Assembly (NCBI RefSeq): GCF_006385175.1
Contig: NZ_VFIY01000005.1
Coordinates: 565,501 to 629,500, forward strand
Direction: 5' to 3'
Origin: Emcibacter nanhaiensis
GTDB taxonomy: Bacteria > Pseudomonadota > Alphaproteobacteria > Sphingomonadales > Emcibacteraceae
Length of the DNA stretch: 64,000 nt
The position numbers and the translations under genes are program-made. The notes below the pieces were generated by a model. It saw only the letters and a program-made list of their open reading frames with translations. It made no database searches and was not told the origin of the DNA. This document shows, one piece after another, positions 1 through 64,000 of this stretch (the stretch's first letter is position 1; the number at the start of each line of letters is the position of its first letter).

Positions 1-820
1 TGGTGTCGACCAGGTTGCTGACCTGGCGCCCGCTGACTTCGATGCTCTCGCCATTGGCGGCAATAACACATCCTTTGGCGCCGCGCGTAACGGCGGCAAT
101 TTCGCAATGTTCCCGGGCCGCGGCCAGGGCTGTTGCCAGGTCGCGCGTATCGAACAGCATCAGCAGTTCTTCCTCATTGGCAAACAGGATGTCGATATCG
201 TCCCGGGTCAGGGACAGAAACTCTTCCCGGTGGCGGTCAACACAGAAGGGATCGGACAGGCTGAGCGATGTTTTCCGGCCCGCCTCATGGGCCAGGGCGA
301 TGGCTTTGCGAAAGGCGTTCTTCGCGTCTTCCGGATCCCACAGGTAGCCTTCCAGGTAGGTGATCGATGCGCCCTTGATGGTCTCGTCATCAATGTCCGC
401 TTCCGTCAGATTAACGCAGGCGCCGAGATAGGTGCACATGGTCCGTTCCGCATCCGGGGTGACCAGCACCTGGCACAGGGCGGTTGCCGGTCCGTCCTCA
501 GCATGGGCGGCCGGAAAGTCGGTGCCGAGCGCCGTAATGTCATGGCGGAAAATCCGTCCCAGCTGGTCGTCCCGCACCTTGCCGATGAAGGCGGTTCTGT
601 GGCCGAGCGAGGCCAGGCCGGCGACGGTGTTTGCCGCAGAGCCGCCGGAACATTCTATGGCCTGTCCCAGGGTTGCATATAATTTTGCAGCATCCGCTTC
701 ATCGAACAGCTGCATGCTGCCTTTGGCCAGTTTGTGTTCGGCCAGGAAATCGTCTTCCACATGGGTGAGAATGTCCACGATGGCATTGCCGATGCCGACC
801 ACTTCATATTTTTTTGTCAT
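1..820 (-). CDS. PfkB-family carbohydrate/adenosine kinase (3' end beyond window)
   Basis: The first 273 codons of a PfkB/ribokinase-superfamily kinase are visible; the gene runs off the left edge, so the C-terminal ATP-site motif is missing. The ATG at 820 is preceded by a clear AGGAG. The N-terminal block VVGIGNAIVDIL and the glycine-rich signature GGSAANTVAGLASLG (about residues 59-73) are typical of the adenosine kinase/fructokinase branch, which phosphorylates a sugar or nucleoside with ATP in the cytoplasm. The visible sequence ends at LVDT, exactly where the family's DTTGAGD catalytic motif normally begins, so the reading frame appears intact at the edge. The substrate cannot be read from the fragment; adenosine or a ketosugar are both possible. 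It is divergent from the EI24 gene. Confidence 0.85.
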   Translation of the reverse strand, partial: MTKKYEVVGIGNAIVDILTHVEDDFLAEHKLAKGSMQLFDEADAAKLYATLGQAIECSGGSAANTVAGLASLGHRTAFIGKVRDDQLGRIFRHDITALGTDFPAAHAEDGPATALCQVLVTPDAERTMCTYLGACVNLTEADIDDETIKGASITYLEGYLWDPEDAKNAFRKAIALAHEAGRKTSLSLSDPFCVDRHREEFLSLTRDDIDILFANEEELLMLFDTRDLATALAAAREHCEIAAVTRGAKGCVIAANGESIEVSGRQVSNLVDT

Positions 821-970
821 ATCCAACTCCTGCAGGTGCGCCGAGTATAGTTATCCGGGGGCGCTGTGCAAGGTCATTGTTTGGCGGCGGTTTGGGAAAT
901 GGGTCTTGCCTTTTCCGCAAAAATCTCCATATTTTGAAAGAGGGTATTAGGGGCAAGGAAGGAAGAACAA

Positions 971-1723
971 GTGAACCATCTGTTGACCTCGGTCGAACGG
1001 ACCCTTGCACAAATTTTCGACAGCGCGTTCCTGCGCGTCTTCATTCTCGGCATGATTACGACTTTTGTGGCGCTGGCGGCCGCCTTTTTTCTGGCCGAGG
1101 CGCTCAAGGATCAGATACCCTATCTGGATTTCGACTGGGAGTGGGTTCAGTCGATCATGGACTGGCTGTTCGGCTTTGTCCTGATCTGGCTGGCAGTTTT
1201 GTTTTTCGTTCCCATTTCGACCATTTTCGTTTCCATTTTCCTGGACGATGTGGTCGATGCGGTGGAGGATAAATATTACACCACGCACAAGGCCGGCAAA
1301 AGGCTGGGGCTGTGGCATCTCAGCTATCTGGCGGTGCGCCTGTCGCTGTATATCGTTCTTTTGAATATCCTTGCAGTTCCGTTTTACATTATCTTCTTCT
1401 GGACCGGAGTCGGTCCGGTCGTCATCTTTTACCTGCTGAACGGTTATCTCCTGGGCTGGGGCTATTACGAAATGGTGGCGGTGCGCCATCTCGGCATCAG
1501 GGAATCCGGCGAACACCGCAAATCCATTCGCGGATATGTCTTGTTTGCCGGCCTGGTCATTACCGTCCTGTTCACGATTCCCATCGTCAATCTCACCGCA
1601 CCGATCCTGGCGGCGGCCATCATGTGCCACGTTTTCCATCTGACCATCCGGGACCGCCAGGCGGAAGGCCATGCCTTTGCCCGGGAATATGGTCATAGCG
1701 GCCAGGGTACGGACGACCTATGA
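971..1723 (+). CDS. EI24/CysZ-like integral membrane protein
   Basis: A 250-residue polytopic inner-membrane protein of the EI24 domain family, which includes the sulfate permease CysZ. The GTG start at 971 sits behind a purine-rich AAGGAAGGA. Hydrophobic segments lie near residues 22-42, 63-90, 120-145, 150-170 and 190-222, matching the family's hairpin-rich membrane layout; the loop SIFLDDVVDAVEDKYY between the second and third is also typical. Role in Alphaproteobacteria is not established; sulfate uptake is possible but nothing nearby belongs to sulfur assimilation. Its stop overlaps the start of the following lipoprotein gene by four bases, so the two are probably translationally coupled. 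Confidence 0.8.
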   Translation: MNHLLTSVERTLAQIFDSAFLRVFILGMITTFVALAAAFFLAEALKDQIPYLDFDWEWVQSIMDWLFGFVLIWLAVLFFVPISTIFVSIFLDDVVDAVEDKYYTTHKAGKRLGLWHLSYLAVRLSLYIVLLNILAVPFYIIFFWTGVGPVVIFYLLNGYLLGWGYYEMVAVRHLGIRESGEHRKSIRGYVLFAGLVITVLFTIPIVNLTAPILAAAIMCHVFHLTIRDRQAEGHAFAREYGHSGQGTDDL

Positions 1724-2235
1724 GGAAAATTGTCCTTCTGCTCAGCGTGCTACTGGTTGCCGGTTGTGGCGGGGCCGGCGATGAGCCGCCGGTCTCGGAG
1801 GTGCCGCCGGAGGAGCCGGCGCCGGAAGCCGCGGTTCAGGTGGCCGTGCCGGAACCCGAACCGGAACCGGAACCGCTGTTCCGGATCGAGAATATTGTCG
1901 GCCTGTCCCCCCATACGGTCGAAGATATCCTGGGGGCGCCGGAAGTGGTGCGCCACGAGAAGGACGCCCGGGTCTGGATGTACAAGAACAGCAACTGCGT
2001 CATCCATCTCTATTTCTATGAGAATGAGCTGGGCGACCTGGTGCTGGATTATGTGGACAGCATGGCGGCCGACCTGTCGGCGCCCAATCCCACGGTGTCC
2101 GGGGATGCCTGCCTCGACAGTTTTGTGATCAAGCGGGAGATGTTGCCGGAAGCGCCGGCCCGGAAGATTAATCCTCAATCACCGTCTTCTGCTTATAGCG
2201 ACACAGATCCCGAACCGGACACACCGGACAATTAG
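1720..2235 (+). CDS. Putative lipoprotein with BamE-like C-terminal domain
   Basis: A 171-residue protein with a short lipoprotein signal peptide ending in the lipobox VAGC (Cys at about residue 16), so probably lipid-anchored in the envelope. A low-complexity Pro/Glu linker follows (repeated EP pairs at residues 25-55), then a small globular part containing VGLSPHTVEDILGAPEVV and a Trp-x-Tyr strand. That pattern resembles SmpA/BamE-type domains, but this is only a fold-level resemblance. The start overlaps the EI24 gene by four bases. The last 68 bases overlap the 3' end of nth on the other strand, unusually long for a convergent pair. Specific function unknown. Confidence 0.7.
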   Translation: MRKIVLLLSVLLVAGCGGAGDEPPVSEVPPEEPAPEAAVQVAVPEPEPEPEPLFRIENIVGLSPHTVEDILGAPEVVRHEKDARVWMYKNSNCVIHLYFYENELGDLVLDYVDSMAADLSAPNPTVSGDACLDSFVIKREMLPEAPARKINPQSPSSAYSDTDPEPDTPDN

Positions 2236-2809
2236 GCTTCCGGGCCTTGCAGATATAGCGCCCGTGCAGGATCAGCCAGTGATGGGCATGCAGGGCGAAT
2301 TCCTCGGGGATGATTTTTTCCAGTTTCTTTTCCACGGCCAGCGGGGTTTTGCCCGGGGCCAGGCCGGTGCGGTTGGAAACCCGGAACAAATGGGTGTCCA
2401 CGGCGATGGTCGGCTGGCCAAAAGCGATATTGAGTACCACATTGGCGGTTTTGCGCCCCACGCCGGGCAGCTTTTCAAGCTCTTCCCGTTTCTGCGGCAC
2501 CTCGCCGTCATACTCGTCCACCAGGATGCGGGCGGCCTTGATCACATTGGCCGCCTTGGAATTATACAGGCCGATGGTCTTGATATAGTCCTTGAGGCCG
2601 TCCTCACCCAGGTCGAGCATTTCCTGCGGGGTGGAAACCACCTTGAACAGGTCCCTGGTCGCTTTGTTGACCCCCACGTCGGTCGCTTGCGCCGACAGGG
2701 CCACGGCCACCAGCAGGGTATAGGGGTTGGTGTAATTCAGTTCCCCCTTGGGTTCCGGATCAAGATCGTGGAGGCGGGAGAAAAACTCGTAAACATCCTG
2801 TTTTTTCAT
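2168..2809 (-). CDS. nth: Endonuclease III
   Basis: A 213-residue DNA glycosylase/AP lyase of base-excision repair that removes oxidised pyrimidines. The helix-hairpin-helix is LPGVGRKTANVV (about residues 114-125) with catalytic Lys120, followed by catalytic Asp138 in AVDTHLFRVSNR. The C-terminus carries the four cysteines of the [4Fe-4S] cluster at residues 187, 194, 197 and 203 (C-x6-C-x2-C-x5-C). Length is standard for the family and nothing is missing. The 3' end overlaps the convergent lipoprotein gene by 68 bases; the DUF2244 gene is divergent. Confidence 0.97.
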   Translation of the reverse strand: MKKQDVYEFFSRLHDLDPEPKGELNYTNPYTLLVAVALSAQATDVGVNKATRDLFKVVSTPQEMLDLGEDGLKDYIKTIGLYNSKAANVIKAARILVDEYDGEVPQKREELEKLPGVGRKTANVVLNIAFGQPTIAVDTHLFRVSNRTGLAPGKTPLAVEKKLEKIIPEEFALHAHHWLILHGRYICKARKPNCPVCPVRDLCRYKQKTVIED

Positions 2810-2883
2810 TTTCTAGCGGTCCTTCTTATGGGCGGGATATTAACGGGCTTGGTTACGCAAGGGAAGAGGTCTATACTGCAATA

Positions 2884-3393
2884 ATGCAACAAAGTAACGA
2901 CAAAATCTGGTTTGACGCCACCCTCTATCCGCACAGGTCGCTAAGTCCGCGCGGCTTCGTGATCCTTATGGTCCTGATTTCCCTGATCAGCTTTACCGTT
3001 GGCCTGGTCTTTTATCTCAGGGGCGCCTGGCCTATTTTCGGCTTCATGGGCCTGGATGTTCTGCTGATCTATGTGGCGTTCAAGCTCAATTACCGCTCCG
3101 GCAAACTGGTGGAGACCATCTCGATCATTGGCGATGAACTGATCGTGCGCCGGATTGACCACAAGGGCGAGGAGCAATGCTGGGCTTTCAATCCCTACTG
3201 GGTGAAGGTCGGGCTCGAATTCCGCAAAAAAGACCCCAAACCGATCCGCCAGCGTCATCTGTTCATTTCTTCCCACGGGCAGGGGCTTTTTGTCGGCGAA
3301 TTCCTGACCGAAGAGGAACGGGAAGACGTGAACCGCGACCTGGCCAGTGCCCTGTGGCGCTATAAAAACAGTGGCCATCCGGCAGCCGTCTGA
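2884..3393 (+). CDS. DUF2244 domain membrane protein
   Basis: A 169-residue protein of the DUF2244 family, common next to nth or cytochrome oxidase genes in Alphaproteobacteria. Two transmembrane helices lie near residues 25-45 and 50-68; the cytoplasmic C-terminal domain contains the conserved pieces VRRIDHKG, FNPYWV and FISSHGQGLFVGEFLTEEER. No biochemical role is known for the family. It ends 20 bases before the AGCS symporter start and is probably cotranscribed with it. Confidence 0.85.
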   Translation: MQQSNDKIWFDATLYPHRSLSPRGFVILMVLISLISFTVGLVFYLRGAWPIFGFMGLDVLLIYVAFKLNYRSGKLVETISIIGDELIVRRIDHKGEEQCWAFNPYWVKVGLEFRKKDPKPIRQRHLFISSHGQGLFVGEFLTEEEREDVNRDLASALWRYKNSGHPAAV

Positions 3394-3413
3394 CGTCGGG
3401 GCAGGTATTTTTT

Positions 3414-4799
3414 ATGGAAGTAATTGAGTCTTTTTTTAACGGATTTTCTGCATTTATGTGGGGCAAGCCCCTGGTCGCTCTCATCGTGCTGGGCGGCCTG
3501 TTTTTCATGACCTATTCCCGGTTCCAGCCCTATAAATATATCCCTCATGCCTTTGATATCCTGCGCGGGAAATATGACCGGTTTGGCGGCCATGGCGACA
3601 TTTCCCACTTTCAGGCCCTGTCCACGGCGCTGTCCGGTACCCTGGGCATGGGCAATGTCACCGGCGTGGCGCTGGCTATTACCATCGGCGGCCCGGGAGC
3701 GATCTTCTGGATGTGGGTGACGGCCATTGTCGGCATGGCTACCAAGTTTTTTACCGCCTCTCTGGCCGTGATGTACCGGGGCTATGACAGCAAAGGACAT
3801 CTGCAGGGCGGCCCCATGTATGTGATCCGGGAGGGGCTCGGCCGCAAATGGATGCCGCTGGCGATCCTGTTCGCCATTGCCGGTCTGGTCGGCACTCTGC
3901 CGGTATTCCAGATCAACCAGCTGGTCCAGGTGATCCGCGACATGGTGGCGATTCCGGCCGGCCTGACGACGGCGGACAATCATTTTCTGTTCGACCTGGT
4001 GGCGGGGGTGCTGCTGGCGGGGCTGGTGCTGGCGGTGATTTCCGGGCGGATCCAGCGCATTGCCGATGTCACCAGCCGGCTGGTGCCGCTGATGGTGGTG
4101 CTCTATTTCCTGATGACAGCGGTGCTGCTGGTCCTGTATGCAGGCAACATCCCCGACATGCTGCTGCTGATCGTGAGTGACGCCTTTTCCGGCAAGGCGG
4201 CGGCCGGCGGCGCCATCGGCGGCGTAATCCTGATCGGGGTACAGCGCGGCGCGTTCTCTAACGAGGCCGGAATCGGTACCGAGTCGCTGGCGCACGGGGC
4301 GGCAAAAACCGATTATCCCACCCGCGAGGGACTGGTGGCCATGCTGGGACCGGTCATCGATACCCTGATCGTCTGTACCTGTACGGCACTGGCGATTCTG
4401 GTTACCGGGGTCTGGCAAGGCGAGGCCAACGGCATCAGCCTGACCGGCAGCGCCTTCGAGACCGCCTTTCCCGGGCTCGGCGGTTACCTTCTGACCGTGA
4501 TGGTGTTTTTCCTCGCCATCAGTACGGTGCTCAGCTTCTGGTATTACGGCAGCAAATGCACCGGCTTTTTGATCGGCGCCGAGCGGGAACATTATTATTC
4601 CTGGTTTTATGCGGCTCTGGTGGTGATTGGCGCCATTGTCAGCCTGAAAACAGTGGTCGGCCTGATTGACGGCATGTATGCGGTTATGGCCATTCCGACC
4701 ATGACTTCCACCCTGCTGCTGGCCCCCCGGGTGATGGAACGGGCCAGGATTTATTTTCACAATCTGGATCAAGAGGAAGCTGCCGCACAGGTCGACTGA
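3414..4799 (+). CDS. Alanine/glycine:cation symporter (AGCS family)
   Basis: A 461-residue secondary transporter that imports alanine or glycine with Na+ (less often H+) across the inner membrane. Family hallmarks are visible: SGTLGMGNVTGVALAITIGGPGAIFWMW near residues 70-105 (quoted in parts: SGTLGMGNVTGVA then GGPGAIFWMW), GGPMYVI near 130, and the strongly conserved RGAFSNEAGIGTESLAHGAA around residue 280. About ten hydrophobic helices are present and the length matches the family. The substrate (alanine versus glycine) and the coupling ion cannot be decided by eye; Na+ would fit the likely marine lifestyle. Confidence 0.93.
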   Translation: MEVIESFFNGFSAFMWGKPLVALIVLGGLFFMTYSRFQPYKYIPHAFDILRGKYDRFGGHGDISHFQALSTALSGTLGMGNVTGVALAITIGGPGAIFWMWVTAIVGMATKFFTASLAVMYRGYDSKGHLQGGPMYVIREGLGRKWMPLAILFAIAGLVGTLPVFQINQLVQVIRDMVAIPAGLTTADNHFLFDLVAGVLLAGLVLAVISGRIQRIADVTSRLVPLMVVLYFLMTAVLLVLYAGNIPDMLLLIVSDAFSGKAAAGGAIGGVILIGVQRGAFSNEAGIGTESLAHGAAKTDYPTREGLVAMLGPVIDTLIVCTCTALAILVTGVWQGEANGISLTGSAFETAFPGLGGYLLTVMVFFLAISTVLSFWYYGSKCTGFLIGAEREHYYSWFYAALVVIGAIVSLKTVVGLIDGMYAVMAIPTMTSTLLLAPRVMERARIYFHNLDQEEAAAQVD

Positions 4800-4920
4800 G
4801 CCGTAAGACGCCCGGTGTTCACAATTGGGAAACATTTCTTCCCTATTTGTTTATCAGATCAAGTTCATATTGCATGTGTCCCCCAAGTAGGCGGGCCGAT
4901 AATTATTTAAGGATATTTCG

Positions 4921-6402
4921 ATGAGTTTGAGCCGTGTTCTGAGCCGCCTGGGATGTGCGGCGGTTGTTACCCTTTCTGCTGCGGCCTGTGCGCCGGAAAA
5001 GCAGGTTACCGAAACACCGGTGATGGCGGCGAAGCCGAAAAATGTCATCCTGTTTATCGGTGACGGCATGGGGGTCAGCACCGTCACGGCGATCCGCATT
5101 TTCGAAGGCCAGCAGCGGGGCATGAGCGGCGAGGAAAATATCTTAAGCTGGGAGACTTTCCCCCGGGTGGCCCTGTCCAAAACCTATAACACCAACCAGC
5201 AGGTGCCGGACAGCGCCGGGACCGCCACGGCCATGTATACCGGTGTGAAAACCAAGGCCGGGGTGCTCGGAGTGGGACCGGAAGTGATCCGCGCCGATTG
5301 TGCGTCGACGCCGGGGACCGAGCTTGAAACCATCCTCGAACTGGCCGAGGAACAGGGCCTGTCCACCGGGGTGGTGACCACGGCCCGCCTCACTCACGCC
5401 ACGCCGGGGGCCGCCTATGCCCATATTTCCGAGCGCGACTGGGAAGCCGACAGCGACATGCCGCAGGAACAGCGGGACCGGGGATGCAAGGATATTGCCC
5501 GACAGTTCCTGGACTTTGACAAAGGCGACGGGATCGAAGTGGCGCTGGGCGGTGGTCGCCGCAACTTTATTCCGTCCACCATGACCGATCCGGAATATGC
5601 CAATAAAGCCGGCGTCCGCAACGACGGCCGCAATCTGGTGCAGGAATGGCAGGCCAAACATCCGGACGGCGCCTATGTCTGGAACGAACAACAATTTGCC
5701 GCCATCGATCCGGCCACAACCAACAAGCTGCTGGGCCTGTTTGAACCGGCTCATATGCAATATGACTATGACCGCAAAAAAGACGGCGGCCATGAACCGT
5801 CGCTGGCGGAGATGACGGAAAAGGCCGTCAAAATGCTATCAAAGAATGACAAGGGCTTTTTCCTGATGGTGGAGGCGGGGCGTATTGACCACGGCCATCA
5901 TGCCGGCCGGGCGGCCATGGCCCTCAATGACGGGGTTGCGCTGAACGAGGCGGTTAAAATGGCTGATCAGCTTACCAGTGACGAGGATACCCTGATCATC
6001 GTCACCGCCGACCACAGCCATACGCTGATGATTTCCGGCTATCCGACCCGCGGCAATCCGATCCTCGGCAAGGTGGTCGGCAATGACGAACACGGCAATC
6101 CGGAAAAAGCCTACGCCCTGATGGAAGACGGCAAACCCTATACCACGCTTGGCTACCTGAACGGGCCCGGCGGCATCTGGCCGAAAGATGACGATCATTA
6201 CGCGCGTGAAGATCTCACCGATGTCGACACCACAGCGCCCGACTTCCACCAGCAGGCCCTGATTCCGCGCGAGAGCGAGACCCACGGCGGCGAGGATGTG
6301 GCCATCTATGCCAAGGGCGCCGGGGCGGAGAAAATCGGCGGTGTTATGGAGCAGAACCTGATCTTTGACGCCCTGAAACAGGCGCTGCCGTCAGAGAAAT
6401 AA
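4921..6402 (+). CDS. Alkaline phosphatase, putative lipoprotein
   Basis: A 493-residue alkaline phosphatase that hydrolyses phosphomonoesters outside the cytoplasm to supply phosphate. Metal and catalytic blocks are intact: NVILFIGDGMG (first Asp ligand), PDSAGTATAMYTG with nucleophile Ser near residue 98, DHGHHAG, TADHSHT and ETHGGEDVAIYAKG. The N-terminus is a signal peptide ending SAAAC, which fits a lipobox, so the enzyme may be membrane-anchored rather than free in the periplasm. The start at 4921 follows AAGGATATTTCG. It is convergent with dapB; the 18-base gap begins an 8-bp inverted repeat (6410-6417 with 6432-6439). No Pho box was searched for rigorously. Confidence 0.93.
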   Translation: MSLSRVLSRLGCAAVVTLSAAACAPEKQVTETPVMAAKPKNVILFIGDGMGVSTVTAIRIFEGQQRGMSGEENILSWETFPRVALSKTYNTNQQVPDSAGTATAMYTGVKTKAGVLGVGPEVIRADCASTPGTELETILELAEEQGLSTGVVTTARLTHATPGAAYAHISERDWEADSDMPQEQRDRGCKDIARQFLDFDKGDGIEVALGGGRRNFIPSTMTDPEYANKAGVRNDGRNLVQEWQAKHPDGAYVWNEQQFAAIDPATTNKLLGLFEPAHMQYDYDRKKDGGHEPSLAEMTEKAVKMLSKNDKGFFLMVEAGRIDHGHHAGRAAMALNDGVALNEAVKMADQLTSDEDTLIIVTADHSHTLMISGYPTRGNPILGKVVGNDEHGNPEKAYALMEDGKPYTTLGYLNGPGGIWPKDDDHYAREDLTDVDTTAPDFHQQALIPRESETHGGEDVAIYAKGAGAEKIGGVMEQNLIFDALKQALPSEK

Positions 6403-6420
6403 GAGAAGAGGGGCTGGGCG

Positions 6421-7236
6421 TTAGCCTTTGTCCAGCCCCAGCACGTCAAACATGTCGTAGAGCCCCGCTTGGCGGCCAAAGGCCCACAGCGCCGCCTTGA
6501 GCGCGCCGCGGGCGAAGATGGCCCGGTCGGTGGCTTTGTGGGTGAGCTCGACCCGTTCATCATAGGCATTGAAGCTGACGGTATGCTCGCCGGCCACATT
6601 GCCGCCGCGCAAAACGGCAAAGCCGATATCGCCCCGCCTGCGTTCGCCCGTGATGCCGTCGCGGACTTTGTCGGCCACGTCGTCCAGGTTGACGCCACGG
6701 CCCTGGGCGGCGGCCCTGCCCAGGCTCAGGGCGGTGCCGCTCGGCGCATCTACCTTGTGGCGGTGATGCATTTCCAGAATTTCGATATCGAAATCCTCAT
6801 CCAGCATATGGGCGGCCTGGCGGGTCAGATAAAACAGCAGGTTGACCCCGAGCGAGAAATTGGAAGCATAGATCACCGGCACGAACTCGGCTGCGGTATT
6901 GACGGCGCGCTCGTCTTCTTCCGTCATGCCGGTGGTGCCGACGATATGGGCGGTGTCATATTTTTCCGCATAGGAACAATGCAGCCTGGTCGCGGTGGGA
7001 CAGGTGAAATCAATCACAATGTCGGAGATCTTGAACAGGTTTTCCGCATTGTCGGAGATTTTCAGGCCGGTATCCTCGCCGCTGGCCGGATGGCGGATCG
7101 GGCTGCCGATCAGCGGGCTGTCATGACGTTCGGTGCCGCCGCTCAGGGAGGCCTGTTCACTGTCCAGCACTTCCCGGACCAGGGCCTGGCCCATGCGTCC
7201 GCCGCATCCGACAATACCGATTCTGATCTCTGACAT
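6421..7236 (-). CDS. dapB: 4-hydroxy-tetrahydrodipicolinate reductase
   Basis: A 271-residue NAD(P)H-dependent reductase of the diaminopimelate/lysine pathway. The N-terminal nucleotide-binding loop is GIVGCGGRMGQ (residues 7-17); the catalytic and substrate-binding segment EMHHRHKVDAPSGTAL spans residues 155-170, with His157 and Lys161 at the positions of the active-site pair. VGTTGMTEED and GNVAGEHTVSF are also typical. Full length, no anomalies. The start at 7236 is preceded by an AGGATC-type ribosome binding site; it is divergent from the cupin gene. Confidence 0.97.
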   Translation of the reverse strand: MSEIRIGIVGCGGRMGQALVREVLDSEQASLSGGTERHDSPLIGSPIRHPASGEDTGLKISDNAENLFKISDIVIDFTCPTATRLHCSYAEKYDTAHIVGTTGMTEEDERAVNTAAEFVPVIYASNFSLGVNLLFYLTRQAAHMLDEDFDIEILEMHHRHKVDAPSGTALSLGRAAAQGRGVNLDDVADKVRDGITGERRRGDIGFAVLRGGNVAGEHTVSFNAYDERVELTHKATDRAIFARGALKAALWAFGRQAGLYDMFDVLGLDKG

Positions 7237-7326
7237 TTTTGTGATCCTGTCCCAATTTATTCTTTGCTATAGTGCCTGTCTTAAATGATCTTGCGCCCGA
7301 TGGGAAGAAAATATCAGGAGAAGAAA

Positions 7327-7839
7327 ATGTCCGGGGATATAAACAAAGCGGTCAACAACATTGTACACGTGGACGACCTGGAATGGCGGGAAGTGAGCCA
7401 TGGCGACAAATTCCACCTGTTCGGCAAGTCCTTTACCGTGCCGAGCGGCGCCCGGGAGCTGGGCTGCGGGTTTTTCCGCCTGCCGCCGGGCAAGCGCTCC
7501 TTCCCGGAGCATTATCATATGGCCAATGAGGAAGCGATCTATATCCTGAAAGGGGAGGGAACGCACATTTGCGGCGGCAAGGAGCACATCGTCCGGGAGG
7601 GCAACTTCATATCCCTGCCGCGGGGCGAGGATTATTCCCACCAGATGTATAACCACAGTGATGAGGATCTGGAATATCTCTGCATGTCGACCATGAAGGA
7701 GCCGGAGGTTGTGCTCTATCCCAAAAGCGGCAAGATGGGTGTTCTTGCCGGTAGCGCCCCGGGCGGGGACCCGGCCAATGTGGCGATAAGAAAGTTCTTT
7801 TATCCCCAGGAAGCCGGTTATTTCGACGGCGAGGACTGA
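7327..7839 (+). CDS. Cupin domain protein
   Basis: A 170-residue single-domain cupin. The first cupin motif is EHYHMANEEAIYILKGEGTH-like (residues about 60-79) and the second is LPRGEDYSHQMYN (about 98-110), giving His, Glu and His metal ligands. I prefer ATG 7327 because CAGGAG lies seven bases upstream; an in-frame ATG at 7285 lacks such a site. The substrate is unknown: cupins of this size include sugar isomerases, dioxygenases and metal-binding regulators, and no neighbouring pathway genes help. The last 22 bases overlap the 3' end of ccoS on the opposite strand. Confidence 0.8.
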   Translation: MSGDINKAVNNIVHVDDLEWREVSHGDKFHLFGKSFTVPSGARELGCGFFRLPPGKRSFPEHYHMANEEAIYILKGEGTHICGGKEHIVREGNFISLPRGEDYSHQMYNHSDEDLEYLCMSTMKEPEVVLYPKSGKMGVLAGSAPGGDPANVAIRKFFYPQEAGYFDGED

Positions 7840-8012
7840 GCCGGTCCGGCGTCGTCCTCTTCCTTTGCCATCTCGTCTTCCTCAAACAGGGCGCGGTAGC
7901 TGGCGCCTTCCAGGTCGTCATACTGGCCGGTCCGGAGCGACCACAGGAAGGCGCCAAGCCCGGCCAGGCCCATGAACAGGGCAATGGGAATCAGAAAAAG
8001 GATAATATCCAT
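7818..8012 (-). CDS. ccoS: cbb3-type cytochrome oxidase assembly protein CcoS
   Basis: A 64-residue single-span membrane protein, last gene of the ccoNOQPGHIS operon. The N-terminal helix IILFLIPIALFMGLAGLGAFLW and the following SLRTGQYDDLEG are the CcoS signature. CcoS is needed to insert haem and copper into the cbb3 oxidase. The start overlaps the ccoI stop by one base (TGATG), indicating coupled translation. The C-terminal acidic tail overlaps the convergent cupin gene by 22 bases. Confidence 0.92.
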   Translation of the reverse strand: MDIILFLIPIALFMGLAGLGAFLWSLRTGQYDDLEGASYRALFEEDEMAKEEDDAGPAQSSPSK

Positions 8013-10219
8013 CAGGCATTCCCCTTGCTGCTGTACAGTCTGGCCAGGTTCAGCCGCAACGCGTTGAGGGTCACCACGATGCTGGAACCGGACATGGCCA
8101 GGGCGGCGATCAGCGGCGTGAGCATGCCGGCCGCGGCGAAGGGCACAGCCACCACATTGTAGGCGGCGGCGAAGGCAAAATTGACGAACACCAGGGTCCG
8201 GCTCTTGCGGGAGACCTGCAGGGCGCGGACCACAGTTTCCAGCCGTTGTGACTGGAAGATAAAGTCGGCGGCATTCTGGCTTACATCGGCGGCGGAACTG
8301 GGGGAGATGGAGACATGGGCCGCGGCCAGCGCCGGAGCGTCGTTAAGGCCGTCACCCACCATCAGCGGCTTCTTGCCGTTGGCTTTCAGCTCTTCCAGCA
8401 CGGCGATTTTTTCCTGCGGCTTGAAGCCGGCGCGCCAGTTGTCGATGCCGAGCTCGGCGGCGACCTCACGCACCACATCCTCGCGGTCGCCGGACAGCAG
8501 GATCAGCTCCAGGCCATCCTTTTTCAGCCAGTTACAGACCTCGCTGGCGTCGCGGCGCAGCCGGTCGCGGAAGGCGAGGAACACAGGCGCTTCGCCCTCA
8601 ACCGCCAGCCACAGTTCGCTGAAGCGGTTGTTCTCCACAGCGGTATCCGGCACCGAACACCAGCTGCGGTTGCCGAGGCGGACTTCGCGACCGTCGATGA
8701 CCGCTTTCAGGCCCATGCCGGCTTCTTCATGCAGCGCGCTTTCGGTGGCGATGGTGGGAATGTCGCGTTCGTGGCAGGCGACAATCAGCGCCCGGCACAG
8801 CGGATGGGTTGACGATTTGGCGAGGCTTGCCGCCAGCTCCAGCCTGGCCGGCTCGATCTCGTCCGCATTGGCCAGCTCCGGCTGGCCCAAGGTCAGGGTG
8901 CCGGTCTTGTCGAATATTACGGTGTCCACTTCGGCCAGCCGCTCCAGCCCATCAGCGGCCTTGACCAGGATGCCCGACTTGAACAGCAGGTTGGAGGCTA
9001 CCACCTGGACCACCGGCACGGCAAGGCCGAGCGCACAGGGGCAGGTAATGATCAGCACTGAAATGGCGGTGATCAGGGACTGTTCCCAGCCCACAGAGGA
9101 AAACAGCATCCAGCCAAGGAAGGTGAACAGCGCCAGCAGATGCACGGCCGGGGCATAGATCTTGGCCGCCTTGTCGGCCAGGCGCACATATTTGGCCCGG
9201 CCCTGCTCGGCGGTTTCCATCAGGGTGATGATTTCATCCAGCAGGGTCTTGCCGCTGAGCGCCGTGATTTTCACATCCAGCACCCCGTTCAGGTTCATGG
9301 TGCCGGCAAAGACCTCGGCCCCTTCCTCGGCCTTGACCGGCAGGGTTTCGCCGGTCACCAGGCTGGTGTCCACCTCGGACACCCCGCGCAGGATTTCCCC
9401 GTCCACCGGGATGCGGTCGCCGGGCATCACCCGCACCGTCTGGCCGGGGCGCAGCATCTCGAGGGGGCTCAGTTCCGTTTCACCATTGTCCAGCAGCAGG
9501 GTCGCGGTATGGGGCCGATAGGACATCAGGTTCTGGGCCATGCCTCTCGCGTGGTTGCGCATCTTGCGGTCCAGGTAGCGCCCGATCAGCAGGAAGAACA
9601 GCAGCATGACGGCGGCATCATAATAGGTATGCACGGCGCCCTGCATGGTTTCCAGCAGGCTCATGCCGCAGGCCAGGATCACGGCCAGCGAAATGGGTAC
9701 ATCCATATTCAGGGTGCCGGCCTTGACCGCGCCCCAGGCGGACCGATAGAAGGGCAGGCCGGCATAGGCTGCGGCCGGAAGAACCAGCAGGGCGGACAAC
9801 CAGTGCATCAGCAGTCGGGTACTTTCCGCCATGTCGGACACATTGCCGGACCACACGGACACCGACAGCAGCATGACGTTGGCGGCAACGAAGCCGGCGA
9901 CGGCCATGGAAATCAGCAGCTGGCGGCTTTCCTTGTCATTGGCCATCAGCGAAGGGTCGTCCTTGAACCGGAACGCGCGGAAGCCGATGTCCTTCAGGGT
10001 GTCGATCACCTGTTCGCTTTTGGACAGTGCCTCGTCCGACCCGGGTTGGTCGTCGTTGGCCCATTGCACCGCCAGGCGCTGGGTCGTCAGGTTGACCCGC
10101 GCATTGCGGATGGCCGGGTTTTTCTGCAGGGTGCCTTCAATTTCGCGGATACAGGACGGGCAGTGCAGCCCTTCCACCACAAAATGTTCGACTTCCGGTG
10201 ATTTGAGAGGTTCAGCCAT
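8012..10219 (-). CDS. ccoI: Copper-exporting P1B-type ATPase CcoI/FixI
   Basis: A 735-residue heavy-metal P-type ATPase that moves copper across the inner membrane for the binuclear centre of cbb3 oxidase. An N-terminal heavy-metal domain holds GLHCPSCIREIEGT (residues 13-26); the transmembrane metal site is CPCALG; the phosphorylation loop is FDKTGTLT; TGE appears in VTGETLPVKAEEG; the nucleotide domain ends with MVGDGLNDAPAL. Eight transmembrane helices are expected. It is joined by one-base stop/start overlaps to ccoH upstream and ccoS downstream, so the four assembly genes are one translational unit. Confidence 0.96.
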   Translation of the reverse strand: MAEPLKSPEVEHFVVEGLHCPSCIREIEGTLQKNPAIRNARVNLTTQRLAVQWANDDQPGSDEALSKSEQVIDTLKDIGFRAFRFKDDPSLMANDKESRQLLISMAVAGFVAANVMLLSVSVWSGNVSDMAESTRLLMHWLSALLVLPAAAYAGLPFYRSAWGAVKAGTLNMDVPISLAVILACGMSLLETMQGAVHTYYDAAVMLLFFLLIGRYLDRKMRNHARGMAQNLMSYRPHTATLLLDNGETELSPLEMLRPGQTVRVMPGDRIPVDGEILRGVSEVDTSLVTGETLPVKAEEGAEVFAGTMNLNGVLDVKITALSGKTLLDEIITLMETAEQGRAKYVRLADKAAKIYAPAVHLLALFTFLGWMLFSSVGWEQSLITAISVLIITCPCALGLAVPVVQVVASNLLFKSGILVKAADGLERLAEVDTVIFDKTGTLTLGQPELANADEIEPARLELAASLAKSSTHPLCRALIVACHERDIPTIATESALHEEAGMGLKAVIDGREVRLGNRSWCSVPDTAVENNRFSELWLAVEGEAPVFLAFRDRLRRDASEVCNWLKKDGLELILLSGDREDVVREVAAELGIDNWRAGFKPQEKIAVLEELKANGKKPLMVGDGLNDAPALAAAHVSISPSSAADVSQNAADFIFQSQRLETVVRALQVSRKSRTLVFVNFAFAAAYNVVAVPFAAAGMLTPLIAALAMSGSSIVVTLNALRLNLARLYSSKGNA

Positions 10220-10722
10220 TATTTGCTCACGACAATACGATCCCTGAGTATATATTTAGTCTGGGCATCGGATTTTGCAACGGCTGTGATTTCCCACTCG
10301 CCGGGCAGCGGCAGATCGACCGGCGCTTCATAGACATAGAGCCCGTCTTTTTTCCCCGTCAGCGGCAGGGTGAGCTCGAAGTCATAGCCTTCGACCACCG
10401 GGCGGCGAAAACTGACCTGCAGGCCGCCGGGGGCCGCGGTATTTTCCGGATGGACCAGGCTGATCCCCAGGCTATCTCCCTTCTGTGCTTCGAGGGGAGA
10501 GGAGAAATGGAGTTTCCAGCCGGACAGTTTCTGTTTCTGGTCCTGCTCGATCTGCTCGTTATAGGCCAGGCCCTTGCGGTAGGGGTCTTCCGTCGACAGG
10601 CCGTTCCAGCTGTCCAGGGCCAGCCAGGCCATTACACCATTGACGGCAAAGACGATGAGGAAAAAACCGGTCAGCCACAAAAGGGCGGTTTTGCCGGTAA
10701 AGGGTTTTGACGTGTCCTCCAT
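10219..10722 (-). CDS. ccoH: FixH/CcoH family cbb3 oxidase assembly protein
   Basis: A 167-residue membrane protein with one N-terminal helix (about residues 10-33, LLWLTGFFLIVFAVNGVMAW) and a periplasmic beta-rich domain. The motif DPYRKGLAYNEQIEQDQ just after the helix is the FixH family signature. CcoH is required for stable assembly of cbb3 oxidase, and in known systems it stays associated with the complex. It shares one-base overlaps with ccoG upstream and ccoI downstream. Confidence 0.93.
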   Translation of the reverse strand: MEDTSKPFTGKTALLWLTGFFLIVFAVNGVMAWLALDSWNGLSTEDPYRKGLAYNEQIEQDQKQKLSGWKLHFSSPLEAQKGDSLGISLVHPENTAAPGGLQVSFRRPVVEGYDFELTLPLTGKKDGLYVYEAPVDLPLPGEWEITAVAKSDAQTKYILRDRIVVSK

Positions 10723-12251
10723 TATTTGGGCCCCTTGAAGTTGGTTTCCTGGATGTCGGACTCCGGTCCGTCGACGTCATGGACCTCAAAGGCGATATCC
10801 GTGCTCGGGCCCTCCAGATATTTACGGTGCGTGGAAATGTAGACCTTGACGGATCTCAGCCGGTCTCTCTCCACATGAACAACCGGAAGTCCGTCTTCAG
10901 TCATATCTGTCACGCCTTCGACCCGGATCTCATATTCCTTGAGGCCGGTAACATCGATGGAGAAATTCCTGTCGGCTCGCGACTTGTTGAGGATTTTCAC
11001 GGTGTAGCCGTTACGAATATCGCCGCTTGAGAGCTGCACGAAGACCGGGTTGCGGTCACGCAATACGTTGACGTCCAGTTCAGCCCTGGTCAGCAGGGTA
11101 TAAAGCATAAAGCCGCCGACCAAGAGAATCAGGGTGCTGTAGATGATTGTCCGGGGCCGGATGATATGGAATCGTTCCTTTTCGCCTTTGGCCCGGGCCT
11201 CGAAATTGGCGAGGCTGTCATAGGCGATCAGGCCGCGCGGGCGACCGATCTTGTCCATCACTTCGTTACAGGCGTCGATACAGAGTGAACACTGGATGCA
11301 CTCCAGCTGCATCCCGTCACGGATATCGATCCCCTGGGGACAGACCACCACGCACTGGCGGCACTGGACGCAGTCGCCGCGACCTTCCCAGCTTTCGCCT
11401 TTTTTGTGCGGCCCGCGGGGCTCCCCGCGGTCATAGCGATACATGACCGCCAGTGAATCCTCGTCCAGCATTACGGACTGGATCCGCGGCCAGGGGCACA
11501 TATAGGTACAAACCTGTTCCCTGGCGAAGCCGCCGAGCAGATAGGTGGTCGAGGTAAACAGCGCAATCCAGAAATAGACGGTGGAATCCGCCTCGAAATG
11601 GATCAGTTGCTTTGCAAGGGTCGGCGCGTCGGCGAAATAGAAGACCCAGGCCCCGCCGGTGGCCACCCCGATCAATAACCAGGTGAAATGCTTCATAAAT
11701 TTTTTGCGGAACTTGTCAAAGCTCCACGGCGCCTTGTCGAGCCTGATCCGCTCGTTGCGGTCGCCCTCGAAAAACCGTTCCACCACCAGGAACAGGTCGA
11801 CCCAGACGGTTTGCGGGCAGGTGTAACCGCACCACATGCGGCCGGCGGTGCTGGTGACCAGGAACAGGCCGATGGCGGCGAGTATGAGCAGCCCGGTGAT
11901 ATAATAGACCTCCTGCGGCCAGATCTCGATAAAGAAGAAATAGAAGCGGCGGCCCGGGAAGTCGATCAGGATTGCCTGATCCGGCAGGCCCGGTCCCCGA
12001 TCCCAGCGGATCCAGGGGGACAGGTAATAAATGCCCAGGGTCACAATCATGATGACCCATTTGATATTGCGGAAGGTGCCGCGGGCCCGCTTCGGATAAA
12101 TCTGTTCCCTTTTCTTGTAAAGGGAGCGTTCCTCGGGACGGTTGACCGGTTCAACTTTCGCCCGTTCCACTTCCGGATGCGGGGTAATCGAGTGGGGGGC
12201 GGGGGCCGGACGCGGATTTTTTCCGTCCGGAGTCTGAGGCTGGTTTGCCAT
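10722..12251 (-). CDS. ccoG: Cytochrome c oxidase accessory protein CcoG (FixG/RdxA)
   Basis: A 509-residue membrane iron-sulfur protein. Six or so hydrophobic helices are interrupted by two ferredoxin-type [4Fe-4S] motifs: CVQCRQCVVVCPQGIDI and CIQCSLCIDAC, and a C-terminal Ig-like FixG domain (from about residue 390). RMWCGYTCPQTVWVDLF and CTYMCPWPRIQ are further conserved cysteine motifs. CcoG is implicated in reducing Cu(II) for oxidase assembly. It starts the ccoGHIS assembly module, separated from ccoP by about 130 bases, so a separate promoter is possible. Confidence 0.96.
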   Translation of the reverse strand: MANQPQTPDGKNPRPAPAPHSITPHPEVERAKVEPVNRPEERSLYKKREQIYPKRARGTFRNIKWVIMIVTLGIYYLSPWIRWDRGPGLPDQAILIDFPGRRFYFFFIEIWPQEVYYITGLLILAAIGLFLVTSTAGRMWCGYTCPQTVWVDLFLVVERFFEGDRNERIRLDKAPWSFDKFRKKFMKHFTWLLIGVATGGAWVFYFADAPTLAKQLIHFEADSTVYFWIALFTSTTYLLGGFAREQVCTYMCPWPRIQSVMLDEDSLAVMYRYDRGEPRGPHKKGESWEGRGDCVQCRQCVVVCPQGIDIRDGMQLECIQCSLCIDACNEVMDKIGRPRGLIAYDSLANFEARAKGEKERFHIIRPRTIIYSTLILLVGGFMLYTLLTRAELDVNVLRDRNPVFVQLSSGDIRNGYTVKILNKSRADRNFSIDVTGLKEYEIRVEGVTDMTEDGLPVVHVERDRLRSVKVYISTHRKYLEGPSTDIAFEVHDVDGPESDIQETNFKGPK

Positions 12252-12380
12252 ACTGAATGCCTTTTAAATAATGGATACCCTGTTTTCAGTCCGGGGCCCG
12301 CGGTGACCTGCTGTTGTCACTCCGACTTTTTTAGCCCTCCCCGCAGAGGTGTCATCTCGCAGGTCCCGGATTATGATCTT

Positions 12381-13244
12381 TTATTCGCCGCCGCCAAGTG
12401 AGTGAACATAGACGGCGAGGCTTTTAATGGTTGCCGGATCAAGACGTCCCGCCCATGTCGGCATCACACCGGCACGGCTGTTGGAAATGGTGGCATAGAC
12501 TGTGTCGTAGTCACCGCCATACAACCAGATACCATCGGTCAGGTTGGGGGCGCCCAGTTCCTGGATGCCCTTGCCGTCTTCACCATGGCAGGAGGCACAA
12601 TTTTCCTCGAACAGGACCGCGGCGCCTTCCGGTGCCTTAATGCTGTCGTCACTCAGGGAAAGTACATAGTTGGCCAGGTCGGACACCTGTTCCTTGTCGA
12701 GAATTTCGTCCTTCAGGAAGGCCGGCATGCTGTTCATACGGGTGTCGTCATGCACGGAGCGGATTCCGACGGTAATGGTTTCGTGGATGTCCTCCAGGGT
12801 GCCGCCCCACAGCCAGTCGTCGTCGTTCAGGTTGGGGTAGCCAAAGCCGCCGGAAGCGCCCGAGCCGTGACAGCCGGCGCAGTTGTCGCCGAACGCCGCC
12901 TTGCCGCCGGCCATGGCGAATTCCATCAGCTCCTGGGTGTTCTTGATGGTCTCCAGGTCGGCGGTCAGCAGGGCCTGTGCCCTGGTGGCGCGATCTGCAT
13001 GCATGGCTTCCACTTGCTCGTTCACTACGGCGCGCTGGGAATAACCCAGAACCCCCGTGGTATAGTCGCTGATCATCGGCCAGGCCGGCATAACAATCCA
13101 ATAGCCGATTGCCCAGACGATGGAAACCAGCCAGGTCCAGACCCACCAGCGGGGCAGGGGGGTATTCAGTTCCTTGATCCCGTCCCATTCATGTCCGGTT
13201 GTTTCCACACCGCTGACATTGTCGATTTCAGGTTTATTACTCAT
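12381..13244 (-). CDS. ccoP: cbb3-type cytochrome c oxidase subunit III (dihaem)
   Basis: A 287-residue membrane-anchored dihaem cytochrome c that passes electrons from soluble cytochrome c to the CcoO/CcoN core. One N-terminal membrane helix (about residues 35-58) is preceded by the characteristic WDGIKELNTPLPRWW. Two haem c motifs are present: CAGCH at residues 122-126 and CASCH at 216-220; distal Met ligands probably lie in NSMPAFL and GVMPTWAGRL. Full length, third gene after ccoN-O-Q order, 2 bases downstream of ccoQ. Confidence 0.97.
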   Translation of the reverse strand: MSNKPEIDNVSGVETTGHEWDGIKELNTPLPRWWVWTWLVSIVWAIGYWIVMPAWPMISDYTTGVLGYSQRAVVNEQVEAMHADRATRAQALLTADLETIKNTQELMEFAMAGGKAAFGDNCAGCHGSGASGGFGYPNLNDDDWLWGGTLEDIHETITVGIRSVHDDTRMNSMPAFLKDEILDKEQVSDLANYVLSLSDDSIKAPEGAAVLFEENCASCHGEDGKGIQELGAPNLTDGIWLYGGDYDTVYATISNSRAGVMPTWAGRLDPATIKSLAVYVHSLGGGE

Positions 13245-13246
13245 GT

Positions 13247-13402
13247 CTATTCCTCATCCAGTGGTGCGCGAGAAGCTTTGTTGAATTTGTCCCTGTTGCC
13301 GGGCCATAGCGCGTACGCCACTATGCCCACGAACAGGACAAGAAACAGGACCAGGCCCCAGGTCTGGGCGAAAGTCGAGGCATCGTGATGTGTAATATCC
13401 AT
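13247..13402 (-). CDS. ccoQ: cbb3-type cytochrome oxidase subunit CcoQ
   Basis: A 51-codon gene between ccoO and ccoP. The ATG at 13402 follows GGGAAAGGAGAAAGAAG, a very strong ribosome binding site. The product has one transmembrane helix (LVLFLVLFVGIVAYALWPGN, about residues 17-36) followed by a short polar tail NRDKFNKASRAPLDEE, exactly the CcoQ/FixQ plan. CcoQ stabilises CcoP in the assembled oxidase. The stop lies two bases before ccoP. Confidence 0.93.
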   Translation of the reverse strand: MDITHHDASTFAQTWGLVLFLVLFVGIVAYALWPGNRDKFNKASRAPLDEE

Positions 13403-13423
13403 CTTCTTTCTCCTTTCCCGGGC

Positions 13424-14149
13424 CTAGCGCCGGTTCTCTTCCTCGTTGTAGAGGTCGAAATCAACAAGCGTTCCCAGCATCTGTAGATAGGCGATCAGGG
13501 CGTCAAGCTCGGTGACTTTTTCGGGGTTGCCGTCAAAATCCCGCACTTTCGCACCCGGGTAGCGTTCCATCAGACCATCGTAACCATCGCTATATTCGTC
13601 AAGCTGTGACACCAGGTCCGCTTTTGCATTGGCGATCATTTCTTCTGTATAGGGAACACCCGCAATCTGGTTTGCCTTCAGGTCCTTTTCGATGGTGTTG
13701 TACTTGAGTTCCGTGGTTGCCAGGAACGGATAGCCCGGCATGATGGATTCGGGCACGACCTGCCGCGGATCGACCATATGAGCCCGGTGCCATTCATCGG
13801 AATATTTATTGCCGAGGCGGGCCAGATCCGGACCGGTACGTTTGGACCCCCACTGGAACGGGTGGTCATACATGCTTTCCGCGGCCAGGGAATAATGACC
13901 GTAGCGTTCCACCTCATCACGGGTGGAGCGGATCATCTGGGAATGGCAGGTGTAGCAGCCTTCCCGGACGTAGATGTTCCGGCCGGCCAGTTCGAGCGGG
14001 GTGTAGGGACGCATGCCCTTCACCTTTTCGATGGTGCTTTCCAGATAGAACAGGGGGGCGATCTCGATGATGCCGCCGATAGAGACGACAATCAGGATCC
14101 CGATCACCAGAAGAATGGAGTTCTTCTCAAAAATTTCATGTTTAAACAT
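13424..14149 (-). CDS. ccoO: cbb3-type cytochrome c oxidase subunit II (monohaem)
   Basis: A 241-residue membrane-anchored monohaem cytochrome c of the terminal oxidase. One helix (about residues 11-35) is followed by the periplasmic domain with CYTCH at residues 65-69, the conserved [18 protein letters not shown], and the Met-ligand segment [10 protein letters not shown]. Full length. It lies 14 bases downstream of ccoN and 21 bases upstream of ccoQ. Confidence 0.97.
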
Positions 14150-14163
14150 AGGTCCATTCCTCC

Positions 14164-15822
14164 TTATTCAGCCATTGCCGGCTTCATAGCCGGTTCTGAT
14201 GCTTTGGCTTCACCTTCGCCCCTGACGGTCATCCACAGGTTATAGATCATGATCAGGGCGCCCAGGACGAACAACAGGCCGCCAGTGGCGCGGATGATAT
14301 AGTAGGGATGCATCGCTTCCACGGTTTCCACGAAGGAATATTCAAGGAAGCCGAGTTCGTTGTAGGCTCTCCACATCAGGCCCTGCATGATCCCGGAGAC
14401 CCACATGGCGGTGATGTAGAACACGATGCCGACGGTGGAAATCCAGAAGTGCCAGTTCACCAGCTTCAGGGAATACAGCGCCGGGCGTTTCCACAGCCAG
14501 GGCACCAGGCAATAGATGGCGCCGAAGCTGACATAGGCCACCCAGCCGAGCGCACCGGAATGCACATGGCCGATGGTCCAGTCGGTATAGTGGCTGAGAC
14601 CGTTCACCGCCTTGATGGACATCAGCGGGCCTTCGAAGGTGCTCATGCCGTAGAAGGCAACGGAGACCACCAGCATTTTCAGGACCGGGTCGGTGCGCAG
14701 TTTGTCCCAGGCGCCGGACAGCGTCATCAGGCCGTTGATCATGCCGCCCCAGGACGGCATCCACAGCATGATGGAAAAGGTCATGCCCAGGGTCTGCGCC
14801 CAGTCGGGCAGGGCGGTGTAATGCAGGTGGTGCGGTCCGGCCCAGATATAGATGAAAATCAGGGCCCAGAAGTGGATGATGGACAGCCGGTAGGAATAGA
14901 CCGGCCGTTCCGCCCGCTTGGGTACGAAGTAATACATCATGCCCAGGAAGCCGGCGGTGAGGAAGAAGCCCACCGCGTTATGGCCGTACCACCATTGCGT
15001 CATGGCGTCCTGGACACCGGAAAAGAGAATATAGCTTTTCGGTTCGGTCCAGGAGACAGGGATCGTCAGGTTGTTGACGATATGCAGCATGGCGATGGTG
15101 ACGATAAAGGCCAGATAGAACCAGTTGGCCACATAGATGTGCGATTCCCGGCGCTTGGCGATGGTGATCAGGAAAACCAGGAAATAAACAACCCAGACAA
15201 TGGTCAGCCACAGGTCAACATACCATTCCGGTTCGGCATATTCCTTGGACTGGGTGAACCCCATCAGGTAACCGGTCGCCGCCAGCACGATAAACAGCTG
15301 ATAGCCCCAGAACACGAACCAGGGTGCGATTTCCCCGGCCAGGCGAACCTTGCAGGTGCGCTGAACCGCATAAAAGGAGGTGGCGATCAGGGCATTGCCG
15401 CCGAAGGCGAAGATCACCGCCGAGGTATGCAGCGGGCGCAGCCGACCGAAATTGGTGAATTCCGTATCAAAATTCAGTACCGGGAAAGCAAGCTGCCAGG
15501 CGATCATGTCGCCGGCCAGGAACCCGGCCAGGCCCCAGAAGATGGTGGCGATGACCCCGGCCTTGACAATGCCGTCATTGTAGAAGACCCCGGCGGGCGA
15601 AGGTTCAGCCTTTACCCGGTTACCCTTGTTGAAGCCGAGATTGAAAACGGCGATGATGCCCAGAATGAAGCAGGCCAGCATAACGAAGGCGTGGATCTGG
15701 AAGGGGGTTGAAGTTGTCTGTGCTGCGATGAGCAGTGCGATCACGGCGCCGATCCCAAGCCCCAGGGATGTGAGCCATTGTGCCAGTGGACTGACAGCAG
15801 GTGGTGTAGGTTGGGTTGTCAT
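14164..15822 (-). CDS. ccoN: cbb3-type cytochrome c oxidase subunit I
   Basis: The 552-residue catalytic subunit of the high-affinity, proton-pumping oxidase used at low oxygen. About twelve transmembrane helices carry the haem and CuB ligands: [32 protein letters not shown] (CuB His and the nearby helix), [17 protein letters not shown], and [17 protein letters not shown] place the start at ATG 15822 ([12 protein letters not shown]), with ACAGGT seven bases upstream; a TTG at 15828 would add two residues. First gene of ccoNOQP-GHIS. An FNR/FixK-type palindrome lies about 120 bases upstream. Confidence 0.97.
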
Positions 15823-15942
15823 GTACAAACCTGTCTTTTTAGTGAATTTGAATTCGCATAGTGTGTTGTACTGTTGATGCCGGTAAAGATAAAAACTCCA
15901 GGATCATCAGCACTCGGATAGGACATACGTCCTTTTACTTCA

Positions 15943-15956
15943 TTGATATACGTCAA
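15943..15956 (-). promoter_or_regulatory. FNR/FixK-type box upstream of ccoN
   Basis: The 14-mer TTGATATACGTCAA is a near-perfect match to the FNR/FixK/Anr consensus TTGAT-N4-ATCAA (and to TTGA-N6-TCAA). It lies about 120 bases upstream of the ccoN start, compatible with a class II promoter and an untranslated leader of 70-80 bases. Oxygen-sensing FNR-type activators control most cbb3 operons in Alphaproteobacteria. It could also influence the divergent dipeptidase gene 225 bases away. Confidence 0.7.
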
Positions 15957-15974
15957 TCGGGCAGCAGGGAGGAT

Positions 15975-16003
15975 AAAAAAACGGTCGGAACGACTGTTTT
16001 TTT
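15975..16003. terminator. A-tract/T-tract hairpin between ccoN and the dipeptidase gene
   Basis: A run of seven A, a stem ACGGTCG paired with CGACTGT (one G-U), a GAA loop and a run of seven T form a symmetric structure with the form of a bidirectional intrinsic terminator. Both neighbours diverge away from it, so there is no obvious transcript to stop; see findings. The rest of the 358-base gap 15823-16180 holds the FNR box and presumably both promoters. Confidence 0.5.
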
Positions 16004-16180
16004 GGAGGGACACGGATAATAGTTGTGAACTGGCCAAACCCTTAATTCCCTGAGTCACTTAAAGTTTATTTATGACAGCAAGTACTTGCCTTGCCGGACT
16101 GAGAAACTACAGTTATCATATGCCAAATATGACTATTACTGCAAGATATCTAATATAAATCATACGGGGAAGTCAGAATT

Positions 16181-17449
16181 ATGAATACAGTAAAGAGATT
16201 TCGGGCGGCCAGCAGCCTTCGTTCCGCCATGGTCGCGGCAATCATTGCGTTGTGCTGTGTGCCGGGCGCTTCTCCCGGTTTTGCGGCTTCCCCTGAGGCG
16301 GACGTTCATGACCGGATATTCACCCTCGACAGCCATGTGGATATTCCGTTCAACTATACGGAAACACCGGAAACGGACCCCGGCAAGGCCACGGATATGC
16401 AGGTGGACCTGGGTAAAATGGACAAGGGGGGACTCGATAGCGGCTTTTTTATCGTCTATGTGGGGCAGACTGAAAGAACGCCGGAAAATTATGCCAAGGC
16501 CAAGGCGGACGCCCTCCAGAAATTCAGCCTGATTCATCGGATGACCGACCAGTTCTACCCGGATCGCATCGGGATGGCCTACCATCCGGCCGACGTGGAA
16601 AAAATCGCGGCCAGCGGACGCAAGGTGGCGATGATCGGGATCGAGAACGGTTTTGTGATAGGCAAGGATCTTTCCTTGCTGCGGAAATATTATGATCTCG
16701 GCGGCCGCTATATGACCCTGGCCCATATGGGACACAATGATATCTGCGACACTTCCACCCCCAATGCAGAACTGGGCGACGGGCCGGAGGAACACGGCGG
16801 CCTCAGCGCCTTCGGCCGTGAAGTCATTGACGAGATGAACCGGCTCGGCATGATGGTGGATGTGTCCCATATTTCGGAAAAGTCCATGCGCCAGGCCGTT
16901 GCCTATTCAAAAGCGCCGGTGATCGCGTCCCATTCCAGCGTGCGGGCCCTGGCGGATCATCCGCGCAACCTGACCGACGACCAGATGCGTCTGCTGGCCA
17001 AGCACGGCGGCGTGATGCAGATCGTCGCCCTTAGCGCCTATATCAAGGTCGACCCGGCCCGGCATGCCGCTTATGACGCGCTGGAGCAAAAAGTCGCCGC
17101 TCTCTATAAGGACGACAACCTGGACGAGGATGCGCTTTATGAGACTCCTGAAATGAAGCAGGGGCTGGAACAACTGGACCGGGATCATCCCCCGGCGACA
17201 GTCAGCCAGTTCGTGGATCACATTGACCATGCCGTCAAGGTCATGGGTGTTGATCATGTGGGCATCAGTTCCGATTTCGGCGGCGGTGGCGGGATTACCG
17301 GCTGGAACAATGCCGCCGAGACCGGGAACATAACCCGGGAGCTTCTCGCCCGGGGCTACAGCGAGGAGGATATCGCCAAGATATGGAGCGGCAATCTTCT
17401 CCGGGTCTGGCGCGACGTGGAGGCCGTGGCCGGGAAGTCCGCAAACTGA
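16181..17449 (+). CDS. Exported membrane dipeptidase (peptidase M19)
   Basis: A 422-residue zinc dipeptidase related to renal dipeptidase. An N-terminal signal peptide (about residues 1-36, ending GFAAS) implies periplasmic location. Metal-site motifs are visible: LDSHVDIPFNY (His-x-Asp ligands, near residue 49), MIGIENGFV (bridging Glu), VDVSHISEKSM and VIASHSSVRAL (His ligands), and VGISSDFGGGGG near the C-terminus. The enzyme would hydrolyse dipeptides, possibly D-amino-acid containing or wall-derived. The start follows GGGGAAGTCAGAATT. It is monocistronic, divergent from ccoN. Confidence 0.92.
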   Translation: MNTVKRFRAASSLRSAMVAAIIALCCVPGASPGFAASPEADVHDRIFTLDSHVDIPFNYTETPETDPGKATDMQVDLGKMDKGGLDSGFFIVYVGQTERTPENYAKAKADALQKFSLIHRMTDQFYPDRIGMAYHPADVEKIAASGRKVAMIGIENGFVIGKDLSLLRKYYDLGGRYMTLAHMGHNDICDTSTPNAELGDGPEEHGGLSAFGREVIDEMNRLGMMVDVSHISEKSMRQAVAYSKAPVIASHSSVRALADHPRNLTDDQMRLLAKHGGVMQIVALSAYIKVDPARHAAYDALEQKVAALYKDDNLDEDALYETPEMKQGLEQLDRDHPPATVSQFVDHIDHAVKVMGVDHVGISSDFGGGGGITGWNNAAETGNITRELLARGYSEEDIAKIWSGNLLRVWRDVEAVAGKSAN

Positions 17450-17637
17450 AGCCGCCCGCGGTCGGACGGCGGTGTCTCAATCTTGCCTTAATCGTATCGT
17501 TATAATGTAACCCTTCGGTCGGGATGGCCGCAGAGGTGCTGATGGAGCGAATTTGTCTAAAATTTTATGAGATTGTTTACAACCTTTTTAGATGTTCCAT
17601 TTACAGTTCAAGATACCAGACAAGTTGAGTTGGAATA

Positions 17638-17731
17638 TCTCTGGTGACAATGGCAAACCGTCGGCAACGGCGGGACGCAAAACCACTGGTCCCTGAACAG
17701 GCTCAGGGATAGCAGGGCTGCCGCAAGGAGA
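17638..17731 (+). ncRNA. Cyclic-di-GMP-I (GEMM-I) riboswitch
   Basis: The core matches the GEMM-I consensus position by position. GGCAAACC at 17652-17659 is followed by the four-base-pair stem GTCG/CGGC closed by a GCAA GNRA tetraloop, then GGGACGCAAA at 17672-17681. A second hairpin CCCTGA/TCAGGG (17691-17706) follows, and TAGCAGGGCTGCC at 17710-17722 matches the conserved 3' strand. Spacing between GGCAAACC and GGGACGCAAA is identical to the Vibrio cholerae Vc2 aptamer, and the stem differs by compensatory changes. The aptamer ends only a few bases before the AAGGAG of the next ORF, and TCTC 17638-17641 could pair with GAGA 17728-17731, so a translational switch is plausible (inference). 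Confidence 0.9.
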
Positions 17732-17738
17732 CATGAAG

Positions 17739-17912
17739 ATGGCACGCAGTAAAATGACAACAGAATTTTCAGCCAAAGACGATTTTGAGTACAAACAGGA
17801 ACTGGCTTACCAGATGGTAAAAAGATTCGGCCTGGCCGCCGCCCGCCAGACCTGTATTGAAAACAGATGGCACGGCGTTCTTGAAGCCGTGAATTCCGTA
17901 CGTACCCATTAG
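17739..17912 (+). CDS. Small unknown protein under c-di-GMP riboswitch control
   Basis: A 57-codon ORF directly after the riboswitch. ATG 17739 lies eight bases from AAGGAG (17725-17730), ideal spacing; an in-frame ATG at 17733 is too close. The product begins MARSKMTTEFSAKDDFEYKQ and continues with an amphipathic segment containing LAYQMVKRFGLAAARQTCIEN and a Trp-His pair. No signal peptide or membrane helix is seen, so it is probably cytosolic. I do not recognise the family. A strong terminator 80 bases downstream makes this a single-gene unit, so this small protein is the evident target of the riboswitch. Confidence 0.75.
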   Translation: MARSKMTTEFSAKDDFEYKQELAYQMVKRFGLAAARQTCIENRWHGVLEAVNSVRTH

Positions 17913-17990
17913 TAGAGGGGCGTTCACTTGGTTTAACCGGGGCGGCTGAGTGGTGTCGTGCCGGCAGCCTTTCGGCAGGTAAAATGTGGG

Positions 17991-18022
17991 AAGCAGCACC
18001 TTCGGGCGTGCTGCTTTTTTTA
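17991..18022 (+). terminator. Intrinsic terminator after the riboswitch gene
   Basis: AAGCAGCAC and GTGCTGCTT form a nine-base-pair stem around a CTTCGGGC loop, followed by a run of seven T and TATTTT. It closes the riboswitch/small-ORF transcription unit. Confidence 0.9.
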
Positions 18023-18510
18023 TTTTGACGTTGTTCAGGCGGGACTAATGGATCGGAATGATTCTTTCCCGCGAAGCGTCCTGTTTAAAATTTATTTCGC
18101 AAAACAGGGCCCGGAGCTCCATCTTTTGCGCGGGAATGGGCCCGTGTTTTGAGGTGACCGGGATGGTTTTGGGCATTTTATTTTTCAAGCTAACACACTG
18201 AAAAAATGTAATTATTGCCATTATTGACAGGCTGCCTGGGGGTGCCCTTTATGGTTTCAAAATTATAAAATATAGTTTTTTTTAGGTTTGCTACTAAGCA
18301 GGTCTTGAAAAGCATGCAGTTTTTGGGATAGTGTGACGCACAGTCTGTGAGGTGTAGGTCCGGATCGTCGGGCCAAAAAATAAATACGGACATAAAAAAG
18401 CTCAGCAAGAGTGACCGTATTTAGCGGATTAAATTGTTTTAAGACTCTTCTTATTCGAGACCATCGGATAAAAGGAGGGCTTATTTAGAATTGTGTACAA
18501 GGGGACGAGT
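18023..18510. other. Intergenic stretch without recognisable gene
   Basis: About 490 AT-rich bases between the terminator and the TonB operon. No convincing reading frame with a ribosome binding site is seen on either strand. A TTGACA at about 18223 and several A/T runs could belong to a promoter, but no matching -10 element at good spacing is clear. It probably contains the promoter of the TonB operon near its right end. Confidence 0.4.
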
Positions 18511-18651
18511 ATGAAGGATGCAGGCCTGGAAATGCGGGAGACGACTATATGTGTCTCTTGCCAGGACAATTCCCGATGCCATACGAAATCTCTGACTACA
18601 TATTATGCCATATTGGATGGTTCAATTTTTACAACCCATAAAAAGCTGTAG
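18511..18651 (+). CDS. Possible 46-codon leader ORF before the TonB operon
   Basis: An ATG at 18511 preceded by AGGGGACG opens a 46-codon frame ending at TAG 18651, nine bases before the DUF3450 start. The product has three cysteines (CVSCQDN, SRCH) and no family resemblance. It may be a real small protein or leader peptide, or chance in the untranslated leader. Confidence is low because nothing but the Shine-Dalgarno-like sequence and position supports it. Confidence 0.25.
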   Translation: MKDAGLEMRETTICVSCQDNSRCHTKSLTTYYAILDGSIFTTHKKL

Positions 18652-18659
18652 GAAGACGC

Positions 18660-19445
18660 ATGATTAAGCACCGAGTAAGAACTATAGTTCTTTCCGCCGC
18701 TGCTGCTGGAGCCCTTGTTCTGGGCATTGGCGCTGCGGGTGCAACCGAGTTGCAGGATGTCCTCAAGGAAGGCGAAGCTGCAAACAAGATTGCACAGGAG
18801 TCACAAAAACGCATCGACGGAATTGTTGAAGAAACCGACAAAATTGTCGCCCAATACAAAGCCGTTGTTAAAACTGTCGAAGGTCTGAAGATCTATAATG
18901 CTCAGTTGCAGCGTCAGATTGACAACCAGAAAGCCATGATGGAAGACCTGAATGCCTCCATCAAACAGGTTACCTATGTGAAGCGTCAGATTACGCCGAC
19001 CATGGTGAAAATGGTTGATGCTCTGGAGCAGTTCGTGAAGCACGACATTCCGTTCCAGAAACAGACACGTCTCGATTCCATTGAACGCCTGAAAGAGCTG
19101 ATGGATGATCCGTCTGTGGACGCTTCCGAGAAATTCCGCAGCGTGTTCGAGGCTTATCAGATCGAGAGCGATTACGGTCGCGCCCTCGTATCCTATACCG
19201 ACTCCATCGATGTTGACGGAACTTCCCGCGAGGTTGAGTTCCTGCAGATCGGTCGCGTGGCTCTGGTATACCAAACCAAAGACGGAAAAATTTCCGGCGC
19301 CTGGAATAAAGATACCAAGCAGTTCGAAATTCTGCCTGATTCTTACAATTCCTCCATTGCTCAGGCTCTGAAAGTGGCAAACAAACAGGCTGCTGCTGAC
19401 AGGCTCCTGAAACTTCCCATTCTGGCACCGGAGCAGGCGAAATGA
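18660..19445 (+). CDS. DUF3450 periplasmic coiled-coil protein of TonB operon
   Basis: A 261-residue exported protein with a signal peptide (about residues 1-28, ending AAGATE) and a long alpha-helical coiled coil from about 30 to 110 (repeated Gln/Glu/Lys heptads, e.g. IYNAQLQRQIDNQKAMMEDL). The C-terminal part with DYGRALVSYTDSIDVDG and FLQIGRVALVYQT is the conserved DUF3450 region. The family is almost always the first gene of TtpC-type TonB operons, but its mechanism is not established; a periplasmic scaffold for the ExbB-like partner is likely. Its stop overlaps the next start by four bases. Confidence 0.9.
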   Translation: MIKHRVRTIVLSAAAAGALVLGIGAAGATELQDVLKEGEAANKIAQESQKRIDGIVEETDKIVAQYKAVVKTVEGLKIYNAQLQRQIDNQKAMMEDLNASIKQVTYVKRQITPTMVKMVDALEQFVKHDIPFQKQTRLDSIERLKELMDDPSVDASEKFRSVFEAYQIESDYGRALVSYTDSIDVDGTSREVEFLQIGRVALVYQTKDGKISGAWNKDTKQFEILPDSYNSSIAQALKVANKQAAADRLLKLPILAPEQAK

Positions 19446-20815
19446 AGAAACTGATTACAATTATTCTTGCTGTTGCTTTTGGCGGACTTGCCGCAACAGC
19501 TTCGGCCCAGCAGCCGGCCCAGAACCTGGACGAGCTCCTGGAAATGGTTAAACAGGGCAAGATCAACGAGACTGCCGAACATCGCAAGCGTGAACAGGAA
19601 TTTCTGGCCCGCAAGGCAGACCAGCAGAAACTGCTGCAGCAGGCTGAAGCTGAACAGCGCGCCGAAGAGCGTCGCTCCGATCGCCTGGAAGCTGAATTCA
19701 ACGCCAATGAAGAAAAGCTGGCCCAGCTCCAGGAAGAGCTGTCCAACGAACTCGGTGCCCTGAAGGAACTGTTCGGTGTGCTGCAGCAGGTATCCGGTGA
19801 TGCCCGCGGTATCTTCGACGCTTCCATCATCAGCGCCCAGTATCCGAACCGTGAGGAATTCCTGGATGAGCTGATTCAGAAAACCGCTTCCAGCTCCAAA
19901 CTGCCGACCATCGAGGAAATCGAGCGTCTGTGGTACGAAGTTCAGCGTGAAATGACTGAATCCGGCAAGGTGGTTAAGTTCAACACCACCGTTCAGTATC
20001 CGGACGGTTCCACCGAAGACAAGGAAGTTGTCCGTGTCGGTACGTTTAACCTGGTGTCTGACGGCAAATACCTGGAGTGGAGCGCCGGTGCAAAACGTGT
20101 GAGCGAACTGGTGCGCCAGCCGGCTGAGCGTTTCCGGAGCACTGTGTCCGACCTGCAGTCAGCAACCGATGGCTTCACTGCCTTCGCGCTTGACCCGTCA
20201 CGCGGTTCAATCCTGGCCCTGCTGATCCAGACACCGTCCATCGGCGAGCGTATTGACCAGGGTGGTACCATTGGTTACCTGATTCTTGCAATCGGTGCAG
20301 TCGGCCTGCTGCTGATCATCTATTGCTTCGTGACCCTGTTCTCTGCCAACAGCAAGGTTAAAAAGCAGATCCGCAGCGATGTGGTCAGCACAGACAACCC
20401 GCTTGGCCGTGTGCTCAGTGTATATGACGCCAACAAAACCGTTGACGTTGAAACTCTCGAACTGAAACTGGATGAAGCCATTCTGAAAGAGACACCTGCT
20501 CTCGAGCGCTTCCTGGTTATGATCAAAATCATCTCCGCCGTTGCCCCGCTCATGGGTCTGCTCGGTACGGTGACCGGTATGATCGTGACCTTCCAGTCCA
20601 TGACCCTGTTCGGTACAGGTGATCCGAAACTGATGGCTGGTGGTATCTCTCAGGCTCTTATGACAACCGTGCTTGGTATCGTGGTGGCTCTGCCGACCCT
20701 GTTCCTGCACAGTGTTGTTGCAGGCATGAGCAAGCGGGTGATCCATACTCTGGAAGAACAGAGTGCCGGTATCATCGCCGTTCATGCAGAGCAGCAGTCC
20801 GGTAAAGGAGCCTGA
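19442..20815 (+). CDS. ttpC: Long ExbB-like protein TtpC (MotA/TolQ/ExbB family)
   Basis: A 457-residue protein made of a signal peptide (about 1-22, ending TASAQ), a large periplasmic part with a coiled coil (about residues 45-115, Glu/Arg/Gln-rich), and a C-terminal MotA/TolQ/ExbB channel domain. The channel domain has three membrane segments, around 278-302, 360-385 (PLMGLLGTVTGMIVTFQSM) and 400-430. This architecture matches TtpC of Vibrio TonB2 systems, where it works with ExbB2-ExbD2-TonB2. It lies two bases before the short exbB. Confidence 0.9.
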   Translation: MKKLITIILAVAFGGLAATASAQQPAQNLDELLEMVKQGKINETAEHRKREQEFLARKADQQKLLQQAEAEQRAEERRSDRLEAEFNANEEKLAQLQEELSNELGALKELFGVLQQVSGDARGIFDASIISAQYPNREEFLDELIQKTASSSKLPTIEEIERLWYEVQREMTESGKVVKFNTTVQYPDGSTEDKEVVRVGTFNLVSDGKYLEWSAGAKRVSELVRQPAERFRSTVSDLQSATDGFTAFALDPSRGSILALLIQTPSIGERIDQGGTIGYLILAIGAVGLLLIIYCFVTLFSANSKVKKQIRSDVVSTDNPLGRVLSVYDANKTVDVETLELKLDEAILKETPALERFLVMIKIISAVAPLMGLLGTVTGMIVTFQSMTLFGTGDPKLMAGGISQALMTTVLGIVVALPTLFLHSVVAGMSKRVIHTLEEQSAGIIAVHAEQQSGKGA

Positions 20816-20817
20816 TC

Positions 20818-21345
20818 ATGACGCCCCTGATTGAAGCATTCGAGTTGGTGCGGGATTTTATGGAACGGGGTGGCCCGATCCTGACCTGGATCTTTCTCGT
20901 AATCACCTTGATCTGGGGGCTGGTTTTCGAGCGTCTGGTATATTTCAAAACCGGACATCGCAAGCAAGTGAATGAAGTAATGGGAACCTGGGAAGCTCGC
21001 ACCGAGCGGACTTCCTGGTTCGCCCACAAAATTCGCGAAGCTATGATCAGCCAGGTGACCATGGACCTGCGAGGCACAATCCCCCTGATTAAAACTCTGG
21101 TGGCTGTGTGTCCTCTCCTGGGTCTTCTGGGTACCGTAACCGGAATGATTGAGGTCTTCGACGTGATGGCCCTGTTGGGAAGCGGTAATGTACGCGCCAT
21201 GGCGGCGGGTGTATCCAAAGCCACGATCCCGACAATGGCCGGAATGATCGGTGCCCTGTCCGGCGTGTTTGCCTCCTCTTACCTGGAGAACCGCGCCAAC
21301 AAGGAAGCCGAAATGCTCGAAGATCACTTAACTATGGATCATTAA
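20818..21345 (+). CDS. exbB: ExbB-type proton channel subunit
   Basis: A 175-residue short MotA/TolQ/ExbB protein with three membrane helices (about residues 18-38, 95-120 and 135-160). The family core VCPLLGLLGTVTGMIEVF and AGMIGALSGVFASSYLENRA are intact. With ExbD it forms the proton channel that energises TonB. It is considerably shorter than classical ExbB and typical of ExbB2. It follows ttpC by two bases and precedes exbD by nine. Confidence 0.94.
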   Translation: MTPLIEAFELVRDFMERGGPILTWIFLVITLIWGLVFERLVYFKTGHRKQVNEVMGTWEARTERTSWFAHKIREAMISQVTMDLRGTIPLIKTLVAVCPLLGLLGTVTGMIEVFDVMALLGSGNVRAMAAGVSKATIPTMAGMIGALSGVFASSYLENRANKEAEMLEDHLTMDH

Positions 21346-21354
21346 GAGAGAGCC

Positions 21355-21756
21355 ATGCGAAAACATGCTGCAAAAAGTCAGGATGATGCAACTATCGATA
21401 TGACGCCGATGCTCGACATCGTGTTTATCATGCTCATCTTTTTTATTGTAACGGCAGCCTTTGTAAAAGAGGCCGGTATCGACGTAAACCGGCCTCAATC
21501 CTTAACCGCTGTGCCTCAGACCAAGGCGAACATCATGATTGCGGTCAGCAGTCAGAATGAAGTCTGGATGCAGAAGAAACGCGTTGACGTGCGGGCAATC
21601 CGTGCCAACGTGGAGCGGCTGCGGGCGGAAAACCCGGAAGGAACAGTGGTGATCCAGGCCGACAGGGAAGCCAAGGCCGGTATCATGACAGACGTTGTTG
21701 ATGCCGTTCGGGCCGCCGGCGTAATGGATTACGTAGTATCGACGAGGGAACAATGA
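21355..21756 (+). CDS. exbD: ExbD/TolR family protein
   Basis: A 133-residue single-span protein. The helix with the essential protonatable Asp is DMTPMLDIVFIMLIFFIVTA (Asp21), followed by a periplasmic domain ending in VVIQADREAKAGIMTDVVDA. It uses proton flow to drive TonB. GAGAGAGCC precedes the start. The 3' end overlaps tonB by four bases. Confidence 0.95.
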   Translation: MRKHAAKSQDDATIDMTPMLDIVFIMLIFFIVTAAFVKEAGIDVNRPQSLTAVPQTKANIMIAVSSQNEVWMQKKRVDVRAIRANVERLRAENPEGTVVIQADREAKAGIMTDVVDAVRAAGVMDYVVSTREQ

Positions 21757-22358
21757 TAGCAAGATATACAGTAGCGTTTGGATTCGCCGTTCTGGTTACT
21801 TTTGCGTTGTTCTTCGCGATGCAGTTGCTGATTGCGATGAGCGGAAAGCCGAATACCCAGAAAGGTGTGAATATTCGCGTCGAGATCGCGGATGTTCGTA
21901 AGGCCCGTGAGGTGGAACAGAAAGTCCGCAAGCCGGACAAACCTGAAGAGGTTGAAACTCCGCCGGAAACCCCCGACATCGAGATGGATACCAACCTGAA
22001 CAGCGTTCAGACCGGTTTTGAAATCGGTGCAGCCCAGGTTGATACAGGTATCCAGGTGGCTGGTACAGGCGGCTTTGCTGCCAGTGACGGTGACTATCTG
22101 CCGATCGTTAAAGTGGCGCCGGTTTATCCGCGTCGCGCTGCGGAACGCGGTATCGAGGGCTATGTGATTCTTGAATTTACAGTGACCAAGAACGGTACGG
22201 TGAAAGATATTGTTGTTGTGGAAACCACCAGCAGTCTGTTCAACCGCGCCGCCATCAAGGCCGCCGAGAAATTCAAGTACAAACCCAAAGTGGTTGACGG
22301 CCAGCCGGTAGATGTTGCCGGCGTGCTGCACAAAATCACATTTGAACTCGAGAAGTAG
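21753..22358 (+). CDS. tonB: Energy transducer TonB
   Basis: A 201-residue protein with an N-terminal membrane anchor (about residues 8-28), a short acidic/proline linker (PEEVETPPETPDIEMD) and a C-terminal TonB domain (about 115-201) with VAPVYPRRAAERGIEGYVILEF and KYKPKVVDGQPVDVAGV. The linker is much shorter than in enterobacterial TonB, as is usual for TonB2-type proteins. It passes energy from the ExbB/ExbD/TtpC complex to outer-membrane receptors, none of which is in this window. Confidence 0.94.
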   Translation: MIARYTVAFGFAVLVTFALFFAMQLLIAMSGKPNTQKGVNIRVEIADVRKAREVEQKVRKPDKPEEVETPPETPDIEMDTNLNSVQTGFEIGAAQVDTGIQVAGTGGFAASDGDYLPIVKVAPVYPRRAAERGIEGYVILEFTVTKNGTVKDIVVVETTSSLFNRAAIKAAEKFKYKPKVVDGQPVDVAGVLHKITFELEK

Positions 22359-22373
22359 AGAGGAGGAGTCGTA

Positions 22374-23765
22374 ATGACCATGAGTAATTTTGCGAAGACC
22401 CTTTTCTCCGCTTCAGCATTGTCTGCTGCTCTGCTGGTTGCGCCGGTAACCGCGTCTCTGACCGGTCAGGCCGTGGCAGCGGAGAAGGAAGAAAGCAAAT
22501 ACGCCACCCGCAAAACCCGCAAAACTCCGGCCATGCGCCTGAAAGTGGGGAATGCCCTTGGTGAAGCCCAGGCATTTGCCGAACAGGAAAACTGGGCGGA
22601 AGCCGAGAAGGTTCTTGAAAAGGAGCTGGGATCCAAGCTTGATAGCCTGAACAGCTATGAGCGGGCTCAGTATTACAACTTCAAGGGTTTCCTGGCCTAC
22701 AGCAAGGAAGACTATAACGGCGCCATTACGGCATATAACAATGTACTGCGTCAGGAAAACCTGCCGCCGGCCCTGGAAGACAATGTGATCTATACCATGG
22801 CCCAGCTGTACTTTGTGATGGAGGACTATCAGAAGTCCATCGACTATATGAACCGCTGGATGGAGTATCAGGAAGCACCGAGCGAAAATGCCCTGGTGAT
22901 TCTTGGCCAGGCCTATTATTCGCTGGGTGACAAGAAGAATGATAAGTCCTACTACAAGAAGGGTATTCCCTATATTGAGCAGGCTATCAAGATGTACCAG
23001 GACAAGGGTAAAGAGCCCAAGGAAAACTGGTACCTTCTGCTTCGTGTGATGTATTTCGAACTCAAGGACTATCGGACTGTAACCGATATTCTCGAGCTTC
23101 TGGTCAGCAAATGGCCGAAGAAGGAATACTGGATCCAGCTGGCCGGGATGTATGGTGAACTTGCCAACCAGCCTGGCGTCGGCAAAAAAGAGCGCGATGA
23201 GCTGGAGAAGGAGCAGTTGACTGTTTACGAAACGGCTTATCGTCAGGGGTTCCTGAAGAAGGAATCCGAACTGGTGAATATGTCCCAGCTGTTCATGTAT
23301 CATGAAATTCCCTACAAGTCCTCCAAGGTTCTGGACAAGGGCATCAAGGAAGGGACTGTAGAGAAAACCAAGAAGAACTGGGAATATCTGTCCCAGGCCT
23401 TCATCAACGGCCAGGACTACCAGAAAGCCCTGATGCCGCTGCGTAGGGCAGCGGAACTGTCCGGGGACGGTGATCTCTATATGCGTCTGGGCCAGGTCTA
23501 CATGCAGCTGGATGACTACGAAAATGCGGCCAAATTCATCGGTCTTGCCATCGACAAAGGCAAGCTGAAACGTGAAGACACCGCACATGTAGTCCGCGGC
23601 ATGGCTTACTTCAACCTTGGACAGCTGGACAAGGCCCGCAAGGAATTTGAAGAAGCGCGCAAGTTCGAGCGCAGCCGCAAGATGGCCAACAAGTGGATTT
23701 CCTATCTGTCTAAAGAAGCCAAACGGCTTGCAGACATCAAGGAGTTCCTTGGCGGCAAGAGCTGA
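22374..23765 (+). CDS. Exported tetratricopeptide protein of TonB operon
   Basis: A 463-residue protein with a signal peptide (about 1-35, ending GQAVAAE) and at least six TPR-like helical repeats, for example around residues 75-110 (YYNFKGFLAYSKEDYNGAI), 135-165 and 365-425 (LYMRLGQVYMQLDDYENAA). The start at 22374 follows GAGGAGGAGTCGTA. Such TPR genes regularly end TtpC/TonB2 operons; a periplasmic scaffold or receptor-coupling role is inferred. It is followed by a strong terminator, so it closes the six-gene operon. Confidence 0.88.
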   Translation: MTMSNFAKTLFSASALSAALLVAPVTASLTGQAVAAEKEESKYATRKTRKTPAMRLKVGNALGEAQAFAEQENWAEAEKVLEKELGSKLDSLNSYERAQYYNFKGFLAYSKEDYNGAITAYNNVLRQENLPPALEDNVIYTMAQLYFVMEDYQKSIDYMNRWMEYQEAPSENALVILGQAYYSLGDKKNDKSYYKKGIPYIEQAIKMYQDKGKEPKENWYLLLRVMYFELKDYRTVTDILELLVSKWPKKEYWIQLAGMYGELANQPGVGKKERDELEKEQLTVYETAYRQGFLKKESELVNMSQLFMYHEIPYKSSKVLDKGIKEGTVEKTKKNWEYLSQAFINGQDYQKALMPLRRAAELSGDGDLYMRLGQVYMQLDDYENAAKFIGLAIDKGKLKREDTAHVVRGMAYFNLGQLDKARKEFEEARKFERSRKMANKWISYLSKEAKRLADIKEFLGGKS

Positions 23766-23784
23766 GGCTTTTTACAGAATGCAG

Positions 23785-23814
23785 AAAGGGCGGTTTTCCA
23801 ACCGCCCTTTTTTG
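23785..23814 (+). terminator. Intrinsic terminator of the TonB operon
   Basis: AAAGGGCGGTT and AACCGCCCTTT pair around a TTCC loop and are followed by six T. It lies about 20 bases after the TPR gene stop. Confidence 0.92.
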
Positions 23815-23989
23815 TGCCTGCAGCGGGGAAACGGGCGGTTTTAAACCTGCAGACTGTCCGGCAATATTCAGAATACTTGATCCTGCAAAATAACTCATTT
23901 ATCGTAACGGGATAACACCGGGGCAATTGCGAAACAGAGGGGATGTAATCCGCCATCGTCTGCAGCCAGCAGGTCCGAACCAACGGATT

Positions 23990-25219
23990 ATGAGACAGTA
24001 TATGAATATTTTGGCGCATATTCTGATTTTGGCAAGTTATGCCGTTGTTGCCGTTCTGGTCTATCTCGTCAGTCCCGAAATCTTTACGTCGATGGCGCCG
24101 GGAACATCGATGGTGCTGGGCGCCGCAGTATTTCTGGTTTCCATGCAGTTGCATGGTCTCTATATCTTCCGTATGGGGCGGCAGGATATGGCCAGCAGGC
24201 TGATGGACCTGCATCAGGATTACCAGATGAGCCTTGACCGGCTCGAGGAAGTGCGGCTCGAACTGCAGAAACATGAAGAGAAGATCAACCGCGCCGACTT
24301 CAGCCAGAATGCGGAAATCATTTCCGAGATGCGGGTCCTGCAGACCCTGCTGAACCAGGTGGTGGAGAAATCCGGCAAACGGCTCACCGATCATGTGGCG
24401 AATGAGGAGCTCGCCCGCCAGATTTCCTCCAGTTCGCTGGGGACGGGACTGGCAGACCAGGAAGGCCGGGATCGCAGCGATGAGGAGATCCTGCGGATCA
24501 TGCATTACGCGCTGGAGGACAACAGGGTGGACCTGTACCTGCAGCCCATCGTCGCTCTGCCGTCCCGGCGGGTGGTCTATTTCGAGGCCTATTCCCGGGT
24601 GCGCGACGAACGCGACAATGTGATCTTTCCCAGTCAGTATATTCAGCTGGCGGAAGACAGCGGTCTGGTGGGCACGCTGGATAATTTATTGCTGTTCCGC
24701 TGTATCCAGGTCATCCGCCGGCTTGGGCCGCGTAAACCTGACCTGCGCTTCTTCTGCAATATTTCTTCCGTCTCCCTCAATGACCAGGAATTTTTCCCGC
24801 AGTTCATTGACTTCATGCTCGAGAACCACGAACTGGCGGACCGGCTGGTGTTTGAATTTTCGCAACAGGATGTGATGCGGCATTCGGCGACGGTCGCCCG
24901 CAGCCTGGCCTCCCTCGGGCGGCGCGGCTTCCGGTTTTCCATGGACAAGGTTTTTGACTATAATATTGATCTCGGCGACCTGGCGTCCCGCTATTTCCGT
25001 TATGTGAAAATGGATGCCGGCGCCTTGCTGGAGCAGGAAGCGGATATTCATCCCGACGATATCAAGGAGGCCTTCGCCCGCTATGATATCGACCTGATTA
25101 TCGAGAAAATCGAAGACGAGCAGACCATTCTCGAGGTGCTCGATTTCGGCATGGACTTCGGACAGGGTTATCTGTTCGGCGAGCCCCGGCTCAGCAGCGA
25201 TCCCTCTCTCAACCTGTAA
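23990..25219 (+). CDS. Degenerate EAL-domain protein, TipF-like
   Basis: A protein of about 409 residues with two N-terminal membrane helices (ILILASYAVVAVLVYLV and MVLGAAVFLVSMQLHGLYIF), a coiled coil (about residues 65-135) and a C-terminal EAL domain. Catalytic positions are altered: EAL reads EAY (VYFEAYSRV), the usual ELTE is EFSQ, and the DDFG metal-binding loop is MDKV. The Gln of QGYLFGEP and the Asn of CNIS remain. It is therefore probably a c-di-GMP receptor rather than a phosphodiesterase. The layout and size match TipF, a flagellar placement factor of Caulobacter. ATG 23990 is my choice; MNIL at 24002 is equally possible. The cheZ-cheY pair lies convergent to it. Confidence 0.8.
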   Translation: MRQYMNILAHILILASYAVVAVLVYLVSPEIFTSMAPGTSMVLGAAVFLVSMQLHGLYIFRMGRQDMASRLMDLHQDYQMSLDRLEEVRLELQKHEEKINRADFSQNAEIISEMRVLQTLLNQVVEKSGKRLTDHVANEELARQISSSSLGTGLADQEGRDRSDEEILRIMHYALEDNRVDLYLQPIVALPSRRVVYFEAYSRVRDERDNVIFPSQYIQLAEDSGLVGTLDNLLLFRCIQVIRRLGPRKPDLRFFCNISSVSLNDQEFFPQFIDFMLENHELADRLVFEFSQQDVMRHSATVARSLASLGRRGFRFSMDKVFDYNIDLGDLASRYFRYVKMDAGALLEQEADIHPDDIKEAFARYDIDLIIEKIEDEQTILEVLDFGMDFGQGYLFGEPRLSSDPSLNL

Positions 25220-25232
25220 TTCGGTAGAGTCA

Positions 25233-25263
25233 GAAAAAAACTGCCGGTGTTGTGGCCGGCAGT
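25233..25263 (-). terminator. Intrinsic terminator of cheY-cheZ
   Basis: Read on the minus strand, ACTGCCGG and CCGGCAGT form an eight-base-pair stem around an eight-base loop, followed by a run of seven T. It lies about 30 bases after the cheZ stop, between the convergent TipF-like gene and cheZ. Confidence 0.85.
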
Positions 25264-25294
25264 GTCGTTACAGTTTTCTGTGGTGTGTAAGTTG

Positions 25295-26302
25295 TTACCC
25301 GAACAGGGCGTCAATATCTTCCTGGGAGGTTTTGCCGGTTGCCTTAGCGTCCAGCGCGGCCTCCGGGTCTTCTTCATAGACCTTCTTGGCAAAAACCTTG
25401 GGTGTTTTCTTTACGGCTGGCTTTGCGGCCACGGGGGCAGGTGCCGGTTCCGGTGCGGGATCCGCCGCCGGTGCGTCTTCCGCAAACAGGGCGTCGATAT
25501 CGTCCGCGTTCAGTTCCTCAGGAACGGCTTCAGGTTCCGGCTCAGGTGTGGCGTCGGCGGCCGGGGCATCTTCTGCAAACAGGGCGTCGATGTCGTCCGC
25601 ATCCAGCTCTTCCTGGACAGGGGGTTCTTCTTCGGCTTCGACGGCTGCTTCTTCCGTTGCTTCGCCGTTCAGAAGCGCATCGATTTCGGTCTGGTCAATG
25701 CCTTCGCCTTCCAGGGCCGGGCCATTGAGCAGAGCCTTGTTCTCATCAATTTCCTCTTCGTCCCTGGCGGCCTTGGCCACATCATCTTCCTGGATGCCGA
25801 GGATGTTGATCAGCCGGTCAATCCGGTCCTCCACATACTCGAGGGTGCGCACCACTTTGCTGATGCGCTGGCCGGTGATATCCTGGAAAGAACAGGCTTC
25901 AAAGATCTGCATAACCGCATCATGCACGGTGGCCTGGAACGCTTCCGCATCGTCGGTTTCAGCAGACATAATCCGCTCCGCTGATTCCATGATGGTGTTG
26001 GTCGCGCTTTCGGTCTGCTGGACAATAGCTTCGAGTTCCTGTCCGGCCCGGGGAATCTGGGCGCTGTCGGAATGTTCCGGCGACAGGGAGGCGATTTCCG
26101 CCTTGGCATCATTGATATAGTCAGCCAGGGACTGACACTCCTGATACAGCGTCAGGTCAATGGAGCGGAAATAACTCTCGGTAGACCGCATGAGGACTTC
26201 CGTCAGCGCAGCCACATCCGGCAGGGAAACAGGATGGTGGTCGCCCTGTCGCAGTTTGTCGACAAGCGGACTGATATGGTCAGGCAGCAGACCCGAACCC
26301 AT
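25295..26302 (-). CDS. cheZ: CheZ family chemotaxis protein phosphatase
   Basis: A 335-residue CheZ that dephosphorylates CheY-P. The catalytic helix segment CSFQDITGQRI (residues 137-147) supplies Asp141 and Gln145, equivalent to the D/Q pair of Escherichia coli CheZ. A long linker follows (residues 185-325) rich in Ala, Pro and Glu. It contains four copies of the sequence (D/E)IDAL(L/F): TEIDALLNG (205-213), DDIDALF (236-242), DDIDALF (267-273) and EDIDALFG at the C-terminus (328-335). These resemble the N-terminal CheY-binding peptide of FliM. The start overlaps the cheY stop by one base. Confidence 0.92.
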   Translation of the reverse strand: MGSGLLPDHISPLVDKLRQGDHHPVSLPDVAALTEVLMRSTESYFRSIDLTLYQECQSLADYINDAKAEIASLSPEHSDSAQIPRAGQELEAIVQQTESATNTIMESAERIMSAETDDAEAFQATVHDAVMQIFEACSFQDITGQRISKVVRTLEYVEDRIDRLINILGIQEDDVAKAARDEEEIDENKALLNGPALEGEGIDQTEIDALLNGEATEEAAVEAEEEPPVQEELDADDIDALFAEDAPAADATPEPEPEAVPEELNADDIDALFAEDAPAADPAPEPAPAPVAAKPAVKKTPKVFAKKVYEEDPEAALDAKATGKTSQEDIDALFG

Positions 26303-26688
26303 TAGAAGTCTCCAAGTACGCTGACCAGTTTTGTTTTCAGGGTCGCTGCGTTAAATGGTTTGACGATATAGTTGTTCACACCGGCTTTTTTGGCGGCGAT
26401 CACGTTATCGGTCTTGGATTCAGCAGTAACCATGATAAAGGGAACAGCCTTCAGCATTTCATCGGAACGAACTTCTTTCAGCAGTTCATATCCGGTCATC
26501 GGCTCCATGTTCCAGTCGGAAATGACCAGGCCATAGTTTTTGGACCGCATTTTGTTCAGGGCTTCTGAACCGTCGCTGGCTTCGTCCACATTCTGGAAAC
26601 CCAGCTGTTTCAACAGATTCCTGATAATACGCAGCATGGTTTTGTAATCATCCACGATCAGGATAGGCATTGACATTTCTACAGCCAT
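26302..26688 (-). CDS. cheY: CheY chemotaxis response regulator
   Basis: A 128-residue single-domain receiver. Acidic pocket residues are in ILIVDDY (Asp13, Asp14), the phospho-acceptor is Asp58 in VISDWN, and the switch residues Thr88 (MVTAES) and Lys in YIVKPF are present. The strong similarity to CheY in [13 protein letters not shown] and the adjacent cheZ fix the role: phosphorylated CheY binds the flagellar switch FliM. It is first in the cheY-cheZ operon; no kinase or receptor gene is nearby. Confidence 0.95.
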
Positions 26689-26916
26689 TCTTTTCCCCGC
26701 TCCTCAAGCTAACAGGTTGGAAATCTTTAACTACGCGAATTTCCGGCTTCTCCGGACATTCACCCGATACAAACTAGCTGCAGTGATTAAAAAAAGGGTT
26801 AATAGAACAGGGGGCTTTCGTTTTTTTTTACATTGGTATATGGTGCAGCGCAAAATTTTTAAGTCTTAATATATAGCCATGGATAGTTGTTTTAACCTAT
26901 TGTGAGGGAGCAGCCG

Positions 26917-27345
26917 GTGTCGGAGTTGATTAAATATTATGTAGAGGATCTGGCTGTCGGCCAGACCGCCAGTCTGGAAAAAACATTTACTGAACAGGAT
27001 ATTCACCATTTTGCCGAGGTGACCGGCGACTGCAATCCACTGCATCTGGATGAAGACTATGCCAAGACGACCCTTTTCAAGGGCCGGATCGCCCATGGCA
27101 TGCTGACCGCCGGACTGATTTCCGCCGTGCTGGGCACTGAATTGCCGGGGCCGGGCGCCATTTACATGTCCCAGAATCTGAAGTTCAGGGCGCCGGTCCG
27201 GATCGGCGACCGGGTCAAGGCCCAGGTCACCGTCGAAGACGTCAATGTGGAAAAAAAGCGTGTAAAACTTCATTGCGTGTGTACAGTGGGTGATGATGTT
27301 GTTATGGAAGGGGAGGCTATGATGATGGTCCCCTCCAGGGGATAA
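26917..27345 (+). CDS. MaoC-like (R)-specific enoyl-CoA hydratase
   Basis: A hot-dog fold hydratase of about 142 residues. The hydratase-2 motif is clear: DIHHFAEVTGDCNPLHLDEDYA, with the catalytic Asp and His, followed by GRIAHGMLTAGLISAVLG. Such enzymes act on trans-2-enoyl-CoA in fatty-acid or polyhydroxyalkanoate metabolism. I choose GTG 26917 because GAGGGAG lies six bases upstream; the GTG at 26902 lies just before this site and has no site of its own. It is monocistronic or cotranscribed with ribF, 58 bases downstream. Confidence 0.9.
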   Translation: MSELIKYYVEDLAVGQTASLEKTFTEQDIHHFAEVTGDCNPLHLDEDYAKTTLFKGRIAHGMLTAGLISAVLGTELPGPGAIYMSQNLKFRAPVRIGDRVKAQVTVEDVNVEKKRVKLHCVCTVGDDVVMEGEAMMMVPSRG

Positions 27346-27403
27346 CACCGGTCCGGCAGCGAACAGTCCGGACAGCTGATCTGAGAGACATGCGAACGCG
27401 CCA

Positions 27404-28381
27404 ATGAGAATTTTCAGGCACAGTGACAATATACCGGACAACTGCAGGGGGTCTGTTATCGCGCTGGGCAATTTCGACGGTTTTCACCGGGGACACCAGA
27501 TCGTAATTGCCGAGGCGGGGCGAATTGCCCGGGAAATGAACACCACCCTGTCGGTGATGACGGTGGAGCCGCACCCCCGCAGCTTTTTCAATCCGGCCCA
27601 GGAGGATTTTCGCCTCACCTCATTCCGCACCAAGGCTCATCTGCTGGAGGCCTTCGGTGTCGACCAGCTTTTTACCCTGCCCTTCGATCGGGACCTTTAT
27701 AAAATGTCAGCCCAGGACTTCGTATTGAAGATCCTGCTGGAGGACATTGGCGTCCTGCATGTGGTGACCGGCTTTGATTATCGTTTCGGTGCGGGTCGCG
27801 GCGGAGGCACCGATGTGCTGGGCTGGCTCAGCGAGATGGAACAGTTCGGCCTGACAATTGTGGAGAAAGTGATGGAAGGCGATCATATCTATTCCTCCAC
27901 CAATATCCGCGAAAGCCTGCGCCAGGGCAGGGTGCGCGAGGTGGCGGACCGGCTCGGCCACTGGTGGTGCGTCGAAGGCCATGTGATCCAGGGCGACCAG
28001 CGCGGCCGCACCATCGGTTTCCCGACCGCCAATATTTCCATGGACGGCTATCTTAAGCCGCTGGCCGGGGTCTATGCGGTCCGGGTCCAGGTTGCCGACG
28101 GGGAGGTCTGGCAGGGCGTGGCCAATGTCGGCCGCAGGCCGACCTTCAACAAAAAGGATGTGCTGCTGGAAGTGCACCTGTTCGATTTTGAAGATCATAT
28201 CTATGACCATCCGGTCAAAGTGGCCTTTGTCGATTTCATCCGGGAAGAAACCAAATTTGACGGACTCGACGCCCTGAAAGCCCAGATTGCACTGGATTGC
28301 ACGACCGCCCGGGAGCTTCTGGCCAAACCGGAAAACCGGCAGGATTATATCCCGATGCCGCGCCTGGAGGACTATCTTTAG
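27404..28381 (+). CDS. ribF: Bifunctional riboflavin kinase/FAD synthetase
   Basis: A 325-residue enzyme that converts riboflavin to FMN and then FAD. The N-terminal adenylyltransferase domain has ALGNFDGFHRGHQ (about residues 20-33) and STNIRESLRQG; the C-terminal flavokinase domain has GRTIGFPTANI and GVYAVRVQV. All catalytic blocks are present and the length is usual. It precedes ileS and lspA, an order common in Proteobacteria. Confidence 0.96.
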   Translation: MRIFRHSDNIPDNCRGSVIALGNFDGFHRGHQIVIAEAGRIAREMNTTLSVMTVEPHPRSFFNPAQEDFRLTSFRTKAHLLEAFGVDQLFTLPFDRDLYKMSAQDFVLKILLEDIGVLHVVTGFDYRFGAGRGGGTDVLGWLSEMEQFGLTIVEKVMEGDHIYSSTNIRESLRQGRVREVADRLGHWWCVEGHVIQGDQRGRTIGFPTANISMDGYLKPLAGVYAVRVQVADGEVWQGVANVGRRPTFNKKDVLLEVHLFDFEDHIYDHPVKVAFVDFIREETKFDGLDALKAQIALDCTTARELLAKPENRQDYIPMPRLEDYL

Positions 28382-28490
28382 GATATAATCGCCTGAATCG
28401 GCCCGCTGCCCGTGAAAAAGGCTCGACAGTGGCCGAGTTCCCTTGCTACAAAGTGTCGTTTTTCAGCCGATATCATAAGAAACAACTGAC

Positions 28491-31331
28491 ATGACCAAAG
28501 ATTATCGCACAAGTATCTTTTTGCCCAAGACGGACTTCCCGATGAAGGGCAACCTGCCGAACCGCGAGCCCCAGTGGCTGGAACGCTGGGCCGAGAATGA
28601 TATTCCCGGCCGCCTGCGCGCGGAAAGCAAAGGACGCGAGAAATTTATCCTCCATGACGGCCCGCCCTATGCCAACGGCGATATTCATATCGGTCATGCG
28701 CTGAACAAGGTCCTGAAGGATGTGATTGTCCGTTCGCGCCAGATGTCGGGCTTTGACGCGGTCTATGTGCCGGGCTGGGACTGCCACGGTCTGCCGATCG
28801 AATGGAAGATCGAGGAGAAATACCGCAAGAAAAAGAAATCCAAGGACGAAGTGCCGCTCGGTGAATTCCGCCAGGAATGCCGCGATTTCGCCGCCCACTG
28901 GATTGACGTGCAGCGCGAGCAGTTCAAGCGGCTGGGCATTTTCGGCGACTGGGACAATCCCTATCTGACCATGAACTTCGCCGCAGAGGCCAAGATCGAG
29001 GAAGAACTGCTCAAATTCCTGATGAATGGCGGCCTCTATCGCGGCGCCAAGCCGGTCATGTGGTCGGTGGTGGAAAAAACCGCGCTCGCCGAGGCGGAAG
29101 TGGAATATCAGGATGTGGTCTCGACCCAGATCGATGTCGCCTTTGAAATCACCGAAAGCCCGATCGCCGAACTGGTCGGCGCCAATGCGGTGATCTGGAC
29201 CACCACTCCCTGGACCATCCCGGTTAACCAGGCCTTGGCTTATGGCCCGGAGGTGGACTATGTGGTTGTGGAGATGAACGGCAAGAAGGTTCTTGCAGCG
29301 GAAGCCCTGCTTGGCTCCCTGCTGGGCCGTGTCGGCTATGAAGGCGCGACACCTGCCGTCCTGTGGAAAGGCAAAGGCGCAGACCTGGCCGGCACCAAGG
29401 CGCAGCACCCGATGCATCACCTCGGCGGCTTTTACGCCACGCCACGGCCGTTCCTGCCCGGTGACTTTGTCACCACCGACGCCGGTACCGGCCTGGTGCA
29501 TATGGCCCCGGACCATGGTGAGGACGACTTCGCCCTCTGTAAGGAACACGGCATCGATCCGGTTTTTGCCGTCACCGACGGCGGCACCTACCGCGACGAC
29601 TGGCTGTGGCTCGGCGGCCAGGGCAATGTAATCAACAAGAAATTTGTCGCGTCCGACGGCCCGATCTGCGAAGATCTGCGCGCCACAGGACAGCTGCTGG
29701 CGGCGAGCGACGACTTTGAGCACTCTTATCCGCACAGCTGGCGCTCCAAGGCCAAGGTGATCTTCCGCTGCACCCCGCAGTGGTTCATCAGCATGGACAC
29801 CAATAACCTGCGCCAGATCGCGCTCGGCGAAATCGAGAAAGTGAAATGGTTCCCGCAGACCGGCCAGAACCGCATCCGCTCCATGGTCGAGGGACGGCCC
29901 GACTGGGTAATCTCCCGCCAGCGCGCCTGGGGCGTGCCGATCAGCCTGTTCGTGCGCAAATCCGACGGCGAGCTGCTGAAGGACGAAAATGTTAACCGCC
30001 GTATCATCGAGGCCATGAAGGAAGAGGGCGCCGACGCCTGGTTCTCCTCTGAACCGAGCCGCTTCCTCGGCAATGACTATAACCCGGACGACTATGAACA
30101 GGTTATGGACATCCTGGATGTGTGGTTCGATAGCGGCTCCACCCACAGCTTCGTGCTCGAGGACCGCGACGACCTGCAGAGCCCGGCCGATCTTTACCTG
30201 GAAGGCACCGACCAGCATCGCGGCTGGTTCCAGTCTTCGCTGCTGGAAAGCTGCGGCACCCGCGGCCATGCGCCCTACAAGGCGGTGCTGACCCACGGCT
30301 TTACCCTGGACGAGAAGGGCCTCAAAATGTCCAAGTCGCTGGGCAACGGGGTCGATCCGCAGCAGGTGGTCAAACAATATGGCGCCGACATCATCCGCCT
30401 GTGGGTGACCTCGACCGACTATTTCAACGATCATCGCATCGGCGACAATATCATCAAGGGCCAGGTGGAAGCCTACCGCAAGATTCGCAATACCCTGCGC
30501 TTCCTGCTCGGCAACCTGGAAGGGTTCGCTGAGGAAGAGCGTCTGCCAGTATCCGAGATGCCGGAACTGGAACGCTGGGTGCTGCATCGCCTCAGCGAGC
30601 TGGACGCGCTGATCAGGGACTGTATCGAAAATTATAATTTCCATCGCCTGTATAATGCGCTTTACAACTTCTGCATTGTCGACTTGAGCGCCTTCTATTT
30701 CGATATCCGCAAGGATGCGCTTTACTGCGATGCGCTGATGGCCACTCGCCGCCGCGCATCCCGCACGGTGCTGGATGCCATTTTCCATTGCCTGACCCGC
30801 TGGCTGGCGCCGATCCTGGCCTTTACCGCCGACGAGGTCTGGCAGTCCCGCTATCCCGACGACAAGGACAGCGTGCACCTGAAAACCTTCTATGACGTGC
30901 CGGCCGACTGGCGTGACGAGGCGCTGGCAGAAAAATGGACCAAAGTCCGCAGCCTGCGCCGGGTCGTAACCGGGGCGCTGGAAGTGGAGCGCCGCGAAAA
31001 ACGCATCGGCTCCAGCCTGCAGGCCAAAGTCAGCGTCTTTGTTACCGACAGCGGCTATGTGGACGCGCTCAAGGGCATTGACCTCGCCGAAATCAGCATC
31101 ACCTCCAAGGCCGATCTGGTCGAGGGCGCAGCCCCTGCTGGTGCCTTTGCCCTGGAGGATGTGGCCGATGTGGCGGTGGTGCCGGACCTGTCCGAAGGCG
31201 GCAAGTGCGAGCGCTGCTGGCAGGTGTTGCCGGAAGTGGGCACCATTGACGGCCACGAGGACATCTGTGGCCGCTGCGCCGAGGCGGTGGATGCGCTCGG
31301 CATTGAGCTTCCGGAAAAAGAAGAGGCCTGA
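28491..31331 (+). CDS. ileS: Isoleucyl-tRNA synthetase
   Basis: A 946-residue class I aminoacyl-tRNA synthetase. The HIGH signature is in [19 protein letters not shown] (about residue 65), the editing domain has [11 protein letters not shown], the KMSKS loop is [15 protein letters not shown], and a C-terminal zinc finger has CERCWQ and CGRCAEA. Full length. The stop overlaps the lspA start by one base (TGATG), which couples it to signal peptidase II as in many bacteria. Confidence 0.98.
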
Positions 31332-31819
31332 TGTTCGCCCGTGGCCTGATCATCGCAGCCTTTGTGTTCCTGCTGGACCGCCTCAGCAAATGGTGGTTCA
31401 TCGATGTCTTTGAACTGCCGAAAAAGGGCGTGGTCGAAATTCTGCCCATCTTCAATGTTGTGATGTACTGGAACCGGGGGGTCAGCTTCAGCCTGTTCTC
31501 TGCGGAAACGGAGACAGGGCGCTGGATTCTGGTCGGCATGACCTGCCTGATTGTGGTGGTTTTGCTGTTTTGGCTCAGATCTGTGCAGGCTCGTCTCACA
31601 ATGGTGGCAATAGGGCTTGTCATTGGCGGCGCAATTGGTAACATCTACGACCGGGTTATGTATGGCGCCGTGGCGGACTTTTTCCAGTTTCATCTGGGCG
31701 ACTGGTCCTTTGCGGTGTTCAATGTGGCAGACTGCTTTATCTCCCTCGGCGCGACCGTGCTGGTCTGGGAGGCCTTTTTCGGCAGCAGTGCGGAAAAGAA
31801 AAAACAACTGCCGCAATAA
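31331..31819 (+). CDS. lspA: Lipoprotein signal peptidase (signal peptidase II)
   Basis: A 162-residue inner-membrane aspartyl protease that removes signal peptides from lipoproteins. Four helices are present; catalytic Asp residues sit in GNIYDRVMYGAVADFFQFH and FNVADCFISLGA. NRGVSFSLF matches the conserved N-terminal region. It overlaps ileS and is followed by a DUF3035 lipoprotein gene, a probable substrate. Confidence 0.96.
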   Translation: MFARGLIIAAFVFLLDRLSKWWFIDVFELPKKGVVEILPIFNVVMYWNRGVSFSLFSAETETGRWILVGMTCLIVVVLLFWLRSVQARLTMVAIGLVIGGAIGNIYDRVMYGAVADFFQFHLGDWSFAVFNVADCFISLGATVLVWEAFFGSSAEKKKQLPQ

Positions 31820-31852
31820 TTGGCAGAGAGTGAAGCGAAAGGGAATATTTTG

Positions 31853-32065
31853 GTGATCAGGCAAGCAATGATAATCGGGGCAGGACTTCTGGCACTGGCG
31901 CTCAGCGCCTGCGGCGGCAAGGATGCTCCGGACGAGTTTCTGGTTCTTAAGAATCCGTCTCTGGCGGTGCCGCCGGAATATCACCTGCGTCCGCCGGGAG
32001 ACGATGATTTGGCGGACACCTATACGCCGCAGGAACTGGCCAGGCAGGCTTTGTTCGGCGAATAG
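31853..32065 (+). CDS. DUF3035-type small lipoprotein
   Basis: A protein of about 70 residues with a lipoprotein signal peptide (MIRQAMIIGAGLLALALSAC) and the conserved DUF3035 mature part: PDEFLVLKNPSLAVPPEYHLRPP and TYTPQELARQALFG. I choose GTG 31853, with AAGGGA upstream, because it gives a charged N-region; ATG 31868 is possible, while the TTG at 31820 is unlikely. The family is common downstream of lspA and upstream of M16 peptidases in Alphaproteobacteria; function unknown. Confidence 0.82.
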   Translation: MIRQAMIIGAGLLALALSACGGKDAPDEFLVLKNPSLAVPPEYHLRPPGDDDLADTYTPQELARQALFGE

Positions 32066-32111
32066 TCCTGATGCTCTCCTGTAGCATGGCACTTCCAAGC
32101 GGGAGACAAAA

Positions 32112-33515
32112 ATGACCGGTATATCCCGAACTTTCATATCCCTGACGCAACGGACGGCGGTTCTCGCCGCCCTCCTGCTGGTGGCGGTGATAACGTCGCC
32201 GGCCCGGGCCAGCGATAGTGTTGTGGACAGTTTCGCCCTCGACAACGGCATGCAGGTGGTGGTTATTCCCGACCACCGGGCGCCGATCGTGACCCATATG
32301 GTCTGGTATAATGTGGGCGCCGCCGACGACCCCAAGGGGCATTCCGGCCTCGCCCACTTCCTCGAACATATGATGTTCAAGCGGACAAAGACGCTGGCGG
32401 AAGGGGAATATTCCCGTATCGTCGCCCGCAACGGCGGCCGGCACAATGCCTTCACCTCCGCCGACTACACCGGCTATTACCAGACCGTGGCCGTTGACCG
32501 GCTGCCGCTGATGATGGAGCTGGAGGCCGACCGCATGGTGGGCCTGGTGCTGGATGAACAGGATATTCTGTCCGAACGGGATGTGGTGCTGGAAGAACGC
32601 AGCATGCGGATCGACAGCCAGCCCATGGCCCTGCTGCGCGAACAGATGGCCGCCGCCCAGTTTACCGTGCACCCATACGGCATTCCCATCGCCGGCTGGC
32701 GGCGCGAGCTGGAAAAGCTGTCCCTCAAGGATGTGCGCGATTTCTATGACAAATATTATAACCCCGCCAATGCGATCCTGATTGTCGCCGGCGATGTCAC
32801 CACCGAACAGGTGCGAACACTGGCCGGGAAATATTACGGCCCGCTCAAGGGCACGGTGCTGCCGAAGCGGGTGCGTGCGCAGGAGCCGGAACAGACTGAA
32901 GCCAAACGGGTGGACTACCGGGACCAGCGGGTCCAGCAGCCGACCTGGCTCCGGAGCTATCACGCCCCGAGCTATAGCGCCGGGCGCAAGGAACTGGCGC
33001 CGGCTCTTGACGTGCTGGCGGAAATCCTCGGTTCCGGTGTGGTCAGCCGCCTTTATCAGAAGCTGGTGGTGGAACAGCGCGTCGCGGTGGCGGCGGGCAG
33101 CCAGTATAGCTCCATCTCCTATGATCCCGACAGCTTCCTGTTTTACGCCGTTCCCCGTCCCGGCCTGGCGCCGACGCCGGAGGAATCGCTCGACATCCTG
33201 GAAAAAGCCACCGACGCCGTGATTGCGGAAATTGTGGAAAAGGGAATCACCGAGGAAGAATTGAACCGGGTGAAAACCGGTCTGGTGGCGGAAATGATTT
33301 ACGCCCGGGATTCCAACAGCACCATGGCGCAGATTTTCGGCCAGGCCCTGACCACCGGCAGCACCATCGAGGATGTGCTCAACTGGCCCGACGAGATCCG
33401 GGCGGTGACCACCGACGATGTGCTGGAGGCGGCGCGCTATGTGCTGGATATCAGGAAATCGGTGACCGGCCGCCTGCTGCCAAAACAGCCTGAACAAGCG
33501 GGAGAAATGAAATGA
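32112..33515 (+). CDS. M16 family zinc metallopeptidase (catalytic partner)
   Basis: A 467-residue pitrilysin-type peptidase with a signal peptide (about 1-36, ending SPARAS). The inverted zinc motif HFLEH is at residues 82-86, and the distal Glu is probably in DVVLEERSMR. The second half is the conserved M16 C-terminal domain. Periplasmic proteolysis is inferred. The stop overlaps the next gene by four bases. The partner lacks the zinc motif, so the two probably form a heterodimer, as known for mitochondrial processing peptidase and related bacterial pairs. Confidence 0.93.
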   Translation: MTGISRTFISLTQRTAVLAALLLVAVITSPARASDSVVDSFALDNGMQVVVIPDHRAPIVTHMVWYNVGAADDPKGHSGLAHFLEHMMFKRTKTLAEGEYSRIVARNGGRHNAFTSADYTGYYQTVAVDRLPLMMELEADRMVGLVLDEQDILSERDVVLEERSMRIDSQPMALLREQMAAAQFTVHPYGIPIAGWRRELEKLSLKDVRDFYDKYYNPANAILIVAGDVTTEQVRTLAGKYYGPLKGTVLPKRVRAQEPEQTEAKRVDYRDQRVQQPTWLRSYHAPSYSAGRKELAPALDVLAEILGSGVVSRLYQKLVVEQRVAVAAGSQYSSISYDPDSFLFYAVPRPGLAPTPEESLDILEKATDAVIAEIVEKGITEEELNRVKTGLVAEMIYARDSNSTMAQIFGQALTTGSTIEDVLNWPDEIRAVTTDDVLEAARYVLDIRKSVTGRLLPKQPEQAGEMK

Positions 33516-34870
33516 AACTGAAATCCCTGCTTGTTGCCCTGATAGTCATTCTGGTGCTGCCCGCCGGGCGCGCTCTCGCGGCGATGGACATCCAGAAAGT
33601 CATCAGCCCCACCGGGATCGAGGCCTGGCTGGTGGAGAATCACACCATTCCGGTCATCAGCATGCAGTTTGCCTTCCAGGGCGGCGAGGTCAAGGACCCG
33701 GCCCATAAGGCGGGCCTGTCGGCGCTGGTGTCCGGCCTGCTCGATGAAGGGGCAGGGGATATGGATTCCCGGACCTTCCAGACGGCGCTTGAGGAAAAAG
33801 CGATCAAGCTCGGCTTTTCTTCCGGGCAGGATCGCTTTAACGGTTATCTGAAGACCTTGACCGAGAACCGGGAACAGGCCTTCAACCTGCTGTCCCTGGC
33901 CCTCAATAAACCGCGGTTCGACCCGGACGCCATCGACCGGATCCGCCAGCAGCTGATCACGATCCTGATCCGGCAGCAGGAGGATCCGAGTTCCATTGCC
34001 GCGGAAATCTTCCGCGAGCAGAGTTTCCCGCATCACCCCTATGGCAACAGTCCGATCGGGACCGAGGAAACCCTGAACAGCCTGACCCGCGAGGACCTGC
34101 TGCTCTATATGGAGGAGCGCCTGACCCGGGATCGTCTGGTCATCAGTGTAGTCGGTGACGTGACGGCCGAGGAACTGGGTGAACTCCTTGACAGGACGTT
34201 CGGTATCCTGGTGGATGAAGCCATTGACGCCCGGGTCACTGACACCCAGCCGGAAATGCCGGCGGCGCTGTATCTGAAAAAGCATCCGGGCCACCAGTCC
34301 AAGATCCTGTTCGGCCATGGCGGCATCAAGCGCCTGGATCCGGACTGGTATGCGGCCTTTGTGATGAATTATATCCTGGGTGGTGGCGGCCTGACGTCAC
34401 GTCTGGCGGAAACCGTGCGCGAGGAAAACGGCCTGGCCTATTCGATCGGCACCGGCTTCCAGCCCCGGGAATATAGCGGGCTGTTCAGCGGCAGCATGGG
34501 GACCCAAAACGAGCGGGCCTCGGAAGCCATTGCCTTGACTCGCGACGAAATCCGCCGCATGCGGGACGAGGGGGTAACGGAACAGGAGTTGCAGGACGCC
34601 AAAACTTACCTGACCGGATCCTACGCCCTGACTTTTTCCACCAGCGACGCTATTGCCAGACAGTTGCTGGGCGCCCAGATCCTTGGGTTCGAGCCGGTAT
34701 ATTTCGAGCGTCGGAATGAATATATCAATGCGGTGACCCGTGAACAGATCAGCCGCGTGGCCAAGCGGCTGCTGCATCCGGATAATCTGTTCTGGGTAGT
34801 GGTCGGTAGTCCGGCCAATCTGGAAAGCCTGGATATCCCGCTGATGGGGGATGCCGCCAAGACGGAATAG
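33512..34870 (+). CDS. M16 family peptidase-like protein (non-catalytic partner)
   Basis: A 452-residue M16 homologue with a signal peptide (about 1-24, ending GRALA). Where the catalytic partner has HFLEH it has GLSALVSGLLDEGAG, so the zinc ligands are missing; the typical glycine-rich loop YILGGGGLTSRLAETVRE is intact. It probably binds substrate for the preceding gene product. The four-base overlap supports equimolar synthesis. Confidence 0.92.
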   Translation: MKLKSLLVALIVILVLPAGRALAAMDIQKVISPTGIEAWLVENHTIPVISMQFAFQGGEVKDPAHKAGLSALVSGLLDEGAGDMDSRTFQTALEEKAIKLGFSSGQDRFNGYLKTLTENREQAFNLLSLALNKPRFDPDAIDRIRQQLITILIRQQEDPSSIAAEIFREQSFPHHPYGNSPIGTEETLNSLTREDLLLYMEERLTRDRLVISVVGDVTAEELGELLDRTFGILVDEAIDARVTDTQPEMPAALYLKKHPGHQSKILFGHGGIKRLDPDWYAAFVMNYILGGGGLTSRLAETVREENGLAYSIGTGFQPREYSGLFSGSMGTQNERASEAIALTRDEIRRMRDEGVTEQELQDAKTYLTGSYALTFSTSDAIARQLLGAQILGFEPVYFERRNEYINAVTREQISRVAKRLLHPDNLFWVVVGSPANLESLDIPLMGDAAKTE

Positions 34871-34875
34871 TCACC

Positions 34876-35061
34876 TCAGGCGAGGGAACTTTCGCCTGTG
34901 AATGTTTCTTCGCGTGACGGAATAAGGCAGATTGTCCCTATGGCAACAAGGAGCAGACTGACAAATACGAGGAGCTCCTGATAGTTGGGCGAGATTTCCA
35001 TCATAGCTGCTGTAAGTCCGCCGAGTCCAAGACCGAAAATAAGTCCGTGTATAAATCTCAT
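34876..35061 (-). CDS. Small membrane protein, paralogue A
   Basis: A 61-residue protein with two predicted membrane helices: IHGLIFGLGLGGLTAAMM and LLVFVSLLLVAIGTICLI. ATG 35061 follows GAAGGGGAAGAAAC. The N-terminus MRFIHGLIFGLGLGG is nearly the same as that of the gene at 35250-35408, so the two arose by duplication. Family and function not recognised. Confidence 0.65.
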   Translation of the reverse strand: MRFIHGLIFGLGLGGLTAAMMEISPNYQELLVFVSLLLVAIGTICLIPSREETFTGESSLA

Positions 35062-35249
35062 GTTTCTTCCCCTTCGTTGAGTGATGGGGAAACATTAATC
35101 CACTGGTTGTGCGGTTGCGTTGATCTGGATCAGTCTGCCGCATTATTCCGAATTTTTGTCAATCCAACGGAAATCTGTCGTTTGTCAAAAAGTACAATCA
35201 GCCGCGGTGCTGCCGGCAGAGCCGGCCAGAAGCCGGTCCGGTCTCCCTG

Positions 35250-35408
35250 TCACACAGATCGATTGTCAATCAGCAGTTTGGTTTCCAAGGCAAGCAGCAT
35301 GAGGCTGCCCACTGCCAGAATGATTTGATGTTTGTCGGCAATGCCCAGAACGGCGGCGGAAAGTCCGCCCAGTCCCAAGCCGAAAATAAGGCCATGTACG
35401 AGTTTCAT
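35250..35408 (-). CDS. Small membrane protein, paralogue B
   Basis: A 52-residue protein beginning MKLVHGLIFGLGLGGLSAAV, with a second helix IILAVGSLMLLALETKLL. ATG 35408 is preceded by CGGGGAAAATTC, similar to the paralogue's ribosome binding site; the longer frame beginning at 35486 lacks support. Its relation to the neighbour at 34876-35061 is discussed in findings. Unknown function. Confidence 0.6.
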   Translation of the reverse strand: MKLVHGLIFGLGLGGLSAAVLGIADKHQIILAVGSLMLLALETKLLIDNRSV

Positions 35409-35603
35409 GAATTTTCCCCGGTATTGAGTGTTATAGCGTCTCTTGTCTTTAGCGGCTGCCCTTGCCACATATAAGAGGCTACTCACGGATTATGTCCGCA
35501 GCATGTCGGAAATATGAAAAGATTCGGCTATTTTGTGGCAAGCAGACTTGTTAAGATGTCCCGCAAGGGATCAAAAAGAAGTTTAACCGGAGACCTGTTT
35601 CAA

Positions 35604-37472
35604 GTGAAAATCCGCCGCCTGTCCGAAAGTACCATCAATCGCATTGCCGCCGGTGAGGTTATCGAACGCCCGGCCAGCGCCGTCAAGGAACTGGTGGAAA
35701 ACGCGCTCGATGCCGGGGCCCGCAACATCGAGGTGGTCATGGCCCGGGGCGGGCGCGAGCTGATTTCCGTCACCGATGACGGCTGCGGCATGGACCGGGA
35801 GGAACTGGAGCTGGCGGTGGAACGCCACGCCACCAGCAAACTTCGGGAAGACGACCTGACCCACATCACCACCATGGGTTTTCGCGGCGAGGCCCTGCCG
35901 TCCATTGCGTCGGTGGCCCGCTTTTCCATGTCGAGCAGGCCACAAGGCAGCGACGAGGGCTGGCGACTCGAAATTGAAGGCGGCAAAAAAGCCAGCCTGC
36001 AGCCGGCGGCGCAGGGGTCCGGCACCCGGGTGGAGGTGCGCGATCTGTTTTTTGCCACCCCGGCCCGGCTCAAGTTCCTGAAAGCCGAACGCACCGAATT
36101 CTCCCATGCGCTGGATGTGGTGAAACGGCTGGCCATGGCCCATCCCGAGGTGGCCTTCTCCCTCAGCGACGGCGAGCGGAAAAGCTTCCAGGTGTCGGCC
36201 GCCCAGGGCGAGCTGCTGGACAGCCGCCTGCGCCGCCTGTCGGCCATCCTGGGCCACGAGTTTGCCGACAATTCGCTGTCCATCGAAGTGGAACGTGAAG
36301 GCATCCGGCTCAGCGGTTTTGCCGGCCTGCCCACCTTCAATCGCGGTAACGCCCAGCACCAGTATCTGTTCGTCAACGGCCGGCCGGTCAAGGACAAGCT
36401 GCTGACCGGGGCGGTGCGCGGCGCCTATATGGATTATCTCGCCCGTGACCGTCATCCGGTGCTGGCCCTGTTCCTCGAGGTGCCGCCGGAACTGGTCGAT
36501 GTCAATGTGCACCCGGCCAAGGCCGAAGTACGGTTTCAGGACAGCGGCCTGATCCGTGGCCTGATTGTCGGCAGTTTGCGCCGGGCACTGGAAGGGGCCG
36601 GTCACCGCTCCTCCACCACTGTCGCCGACCAGGCGCTGGGGGCGATGTGGCCGGAACTGTCAGAACCATCGCTCCGCCCTCATAGCGGTCAGCTTCAGGG
36701 CAACTACAGCCGGTATCGGTCAACGCCGTCCACTCCGTCCGGTTTTGCCGACCGGGCGGCGGACTTTCAGCGGCCGCTGGAAACGGGCAGGCAATTGGGC
36801 CTCGGCGAGCAGGAAGAGCAACCCTTTGCCCCGCCCATGGGCCGGTATGAAGCTGATCAGGTTCCACCCCCTCATGCGCCGGACCTGACCAAATATCCGC
36901 TTGGCGCCGCCCGGGGCCAGTTGCACGAAACCTATATCATCGCCCAGACTGAAACGGGCATCGTTCTGGTCGATCAGCATGCGGCCCACGAACGGCTGGT
37001 TTACGAGCGCATGAAAAAGAATATGGACACGACCGGGGTGCCGCGCCAGACCCTGCTGCTGCCGGAGGTGGTGGAACTGGACCAGGGTGCGGCGGAACGG
37101 CTGGCGGCCCGGGCCGAGGAACTGGCTGATCTTGGCCTGGTGCTGGAACCCTTCGGCGATGGGGCGGTAGTCGTGCGGGAAGCGCCGGCGCTGCTCGGCG
37201 ACACCGATATCAAGGGACTGGTGCGCGACCTGGCCGATGAACTGGCGGAACTGGACCAAGCCCTGTCGCTCAAGGAACGGCTGGAGGAGGTCTGCTCCAC
37301 CATGGCCTGTCACGGCAGCGTGCGGGCCGGGCGCCGGCTCACCACCGAGGAAATGAATGCCCTGCTCAGGGAAATGGAAGCCACCCCTCATTCCGGCCAG
37401 TGCAATCACGGCCGTCCCACCTATGTGGAGCTGAAACTGTCCGATGTGGAACGGCTGTTCGGCCGCCGCTAG
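35604..37472 (+). CDS. mutL: DNA mismatch repair protein MutL
   Basis: A protein of about 622 residues. The N-terminal GHKL ATPase has [26 protein letters not shown] and [13 protein letters not shown]. The C-terminal dimerisation domain has the endonuclease motif [12 protein letters not shown] (DQHA-x2-E-x4-E), plus [11 protein letters not shown] and HGRPTYVEL, so the protein is predicted to nick DNA itself, as in bacteria without MutH. I start at GTG 35604 (MKIRRLSES) because homology begins there; an upstream ATG at 35514 would add 30 unlike residues. Confidence 0.95.
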
Positions 37473-37651
37473 CCGTCTTCGCGAAACGCCGCCTCGATTT
37501 CCGGGATTGCCTGTTCCAATAATTCCACCACTGATGTCAGCCCGCCTTTCTGTGCTTCTTCGAGTAAAAACCTCAGGCAGTCCAGCGTATCCGCCCGGTC
37601 GCGGCGGACCATGGCCAGATATTCTTGCAGATCGAATTCCCCCTCGGACAT
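37469..37651 (-). CDS. Small acidic protein, unknown
   Basis: A short helical, acidic protein of about 60 residues ([20 protein letters not shown], then [19 protein letters not shown]). No membrane segment or signal. The start is uncertain: ATG 37651 and TTG 37666 are both in frame and neither has a good ribosome binding site. Its stop overlaps the convergent mutL stop by four bases. I do not recognise the family. Confidence 0.5.
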
Positions 37652-37694
37652 CAGGGCAGAATACAACTATAAGTAGTATTTACAAAGAAATATT

Positions 37695-38246
37695 CTATTT
37701 AATGAATTTGAGGACGGTGATCTTGCTGTCGCCATAAGTGCGGGACATAAGCTCTTCGAAACCTTCCGGGAGGTCCGGCTGTTCATCTCCGGCACATTCG
37801 GTGACCAGGACACAGCCGTCGGCGAGGGCGTCTTTGGTCAGCAGATTATCGATAGTCGGCCAAATCAGGTTTTTATGATAGGGCGGATCCAGGAACACCA
37901 GGCCATAGGGATGGTCCGGCACGGGCAGGCGGATGGCGTCCATGCCGAGGCAACGGCACTGCTCTTCGGCCTTGAGCAGGGCGATATTTTCCTTCACCAG
38001 CAGGAGTGAGCGGCGATCCTTGTCGGCAAAGGTGACGTGAGCCGCACCCCGGGACAGGGCCTCCAGCCCGAGCGCGCCGGTGCCGGCAAAGGCGTCCAGC
38101 ACCTCGAGGCCGTCAAACTCCAGCCCGATACTGTTCTGCAGCAGGTTAAACAGGGTTTCCCGCATCCGGTCGGTGGTCGGCCGGATATGCTTGCCGGACG
38201 GGGCCTGCAGACGGCGGCCCTTGTATTTTCCGGCAATCAGCCTCAT
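37695..38246 (-). CDS. rsmD: 16S rRNA (guanine(966)-N2)-methyltransferase
   Basis: A 183-residue SAM-dependent methyltransferase acting on G966 of 16S rRNA in the small subunit. The N-terminus MRLIAGKYKGRRLQAPSG, the segment RPTTDRMRETLFNLL, the SAM loop DAFAGTGALGLEALSRGA and catalytic LDPPYHK are diagnostic. It overlaps the preceding pseudouridine synthase gene by four bases, a common operon pair. Confidence 0.96.
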   Translation of the reverse strand: MRLIAGKYKGRRLQAPSGKHIRPTTDRMRETLFNLLQNSIGLEFDGLEVLDAFAGTGALGLEALSRGAAHVTFADKDRRSLLLVKENIALLKAEEQCRCLGMDAIRLPVPDHPYGLVFLDPPYHKNLIWPTIDNLLTKDALADGCVLVTECAGDEQPDLPEGFEELMSRTYGDSKITVLKFIK

Positions 38247-39238
38247 GACCGGCGGGGGGACCTGGTTGAGGTGGAGCGGCTGGCGGCTCTGCCGCCGCCC
38301 CTGCGATCGCTGTTTCGACTATCGCTGCGGCCCTTGCTGCGCTCCGGTTTGTCGTCCGCCTTGCCGAGACGTTGCTTGCGCTCCCGGCGCGGGTTGGCCT
38401 TGCCGGCCGGTTTCGCCTTGGGTTTGGCCCAGCCCGCTTTCGGTTTCGCTCTGGGCTTCGGCGCCTCCGGCTCCGCCACCTTGATGCCGCGGGCTTCGAA
38501 GAACGGGCGGCACAACTGGTGCAGGGCGTCACGCTCCACTTCCACCACGGCGCCGCGTTCCAGCTTGCCGAGCTCAAACGGGCCGTAGCTGAGCCGGATC
38601 AAACGGGTGACCTGAAGGCCGGCATATTCCAGCAGCTTGCGCACTTCCCGGTTCTTGCCCTCGCGGATGCCGACGGTGAGCCAGAGGTTGGACTTTTCCT
38701 GTTCGCCGAGGTCCAGCTCCACTTCCCGGTAGACCACGCCGTCGATGGTGACGCCTTCGCGGATTTCCTCAACCTTCCTTTTCGACGGGCGACCGTGGGC
38801 GCGGACCTTGTAGGTCCTGAGCCAGCCGGTGTCCGGCAGCTCCATCCAGCGGCTCAGTTCGCCATCATTGGTAAGCAGGATCAGGCCTTCGGTATTGAGG
38901 TCGAGCCGGCCGACGGAAATCACCCGCGGCATATGGGCGGGCAGGGCCTCGAAGATGGTCGGCCGTCCCTCGGGGTCGTGATAGCTGGTCACCCGTCCTG
39001 GCGGCTTGTGATAGATCCACAGTCGGGCCGGTTCCGGTGCCTTGACCTTCATGCCGTCGACCGTGATGCCTTCGGTGGAGGTGATCAGGGTGGCGGGGGT
39101 GGTGATGACCTTGCCGTGCTGTTTGACCATGCCGGCCTCGATCATGCGCTCCACGGCCCGGCGTGATCCCACACCGGCCCGGGCCAGCAACTTGGCGATG
39201 CGTTCCCCTTTCGGGTTATTGTCTTTTTCTTCGGTCAT
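38243..39238 (-). CDS. rluB: Ribosomal large-subunit pseudouridine synthase, RluB/RsuA type
   Basis: A 331-residue enzyme with an N-terminal S4 RNA-binding domain (RIAKLLARAGVGSRRAVERMI) and a catalytic domain with VGRLDLNTEGLILLTNDGEL, whose Asp is the nucleophile. The C-terminal tail from about residue 255 is a basic, Lys/Arg/Ala/Pro-rich, probably disordered extension (KPRAKPKAGWAKPKAKPAGK and following). That extension is typical of alphaproteobacterial members and likely binds RNA. It may be RluB or RsuA-like; the longer size favours RluB. Confidence 0.92.
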   Translation of the reverse strand: MTEEKDNNPKGERIAKLLARAGVGSRRAVERMIEAGMVKQHGKVITTPATLITSTEGITVDGMKVKAPEPARLWIYHKPPGRVTSYHDPEGRPTIFEALPAHMPRVISVGRLDLNTEGLILLTNDGELSRWMELPDTGWLRTYKVRAHGRPSKRKVEEIREGVTIDGVVYREVELDLGEQEKSNLWLTVGIREGKNREVRKLLEYAGLQVTRLIRLSYGPFELGKLERGAVVEVERDALHQLCRPFFEARGIKVAEPEAPKPRAKPKAGWAKPKAKPAGKANPRRERKQRLGKADDKPERSKGRSDSRNSDRRGGGRAASRSTSTRSPRRS

Positions 39239-39346
39239 ATCCCTGTTCCTTCAACAAGCGCGCACCATAGACCTGTTGCGGAAAAAATCAACGTAATCCT
39301 TTGGGCAGTCAGTAGATTGGGCCGGTTTCAGCTTGACCTTTATAGC

Positions 39347-39820
39347 ATGAAACCGCACTCTGCCCCCATGATGTTGTCACCCCATATGAAACGGGCGCTG
39401 GAGCTTGCCGCCGAAGCCGCCGATCAGGGCGAAGTTCCGGTCGGGGCGGTGATCGTGCACGGTCCCACCGACCGGGTGCTGGCGGAAGCCCATAACCGGG
39501 TGCTGCTGGACAAGGACCCGTCCGCCCATGCAGAGCTGCTGGCCATCCGCCAGGCCTGCAAGGTGCTGGACAGCGAACGGTTGATCGACTGCGACCTTTA
39601 CGTGACGCTGGAACCCTGTCCCATGTGCGCCCAGGCTATCAGCTTCGCCCGCATCCGCCGGCTCTATTACGGCGCCTCCGATCCCAAGGGCGGCGGCGTC
39701 GAGCATGGCCCCAGGATATTCTCTTCCTCCAGCTGCCATCACAAGCCGGAAATCTATGGCGGCCCCGGCGGCGAACAGGCCGGGGAGTTGCTCCGGGAAT
39801 TTTTCCGCGGCCGTCGTTAG
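39347..39820 (+). CDS. tadA: tRNA-specific adenosine deaminase
   Basis: A cytidine-deaminase fold enzyme of about 157 residues that converts A34 to inosine in tRNA-Arg. Zinc site: SAHAELLAI (His and catalytic Glu) and EPCPMCAQAI (two Cys). ATG 39347 is preferred over TTG 39317; ATG 39368 is also possible. Divergent from rluB. Confidence 0.92.
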   Translation: MKPHSAPMMLSPHMKRALELAAEAADQGEVPVGAVIVHGPTDRVLAEAHNRVLLDKDPSAHAELLAIRQACKVLDSERLIDCDLYVTLEPCPMCAQAISFARIRRLYYGASDPKGGGVEHGPRIFSSSSCHHKPEIYGGPGGEQAGELLREFFRGRR

Positions 39821-39881
39821 TTCTCTTATGGCGTTAATTTCCCTGTTTTGCTTTTTGCCGCAAAGCGGGTAAACTCATGAA

Positions 39882-41192
39882 ATGGAAGAATTAAAAACAA
39901 AGGGGCAGGACCTCCTGCAGAATATTCTCGTCTGGCTACAGGATGTGGTTCTTACCTATGACAGCCTGTTCCAGCTTGGCGCCGTCTTTATTCTCCTGCT
40001 GCTCAGTTCCGGCATCGTCTTCTGGCTCAAGCCGGCGATGAAAAAACTGTTCGGCGAGCGCCAGACCTTCCGCAAGCTCGAAGTTCTTTACATCAATCCC
40101 ATGTATCTGCCGGTGATCTGGCTGATCCTGCTGGAAATGGCCGATACCGTCATGCAGCTGCAAGAATTTCCCACCGGCATTATGCGGATTGCCATCAGCC
40201 TGCTCTCGGCCTGGATCGTCATCCGGCTGGCGACCAACCTGATCAAGACCCGGGAAATCGCCCGCCTGGTGCGGGTGCTGGTCTGGGTCCTGGTGGCCCT
40301 CAATGTGGTCGGCTGGCTCGACCCGGGGATGGAGCTTCTGGACAAGGCCCGGTTCAAGATCGGCGAATATGAGGTCAGTGTGCTCGGCATGATCACCGGG
40401 GTGCTGACCCTGCTGGTACTGGTCTGGGTCGGTAACCTGCTGGCCGGCCTGATGGAAAGCTGGCTCAAGAAAGTGCCGACGGTGACGCCGTCGGCGCGGG
40501 TGTTGCTGAGCAAACTGTCGCGTATCGTGCTGGTGGTGGTGGCCTTCCTGATCGCCCTGTCCAGCGTCGGTATTGACCTCACCGCCTTTGCCGTGCTCGG
40601 CGGTGCCATCGGTGTGGGTGTCGGTTTCGGTCTGCAGAAAGTGGTTTCCAACTTCATCTCCGGCGTGATCCTGCTGCTCGACCGTTCCATCAAGCCCGGC
40701 GATGTGATCGAGGTCTCCGGTACTTACGGCCGCATCGATAAGCTGGCGGCCCGCTATACCTCGGTGATCGCCCGCGACGGCCGCGAGTTCCTGGTGCCGA
40801 ACGAGGATATGATCACCCAGCCGGTGATCAACTGGACCTACACCAACAAGGAGGTGCGCCGTCATCTGCCGGTGGGGATCTCCTATGGCTCCGATGTGGA
40901 CCGGGCCATCGAAATCCTGATTGAGGCGGCGGACGAGACGCCGCGGGTGCTTGCAACTCCGGCCCCGCGGGTGCTGATCAAGGGCTTCGGCGACAGTTCC
41001 ATCGATCTCGAGCTCCGGGCCTGGATTGCCGACAGTGAACAGGGGGTCAGCAATGTGGCGAGCGAGGTCTATTACCTGATCTGGAAAAAGTTTCAGGAGG
41101 ACGACAGCGTTGAAATGCCGTTCCCGCAACGGGACGTGCATATAGTGTCCGACGTGCGGATGAAGGAAATCGAGGGACCGGCGGAGAGCTGA
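39882..41192 (+). CDS. MscS-family mechanosensitive ion channel
   Basis: A 436-residue channel with five or six transmembrane helices. The pore-lining helix and following beta domain are clear: FAVLGGAIGVGVGFGLQKVV and NFISGVILLLDRSIKPGDVIEV, then YGRIDKLAARYTSVI and LVPNEDMITQPVINW. It would release solutes on hypo-osmotic shock. The size is between MscS (286) and MscM/MscK; N-terminal helices are additional. Confidence 0.93.
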   Translation: MEELKTKGQDLLQNILVWLQDVVLTYDSLFQLGAVFILLLLSSGIVFWLKPAMKKLFGERQTFRKLEVLYINPMYLPVIWLILLEMADTVMQLQEFPTGIMRIAISLLSAWIVIRLATNLIKTREIARLVRVLVWVLVALNVVGWLDPGMELLDKARFKIGEYEVSVLGMITGVLTLLVLVWVGNLLAGLMESWLKKVPTVTPSARVLLSKLSRIVLVVVAFLIALSSVGIDLTAFAVLGGAIGVGVGFGLQKVVSNFISGVILLLDRSIKPGDVIEVSGTYGRIDKLAARYTSVIARDGREFLVPNEDMITQPVINWTYTNKEVRRHLPVGISYGSDVDRAIEILIEAADETPRVLATPAPRVLIKGFGDSSIDLELRAWIADSEQGVSNVASEVYYLIWKKFQEDDSVEMPFPQRDVHIVSDVRMKEIEGPAES

Positions 41193-41214
41193 TCCAATCT
41201 TTGGGGGTAAGATA

Positions 41215-42303
41215 ATGCGGCGTTATATTCTAATTTTATTTCTGATTATACAGGTCATCCCAGTTCTCGCCTATGCGGTCGACCGGGATAAAGAACAGGA
41301 ATTTCTGGAAGCGTTGTCAGAATACAATAAAGCATGGGAGACATCTCGGGATAAGGAAGCCTACGATCATGCAAAACGTGCCTATATATTGAGTCAAGAG
41401 CTCTATGATGAAGGCAGTAAACAGCAATTTTATGCGACAAAAAACTTTGCTATGGCCAGGGGGCGTCTTGGCGATAGAGAGGCCTTGGGATCATTTTACG
41501 AGGCTCTGGGTGATGCACAGGGACTCTTTGAAGAGAATTCTCCCGAGATGTTAGATGTATATGTCGGGTTGGGGAAAAGTAGTCTTTCCGTATTTGATCT
41601 CAAAAAAGCGAGAAAATATCTGGGAAAAGCTGAGGACGTATTTAAGAAATATTTCCCCAAGAATCTGGCCGTAGAAGCAGAAATTTTGACGGCTACTTCT
41701 TCAATTGACATTTTTCGTAGAAAATATCGCTCAGCTGGAAAGAAATATGAACGACTGCTTGATATTCATCTCCAGTTATATGGGGACGAGCATCTGGTAA
41801 CAGCTCTTTTTTATCAGAAGATTGCCGGTTTTTATGATAGCAGGGGAAAAATACACGAAGCACTGGAGTTTCGTCAAAAGGCGCATTCGATATTGATGGC
41901 GAAGTTGCCTGAGGATAGTGCTGAAATCCGGGCAAGCCATATCGGGCTTCTTGCCTCTTACGATGGTCTTAGAAATGAAAAAGAGGCATTGAAACATTGT
42001 CTGGAAATTTCCCGATTAAGCGACGATATCACTGAAACACAGATGCTCCCGGTCCTTGCAGTGGCACCAAAGAAAGACTTCCACCTTCCTGCAAGTAAGG
42101 CCGAGGTTAGTGTCGTTATTGAGTTTACTGCCGGGGCCGATTGCAGGGTTCACGACGCCAGAATTGCTGAAGGGAACAGGGCCTTTGGCAAAGCAGCCGT
42201 AAAAGCGGTGGAAAAAATGCGGTTTCCTCCGCGACTGGTAGATGGAAAGCCTGTTTCAACACCGGGTCTACGGCATGAAATGACTTTCACACGGGTGAAT
42301 TAG
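41215..42303 (+). CDS. Exported TPR protein with degenerate TonB C-terminal domain
   Basis: A 362-residue protein with a signal peptide (about 1-20, ending AYAV), TPR-like repeats (for example LFYQKIAGFYDSRGKIHEAL) and a C-terminal region resembling TonB (VVIEFTAGADCRVHDARIAE, then AVKAVEKMRFPPRLVDGKPV). The Pro-x-Tyr-Pro segment that opens the TonB domain in its downstream paralogue is missing. It shares its N-terminal half pattern (EALSEYNKAWETSRDKEAYD) with the gene at 42377. Base composition is noticeably AT-richer than its neighbours. Confidence 0.78.
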   Translation: MRRYILILFLIIQVIPVLAYAVDRDKEQEFLEALSEYNKAWETSRDKEAYDHAKRAYILSQELYDEGSKQQFYATKNFAMARGRLGDREALGSFYEALGDAQGLFEENSPEMLDVYVGLGKSSLSVFDLKKARKYLGKAEDVFKKYFPKNLAVEAEILTATSSIDIFRRKYRSAGKKYERLLDIHLQLYGDEHLVTALFYQKIAGFYDSRGKIHEALEFRQKAHSILMAKLPEDSAEIRASHIGLLASYDGLRNEKEALKHCLEISRLSDDITETQMLPVLAVAPKKDFHLPASKAEVSVVIEFTAGADCRVHDARIAEGNRAFGKAAVKAVEKMRFPPRLVDGKPVSTPGLRHEMTFTRVN

Positions 42304-42376
42304 TACTGAAAACAGGTTGTATAAAATCGGATTGGAAAACTGAAACAGGAATAATAGAGATAATTCGGGGGATGTT

Positions 42377-43471
42377 ATGAAAACTTTTTTAAAAGCGTTG
42401 ATGGTAATAGTTAGTTTATCTTCTACAGGCCATGCAGGGTCTACGGAGAAAGACGGCAAGGCCGAGTTTATCGAGGCCTTGAAGGGATTTAAAAAAGCCT
42501 GGGCCGCGGAAGACAGGGAAGCGGCGTTTGATTTTGCCGAAAGAGCTTATGACCTCAGCCAAGAACTATACGGGGAGGGGACGAAATATCAATATTTCGC
42601 CACCAAGCAATTCGCCATGGCGCAAGATCGCCATGGTCACCGGGATGAAGCCATCAAGTTTTATCTGGAAGCCCTGGAGGATGGTGAACAGATCTATGAT
42701 GTGAATGGTCCGGAACTGTTTGATATCTATTTCGCTCTCTCAGCGCTTTACTCAAGTTCACATGAGCATGCTTCTGCGGAAAAATATCTCTCCCGGGCCG
42801 AAAAGGTTTACGAAGAATCCTTCCCCGATGACCTTCTGGTTAAAGCAGATATTCTGAATCTAAGGGCGAAAGCCTATTTTTATGAGGGCAAAGCCAAAGC
42901 CGCTGAAAAGAACTATCTGCAGGTTCATGATATCTATGAAAAAGAATATGGGAAGGATCACCCCCAGACCTACATGCCTTATTTCTTTCTTGCCAAGATT
43001 CATATGGCCAGGAAAGATTACGATAAAGCCCGTGAGCTCCTTGAACCGGCGAATGAGGTGTTCCGGAAGACTCTGCCGCCCCGGAATACTGTGTTGATGG
43101 CCAGCCATGCTTTTCTTGTGGAAATATACGAAAAACTGGAACAACCTGACAAAGCAACGGAGCATTGTGTCGCGATTGCAGAGGCTAAACCAAATGACAC
43201 CGTGGATTCCTACAAGCCAATATTCAGAGGCGTGCCAGCGTATCCAGTAAATATGGCAAGAAGTGGTAGGGAAGGATATGTGATTCTTGAATTCACCATT
43301 GATGAAGCCGGTATGGTCAAGGACATCAGGGTGTTGGAGGGGGCAAAGGGATTTAAGAAAGCAGCTGTCGAATCAGCAAAGCGATGGCGTTTTGCTCCTG
43401 CCATAAAGGATGGCAAACCGGTTGCCACGCATATTGTAAATCACAAAATTACATTTGAATTGGTCCGCTAG
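42377..43471 (+). CDS. Exported TPR protein with TonB C-terminal domain
   Basis: A 364-residue paralogue of the previous gene: signal peptide (about 1-20), the same FIEALKGFKKAWAAEDREAA start, TPR units (SALYSSSHEHASAEKYLSRA; YFFLAKIHMARKDYDKAREL) and an intact TonB C-terminal domain with GVPAYPVNMARSGREGYVIL and RWRFAPAIKDGKPVATHIVN. TonB-C domains on TPR proteins lack the N-terminal anchor of true TonB, so energy transduction is unlikely; a binding role is more plausible. ATG 42377 follows GGGGGA. The last four bases overlap the convergent gene at 43468. Confidence 0.8.
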   Translation: MKTFLKALMVIVSLSSTGHAGSTEKDGKAEFIEALKGFKKAWAAEDREAAFDFAERAYDLSQELYGEGTKYQYFATKQFAMAQDRHGHRDEAIKFYLEALEDGEQIYDVNGPELFDIYFALSALYSSSHEHASAEKYLSRAEKVYEESFPDDLLVKADILNLRAKAYFYEGKAKAAEKNYLQVHDIYEKEYGKDHPQTYMPYFFLAKIHMARKDYDKARELLEPANEVFRKTLPPRNTVLMASHAFLVEIYEKLEQPDKATEHCVAIAEAKPNDTVDSYKPIFRGVPAYPVNMARSGREGYVILEFTIDEAGMVKDIRVLEGAKGFKKAAVESAKRWRFAPAIKDGKPVATHIVNHKITFELVR

Positions 43472-43701
43472 GACTTGTCCTTCTTCATTTCCTGGAACAG
43501 GGTGGTGAGGAAGGTCTTCAGGTTGCCGAGCCGGTTCTGGGCCTCGTCCATATGTTCCTCGAGATGTTCCACTTCCTCATGCTGGGAGCGCAGCTCACGT
43601 TCCTTGAGCTCCTCTTTCATCAGCACGAGCATCTCTTCAGTGTCGGAGATCAGCTTTTTCAGCTTCTTGTTGGACAGTTTTGAAATGTCTGTGTCTTCCA
43701 T
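43468..43701 (-). CDS. Small coiled-coil protein
   Basis: A protein of 77 residues, almost entirely Glu/Lys/Leu-rich helix (KKLKKLISDTEEMLVLMKEE, then EEVEHLEEHMDEAQNRLGNL), predicted to form a coiled coil. ATG 43701 with AGGGA eight bases upstream is preferred to ATG 43710. It lies 12 bases after the Na/Pi transporter gene in the same direction and may be cotranscribed. Not recognised. Confidence 0.6.
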   Translation of the reverse strand: MEDTDISKLSNKKLKKLISDTEEMLVLMKEELKERELRSQHEEVEHLEEHMDEAQNRLGNLKTFLTTLFQEMKKDKS

Positions 43702-43713
43702 GGTGATCATTCC

Positions 43714-44871
43714 CTAGCTGAAGGCCCTGTAAAGAAGAACCATAAGTCCGGGGGCCATAAAAAACACCCCGAGCAGATAGACTATCGCATAGATTTTGCG
43801 TTCTGTGGAGACCTTGGCCAGCCACATGGCCCCGGCCATGGGCAGCTGCCGGAGCGGTTTGAGGCCGAAGATCAGCAGTACGGCGGCAATATTGAAGCAA
43901 AGATGGACCATCGCCACCTGCAGGGCGAGCACCGCCGTCGGCCCGCTGACCCCGGTGGCGGCGAGGAGGGCGGTGATGGTGGTGCCGATATTGGCGCCAA
44001 GGGTAAAGGGATAAATCTGCTTGAGCCGGAACACGCCGCTGCCGGCCAGCGGTACCATCAGGCTGGTGGTGGTCGAGGAAGACTGCACCAGCACGGTGAC
44101 GATGGCGCCGGAGGTGATGCCGGTCAGCGGGCCCTTGCCGATGGCGCTGTGCATGATCTGTTTGGCCCGGCCGACCATCAGTTTTTTGAGCAACCGGCCG
44201 ATCCAGGTGATGGAAATAAAGATGACCGCCACGCCGAAGACAATCAGGATGATGCTGCCGGCCTCGGCGGAAATCATATGGGCGAGGTCTTTGAACTCAT
44301 TGATCAGCGGCTTGGTGGCCGGCTTGATGAAATTGAGGCCCTTGACGCTCATGTTCTCGCCGCCGACCAGGTGGGAGGACAGCCAGCCGCCGATTTTTTC
44401 CAGAAAGCCGAACATGATTTCCAAAGGCAGGAAGACGATGACCGCCATGACATTGAAAAAGTCATGCACGGTGGCGGCGGCGAAGGCCCGGCGAAATTCC
44501 TTTTTCTTCCGCACATGGCCCAGACTGACGATGGTATTGGTGATGGTGGTGCCGATATTGGCGCCCATGACCATGGGAATGGCGGTGCCCACCGGCAGGC
44601 CGCCGGCCACCAGGCCGACGATGATGGACGTGACGGTCGAGGACGACTGGATCATGGCGGTGGCGATCACACCGATGATCAGGCCCATGAAGGGATTGGT
44701 GGCGAATTCAAACAGCTCTTCGGCGTGGCCCTTGGTGGCGCCCTTGAAGCCGGCGCCGATCATGCCAACGGCACAAATCAGCAGATAGACCAGGAATATG
44801 ACGAAACACCATTGTAAGATTGTCTGCCAGAGTTGTTTCTGGTCTTCCCCCGCCGCCGTGATATCGGTCAT
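43714..44871 (-). CDS. Na/Pi cotransporter family protein
   Basis: A 385-residue NptA/PNaS-type transporter importing phosphate with Na+. Two inverted halves each contain the family motifs: QSSSTVTSIIVGL with MGANIGTTITNT, and QSSSTTTSLMVPL with LGANIGTTITAL. No C-terminal PhoU domain is present. I start at ATG 44871, five bases after GAGGGAC; TTG 44883 is less likely. Phosphate supply may connect it to the alkaline phosphatase elsewhere in the window. Confidence 0.92.
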   Translation of the reverse strand: MTDITAAGEDQKQLWQTILQWCFVIFLVYLLICAVGMIGAGFKGATKGHAEELFEFATNPFMGLIIGVIATAMIQSSSTVTSIIVGLVAGGLPVGTAIPMVMGANIGTTITNTIVSLGHVRKKKEFRRAFAAATVHDFFNVMAVIVFLPLEIMFGFLEKIGGWLSSHLVGGENMSVKGLNFIKPATKPLINEFKDLAHMISAEAGSIILIVFGVAVIFISITWIGRLLKKLMVGRAKQIMHSAIGKGPLTGITSGAIVTVLVQSSSTTTSLMVPLAGSGVFRLKQIYPFTLGANIGTTITALLAATGVSGPTAVLALQVAMVHLCFNIAAVLLIFGLKPLRQLPMAGAMWLAKVSTERKIYAIVYLLGVFFMAPGLMVLLYRAFS

Positions 44872-45006
44872 GCCGTCCCTCAACTAAAGAATCACCTTGT
44901 TGGCCGGCATGATTCCACGGCTGTCATGTCAATGCAATAAAAGTGTCACAAAAGTTGAGGACGCTTGATATCTGCTTAAAATTAACTATTTATAAAGAAA
45001 ATAGTG

Positions 45007-45042
45007 TTTCGATTATTTCGATTATTTTGTTTATTTCGTTTA
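45007..45042 (+). repeat. Four tandem 9-bp repeats before the HTH/PIN pair
   Basis: TTTCGATTA, TTTCGATTA, TTTTGTTTA and TTTCGTTTA stand end to end, followed by a partial fifth unit TTTGTTAT. They lie 74 bases upstream of the antitoxin start in a very AT-rich stretch. Confidence 0.75.
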
Positions 45043-45050
45043 TTTGTTAT

Positions 45051-45065
45051 TGTACAAAAAGTACA
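45051..45065. promoter_or_regulatory. Candidate operator of the HTH/PIN operon
   Basis: TGTACAAAAAGTACA is a perfect five-base-pair inverted repeat with a five-base A spacer. It lies 51 bases upstream of the antitoxin start, where an autoregulatory HTH protein would be expected to bind. This is inferred from position and symmetry only. Confidence 0.5.
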
Positions 45066-45115
45066 TAACAGATGTTCAATTGATTTGATTATTTGTGAGC
45101 AAGGGAGATATTGGT

Positions 45116-45562
45116 ATGTCAAATGCGGTAATAAACTTGCCAGACGAGAAAGAAAAGGAAGTTGCAGCTGAAAATAGTCGGTTGCTAGCACGATTCCTTG
45201 ACCGTGAAGAAGGAATCTCCATTCAAGTTGAGGACGATGGCCTGCAAACAGTGACGTTGCCACGCCAAGCTGTTCGCTTACTGGTAGATATTATGACTCA
45301 TATGGCACAGGGGGATGCTGTAAACATTGTGCCTGTACATAAAGAAATGACAACACAGGAAGCGGCCGATTTTCTAAATGTGTCCCGTCCGTTTTTAATA
45401 AAGCTGCTAGAAGAAGGTAAAATACCTTTTGGAAAGGTTGGGACACACAGACGAATTTTATTTGGGCATCTTGTTGAATATAAAAATGAAAGAGATGCTG
45501 AGATGAAGAGAGCAGCGAGTGAATTAACAAAACTTTCCCAGGAACTCGAATTGGATATGTGA
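45116..45562 (+). CDS. Excisionase-type HTH antitoxin
   Basis: A 148-residue protein with a central MerR/excisionase-type helix-turn-helix: TTQEAADFLNVSRPFLIKLL then EGKIPFGKVGTHRRILFGHL. The N-terminus (to residue 65) and C-terminal helix surround it. ATG 45116 follows AAGGGAGATATTGGT. It lies one base before a PIN-domain gene. HTH antitoxins of this kind neutralise PIN ribonucleases and repress their own operon. AT-rich composition compared with neighbours suggests recent gain. Confidence 0.85.
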   Translation: MSNAVINLPDEKEKEVAAENSRLLARFLDREEGISIQVEDDGLQTVTLPRQAVRLLVDIMTHMAQGDAVNIVPVHKEMTTQEAADFLNVSRPFLIKLLEEGKIPFGKVGTHRRILFGHLVEYKNERDAEMKRAASELTKLSQELELDM

Positions 45563-45563
45563 T

Positions 45564-46172
45564 TTGGCATTTACGGTTATCTTGGACGCATGTGTGCTGT
45601 ACCCCTATCTTTTACGTGATTTGTTGATACGCGTCACTCAAACTGGTTTGTACAGGGCAAAATGGACAGACAAGATTAATGAAGAGTGGATTGAAAATCT
45701 TCTTCAAAAGAGGCCAGAATTGTCTAGAGAGAAACTGGAAAGAACCGCAGAATTAATGCATCAAGCCGTTCCGGATAGTTTGGTGGAAGATTTCGAAATA
45801 TTAATGTGTGATCTGAAATTGCCGGATGAAAATGACCGACATGTATTAGCGGCGGCCCTAAAAGCTAGGGCCGATATGATTGTCACATATAATGTGAAGG
45901 ATTTTCCCAAGGATTATTTGTGGGACTTGGAAATCGAAGTGCAGCATCCTGATGATTTTTTAGTATGCCAAATCGACTTGAATCAGGGATTGGTGCTTCA
46001 GGCAATCAGGGAACAATTAGCAGATTTGAAAAAACCATCTTTGTCGGCGGATGAATATCTGTTAGCTCTTGAGAAAAGAGAACTGACCAAAACAGCGGCA
46101 AGATTGCGCGAATTAAATTTGCAGCAATACCTTATGCTAAGTATTTCAGATTCAGATCATACTATTCATTAA
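45564..46172 (+). CDS. PIN-domain toxin (ribonuclease)
   Basis: A 202-residue PIN-fold protein. The first acidic residue is in VILDACVLYPYLLRD (Asp8); the central part DENDRHVLAAALKARADMIV and VTYNVKDFPKDYL carry the remaining metal-binding acidic residues. It starts with TTG one base after the antitoxin stop, so it depends on translational coupling. Its size exceeds VapC (about 130) because of a C-terminal helical extension; it resembles the larger PIN toxins paired with HTH antitoxins. The target RNA is unknown. The gene ends four bases before the convergent purD. Confidence 0.85.
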   Translation: MAFTVILDACVLYPYLLRDLLIRVTQTGLYRAKWTDKINEEWIENLLQKRPELSREKLERTAELMHQAVPDSLVEDFEILMCDLKLPDENDRHVLAAALKARADMIVTYNVKDFPKDYLWDLEIEVQHPDDFLVCQIDLNQGLVLQAIREQLADLKKPSLSADEYLLALEKRELTKTAARLRELNLQQYLMLSISDSDHTIH

Positions 46173-46176
46173 TTTT

Positions 46177-47454
46177 TCAGCCCTGTTCCCGTTCCACGGC
46201 GCGCCAGCCGATGTCCCGGCGGCAGAAACCATTGTCCCAGTCAATCTTGTCGACCGCCGCATAAGCCTTGTCTTTGGCTTCGGTGATGCTCCCCGCGCGG
46301 GCGGTGATATTGAGCACCCGGCCGCCGGTGGCGAGGATTTTCCCGTCCTCTTTCTTTGTGCCGGCATGGAAGATCACCACATCGTCATCGGCGCCGGCGG
46401 CTTTGAGGTTCCTGATCTCGGTGTTTTTTTCGTAGGAGCCGGGATAGCCTTTGGCGGCCATCACCACGGTCAGGGCCATGTCGTCGTGCCAGTCGAGGCT
46501 TTCCTTATCCAGGGTGCCGCTGGCGGTGGCCATCAGGGCCGGGACGATATCCGACTTCAGGCGCATCATCAGCACCTGGCATTCCGGATCGCCGAAGCGC
46601 ACATTATATTCGATCAGTTCCGGCCCCTTGGCGGTGATCATCAGGCCGGCATAAAGCACGCCGGTGAAGGGATAGCCCTCTTCCTTCATGCCGCGCACCG
46701 TGGGCAGGATGATTTCGTTGATGGTGCGTTCCACCAGCTCGCCGGTCATCACCGGCGCCGGGCTGTAGGCGCCCATGCCGCCGGTGTTGAGGCCGGTATC
46801 GCCGTCGCCGACCCGCTTGTGGTCCTGAGCGGTGGCCAGGGGCAGGATATTCTCGCCATCGGTCAGCACAAAGAAGCTGGCTTCCTCGCCTTCAAGGAAT
46901 TCCTCCACCACCAGCTCCGCGCCGGCGTCGCCGAACTGGCCGCCGAAGATGTCGTCCACGGCCTGGTGGGCCTCGTCCACTGTGGTGGCGATAATCACGC
47001 CCTTGCCGGCGGCAAGCCCGTCGGCCTTGACCACGATCGGCGCACCTTTGTCGGCAATAAAGGCCTTGGCCGGCTCGGCTTCGGTAAAGCGGCCGTAGGC
47101 GGCGGTGGGAATGTCGTACTTGGCGCACAGGTCCTTGGTGAAGCCCTTGGAGCCTTCGAGCTGGGCGGCGTCGGCGGTGGGGCCGAAAGCCGGGATTTCG
47201 GCAATCTGCAGGCTGTCCACCAGGCCTTCCACCAGTGGGGCTTCCGGGCCGACCACCACGAATTCCACGTCATTCTCGTCACAGAAGGTGATGACAGCAC
47301 CATGATCGGAAAGGTCCAGTTTCACCGGTTCGGAAATATCGTCCATGCCGCCGTTGCCGGGGGCGGTGAAGATTTTATCCACCAGCGGGGACTGGGCGAT
47401 TTTCCAGGTCAGGGCGTGTTCGCGGCCGCCGGAACCGATGATCAGAACGTTCAT
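46177..47454 (-). CDS. purD: Phosphoribosylamine--glycine ligase
   Basis: A 425-residue ATP-grasp enzyme, second step of purine synthesis. N-terminus [21 protein letters not shown]-grasp elements are [32 protein letters not shown] and [10 protein letters not shown]. Start at ATG 47454; the frame extends to 47502 without support. Divergent from xseA; the intergenic space is less than 80 bases. Confidence 0.97.
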
Positions 47455-47531
47455 GCAGATTAATCCTGTTAAAAAAATTTTCTCTCTTGTACCATAAGCC
47501 AAAGGAGATTCAAGTAGAGCCCGTGGAGCAG

Positions 47532-48977
47532 ATGTCAGATTATCCCTATTCCGCCGAACAGCAATCCAGCAACGCCCCCGAATTCACCGTTAGCGAACTC
47601 AGTATATCGCTGAAACGCTTTGTGGAGGAGAATTTCGGCTATGTGCGGGTGCGTGGCGAGATCAGCGGCTTCAAGCGGGCCGCCTCCGGCCATGTCTATC
47701 TGGCGCTCAAGGACGAGAAATCGGTCCTTGACGGGGTGATGTGGAAAGGCACCGCCGGCCGGCTCAACTTCCGCCCCGAGGACGGGCTCGAGGTGATTTG
47801 CACCGGCAAGCTCACCACCTATCCCGGGCGCTCCAAATACCAGATTGTCATCGACCGCATGGAACCGGCCGGGGCCGGGGCGCTGATGGCGCTGCTGGAG
47901 GAACGGAAAAAGAAACTGGCGGCGGAGGGCCTGTTCGATCCGGCCCGCAAGAAGCCGCTCCCCTACCTGCCGGAAGTGATCGGCGTCGTCACCTCGCCGA
48001 CCGGGGCGGTGATCCGCGATATCCTGCATCGCCTGCACGACCGGTTTCCGCGCCGGGTCTTGGTCTGGCCGGTGCTGGTCCAGGGCGAGGGGGCCGCCGA
48101 CCAGGTGGCCGAGGCGATCAGGGGCTTTAACGAGATGCCCGAGGGCGGTGCATTGCCGCGCCCCGATGTGCTGATTGTCGCCCGCGGCGGCGGCAGTCTC
48201 GAGGATCTCTGGAGCTTTAACGAGGAACAGGTGGTGCGCGCGGCGGCGGAAAGCCGCATCCCGCTGATCAGCGCCGTCGGGCACGAGACCGATACCACCC
48301 TGATAGATTATGCCTCCGACCGGCGGGCGCCGACGCCCACGGCAGCGGCGGAAATGGCGGTGCCGGTGCGGGCCGACCTGGTCTATACGGTGGAGGATCT
48401 GGCGGCACAGCAGAACCGGGCGGTGCAGCGCCTGGTCACTGAACGGCGCCAGCGCCTGGAAGGGCTCGGCCGCGGCCTGCCCAAACCGCAGGACCTGCTG
48501 TCCCTCAGCCAGCAGAAGTTCGACGATATTTCCGAGCGGCTGCCCCGGGCGCTGAAGCACCTTTCCGAGCGCCAGCAGCTGCGCCTGGCTACGGTCAGTC
48601 AGCGCTTGAGGTCGGATATCCTGGTCCGTGACATCAAGCGGCAAAACGAGCGGGTCGGCGACCTCGGGCTGCGCCTCAACCGGGCGGCGGCCCGGCAGCT
48701 GGAGCAGCACCGCCGGGCGCTGGAAAGCTCCACCCGGCTGTTTGACAGCCTCAATTACAAGCGGGTGCTGGACCGGGGCTATGCGGTGATCCGGGATGCG
48801 GACGGCACGGCCGTGACCGCGGCCGAGGCGGTGAAGCCCGGTGACGGCCTGGATATTGAATTCCGCGACGGCCATGTGGCCGCCCGGGCGGAAGGGGGTG
48901 GCACGCCGCCGAAGCCCCAAAAACCCAAAAAAGCCATAAAATCTGCTGATGATGACCGGCAGGAGACATTATTCTGA
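47532..48977 (+). CDS. xseA: Exodeoxyribonuclease VII large subunit
   Basis: A protein of 481 residues from ATG 47532. N-terminal OB-fold ([20 protein letters not shown]), then catalytic core with [17 protein letters not shown] and [20 protein letters not shown], then a coiled-coil domain and a Lys-rich tail. With XseB it degrades single-stranded DNA. XseB is not in the window. The stop overlaps the M23 peptidase start by one base (TGATG). Alternative in-frame start GTG 47523. Confidence 0.95.
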
Positions 48978-49786
48978 TGAAGTTACGCCTGCTTTGCCTG
49001 CTTGCACTGATGATCCCGGCCGTTGCCGCGGCCGGGGAGTTCCGGGTGCCGGAAAACCTGACCCAGGGCGGCTTTTATGTGGGCAAGGCGCCCGAGGAGG
49101 CCGAAGTCTGGTTCAAGGGCCGGAGGATCCGCACCACCCCGGCCGGTTATTTTCCGTTCGGACTCAACTGGAAGGAAGGCAAGGAGATCAGCTTCCGGGT
49201 GGTGAATGGCGACGGCAGCGAGAAGGACTACAGCTTCGCGGTGCGGGAACAGAAATATGACGTTTCCGTAGTCGACGGCCTGCCGCCGAAAATGGTGACC
49301 CCGCCGCCGGAAGTGCAGGACCGGATCAGGAAAGATGCCCTGAAAGTAAAGGCCGCCCGCAAGAATGACAGCGACCTGGCTGATTTCGGTAAACCCATGG
49401 TCTGGCCGCTCAAAGGCCGGGTGTCCGGCCATTTCGGCAATCACCGTATTCTCAACGGCAAGCCGCGCAGTCCCCATACCGGCATGGATATCGCCGCACC
49501 GGAGGGGGCCCCGGTGGTGGCGCCCTGGGGCGGCAAGGTGACGATGGTGGCGGATCTCTATTATACCGGCAATACGGTGATCATCGACCATGGTTACGGC
49601 GTCAGCACGGTCTATTGCCACCTGTCCTCTGTGGCTGTTGAGGAAGGCCAGCAGATCGAGCAGGGGGCAGACCTCGGCCGTGTCGGCATGACCGGCCGAG
49701 CCACCGGGCCGCATCTGCACTGGGGCCTCAACTGGTACGCGGAACGGCTCAATCCGGAATTGTCGTTGCCGGAGATTGATAACTAG
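48977..49786 (+). CDS. M23 family metallopeptidase
   Basis: A 269-residue exported LytM/M23 peptidase. Signal peptide about residues 1-16 (LLCLLALMIPAVAAAGE); C-terminal peptidase domain with HTGMDIAAPEGAPVVAPWGG (His-x3-Asp ligands) and ATGPHLHWGLNW (His-x-His). All zinc and catalytic residues are visible, so it is likely an active endopeptidase of peptidoglycan. The first half is an M23-associated beta domain. The 3' end overlaps the convergent membrane gene by four bases. Confidence 0.94.
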   Translation: MKLRLLCLLALMIPAVAAAGEFRVPENLTQGGFYVGKAPEEAEVWFKGRRIRTTPAGYFPFGLNWKEGKEISFRVVNGDGSEKDYSFAVREQKYDVSVVDGLPPKMVTPPPEVQDRIRKDALKVKAARKNDSDLADFGKPMVWPLKGRVSGHFGNHRILNGKPRSPHTGMDIAAPEGAPVVAPWGGKVTMVADLYYTGNTVIIDHGYGVSTVYCHLSSVAVEEGQQIEQGADLGRVGMTGRATGPHLHWGLNWYAERLNPELSLPEIDN

Positions 49787-50169
49787 ATCAGAAAGTCCTT
49801 GGCTTTTTTCAGGCCGAAGATGGCCAGCGCCACCAGCAGCAGGAATTCAATGGCCTTGTTGAGGCCTTCAAAGAAATAGCGTTCGGTGAACACGGCCAAG
49901 GCGATGGCCAGCACCAGCAGGGCCGCGTGATAGGCAACGCGCAGCCACTGGCGTTCCTTGATTTGTTCCAGCAAATGATGATTTTTCAGTTCCTGCCAGA
50001 ACAGGATGCCTGCTTCCAGCGAAAGAAAGAAAATCAGCGTGCGGTAGCTGGAGGACTGGAAAAACTTGCTGAGCGGCCAGACAATGAAAGCAATCACAAT
50101 GAGGGCTGCCACAATCAGGATGATATTTTTCAGGTTGCCTGATCCATTTTCTGAATCTTCATCGGACAT
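49783..50169 (-). CDS. Small four-helix membrane protein
   Basis: A 128-residue protein with four predicted membrane helices: IILIVAALIVIAFIVWPL, TLIFFLSLEAGILFWQ, VAYHAALLVLAIALAVF and AIEFLLLVALAIFGL. N-terminal acidic stretch MSDEDSENGSGN. No family recognised; monocistronic. Confidence 0.7.
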   Translation of the reverse strand: MSDEDSENGSGNLKNIILIVAALIVIAFIVWPLSKFFQSSSYRTLIFFLSLEAGILFWQELKNHHLLEQIKERQWLRVAYHAALLVLAIALAVFTERYFFEGLNKAIEFLLLVALAIFGLKKAKDFLI

Positions 50170-50673
50170 CGCATATTTCCCCGGAATGTGATAGATGAGC
50201 GACCGACCGGACGTGCATTAAGCTACCGGAAACAAAAGAGTGTCACGTCCGGGCCCTTCCGTCAAGATATCGCGTTTTCCGGTGATAAAAGCAGGTGCTG
50301 TACACAGCAATAGTCCCCCTATTTTCAAAAAAAGACTGAACCAAAAAATTATTTTTCAGGCAAGTTTGTTAGCGATCGCAACATAAAACACCAGCAATTC
50401 CGCCATTTTTTTGCAGCGCCGTGATTAATATTTACTCATATTTAATATATGATTAAAAAATGTGCAGTTTCTGAACAAAATTTTGCCTTAATTCGGGCCG
50501 ATACATCTGTTCGGAAGCCGGTGCGATTTCGGCTTCTCCGGTTAAATTTCCATTAACACATTGATAATCAACAAAATATCACACCTTGTGGGAAGTTTGG
50601 CACGGTATTTGAATTAAGGCATGGAGAACTTGCCAAGGTTCGAACAATAAATTGAAAGTTTAAGGAGAGAAAC
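50170..50673. other. Long leader of the TorF-like porin gene
   Basis: About 500 AT-rich bases without a gene. It contains a GAAGCCG/CGGCTTC inverted repeat (50514-50536), a GCGATCGC palindrome near 50383 and, at 50597-50613, a sequence close to a sigma-54 promoter. No small ORF with a ribosome binding site is convincing. Confidence 0.5.
50597..50613 (+). promoter_or_regulatory. Possible sigma-54-type promoter
   Basis: TTGGCACG, four bases, then TTGAA. The -24 element is a perfect match to the consensus and the spacing is correct, but the -12 GC dinucleotide is GA, so activity is uncertain. It lies 60 bases upstream of the porin start. Confidence 0.3.
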
Positions 50674-51372
50674 GTGAAAACACTTAAGAGTGCCATTCTG
50701 GCTTCTGTTGCTACTGTCGCCATTGCTTCAGCCGCAGCACCCGCATTTGCTGAAGACGAAGCCTTCCTGGGCGGTGAAATCAGCGCCAACGTAGCCATTA
50801 CAACCGACTACCGGTTCCGTGGGGTTTCCCTGAGCGGTGAAGACCTGGCCATCCAGGGTGGTCTGGACTACGCTCATGAGAGCGGCTTCTACGTAGGCAC
50901 TTGGGCGTCCAGCATGGACGACACTTTCACCTACGGTGAAACTGAATTTGACTTTTATGCCGGTTTCGGCGGTGAAGTTGAAGGTTTCTCCTACGACCTC
51001 GGTCTGCTGTACTACGCCTATCCGTCCGGTCATGATGGTGACTATCTGGAAGCTTACGGTTCTGTAGGCGCTGACCTCGGTGTTGCTTCTGCAACTATCG
51101 GTCTGGCTTACGCCTTCTCCAGCGACAACACCGGCAACGCCGACAACACCTATGTTTACGGTGACCTGGAATCCGCTATTCCGGATACTCCGATCACCCT
51201 GACAGCCCATCTCGGTTACGAAGATGGCTGGTTTGACGGCAAACTGGACTGGAGCCTCGGCGCTTCCGTATCCTACGGTGGTCTGGACTTCGGTATCGCC
51301 TATGTCGATACTGACATCGACGCTGACGGCTACGATGCTACTGCAGTCTTCACAATCGGTGCTTCTTTCTAA
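50674..51372 (+). CDS. TorF-family outer-membrane porin
   Basis: A 232-residue beta-barrel protein with signal peptide (about 1-25, ending APAFAE). ISANVAITTDYRFRGVSLSG is the diagnostic start of the TorF family (conserved gram-negative outer-membrane protein); alternating hydrophobic strands and a terminal Phe (VFTIGASF) fit outer-membrane insertion. GTG start at 50674 with AAGGAGAG seven bases upstream; strong ribosome binding and codon use suggest high expression. Substrate unknown. Confidence 0.88.
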   Translation: MKTLKSAILASVATVAIASAAAPAFAEDEAFLGGEISANVAITTDYRFRGVSLSGEDLAIQGGLDYAHESGFYVGTWASSMDDTFTYGETEFDFYAGFGGEVEGFSYDLGLLYYAYPSGHDGDYLEAYGSVGADLGVASATIGLAYAFSSDNTGNADNTYVYGDLESAIPDTPITLTAHLGYEDGWFDGKLDWSLGASVSYGGLDFGIAYVDTDIDADGYDATAVFTIGASF

Positions 51373-51397
51373 TCTGAAAGAAATCCAAAAGAATTTC

Positions 51398-51434
51398 GGG
51401 CCTGCCCCTGCAACGGGGCGGGCCTTTTCTTTTT
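51398..51434 (+). terminator. Intrinsic terminator of the porin gene
   Basis: GGCCTGCCCC and GGGGCGGGCC pair (one G-U) around a TGCAAC loop and are followed by TTTTCTTTTTTT. Confidence 0.92.
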
Positions 51435-51456
51435 TTTGCCTGGTTTTGCGCGCGGT

Positions 51457-52818
51457 TTAATTTCCGGCCAGGATCATTTTCTCGATGCGCAGGGTCGGGG
51501 CGTCAGTGCCGTATTTTAGTTCCAGGTCGCTGGCCGCGGTCAGGGCCAGGAACATGTCCTTCAGGTTGCCGGCAATGGTGATCTCGTTGACCGGATAGGT
51601 GATTTTGCCATTTTCAATCCAGAATCCGCTGGCGCCGCGGCTGTAGTCGCCGGTAATGCCGTTGACGCCCATGCCGATCAGTTCGGTCACGTAAAATCCG
51701 GATTTGATATCGGCAATCAGCTCTTCCGGGCTTTGGCTGCCGGCTTCAAGATACAGGTTGCTGGAAGAGGGATGCGGCGGGGAAGAGGTGCCCCGGCTGG
51801 CATGACCATTGGTCTTGAGGCCAAGCTGGCGGGCGCTGGCGCTGTCCAGGATCCAGTTCCGGAGTACGCCGTCGCTGACCACATCCATCTTGCTGTTGGC
51901 CACACCTTCGCCGTCAAAGGGGCGGGAAGAAACACCCCGGAAAATATGCGGGTCATCAACGATCCGGATGCCGTGGGGCAGGATCTGTTTGTCCATCGAC
52001 TCCTTGAGGAAGCTTGTGCCCCGGGCGATGGACTGCCCGTTAATGGCGCTGGCCAGGTGACTGACCAGGGTTTTCGACACCCGCGGGTCATAGACAACCG
52101 GAACCTGGGTCGTTTTCACTTTACGGGGATTGAGACGCCTGAGGGCGCGCTCTGTGGCTTCCCGGGCGATCTTCTCCGGTGTTTCCAGGTCTTCCAGATG
52201 GCGTTTCGAGCTGTAACTGTAGTCCCTTTCCATCCCGGTGCCTGACCCGGCGATCACTGAAACGCTCAGGCTGAAACTGCTCGCCCGGTAGGTTTGGGCA
52301 AAACCGTCAGAATTGCACAGGGCAATGCTGCTGGCCGAGGTGCCGGCGCCAGCCCCCTGGGAATTGGTGATGCCGTCCACCTGAAGGGCCAGTTCCTCTG
52401 TCTCCCGGGCTTTTTCCTTCAGCAGGTCGGTCGTAACTTTTGTGTTGTCATAGAGATCCAGGTCTGCCGGGATGTCCCGGGCGAGGAGGGTTTTGTCCGC
52501 CAGACCGCACCAGGGATCTTCAGGCGCATTGCGGGCCATGCTGATCGCCCGGTCGACCAGCATTTTCAGATTGTCTTCGCCAAGGTCGCTTGACGAAACG
52601 ATCGCCTGTTGCTTGCCGATGATGACCCGGAGGCCAAGGTCGTTACTTTCGGATCTTTCAACTTCTTCCATCTTACCGAGTCGCCAGGAGACTGATTCTG
52701 ACTGGCTTGCAAAAAAAACAGCGTCCGCCTGATCCGCCCCTGCTTTTTGGGCAAGTTTTATCAGATTTTCTAACCTGTTCAGGTTATTTTCTGAGTTGGG
52801 AATATCATTTTGGGACAT
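51457..52818 (-). CDS. pmbA: TldD/PmbA family metallopeptidase
   Basis: A 453-residue member of the TldD/PmbA (TldE) family. PmbA-type features: SGVFRG-like loop replaced by IFRGVSSRPFDGEGVANSKM, TNGHASRGTSSPPHPSSSNL and GVNGITGDYSRGASGFWIEN. The non-catalytic TldE subunit forms a complex with TldD to process peptides such as microcin B17 and CcdA. TldD is not in this window. Start at ATG 52818, with AAGGAAG upstream. Confidence 0.92.
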   Translation of the reverse strand: MSQNDIPNSENNLNRLENLIKLAQKAGADQADAVFFASQSESVSWRLGKMEEVERSESNDLGLRVIIGKQQAIVSSSDLGEDNLKMLVDRAISMARNAPEDPWCGLADKTLLARDIPADLDLYDNTKVTTDLLKEKARETEELALQVDGITNSQGAGAGTSASSIALCNSDGFAQTYRASSFSLSVSVIAGSGTGMERDYSYSSKRHLEDLETPEKIAREATERALRRLNPRKVKTTQVPVVYDPRVSKTLVSHLASAINGQSIARGTSFLKESMDKQILPHGIRIVDDPHIFRGVSSRPFDGEGVANSKMDVVSDGVLRNWILDSASARQLGLKTNGHASRGTSSPPHPSSSNLYLEAGSQSPEELIADIKSGFYVTELIGMGVNGITGDYSRGASGFWIENGKITYPVNEITIAGNLKDMFLALTAASDLELKYGTDAPTLRIEKMILAGN

Positions 52819-53115
52819 TTCTGCTTCCTTTGGACGCATTTTTTTTGTTTAAAGAAAATAGTTTATAGAAGTTAATTGCCCGGAGCACCAGATTGAAGTT
52901 TTACCTGACCCGGCATTTAAATATTGAATTTTTTCAGGTTAAAAGATTGTCTGAAATTCAATCATATGGTTAATATTGTAAGACAGGAATTTAGAGTAAA
53001 CTGTTTGCCAGAATAGTGCGTATAAAAATATGGGAGCCGGGAGTTAATAACAAGCACAAAAGAGTGTAACTGGCGCAGCTTATTAATGTAACGTGAGTGA
53101 AAAGGGGGTACGAGA
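52819..53115. other. Divergent intergenic region pmbA-marR
   Basis: About 300 AT-rich bases between two divergent starts. It holds both promoters; no gene or clear palindrome stands out apart from A/T-rich blocks. Confidence 0.5.
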
Positions 53116-53640
53116 GTGGGCAATCAGGGTCCGGAAATCTCAAAAAGCGAACTCAAGAAATATATTGATACATGTGTTTGCCTTAATATCCGGAAGGCAT
53201 CGCGGGCGGTCACCAGACTATATGATGAAGCCCTGCAGGGAACCGGCGTCAGATATACTCAGCTGATTATCCTGATGGTGCTTGATCATCTGGATAATAT
53301 TACTGTCAGCGGCCTTGCGGAAGAACTGGTCATGGATACCTCAACGGTCGCCCGCAATCTCCGGCCACTGGAAAAGCAGAAACTGATCAGCGTTATCCCC
53401 GGCAAGGACCGCCGCCAGCGGATTGTCTCTTTGACGGACAAAGGGCATGACGTCGTCAAGGACGGGCTTCAGCATTGGCGGGTGGCGCAGCAAAAGATCA
53501 CGGAAAATTTCACGCCTGACGATTTCCTCAGCCATCTGTCCTCCATCAACAACATCTCCGATGTGGTGCAGAGGATTGCCGAACCTTCCTCCGCGGTGGC
53601 GCCGGTCGTGTCACCAGATGGATTTGCCGGACCCCGGTAG
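53116..53640 (+). CDS. MarR-family transcriptional regulator
   Basis: A 174-residue winged-helix regulator. The DNA-binding region is [20 protein letters not shown] (helix-turn-helix) and the wing is [19 protein letters not shown] Cys pair at residues 17-19 (TCVCLN) near the N-terminus is notable, since many MarR proteins sense oxidants or ligands through Cys. Start GTG 53116 with AAAGGGGG upstream. It overlaps the convergent UbiD gene by 30 bases. Confidence 0.9.
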
Positions 53641-55116
53641 GCCGAGTTTTTCCCACAGGTCGTCAATTTTCGAAACGACGGCCTGGTCCATTTTGATTTT
53701 TTCGCCCCATTCCCGATCGGTTTCGCCGGGCAGCTTGTTGGTGGCGTCAAGTCCCATCTTGCCGCCGAGCCCGGACACCGGAGAGGCAAAGTCCAGGTAG
53801 TCAATGGGGGTATGCTCCATCAGGGTGGTATCGCGGACCGGGTCCATGCGGGTGGAAATGGCCCACATCACATCCTTCCAGTCGCGGCAGTTGACGTCGT
53901 CATCCACCACAATGACGAATTTGGTGTACATGAACTGGCGCAGATAGGACCAAACCCCCATCATTACCCGCTTGGCATGGCCGGCATAGGCCTTTTTCAT
54001 GCTGACAACGGCAATGCGATAGCTGCAGCCCTCCGGCGGCAGCCAGAAGTCGACGATTTCCGGGAACTGCTGTTGCAGCAGCGGGATGAAGACCTCGTTC
54101 AGCGCTTCGCCCAGCACGCTCGGCTCGTCCGGGGGGCGGCCGGTATAGGTGCTGAGGTAAATGGGATCCTTGCGCATGGTGATGGCGCTGACGGTGAAGA
54201 CCGGGAACTGCTCCACCGAATTATAATAGCCGGTGTGGTCGCCGTACGGGCCTTCCGCTCCATAGTCGGTGAGCGAGACATGACCCTCCAGTACGATCTC
54301 GGCGGTGGCCGGCACCTTCAGCGGCACGGTCTTGCAGTCCACCAGCTCGGTCTTCTTGCCGCGCAGCAGGCCGGCGAATTTATATTCACTCAGCGTATCG
54401 GGCACCGGGGTCACCGCGCCGAGGATGGTGCCCGGATCGGCGCCGAGCACGACGGCGGCGGGTAGCGGCTCCGGCTTTTCCTGTTTCCAGCGCCGGTAAT
54501 GCTGGGCGCCGCCGCGATGTTTGAGCCAGCGCATCAGGGTCTGCTTCTTGTTGAGCACCTGCATGCGGTAGATGCCCAGGTTGAAATCATCCTCCGCTAC
54601 CTTGCCGGGGCCTTTGGTCACCACCAGCGGCCAGGTGATCAGCGGCGCCGGTTCGCCGGGCCAGCAGCCCTGGACGGGAAGCTTTGCGAGGTCGATATCG
54701 TCACCGGTCAGCACCACGTCCTGGACCGGGGCCTTTTTCACCGTCTTTGGCGACATCGTCATGGCTTTTTTGACAATCGGCAGCATGTCGAGCGCATCAC
54801 GGACGTTGCGCGGCGGTTGCGGCTGGCGCAGCACCGCGAGGTCTTCGCCGATCTGGCGCAGCTCTGACGGTTCCCGGTTCATGCCCCAGGCGACCCGTTC
54901 CACGGTACCGAACAGATTGACCAGAACCGGCATGTCATAGCTTTCGCCATTAGCGCCCACGGGATTTTCGAACAATATGGCGGGACCGCCTTCGGCCAGC
55001 ACCCGGGTCTGGATTTCAGTCATTTCCAGGTCGGTGCACACGGGTTCGCTCACCCGCACCAGACGGCCGGTGTGCTCCAGATGTTCGATAAAGTCGCGTA
55101 AAGAGGTGTAGCTCAT
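53611..55116 (-). CDS. ubiD: UbiD family decarboxylase
   Basis: A 501-residue prenyl-FMN-dependent decarboxylase; in ubiquinone synthesis UbiD decarboxylates 3-octaprenyl-4-hydroxybenzoate. Blocks: [33 protein letters not shown], and the active-site region [18 protein letters not shown] with [20 protein letters not shown]. Typical length. No ubiX nearby. Monocistronic. Confidence 0.93.
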
Positions 55117-55154
55117 AGAGCGGTTATAAGTGAAAAGCCCTTAAGGGGAAACAG

Positions 55155-55183
55155 AAAAAGGCCCCCGGAAACCGGAGGCCTTT
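55155..55183 (-). terminator. Intrinsic terminator of the PEP-CTERM gene
   Basis: Minus strand: AAAGGCCTCCGG and CCGGGGGCCTTT pair around TTT (one mismatch) and are followed by five T. Confidence 0.82.
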
Positions 55184-55204
55184 GATCAGATATAGTTTTC
55201 TTGC

Positions 55205-55891
55205 TTAGCTGCGGCGACGACGGGCCAGGCCGAAACCGGCGAGGCCAAGACCGAGCAGGCCGAGGGCGGCAGGTGCCGGCGTTTCCACCACCTCACCAGT
55301 AACAAGCGTCAGGTAGGCCGCAGGCGTTATGCCGGAGGAAGAAAAGATGCTTTCCTCGTCGGTGCGATCGGAGAGCGTGGTCAGCATGCCGCCGATGGCG
55401 AAATTTCCACCAATTGCCGCGTTGATGTCGGCAATTGCGTCCAGGGTGAGGCTGACAGTGAATTCGACCATGTTACTGAATTGGGATGCTGCATATTCAT
55501 AGGAACCATAGACGTCCCCGTCACCCAAGTCGTCAAAAATGCCGGTCAGGCCGCTGCCGCCGGCAACCAGGGCGGCAATGTCACCTTCAAAGCTGTTGAG
55601 CTGCAATGTTTCGGAAGAATCCGCGCTGTAGTAACTGCCGTTGGCATAGAAGGTGATGGTGGCGCTTGTCACGGTTCCGCTGACAGAGGACAGATCAAAG
55701 GCATACCAGCTGCGATATTCTTCTTCGCCGCAGCAGCGACCGGTGATGGTGTTGTCATTGCTGGCATTATGGTTGCCGTTATTATCGTACCAGCCGTTGT
55801 CAAAGGTGTTGACATCAACAGCGGCAGCAGACGCTGTGCCTGCAAAACCAACTGTTACGAGGGCGGCGGCAATCGCCAAGGATCTAAGCAT
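55205..55891 (-). CDS. PEP-CTERM sorting domain protein
   Basis: A 228-residue exported protein. Signal peptide about 1-23 (MLRSLAIAAALVTVGFAG and ending ASAA); a C-terminal sorting signal TPAPAALGLLGLGLAGFG then LARRRRS, the tripartite motif/helix/Arg-rich plan of PEP-CTERM. The mature part has two Cys (GRCCGEEE) and is rich in Asn, Asp, Ser and Gly. The protein would be processed by an exosortase and anchored or released at the surface, possibly in extracellular polysaccharide. ATG 55891 with AAGGAAGGG upstream. No exosortase gene is in the window. Confidence 0.9.
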   Translation of the reverse strand: MLRSLAIAAALVTVGFAGTASAAAVDVNTFDNGWYDNNGNHNASNDNTITGRCCGEEEYRSWYAFDLSSVSGTVTSATITFYANGSYYSADSSETLQLNSFEGDIAALVAGGSGLTGIFDDLGDGDVYGSYEYAASQFSNMVEFTVSLTLDAIADINAAIGGNFAIGGMLTTLSDRTDEESIFSSSGITPAAYLTLVTGEVVETPAPAALGLLGLGLAGFGLARRRRS

Positions 55892-56100
55892 TTTATTCCC
55901 CTTCCTTCGAATATAATTATTGAAAATAGATTAATTGAAAAACATTAAGCAAGTAGTATGCCAGATGTAATTCTGCAGGTTTTACAATGGCTTGTTTGGA
56001 GAAGGGAGAATTAAAATGGCCAAAAAGTGTAAAATATCCCGACTCTTTGTCGAACAATTTTACACTAGAAAAAATATCAAATAATACAACCTGTTAGAAG

Positions 56101-56130
56101 AAAAGCCCCCGGAATCCGGAGGCTTTTTTG
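56101..56130 (-). terminator. Hairpin downstream of ppa
   Basis: AAAAGCCCCCGG, AAT and CCGGAGGCTTTTTT form a near-perfect hairpin with T/A tracts on both sides, thus active on either strand; here it serves ppa (minus). Confidence 0.82.
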
Positions 56131-56151
56131 AAAAATCGATTCAGCACAGGA

Positions 56152-56697
56152 TCAGGCTTCGGTTTCTTCCTGTTTCGCCCGCTCGATGCCGTTGAGGATC
56201 ATCTGTTTGGCTTTTTCCGGGCCTTCCCAGCCGGTGACCTTGACCCATTTGCCGGCTTCCAGGTCCTTGTAATGTTCAAAGAAGTGCTGGATGCGCTGCA
56301 GCAGCAGTTCCGGCAGGTCGGTGTAGGTATTGACGTTCTTGTAGGTCGGGTCGGTTTTCACATCCGGCACGGCCAGGATTTTCTCGTCGCCGCCGGCCTC
56401 GTCTTCCATCAGCAGTACGCCGATCGGGCGGGCGCGGATCACGCAACCGGGCACCAGTGGTTCGTCCACCACCACCATCACATCACAGGGGTCGCCGTCC
56501 TCGGACAGGGTGTGCGGCATATAGCCGTAGTTGGTGGGGTAGCGCATCGGGGTATGCAGGATCCGGTCCACCAGGATAGCGCCGGAGCGCTTGTGCATTT
56601 CATATTTCACCGCGGCGCCGCCGGCGGGAACTTCGATAATCACATTGATTTCTTCGGGGGGGTTAAGACCGGCGCTGATCAAGTGTACTTGTGGCAT
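56152..56697 (-). CDS. ppa: Inorganic pyrophosphatase (soluble, family I)
   Basis: A 181-residue soluble pyrophosphatase. Family I hallmark EDGDPCDVMVV (acidic Mg2+ ligands), ALLVDRIL-like stretch VDRILHTPMRYPTNYGYMPH and a C-terminal KVTGWEGPEKA. It hydrolyses pyrophosphate from biosynthesis in the cytoplasm. ATG 56697 with AGGTG six bases upstream; GTG 56706 is an alternative. Divergent from the membrane pyrophosphatase gene. Confidence 0.96.
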   Translation of the reverse strand: MPQVHLISAGLNPPEEINVIIEVPAGGAAVKYEMHKRSGAILVDRILHTPMRYPTNYGYMPHTLSEDGDPCDVMVVVDEPLVPGCVIRARPIGVLLMEDEAGGDEKILAVPDVKTDPTYKNVNTYTDLPELLLQRIQHFFEHYKDLEAGKWVKVTGWEGPEKAKQMILNGIERAKQEETEA

Positions 56698-56903
56698 AAA
56701 ATTCACCTGTTTGGTTGGGGATTGGAGTTTTTGACTCTATTGCGCCGCAATATACCCAAATTCCAGGCTTTGTCAGCATGAATCTTGCCAAGCTTCCGGA
56801 GATGATTTAACGTTTTTTCGGGTTCTCGGGAGAAGGGCCCGAAATAAAGACAAATAAATTTAAATATAGGTTGCTTGTAACTGAATTAATCTGAGGAGTG
56901 AAT

Positions 56904-58889
56904 ATGGCGGATTTAGCTTTATATCCACCGGCGCTGGGCATTCTTGGCCTGGTTGTTGCCTTTATCTTGTACCGCGTAGTCGTCAGCCACAAGGTTGATG
57001 ACGAGAAGGTTGCCAAAATCGGCGACCAGATCCACCTGGGGGCCATGGTCTTCATGAACAGGGAATATAAAATGCTGTTCCTGTTCAACATCGTGATCAT
57101 AATTCCGCTATATTATTTCCTGGGGACGGAAACCACCATTTCCTTTGTTGTCGGTACCGTATGCAGCGGCATTGCCGGCTACCTCGGCATGTTTTCCGCC
57201 ACCAAGGCCAACACCCGCACCACCACGGCGGCCCATAATGAAGGGGCGGCTGCGGCGCTGAAAGTGTCCTTCTACGGCGGCTCCATCATGGGCATGTGCG
57301 TGGCCTCGCTGGGCCTGCTGGGCATCGGCCTGCTGTATTATTTCTTTGGCGCCGAACATGCGGAAGCCATCCACGGCTTCGGTATGGGGGCTTCCACCGT
57401 GGCGCTGTTCTCCCGTGTGGGCGGCGGCATCTACACCAAGTCCGCCGATGTGGGCGCCGACCTGGTCGGTAAAGTCGAGGCCGGCATTCCGGAAGATGAC
57501 CCCCGCAACCCCGGCGTGATTGCCGATAACGTGGGCGACAATGTGGGTGACGTCGCCGGTATGGGCTCCGATATTTTCGAATCCTATTGCGGCTCCATGA
57601 TCGCCACCATCGCGCTGGCGGAGACCCTGGCGGTGGTTAACCGGGCAGAGCTGATGTCCCTGCCGCTGATGCTGGCCTCCACCGGCCTGATCTGTTCCAT
57701 CCTCGGCATTATCCTGGTCAAGATCATGTCCGGCGCTTCCCCGGAAAAGGCGCTGCGCACCGGCACTATCGGTGCTGCCGTACTGTTCATTGCCGCGGCT
57801 TATTTCGTGATCCAGTATTTCGGCATTGATGTGAGCAAATGGTATGCCATCATCTGCGGCGCCGTGGGCGGCATCATTATCGGCCTGGTGACGGAATATT
57901 ATACCGCCGGCAAGCCGGTGCGCCGGATCGCTGAATCCGGCCAGACCGGTACCGCCACCGTCATGATTACCGGCCTTGCGGTCGGCATGCAGTCCGTAGT
58001 GGTCCCGATCCTGTCGATCTGTGCCATCATCTTCCTGTCCACCCACTTTGCCGGCCTGTACGGGGTTGGCCTGGCCGCTGTCGCCATGCTGGCGACGGTA
58101 GGCATTACCATGGCCATCGACGCCTATGGTCCGGTGGCGGATAATGCCGGCGGCATCGCCGAAATGGCCGGCCTCGGCAAGGAAACCCGCGACATCACTG
58201 ACAGCCTTGATGAACTGGGCAACACCACGGCCGCCATCGGCAAGGGCTTTGCCATCGGCGCCGCGGCGCTCGCCGCGCTCAGCATCATCACCGCGTTTGT
58301 CGCCACCGTGTCGCAGCATGTGCCGGACTTCAACCTGGAACTGAATAATCCCAGGGTCCTGGTCGGCATCTTCATCGGCGGCACGCTGCCGTTCCTGATC
58401 GCCTCCATCACCATGACCGCGGTGGGCGATGCGGCCATGGAAATGATCGTCGAGATCCGCCGCCAGTTCAAGGAAATCCCCGGCCTGCTGGAAGGCAATG
58501 CCGATCCGGATACCGAGAAATGCGTCGATATCGCCACCACGGCGGCGCTCAAGAAGATGATCCTGCCCGGCGCCATTGCCGTGATCACCCCGGTGCTGGT
58601 CGGCACCCTGCTCGGCGCGGAAAGCCTGGGCGGCATGCTCGGCGGTGCGCTGCTCGGTTGTGTGCTCCTGGCCCTGATGATGGCCAATGCGGGCGGCGCC
58701 TGGGATAACGCCAAGAAATATATCGAAAAAGGCAACCTCGGCGGCAAGGGCTCTGACGTCCATGCCTCTGCGGTGGTCGGCGATACCGTGGGCGATCCCT
58801 TCAAGGATACCTCCGGGCCCAGCATGAACATCCTGATCAACGTGATGGCGCTGGTGTCGCTGGTGATTGCCCCGCTGCTCACTCACTAA
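56904..58889 (+). CDS. hppA: Membrane-bound proton/sodium-translocating pyrophosphatase
   Basis: A 661-residue integral membrane protein with about 15-16 helices. PPi-binding loop: [20 protein letters not shown] and [20 protein letters not shown]. The ion-selectivity region is [13 protein letters not shown], with Ala where K+-independent enzymes have Lys; see findings. It couples PPi hydrolysis to H+ (or Na+) export. ATG 56904 is preceded by GAGGAG. Confidence 0.96.
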
Positions 58890-58910
58890 GGCGGGAAAAC
58901 TCCAAAAGAG

Positions 58911-58940
58911 AAGCCCCTGCGGATTCCGCGGGGGCTTTTT
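58911..58940 (+). terminator. Intrinsic terminator of hppA
   Basis: AAGCCCCTGCGG, ATT, CCGCGGGGGCTTTTT: twelve pairs with one wobble, then five T. It sits 22 bases after the stop. Confidence 0.92.
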
Positions 58941-58961
58941 GCATTTCTATGGCACGTGGTC

Positions 58962-59879
58962 TCAGGAGACCCAGTGCATCAGGTCCCGGTCCACCAGTCT
59001 GGAGAGCTTTTCCACATCTTCCGCCAGCTCGCGCTTGAGCGCCTCGCGCAGGTCCTGGGGCAGGGGGTCGCGCTTGGGCTTGGCGGTATTCACTTCCTTG
59101 ATCTTGGCTTTCAGCGCGGTGCGGCTTTCCAGCGGCATGATCGCCTTGGCGATGGCCGACAGCCACGGCGGCGGGTTGCGCACGAACATATCCATGGCTT
59201 TCTTGCTGCGCATTTTCTTGTTGGGGTTCATGACCTCGAAACCGGCTTCAAAGTCGGGATCGATCTCCAGGAAGCGGCAGGTGTCCTGGTAGACGGCGCG
59301 GGTGTCTTTCTTCAGGTCATCGAAGAAGTTGATCTTGATCTGCTCGCGCGGGAATTCATCCATGAAGCGTTTGACCTGGTCGTGGAACTTGACGAAATCC
59401 CGGTAGCAGGTCACCAGCTGCCAGACATGGTCCGGCAGGCGCTTGCCCTGCAGGCGGTCCTCCTCGGCGGCCAGCGCTTCACGCAGGTCTTCCAGCGGCT
59501 CGTTGCCCTCGAATATATTCTGGGAATGGTGCGACGGAATCACTTCCAGCGGATTGCGCAGGTGGATCAGGATTTTGGCGTCCGGGGCGAAGGCCCGGAT
59601 GTTGCGGGCTGCTTCCCTGGAATAGAGGTAGAAAACCGAGGATTCGCCGACCACTTTCTGGTCTTCGGCCGGGGCGAAAATCCGGCAGTATCTTTCCCAC
59701 TGCCGCCCGGGCCGGCTGGCGTCCAGCAGGTCGGTGGCAAAATAATGGGGTTCCTTCACGGCCATAAAAACGTCGGGATGGCGCGCCAAGTAGGTATCCA
59801 TGGCGGTGGTGCCGCTTTTCGCCGCGCCGACCAGAAACAGGTTCGGTTTTCTTTTCATTATTATGTCAGTTTCAGTCAT
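58962..59879 (-). CDS. Sulfotransferase domain protein
   Basis: A 305-residue PAPS-dependent sulfotransferase. The 5'-phosphosulfate loop is LVGAAKSGTTAMDTYLARHP (residues 16-35), and the 3'-phosphate-binding segment is ILIHLRNPLEVIPSHH. The acceptor is unknown; possible targets are polysaccharides or lipids. ATG 59879 with GGAGGAAGAG upstream. Monocistronic, ending convergent with hppA. Confidence 0.9.
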   Translation of the reverse strand: MTETDIIMKRKPNLFLVGAAKSGTTAMDTYLARHPDVFMAVKEPHYFATDLLDASRPGRQWERYCRIFAPAEDQKVVGESSVFYLYSREAARNIRAFAPDAKILIHLRNPLEVIPSHHSQNIFEGNEPLEDLREALAAEEDRLQGKRLPDHVWQLVTCYRDFVKFHDQVKRFMDEFPREQIKINFFDDLKKDTRAVYQDTCRFLEIDPDFEAGFEVMNPNKKMRSKKAMDMFVRNPPPWLSAIAKAIMPLESRTALKAKIKEVNTAKPKRDPLPQDLREALKRELAEDVEKLSRLVDRDLMHWVS

Positions 59880-60221
59880 TCTCTTCCTCCGGAATTTGCC
59901 TGCAGGATAGGGCCGAGATGTTAAAAAAAAGAAAATCCTGAGCCTAAAAAACTTAGTCCGTTCATACCCTATTCCGCCGAAAACGTGAATAGGAAAGCGG
60001 CTCCACCGGAAAACTGCATATGCCGGTAATGCCGGGACGGGGAGGCGGGCATGAAATCCTCACAAAGACGGTACCGTTCCGGATTATTTTGCCTTAATAT
60101 GGCCCCATGGAAGAGGGACGATAATCTGCCGCCGGGGCCGGGACGTAAAAGACTGGTGACGTCCGGCCATCGGGCGGTGTGTGAGTGAAATGCTGAAGTC
60201 TGTTGGGGGCGATTTATTGCC
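59880..60221. other. Divergent intergenic region sulfotransferase-mipA
   Basis: About 340 bases containing both promoters. A 45-codon frame at 60051 has a GGGGAGG but codes a low-complexity peptide and is not accepted. No palindrome stands out. Confidence 0.45.
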
Positions 60222-61061
60222 ATGAGTTTAATCCGGGGAGCGATCCCGTCCATAATGTTCCTGCTTTTGACCGCCACCCTGCCGGAGGCCCGGGCGCAGG
60301 ATATGCCCGCGCCGGAAGCGGCCGGAGAACAGCATAAAACAGCGCTGGAGAAAAAGGACTGGCGTATCTTCGGCGGCGTCGGCACCGTCATTTCCCCAAA
60401 ATACCCGGGCAGCAAATCCTATAATTTCACCCCTATTCCCTTTGGCGAAATCCGCTACAAGGGCCGCTTTTTCCTCAATCCCTATTACGGCCTCGGCGCC
60501 AGATTTGCCCGTTTCGAACTGGGCGAGGGTCATGAACTCTCCCTGTCGACCTCGTTCCGCTATGCCTTCGGCAGCCGCGAGGAAGACGAGCGGGCCGATT
60601 TCGCCGGGCTCGGCGATGTGGACGGCTCGGTGGAATGGATGGTGTTCGGCGATTATCAGCTCGGCGATTTCAATGTGGGCATGGAATTTTCCCAGGGCCT
60701 CAACAGCTCCGGCCATGGCGGGCTCAGGGGGACGCTAAGCTTTGAATATGGCCGCAGGCTGTTCAAATTCTATGACGTGCAGGGCGGCCCCTTCATCACC
60801 TGGGCCGACAATAAATATACCCGGGCCTATTTCGGCGTCACTGAGGAGCAGGCCGCGGCCAGTTCGTTCGATCAATATGAGGCCGGAGCCGGGTTCCACA
60901 AGGCTGGTTTCAAGGTCAATGTCATCACCTTTTTCACCCCGCGGATCGGCGTTTATGTGCTGGGGCTTTACAGCCATTTGCTGAATGATGCCGCCCACAG
61001 CCCGCTGATTGAAACCCGGGATGAGGCTACGGTCCTGGCCGGGATTGCCTATAAATTCTAG
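60222..61061 (+). CDS. MipA/OmpV family outer-membrane protein
   Basis: A 279-residue outer-membrane protein with a signal peptide (about 1-25, ending EARAQ). Alternating strand pattern and motifs GGVGTVISPKYPGSKSYNFT, FFLNPYYGLGARF and terminal LAGIAYKF fit MipA/OmpV. MipA links peptidoglycan-synthesising and -hydrolysing enzymes in E. coli; in most members the role is unclear. ATG 60222. It is convergent with the RidA-like gene. Confidence 0.9.
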   Translation: MSLIRGAIPSIMFLLLTATLPEARAQDMPAPEAAGEQHKTALEKKDWRIFGGVGTVISPKYPGSKSYNFTPIPFGEIRYKGRFFLNPYYGLGARFARFELGEGHELSLSTSFRYAFGSREEDERADFAGLGDVDGSVEWMVFGDYQLGDFNVGMEFSQGLNSSGHGGLRGTLSFEYGRRLFKFYDVQGGPFITWADNKYTRAYFGVTEEQAAASSFDQYEAGAGFHKAGFKVNVITFFTPRIGVYVLGLYSHLLNDAAHSPLIETRDEATVLAGIAYKF

Positions 61062-61071
61062 CCAACAGCCC

Positions 61072-61506
61072 CTAATTTTTGGCGGCCAGGCACTCCACTT
61101 CCAGGGCCGCGCCGAGCGCCAACCCGTCCGCCCCCAGCGCCGAGCGGGCCGGAAGTTTTCCGGCGGGGAAATAGGTCACATAGACCTTGTTGAAGTCGCC
61201 CCACTGGCTCATGTCGTCCATGAACACGGTGCATTTGATCACTTTGTCCATGCTGCTGCCGTGTTTTTCCACCACCGCCTTGATATTGTCCATGGTCTGC
61301 CGTGCCTCGGCCGCCATGCCGCCCGCCACCAGCTTGCCGTCCGCCCCGGTGCCGATCTGGCCGGAAAGATACAAGACGCCGTTATACTCGACCGCCTCGG
61401 CAAAGGGCAGCGCCGGATTAGGATGTGGGTAATGAACCACCTCCGCCGCTACGGCGGGCAGGGTGAAGGCGGAGAGAAGGGCGGCGAGGGCGAGTGTGTT
61501 GCGCAT
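61072..61506 (-). CDS. Exported RidA family protein
   Basis: A 144-residue RidA/YjgF domain with a clear signal peptide MRNTLALAALLSAFTLPAVA (cleaved before AEVVHYP). Conserved pieces: YNGVLYLSGQIG, QTMDNIKAVVEKHGS, KCTVFMDDM and LPARSALGADGLALGA, including the Arg typical of deaminase-active members. Most RidA proteins are cytosolic, so a periplasmic one is unusual. ATG 61506, with AAGGGGATCC upstream. Confidence 0.88.
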   Translation of the reverse strand: MRNTLALAALLSAFTLPAVAAEVVHYPHPNPALPFAEAVEYNGVLYLSGQIGTGADGKLVAGGMAAEARQTMDNIKAVVEKHGSSMDKVIKCTVFMDDMSQWGDFNKVYVTYFPAGKLPARSALGADGLALGAALEVECLAAKN

Positions 61507-61674
61507 GAGGGATCCCCTTATTGATTTGGGGAAGGATAGCATGGCATTTATAAATAAGAGAGCCACTACTTTAATATTTTTGGCGGATAGCCAAATCTCT
61601 AAACGTGCAGCTTGTCAAAAATATTCGTGATTTTGTAACTTTTATGCGATAATACGATTGTATCGGAGAGAGTG

Positions 61675-62226
61675 ATGACAAGGTTTCCTTTTAATTGGGA
61701 AAAAAGTATTCAGGCTATAGATTATCTAGCAAGCCTGAAGCCGGGGATAACCCAATACTATATTGGCAAAATCATATTTTTTGCCGATAGAGAACATTTA
61801 TTGGATTATGGGAGACCAATCACAGGTGATAGGTTTGTGGCGATGGAACATGGCCCTGTGCCATCTACCATTCTAGATCTTCTAAAGACAGATTCAGGTT
61901 ATCCAGATGAAATCGTTGAAGAATTACATGATCGGATCGCTATAGAGCCTGAAGGAAATAAGTTGCATGTTTACACGAAAGGTGAGGATAAATTCTACAG
62001 CCTTTCTGGTAGCGATAAAGAGTATCTCGCTGAAGCTTTAGAAAAATACGGTTCTATGTCATTTGCTGAATTAAAGCGTTTATCTCATGAAGACCCAGCA
62101 TATGAGTCAGCTTGGGAAAAACCAGGTGCTAATAACGAAATGGATATTGAGCTTTGGTTTGCTGAATTGGCGGATCCTGAGAAAGCTAAGCAGCAATTTG
62201 TAGAAGCTGCCAAATGCACTGGTTAA
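61675..62226 (+). CDS. Panacea-domain (DUF4065) putative antitoxin
   Basis: A 183-residue protein with the Panacea/SocA-like domain: NWEKSIQAIDYLASLKPGIT, QYYIGKIIFFADREHLLDYG, RPITGDRFVAMEHGPVPSTI and FYSLSGSDKEYLAEALEKYG. This domain defines antitoxins that neutralise very diverse toxins. ATG 61675 follows GGAGAGAGTG. AT-rich codon use unlike neighbours implies recent transfer. It is followed after four bases by a small unknown gene, the likely toxin partner. Confidence 0.88.
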   Translation: MTRFPFNWEKSIQAIDYLASLKPGITQYYIGKIIFFADREHLLDYGRPITGDRFVAMEHGPVPSTILDLLKTDSGYPDEIVEELHDRIAIEPEGNKLHVYTKGEDKFYSLSGSDKEYLAEALEKYGSMSFAELKRLSHEDPAYESAWEKPGANNEMDIELWFAELADPEKAKQQFVEAAKCTG

Positions 62227-62230
62227 GTAA

Positions 62231-62596
62231 ATGCAAAAATGGGATGTGATACGTATATATTGCAATTTCCTCCCAAATCCACATGATAAATTCTGCATTT
62301 GTATCGACCCGGATCAGGGTTGGTTTATGTTTATCAATAGCGATCCACCACAATTTAGAAAAGCACGCAATCTTGCTATTGAGATATCGAGTTTTGAGGC
62401 CCTTTTTCTAAGTCATAACTCTTTTGTGGATACTACAAAGCTTCAAATTATTCCGATTGATTTAGTTAATAACGCCAATGCAGATCCGGGTAGGAATCAC
62501 GGGCAATTAACGCCCAATGTGAGACAGCGTATAATCGATGGCGTTGCGGCTCATGAAGTCATGATAGATGATCACAGAAATGCTGTTTTGGGCTAG
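62231..62596 (+). CDS. Unknown small protein, candidate toxin partner of Panacea
   Basis: A 121-residue protein four bases after the Panacea gene, lacking its own Shine-Dalgarno and so probably coupled. No signal or membrane helix. It starts MQKWDVIRIYCNFLPNPHDK and has beta-rich segments FCICIDPDQGWFMFINSD and LFLSHNSFVDTTKLQIIPID, a pattern that could be a MazF/PemK-like SH3 barrel, but this is a weak, by-eye resemblance. AT-rich like its neighbour. Function unproven. Confidence 0.7.
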   Translation: MQKWDVIRIYCNFLPNPHDKFCICIDPDQGWFMFINSDPPQFRKARNLAIEISSFEALFLSHNSFVDTTKLQIIPIDLVNNANADPGRNHGQLTPNVRQRIIDGVAAHEVMIDDHRNAVLG

Positions 62597-62620
62597 TAAG
62601 TAACTATTTGTCGTTATAAG

Positions 62621-62653
62621 AAAAAAGGGAGCCATCGGCTCCCTTTTCTTTTT
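62621..62653. terminator. Bidirectional terminator between Panacea pair and gcvPB
   Basis: AAAAAAGGGAGCC, ATC, GGCTCCCTTTTCTTTTT: seven-pair GC stem with A and T tracts. It serves both the plus-strand pair and gcvPB (minus), whose stop lies within its edge. Confidence 0.9.
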
Positions 62654-64000
62654 ATTCCGCAGCTTGCGCCGGTTCCGGCTTCTGCCAGCGCAGCACCGGC
62701 TTGCGGGCCGCGGTGGTTTCATCGAGCCGGCGCCGCGGCGCATGATACGGCGCACCGGTGAAACGGTCGCCGTCGCCTGACAGCGCCTTGTCGACCAGAT
62801 GGCGCATGGAGCCGATGAACTGGTCAAGCGACTGTTTGCTTTCGGTCTCGGTTGGTTCGATCAGCATGGCGCCGTGCACCACCAGCGGGAAATACATGGT
62901 CATGGGGTGATAGCCCTCGTCGATCATCGCCTTGGCGAAGTCGAGGGTTTCCACGCCAGAGCCCTTGAGGAAGCGATCGTCAAACAGGGCCTCATGCATG
63001 CAGGGGCCTTCGAAGCTCGGCGTCATCACATCCTTGAGGCTGGTCATGATATAGTTGGCGTTCAGCACACTATCCTCCGCCACCTGGCGCAGGCCGTCGG
63101 CGCCGTGCGACATCATGTAGGAGAGCGCCCGGGTAAACATGCCCATCTGGCCATGGAAGGCGGTCATGCGGCCGAAGCTGTCGCCGGTGTCGTCATGCTC
63201 GACCATAGTATACTCTTCCTCGCCCGCCACCACATAGGGGGTGGGCACGAAGGGCGCCAGCGCCTCCGAGAAGACCACCGGACCGGCACCGGGGCCGCCG
63301 CCGCCGTGCGGGGTGGAAAAGGTCTTGTGCAGGTTGATATGCATGCAGTCGACGCCGAGGTCGCCGGGCCGGACTTTGCCGACAATGGCGTTGAAGTTGG
63401 CGCCGTCGCAATAAAAGTATGCCCCGGCGGCATGGACCGCGTCGGCGATCTCCTTGATATCGCGTTCGAACAGGCCACAGGTGTTGGGATTGGTCAACAT
63501 AATCGCGGCCACATCGGGCCCGAGGGCTTGTTTGAGTGCCTCGAGGTCGACGCGGCCGTCTTCAGTGGCCGGGATCGCCTTTACCGTGTAGCCGCACAAG
63601 GCGGCGGTCGCAGGGTTAGTGCCATGGGCTGATTCCGGCGCAAGAACTATTGTACGCTCTTCCCCGCGTTTGTCCAGCGCCGCGCGGATCGCCATCATGC
63701 CGCACAATTCGCCGTGGGCGCCCGCTTTCGGCGACATGGCCACGGCCGGCATGCCGGTCAGGGTCTTGAGCCAGTGGGCCAGGGTATCGATCAGGTCGAA
63801 CGCGCCCTGTACGGTGGATTGCGGCTGCAGCGGGTGAATGTCGGCGAGGCCGGCCAGGCGGGCCATTTTTTCATTTAGCCGCGGGTTATGCTTCATGGTA
63901 CAGCTGCCGAGCGGATAGAGCCCCATGTCGATGGCGTAATTCTGGCGGCTCAAGCGGGTGTAATGGCGCATGGCTTCCGGCTCGCTGAGACCGGGCAGGC
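62652..64000 (-). CDS. gcvPB: Glycine dehydrogenase (decarboxylating) subunit 2 (5' end beyond window)
   Basis: 449 residues of the C-terminal-type P-protein subunit are visible; the start lies beyond the right edge (frame is open through LPGLSEPEAMRHYTRLSRQN). Characteristic: YAIDMGLYPLGSCTMKHNPR, PAAGAHGE-like SPKAGAHGELCGM, and the PLP lysine in INLHKTFSTPHGGGGPGAGP. The glycine cleavage system splits glycine into CO2, ammonia and a methylene group for tetrahydrofolate. A split P-protein (gcvPA/gcvPB) is normal in many bacteria. Read with gcvPA, gcvT and gcvH probably beyond the edge. Confidence 0.96.
   Translation of the reverse strand, partial: LPGLSEPEAMRHYTRLSRQNYAIDMGLYPLGSCTMKHNPRLNEKMARLAGLADIHPLQPQSTVQGAFDLIDTLAHWLKTLTGMPAVAMSPKAGAHGELCGMMAIRAALDKRGEERTIVLAPESAHGTNPATAALCGYTVKAIPATEDGRVDLEALKQALGPDVAAIMLTNPNTCGLFERDIKEIADAVHAAGAYFYCDGANFNAIVGKVRPGDLGVDCMHINLHKTFSTPHGGGGPGAGPVVFSEALAPFVPTPYVVAGEEEYTMVEHDDTGDSFGRMTAFHGQMGMFTRALSYMMSHGADGLRQVAEDSVLNANYIMTSLKDVMTPSFEGPCMHEALFDDRFLKGSGVETLDFAKAMIDEGYHPMTMYFPLVVHGAMLIEPTETESKQSLDQFIGSMRHLVDKALSGDGDRFTGAPYHAPRRRLDETTAARKPVLRWQKPEPAQAAE

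Follow-up and report, generated by a model that had tools for sequence, protein, structure and literature searches.

A class I cyclic-di-GMP riboswitch preceding a conserved small-protein gene in Emcibacter

The leader of a small gene in Emcibacter nanhaiensis harbours a riboswitch of a known class that is both real and intact. It was analysed within a 64-kb stretch of the genome (the window), taken from an assembly of 3.96 Mb. We are close to certain that the element is a c-di-GMP-I (GEMM-I) aptamer, and with high confidence expect it to bind c-di-GMP in vitro. As a class I c-di-GMP riboswitch it probably controls translation of the gene that lies directly behind it. No paper on riboswitches of Emcibacter was found in the literature.

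RESULTS AND DISCUSSION

The aptamer and its classification

An initial annotation of this DNA had recognized a GEMM-I core with compensatory changes in a GNRA-capped stem, and had proposed a search with the RF01051 covariance model. The sequence is as it described, and its assignment to the class I c-di-GMP riboswitches is supported by that search, which gave a score of 66.3 bits (gathering threshold 35, E = 1.3e-12 for a genome-wide search) at 17643-17726. In an alignment of 25 homologs, five of the six upper P2 pairs and three P3 pairs are changed on both sides; the covariation score of this alignment exceeds those of all 500 shuffles, and also those of slid controls. The interval that had been delineated, 17638-17731, comprises the aptamer core, an extended P1 and the Shine-Dalgarno sequence, and the element does adjoin the ribosome binding site as claimed, the GGAG following directly after the aptamer. 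As is expected of an RF01051 member, the element lies within the 5′ UTR of the small gene and shares its strand. The features are collected in Table 1.

Table 1. Features of the riboswitch and its surroundings, in window coordinates.
Feature	Position	Strand	Basis
P1 5′ strand and extension (UCUCU G GUG), predicted to pair with 17722-17731	17638..17646	+	constrained folding; duplex -8.1 kcal/mol
P1 3′ strand and extension, including Shine-Dalgarno GGAG 17727-17730	17722..17731	+	sequence and folding
Upstream competitor arm (ACCAGA 17615-17620), predicted to pair with 17640-17646	17614..17620	+	MFE of free fold; similar hairpins in most relatives
c-di-GMP-I (GEMM-I) aptamer core	17643..17726	+	RF03167 62.6 bits; RF01051 66.3 bits; covariation in 25 homologs
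G20 equivalent (Vc2 numbering), putative ligand contact	17652	+	homolog alignment, column 17
A47 equivalent, putative ligand contact	17679	+	invariant in 25/25 homologs; G in RF03167 consensus
C92 equivalent, putative ligand contact	17721	+	homolog alignment and folding
P2 stem with GCAA (GNRA) tetraloop	17653..17678	+	covariation and folding
P3 stem	17681..17719	+	covariation and folding; P2 and P3 both in MFE fold
Small gene adjacent to riboswitch, 57 aa from ATG 17739 (59 aa from ATG 17733), predicted three-helix	17739..17912	+	
Intrinsic-terminator-like hairpin 3′ of small gene	17988..18019	+	three such sites in region, 1.6 expected by chance
TonB2-type operon: DUF3450, long ExbB (TtpC-like), ExbB, ExbD, TonB, TPR	18660-23765	+	
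EAL protein, N-terminal hydrophobic stretches, divergent EAYSR motif	23927-25219	+	

The contact positions are numbered on the Vc2 sequence as it is generally known, and we take P2 of the window element to be equal in length to that of Vc2. The bases of Vc2 that touch the ligand are G20, A47 and C92 (PMC4744006), and judged by alignment the corresponding bases in the window are all canonical. The element thus shares with Vc2 and Vc1 of Vibrio cholerae (RF01051) the P1-P2-P3 fold, the GNRA tetraloop on P2 and the G20/A47/C92 set. It differs from them in being alphaproteobacterial and apparently governing an uncharacterised protein of ~57 aa, and in having, according to the folding model, the Shine-Dalgarno sequence within an extension of P1 together with an upstream hairpin that would compete with it.

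A model for the switch

In the ligand-free RNA the 5′ strand of P1 would be paired with the upstream arm (17614-17620), so that the Shine-Dalgarno sequence would be open and the gene on. When c-di-GMP is bound between G20, A47 and C92 P1 would close, and pairing of its extension UCUCU (17638-17642) with GGAGA (17727-17731) would cover the Shine-Dalgarno sequence and turn the gene off. The pairings are computed; from them we infer a translational OFF switch, with moderate confidence in that direction, and its effect in the cell.

The pairings of the P1 5′ strand with the upstream arm and with the Shine-Dalgarno arm are mutually exclusive in silico. When 17600-17760 is folded freely, each base of the GGAG is unpaired with a probability of 0.58-0.95, falling to 0.03-0.04 when P1 of the aptamer is formed, all such folding energies taking no account of the ligand or of tertiary contacts. 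Of the folds computed, the longest (17560-17850) shows a smaller effect of P1 on the Shine-Dalgarno sequence. A hairpin upstream, with the P1 5′ strand as its 3′ arm, is present in most relatives. Compared with dinucleotide shuffles of the upstream region, the competitor hairpin is stronger (18 representatives; Fisher p = 4e-4, Stouffer z = -3.6), the representatives used for this and for the pairing statistics being kin, so that the p-values are optimistic.

Pairing between the P1 extension and the Shine-Dalgarno sequence has a mean z of -1.17 against shuffles of the 5′ strand, and of -0.04 (not significant) against the stricter control, shuffles of the 3′ side. It is not clearly above chance because any Shine-Dalgarno sequence is complementary to pyrimidine-rich RNA, and in relatives L005-L007, L010, L015, L024 and L025 it is weak (-1.4 to -2.5 kcal/mol). 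The OFF model is held no more firmly than stated above because the two shuffles give mixed support.

No terminator-like site was found between the aptamer and the start codon, so that control is likely to be translational and a transcriptional expression platform is not indicated. A terminator-like hairpin beyond the small gene suggests that the target of the riboswitch is monocistronic, although statistically this is weak (Table 1).

The same aptamer might instead act as an ON switch, in which the ligand frees the Shine-Dalgarno sequence or stabilizes the message. Cyclic-dinucleotide riboswitches of this scaffold act in both directions, one OFF and one ON example having been described (PMC9262584), and expression dependent on Vc1 drops as c-di-GMP drops (PMC4744006); the mixed statistics of the pairing of P1 over the Shine-Dalgarno sequence also leave room for such a mechanism. 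Yet in the window the Shine-Dalgarno sequence directly follows P1 and lies within its extension, and an upstream hairpin competing for the P1 5′ strand would open it in the absence of ligand. We therefore regard an ON switch as rather unlikely, and prefer the OFF switch.

Nine canonical GGDEF motif sites are present in the Emcibacter genome, so from its sequence the organism probably makes c-di-GMP.

Ligand specificity and the base at position 20

A scan of the whole window with cmscan gave the element a different label, RF03167 "c-di-GMP-I-GGC" (62.6 bits, E = 2.2e-12, gathering threshold 59; 17643-17726, + strand); cmscan drops overlapping members of a clan, so that only the RF03167 line is printed for the window. 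No other Rfam family reached its gathering threshold in the 64 kb. The top rank of RF03167, and the presence of A or C at position 20 in orthologs, could indicate a variant aptamer of altered ligand, either a "GGC" variant or a sensor of cGAMP. We found no paper on the meaning of the suffix GGC; it presumably denotes the bases at positions 20, 47 and 92 (G20/G47/C92). The window element resembles RF03167 in its score above gathering and in a similar P1 and J1/2, but the family consensus has G47 where the window element and 25/25 homologs have A47. Because the contact bases are canonical and the RF01051 score is higher than that for RF03167, plain c-di-GMP-I is the better name for the element. 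For the window copy A47, G20 and the higher RF01051 score led us to reject the altered ligand that the RF03167 label might imply.

An adenine at position 20 marks the cGAMP-sensing GEMM-I members. The G20A change allows cGAMP to be bound (PMC6274999). The cGAMP riboswitches of Geobacter (GEMM-Ib, A20) have the same scaffold, and A20 is found in 8 of the 25 homologous elements. By contrast the window element has G20, as has the other copy in the Emcibacter genome, and no signature of cGAMP synthesis was found in 22 of the genomes in which these homologs occur. No SMODS cyclase was found in them. A search for the D-to-S/T Hypr motif, a crude test applied to genomes several of which are incomplete, gave four hits, none of which was a GGDEF protein on translation, while the canonical GGDEF motif used as positive control was present in 22/22. 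A variant aptamer with another ligand is thus very unlikely in the window.

Whereas A47 is invariant in the 25 homologs, 15 of them have G at position 20, 8 have A (L016 and L022 among them) and 2 have C (L021 and L025). It is G in 25/26 other readable alphaproteobacterial elements, the exception being L134. We know of no description of the C20 form. In a tree of flanking sequences, several nodes of which are poorly supported, the A and C forms are not single clades, and a G/A difference also separates L012 and L023, members of another family; from these comparisons the change at position 20 probably arose several times. Base 20 in GEMM-I RNA is a selectivity factor and not a hard filter (PMC9262584). 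Synthesis of cGAMP was considered as an explanation of the A20 copies and rejected, given the lack of a synthase signature in the 22 genomes; for the same reason a tuning or partial loss of affinity for c-di-GMP seems likelier than a new ligand for the A20 and C20 forms. Tentatively, the repeated changes from G to A and from G to C in the Emcibacteraceae and their relatives might constitute a natural series of aptamers that differ in affinity or in choice of ligand, all controlling the conserved small protein, possibly a c-di-GMP-governed partner of the TonB2-type system.

A chance match or a decayed, functionless aptamer, which would accord with a minimum free energy of the region only modestly below that of shuffles (z = -1.5), is extremely improbable against an E value of ~1e-12, the retention of the orthologous position in many genomes with compensatory changes, and two intact copies in the Emcibacter genome.

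Distribution of the riboswitch

The second copy in the Emcibacter genome (C4:27173-27252, 65.3 bits) has the same G20/A47/C92 set, and lies just 5′ of a gene whose 140-aa product carries a flagellar rod C-terminal domain. Matches to RF03167 were obtained in 25/151 genomes of the order; L027 and L028 lacked the core and were discarded, and 25 clear elements were kept. In 22 of these 25 the gene that follows encodes a small-protein ortholog; the remaining three are placed before the flagellar rod-like gene just mentioned (L001), a gene for a secreted, P-domain subtilase (L009) and a 65-aa open reading frame (L026). One genus of the family (g4) retains the small protein at the corresponding locus with no aptamer in the leader, so the switch can be lost, or was gained, while the gene persists. 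Another block, rich in AT (ATTAAAATTGTA...TTTAC...TTTATAT), is conserved among the g4 leaders (L031-L036, L041, L042, L046).

Above-threshold matches to RF01051 occur in 33/385 sampled genomes of Alphaproteobacteria, distributed over 15 families, and therefore GEMM-I is uncommon but established in this class. The initial annotation, which placed most described GEMM-I elements in Deltaproteobacteria, Vibrio and Firmicutes, is weaker on this point: such an element is not exceptional in an alphaproteobacterium. The genes that follow these elements include those for ParA-like ATPases, PilZ proteins and response regulators. In another alphaproteobacterium (L118) two aptamers lie ~500 nt apart on one contig (G344:C238:625-701 and 1122-1201), one of them directly before a PilZ-like gene. 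No viral contig matched the pattern of the aptamer core.

The small protein

The small protein probably begins at ATG 17739 (57 aa) and not at ATG 17733 (59 aa), a correction of the start that is favoured by the 8-nt spacing from the GGAG and by a matching methionine at the beginning of its homologs in relatives. It belongs to no Pfam or NCBIfam family, and has neither a sequence relative nor a fold match in the PDB. AlphaFold2 with 19 homologs predicts three helices (mean pLDDT 78). Homologs were found in 39/61 relatives and in 19/385 Alphaproteobacteria; the named carriers are Emcibacter and Emcibacteraceae MAGs, with more distant ones of Kordiimonas type. None was found on the plasmids searched. 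Two further paralogs are present in the Emcibacter genome, L154 (G000:C16:10306) and L157 (G000:C5:350055), with no TonB2 genes within 3 kb of either.

The neighbouring TonB2-type operon and EAL gene

The motility genes that had been reported beside the element are a TonB2-type operon and a divergent EAL gene, the MotA_ExbB and ExbD genes of the operon not being motility stators; a link with motility holds for the second copy, which precedes the flagellar rod-like gene. In most of the order a DUF3450-ExbB-ExbB-ExbD-TonB-TPR operon lies 0.65-0.9 kb 3′ of the small gene. The TonB2 operon of Vibrio vulnificus, ordered ttpB2-ttpC2-exbB2-exbD2-tonB2-ttpD2 (PMC6957404), has the same gene order, but in the window a small gene, apparently under riboswitch control, lies upstream, with a terminator-like site and ~0.7 kb between. 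Within the ~0.75 kb that separates the small gene from the DUF3450 gene there is a block of ~70-90 nt (18262-18354) that is ~76% conserved in relatives; it has no match in Rfam, and is possibly the promoter or leader of the operon.

An EAL gene lies 3′ of the operon. The closest PDB sequence to its EAL domain is that of a c-di-GMP binding protein (3pjt), and its motif is EAYSR in place of EALxR, so the protein may act as a receptor, perhaps of the TipF or LapD kind, and not as an enzyme. In another family (L075, L103, L104) the small gene is followed, in place of the operon, by an EAL gene related to that of the window.

Significance

With this element the class I c-di-GMP riboswitches gain a further well-formed member, from outside the best-studied lineages. 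It flags a conserved small protein that had escaped annotation as a likely target of c-di-GMP, beside an operon for TonB2-type energy transduction. The orthologs form a natural set of G20, A20 and C20 aptamers on an otherwise similar RNA, suited to the question of how a change in the specificity base is tolerated, or put to use, by a riboswitch that keeps its gene.
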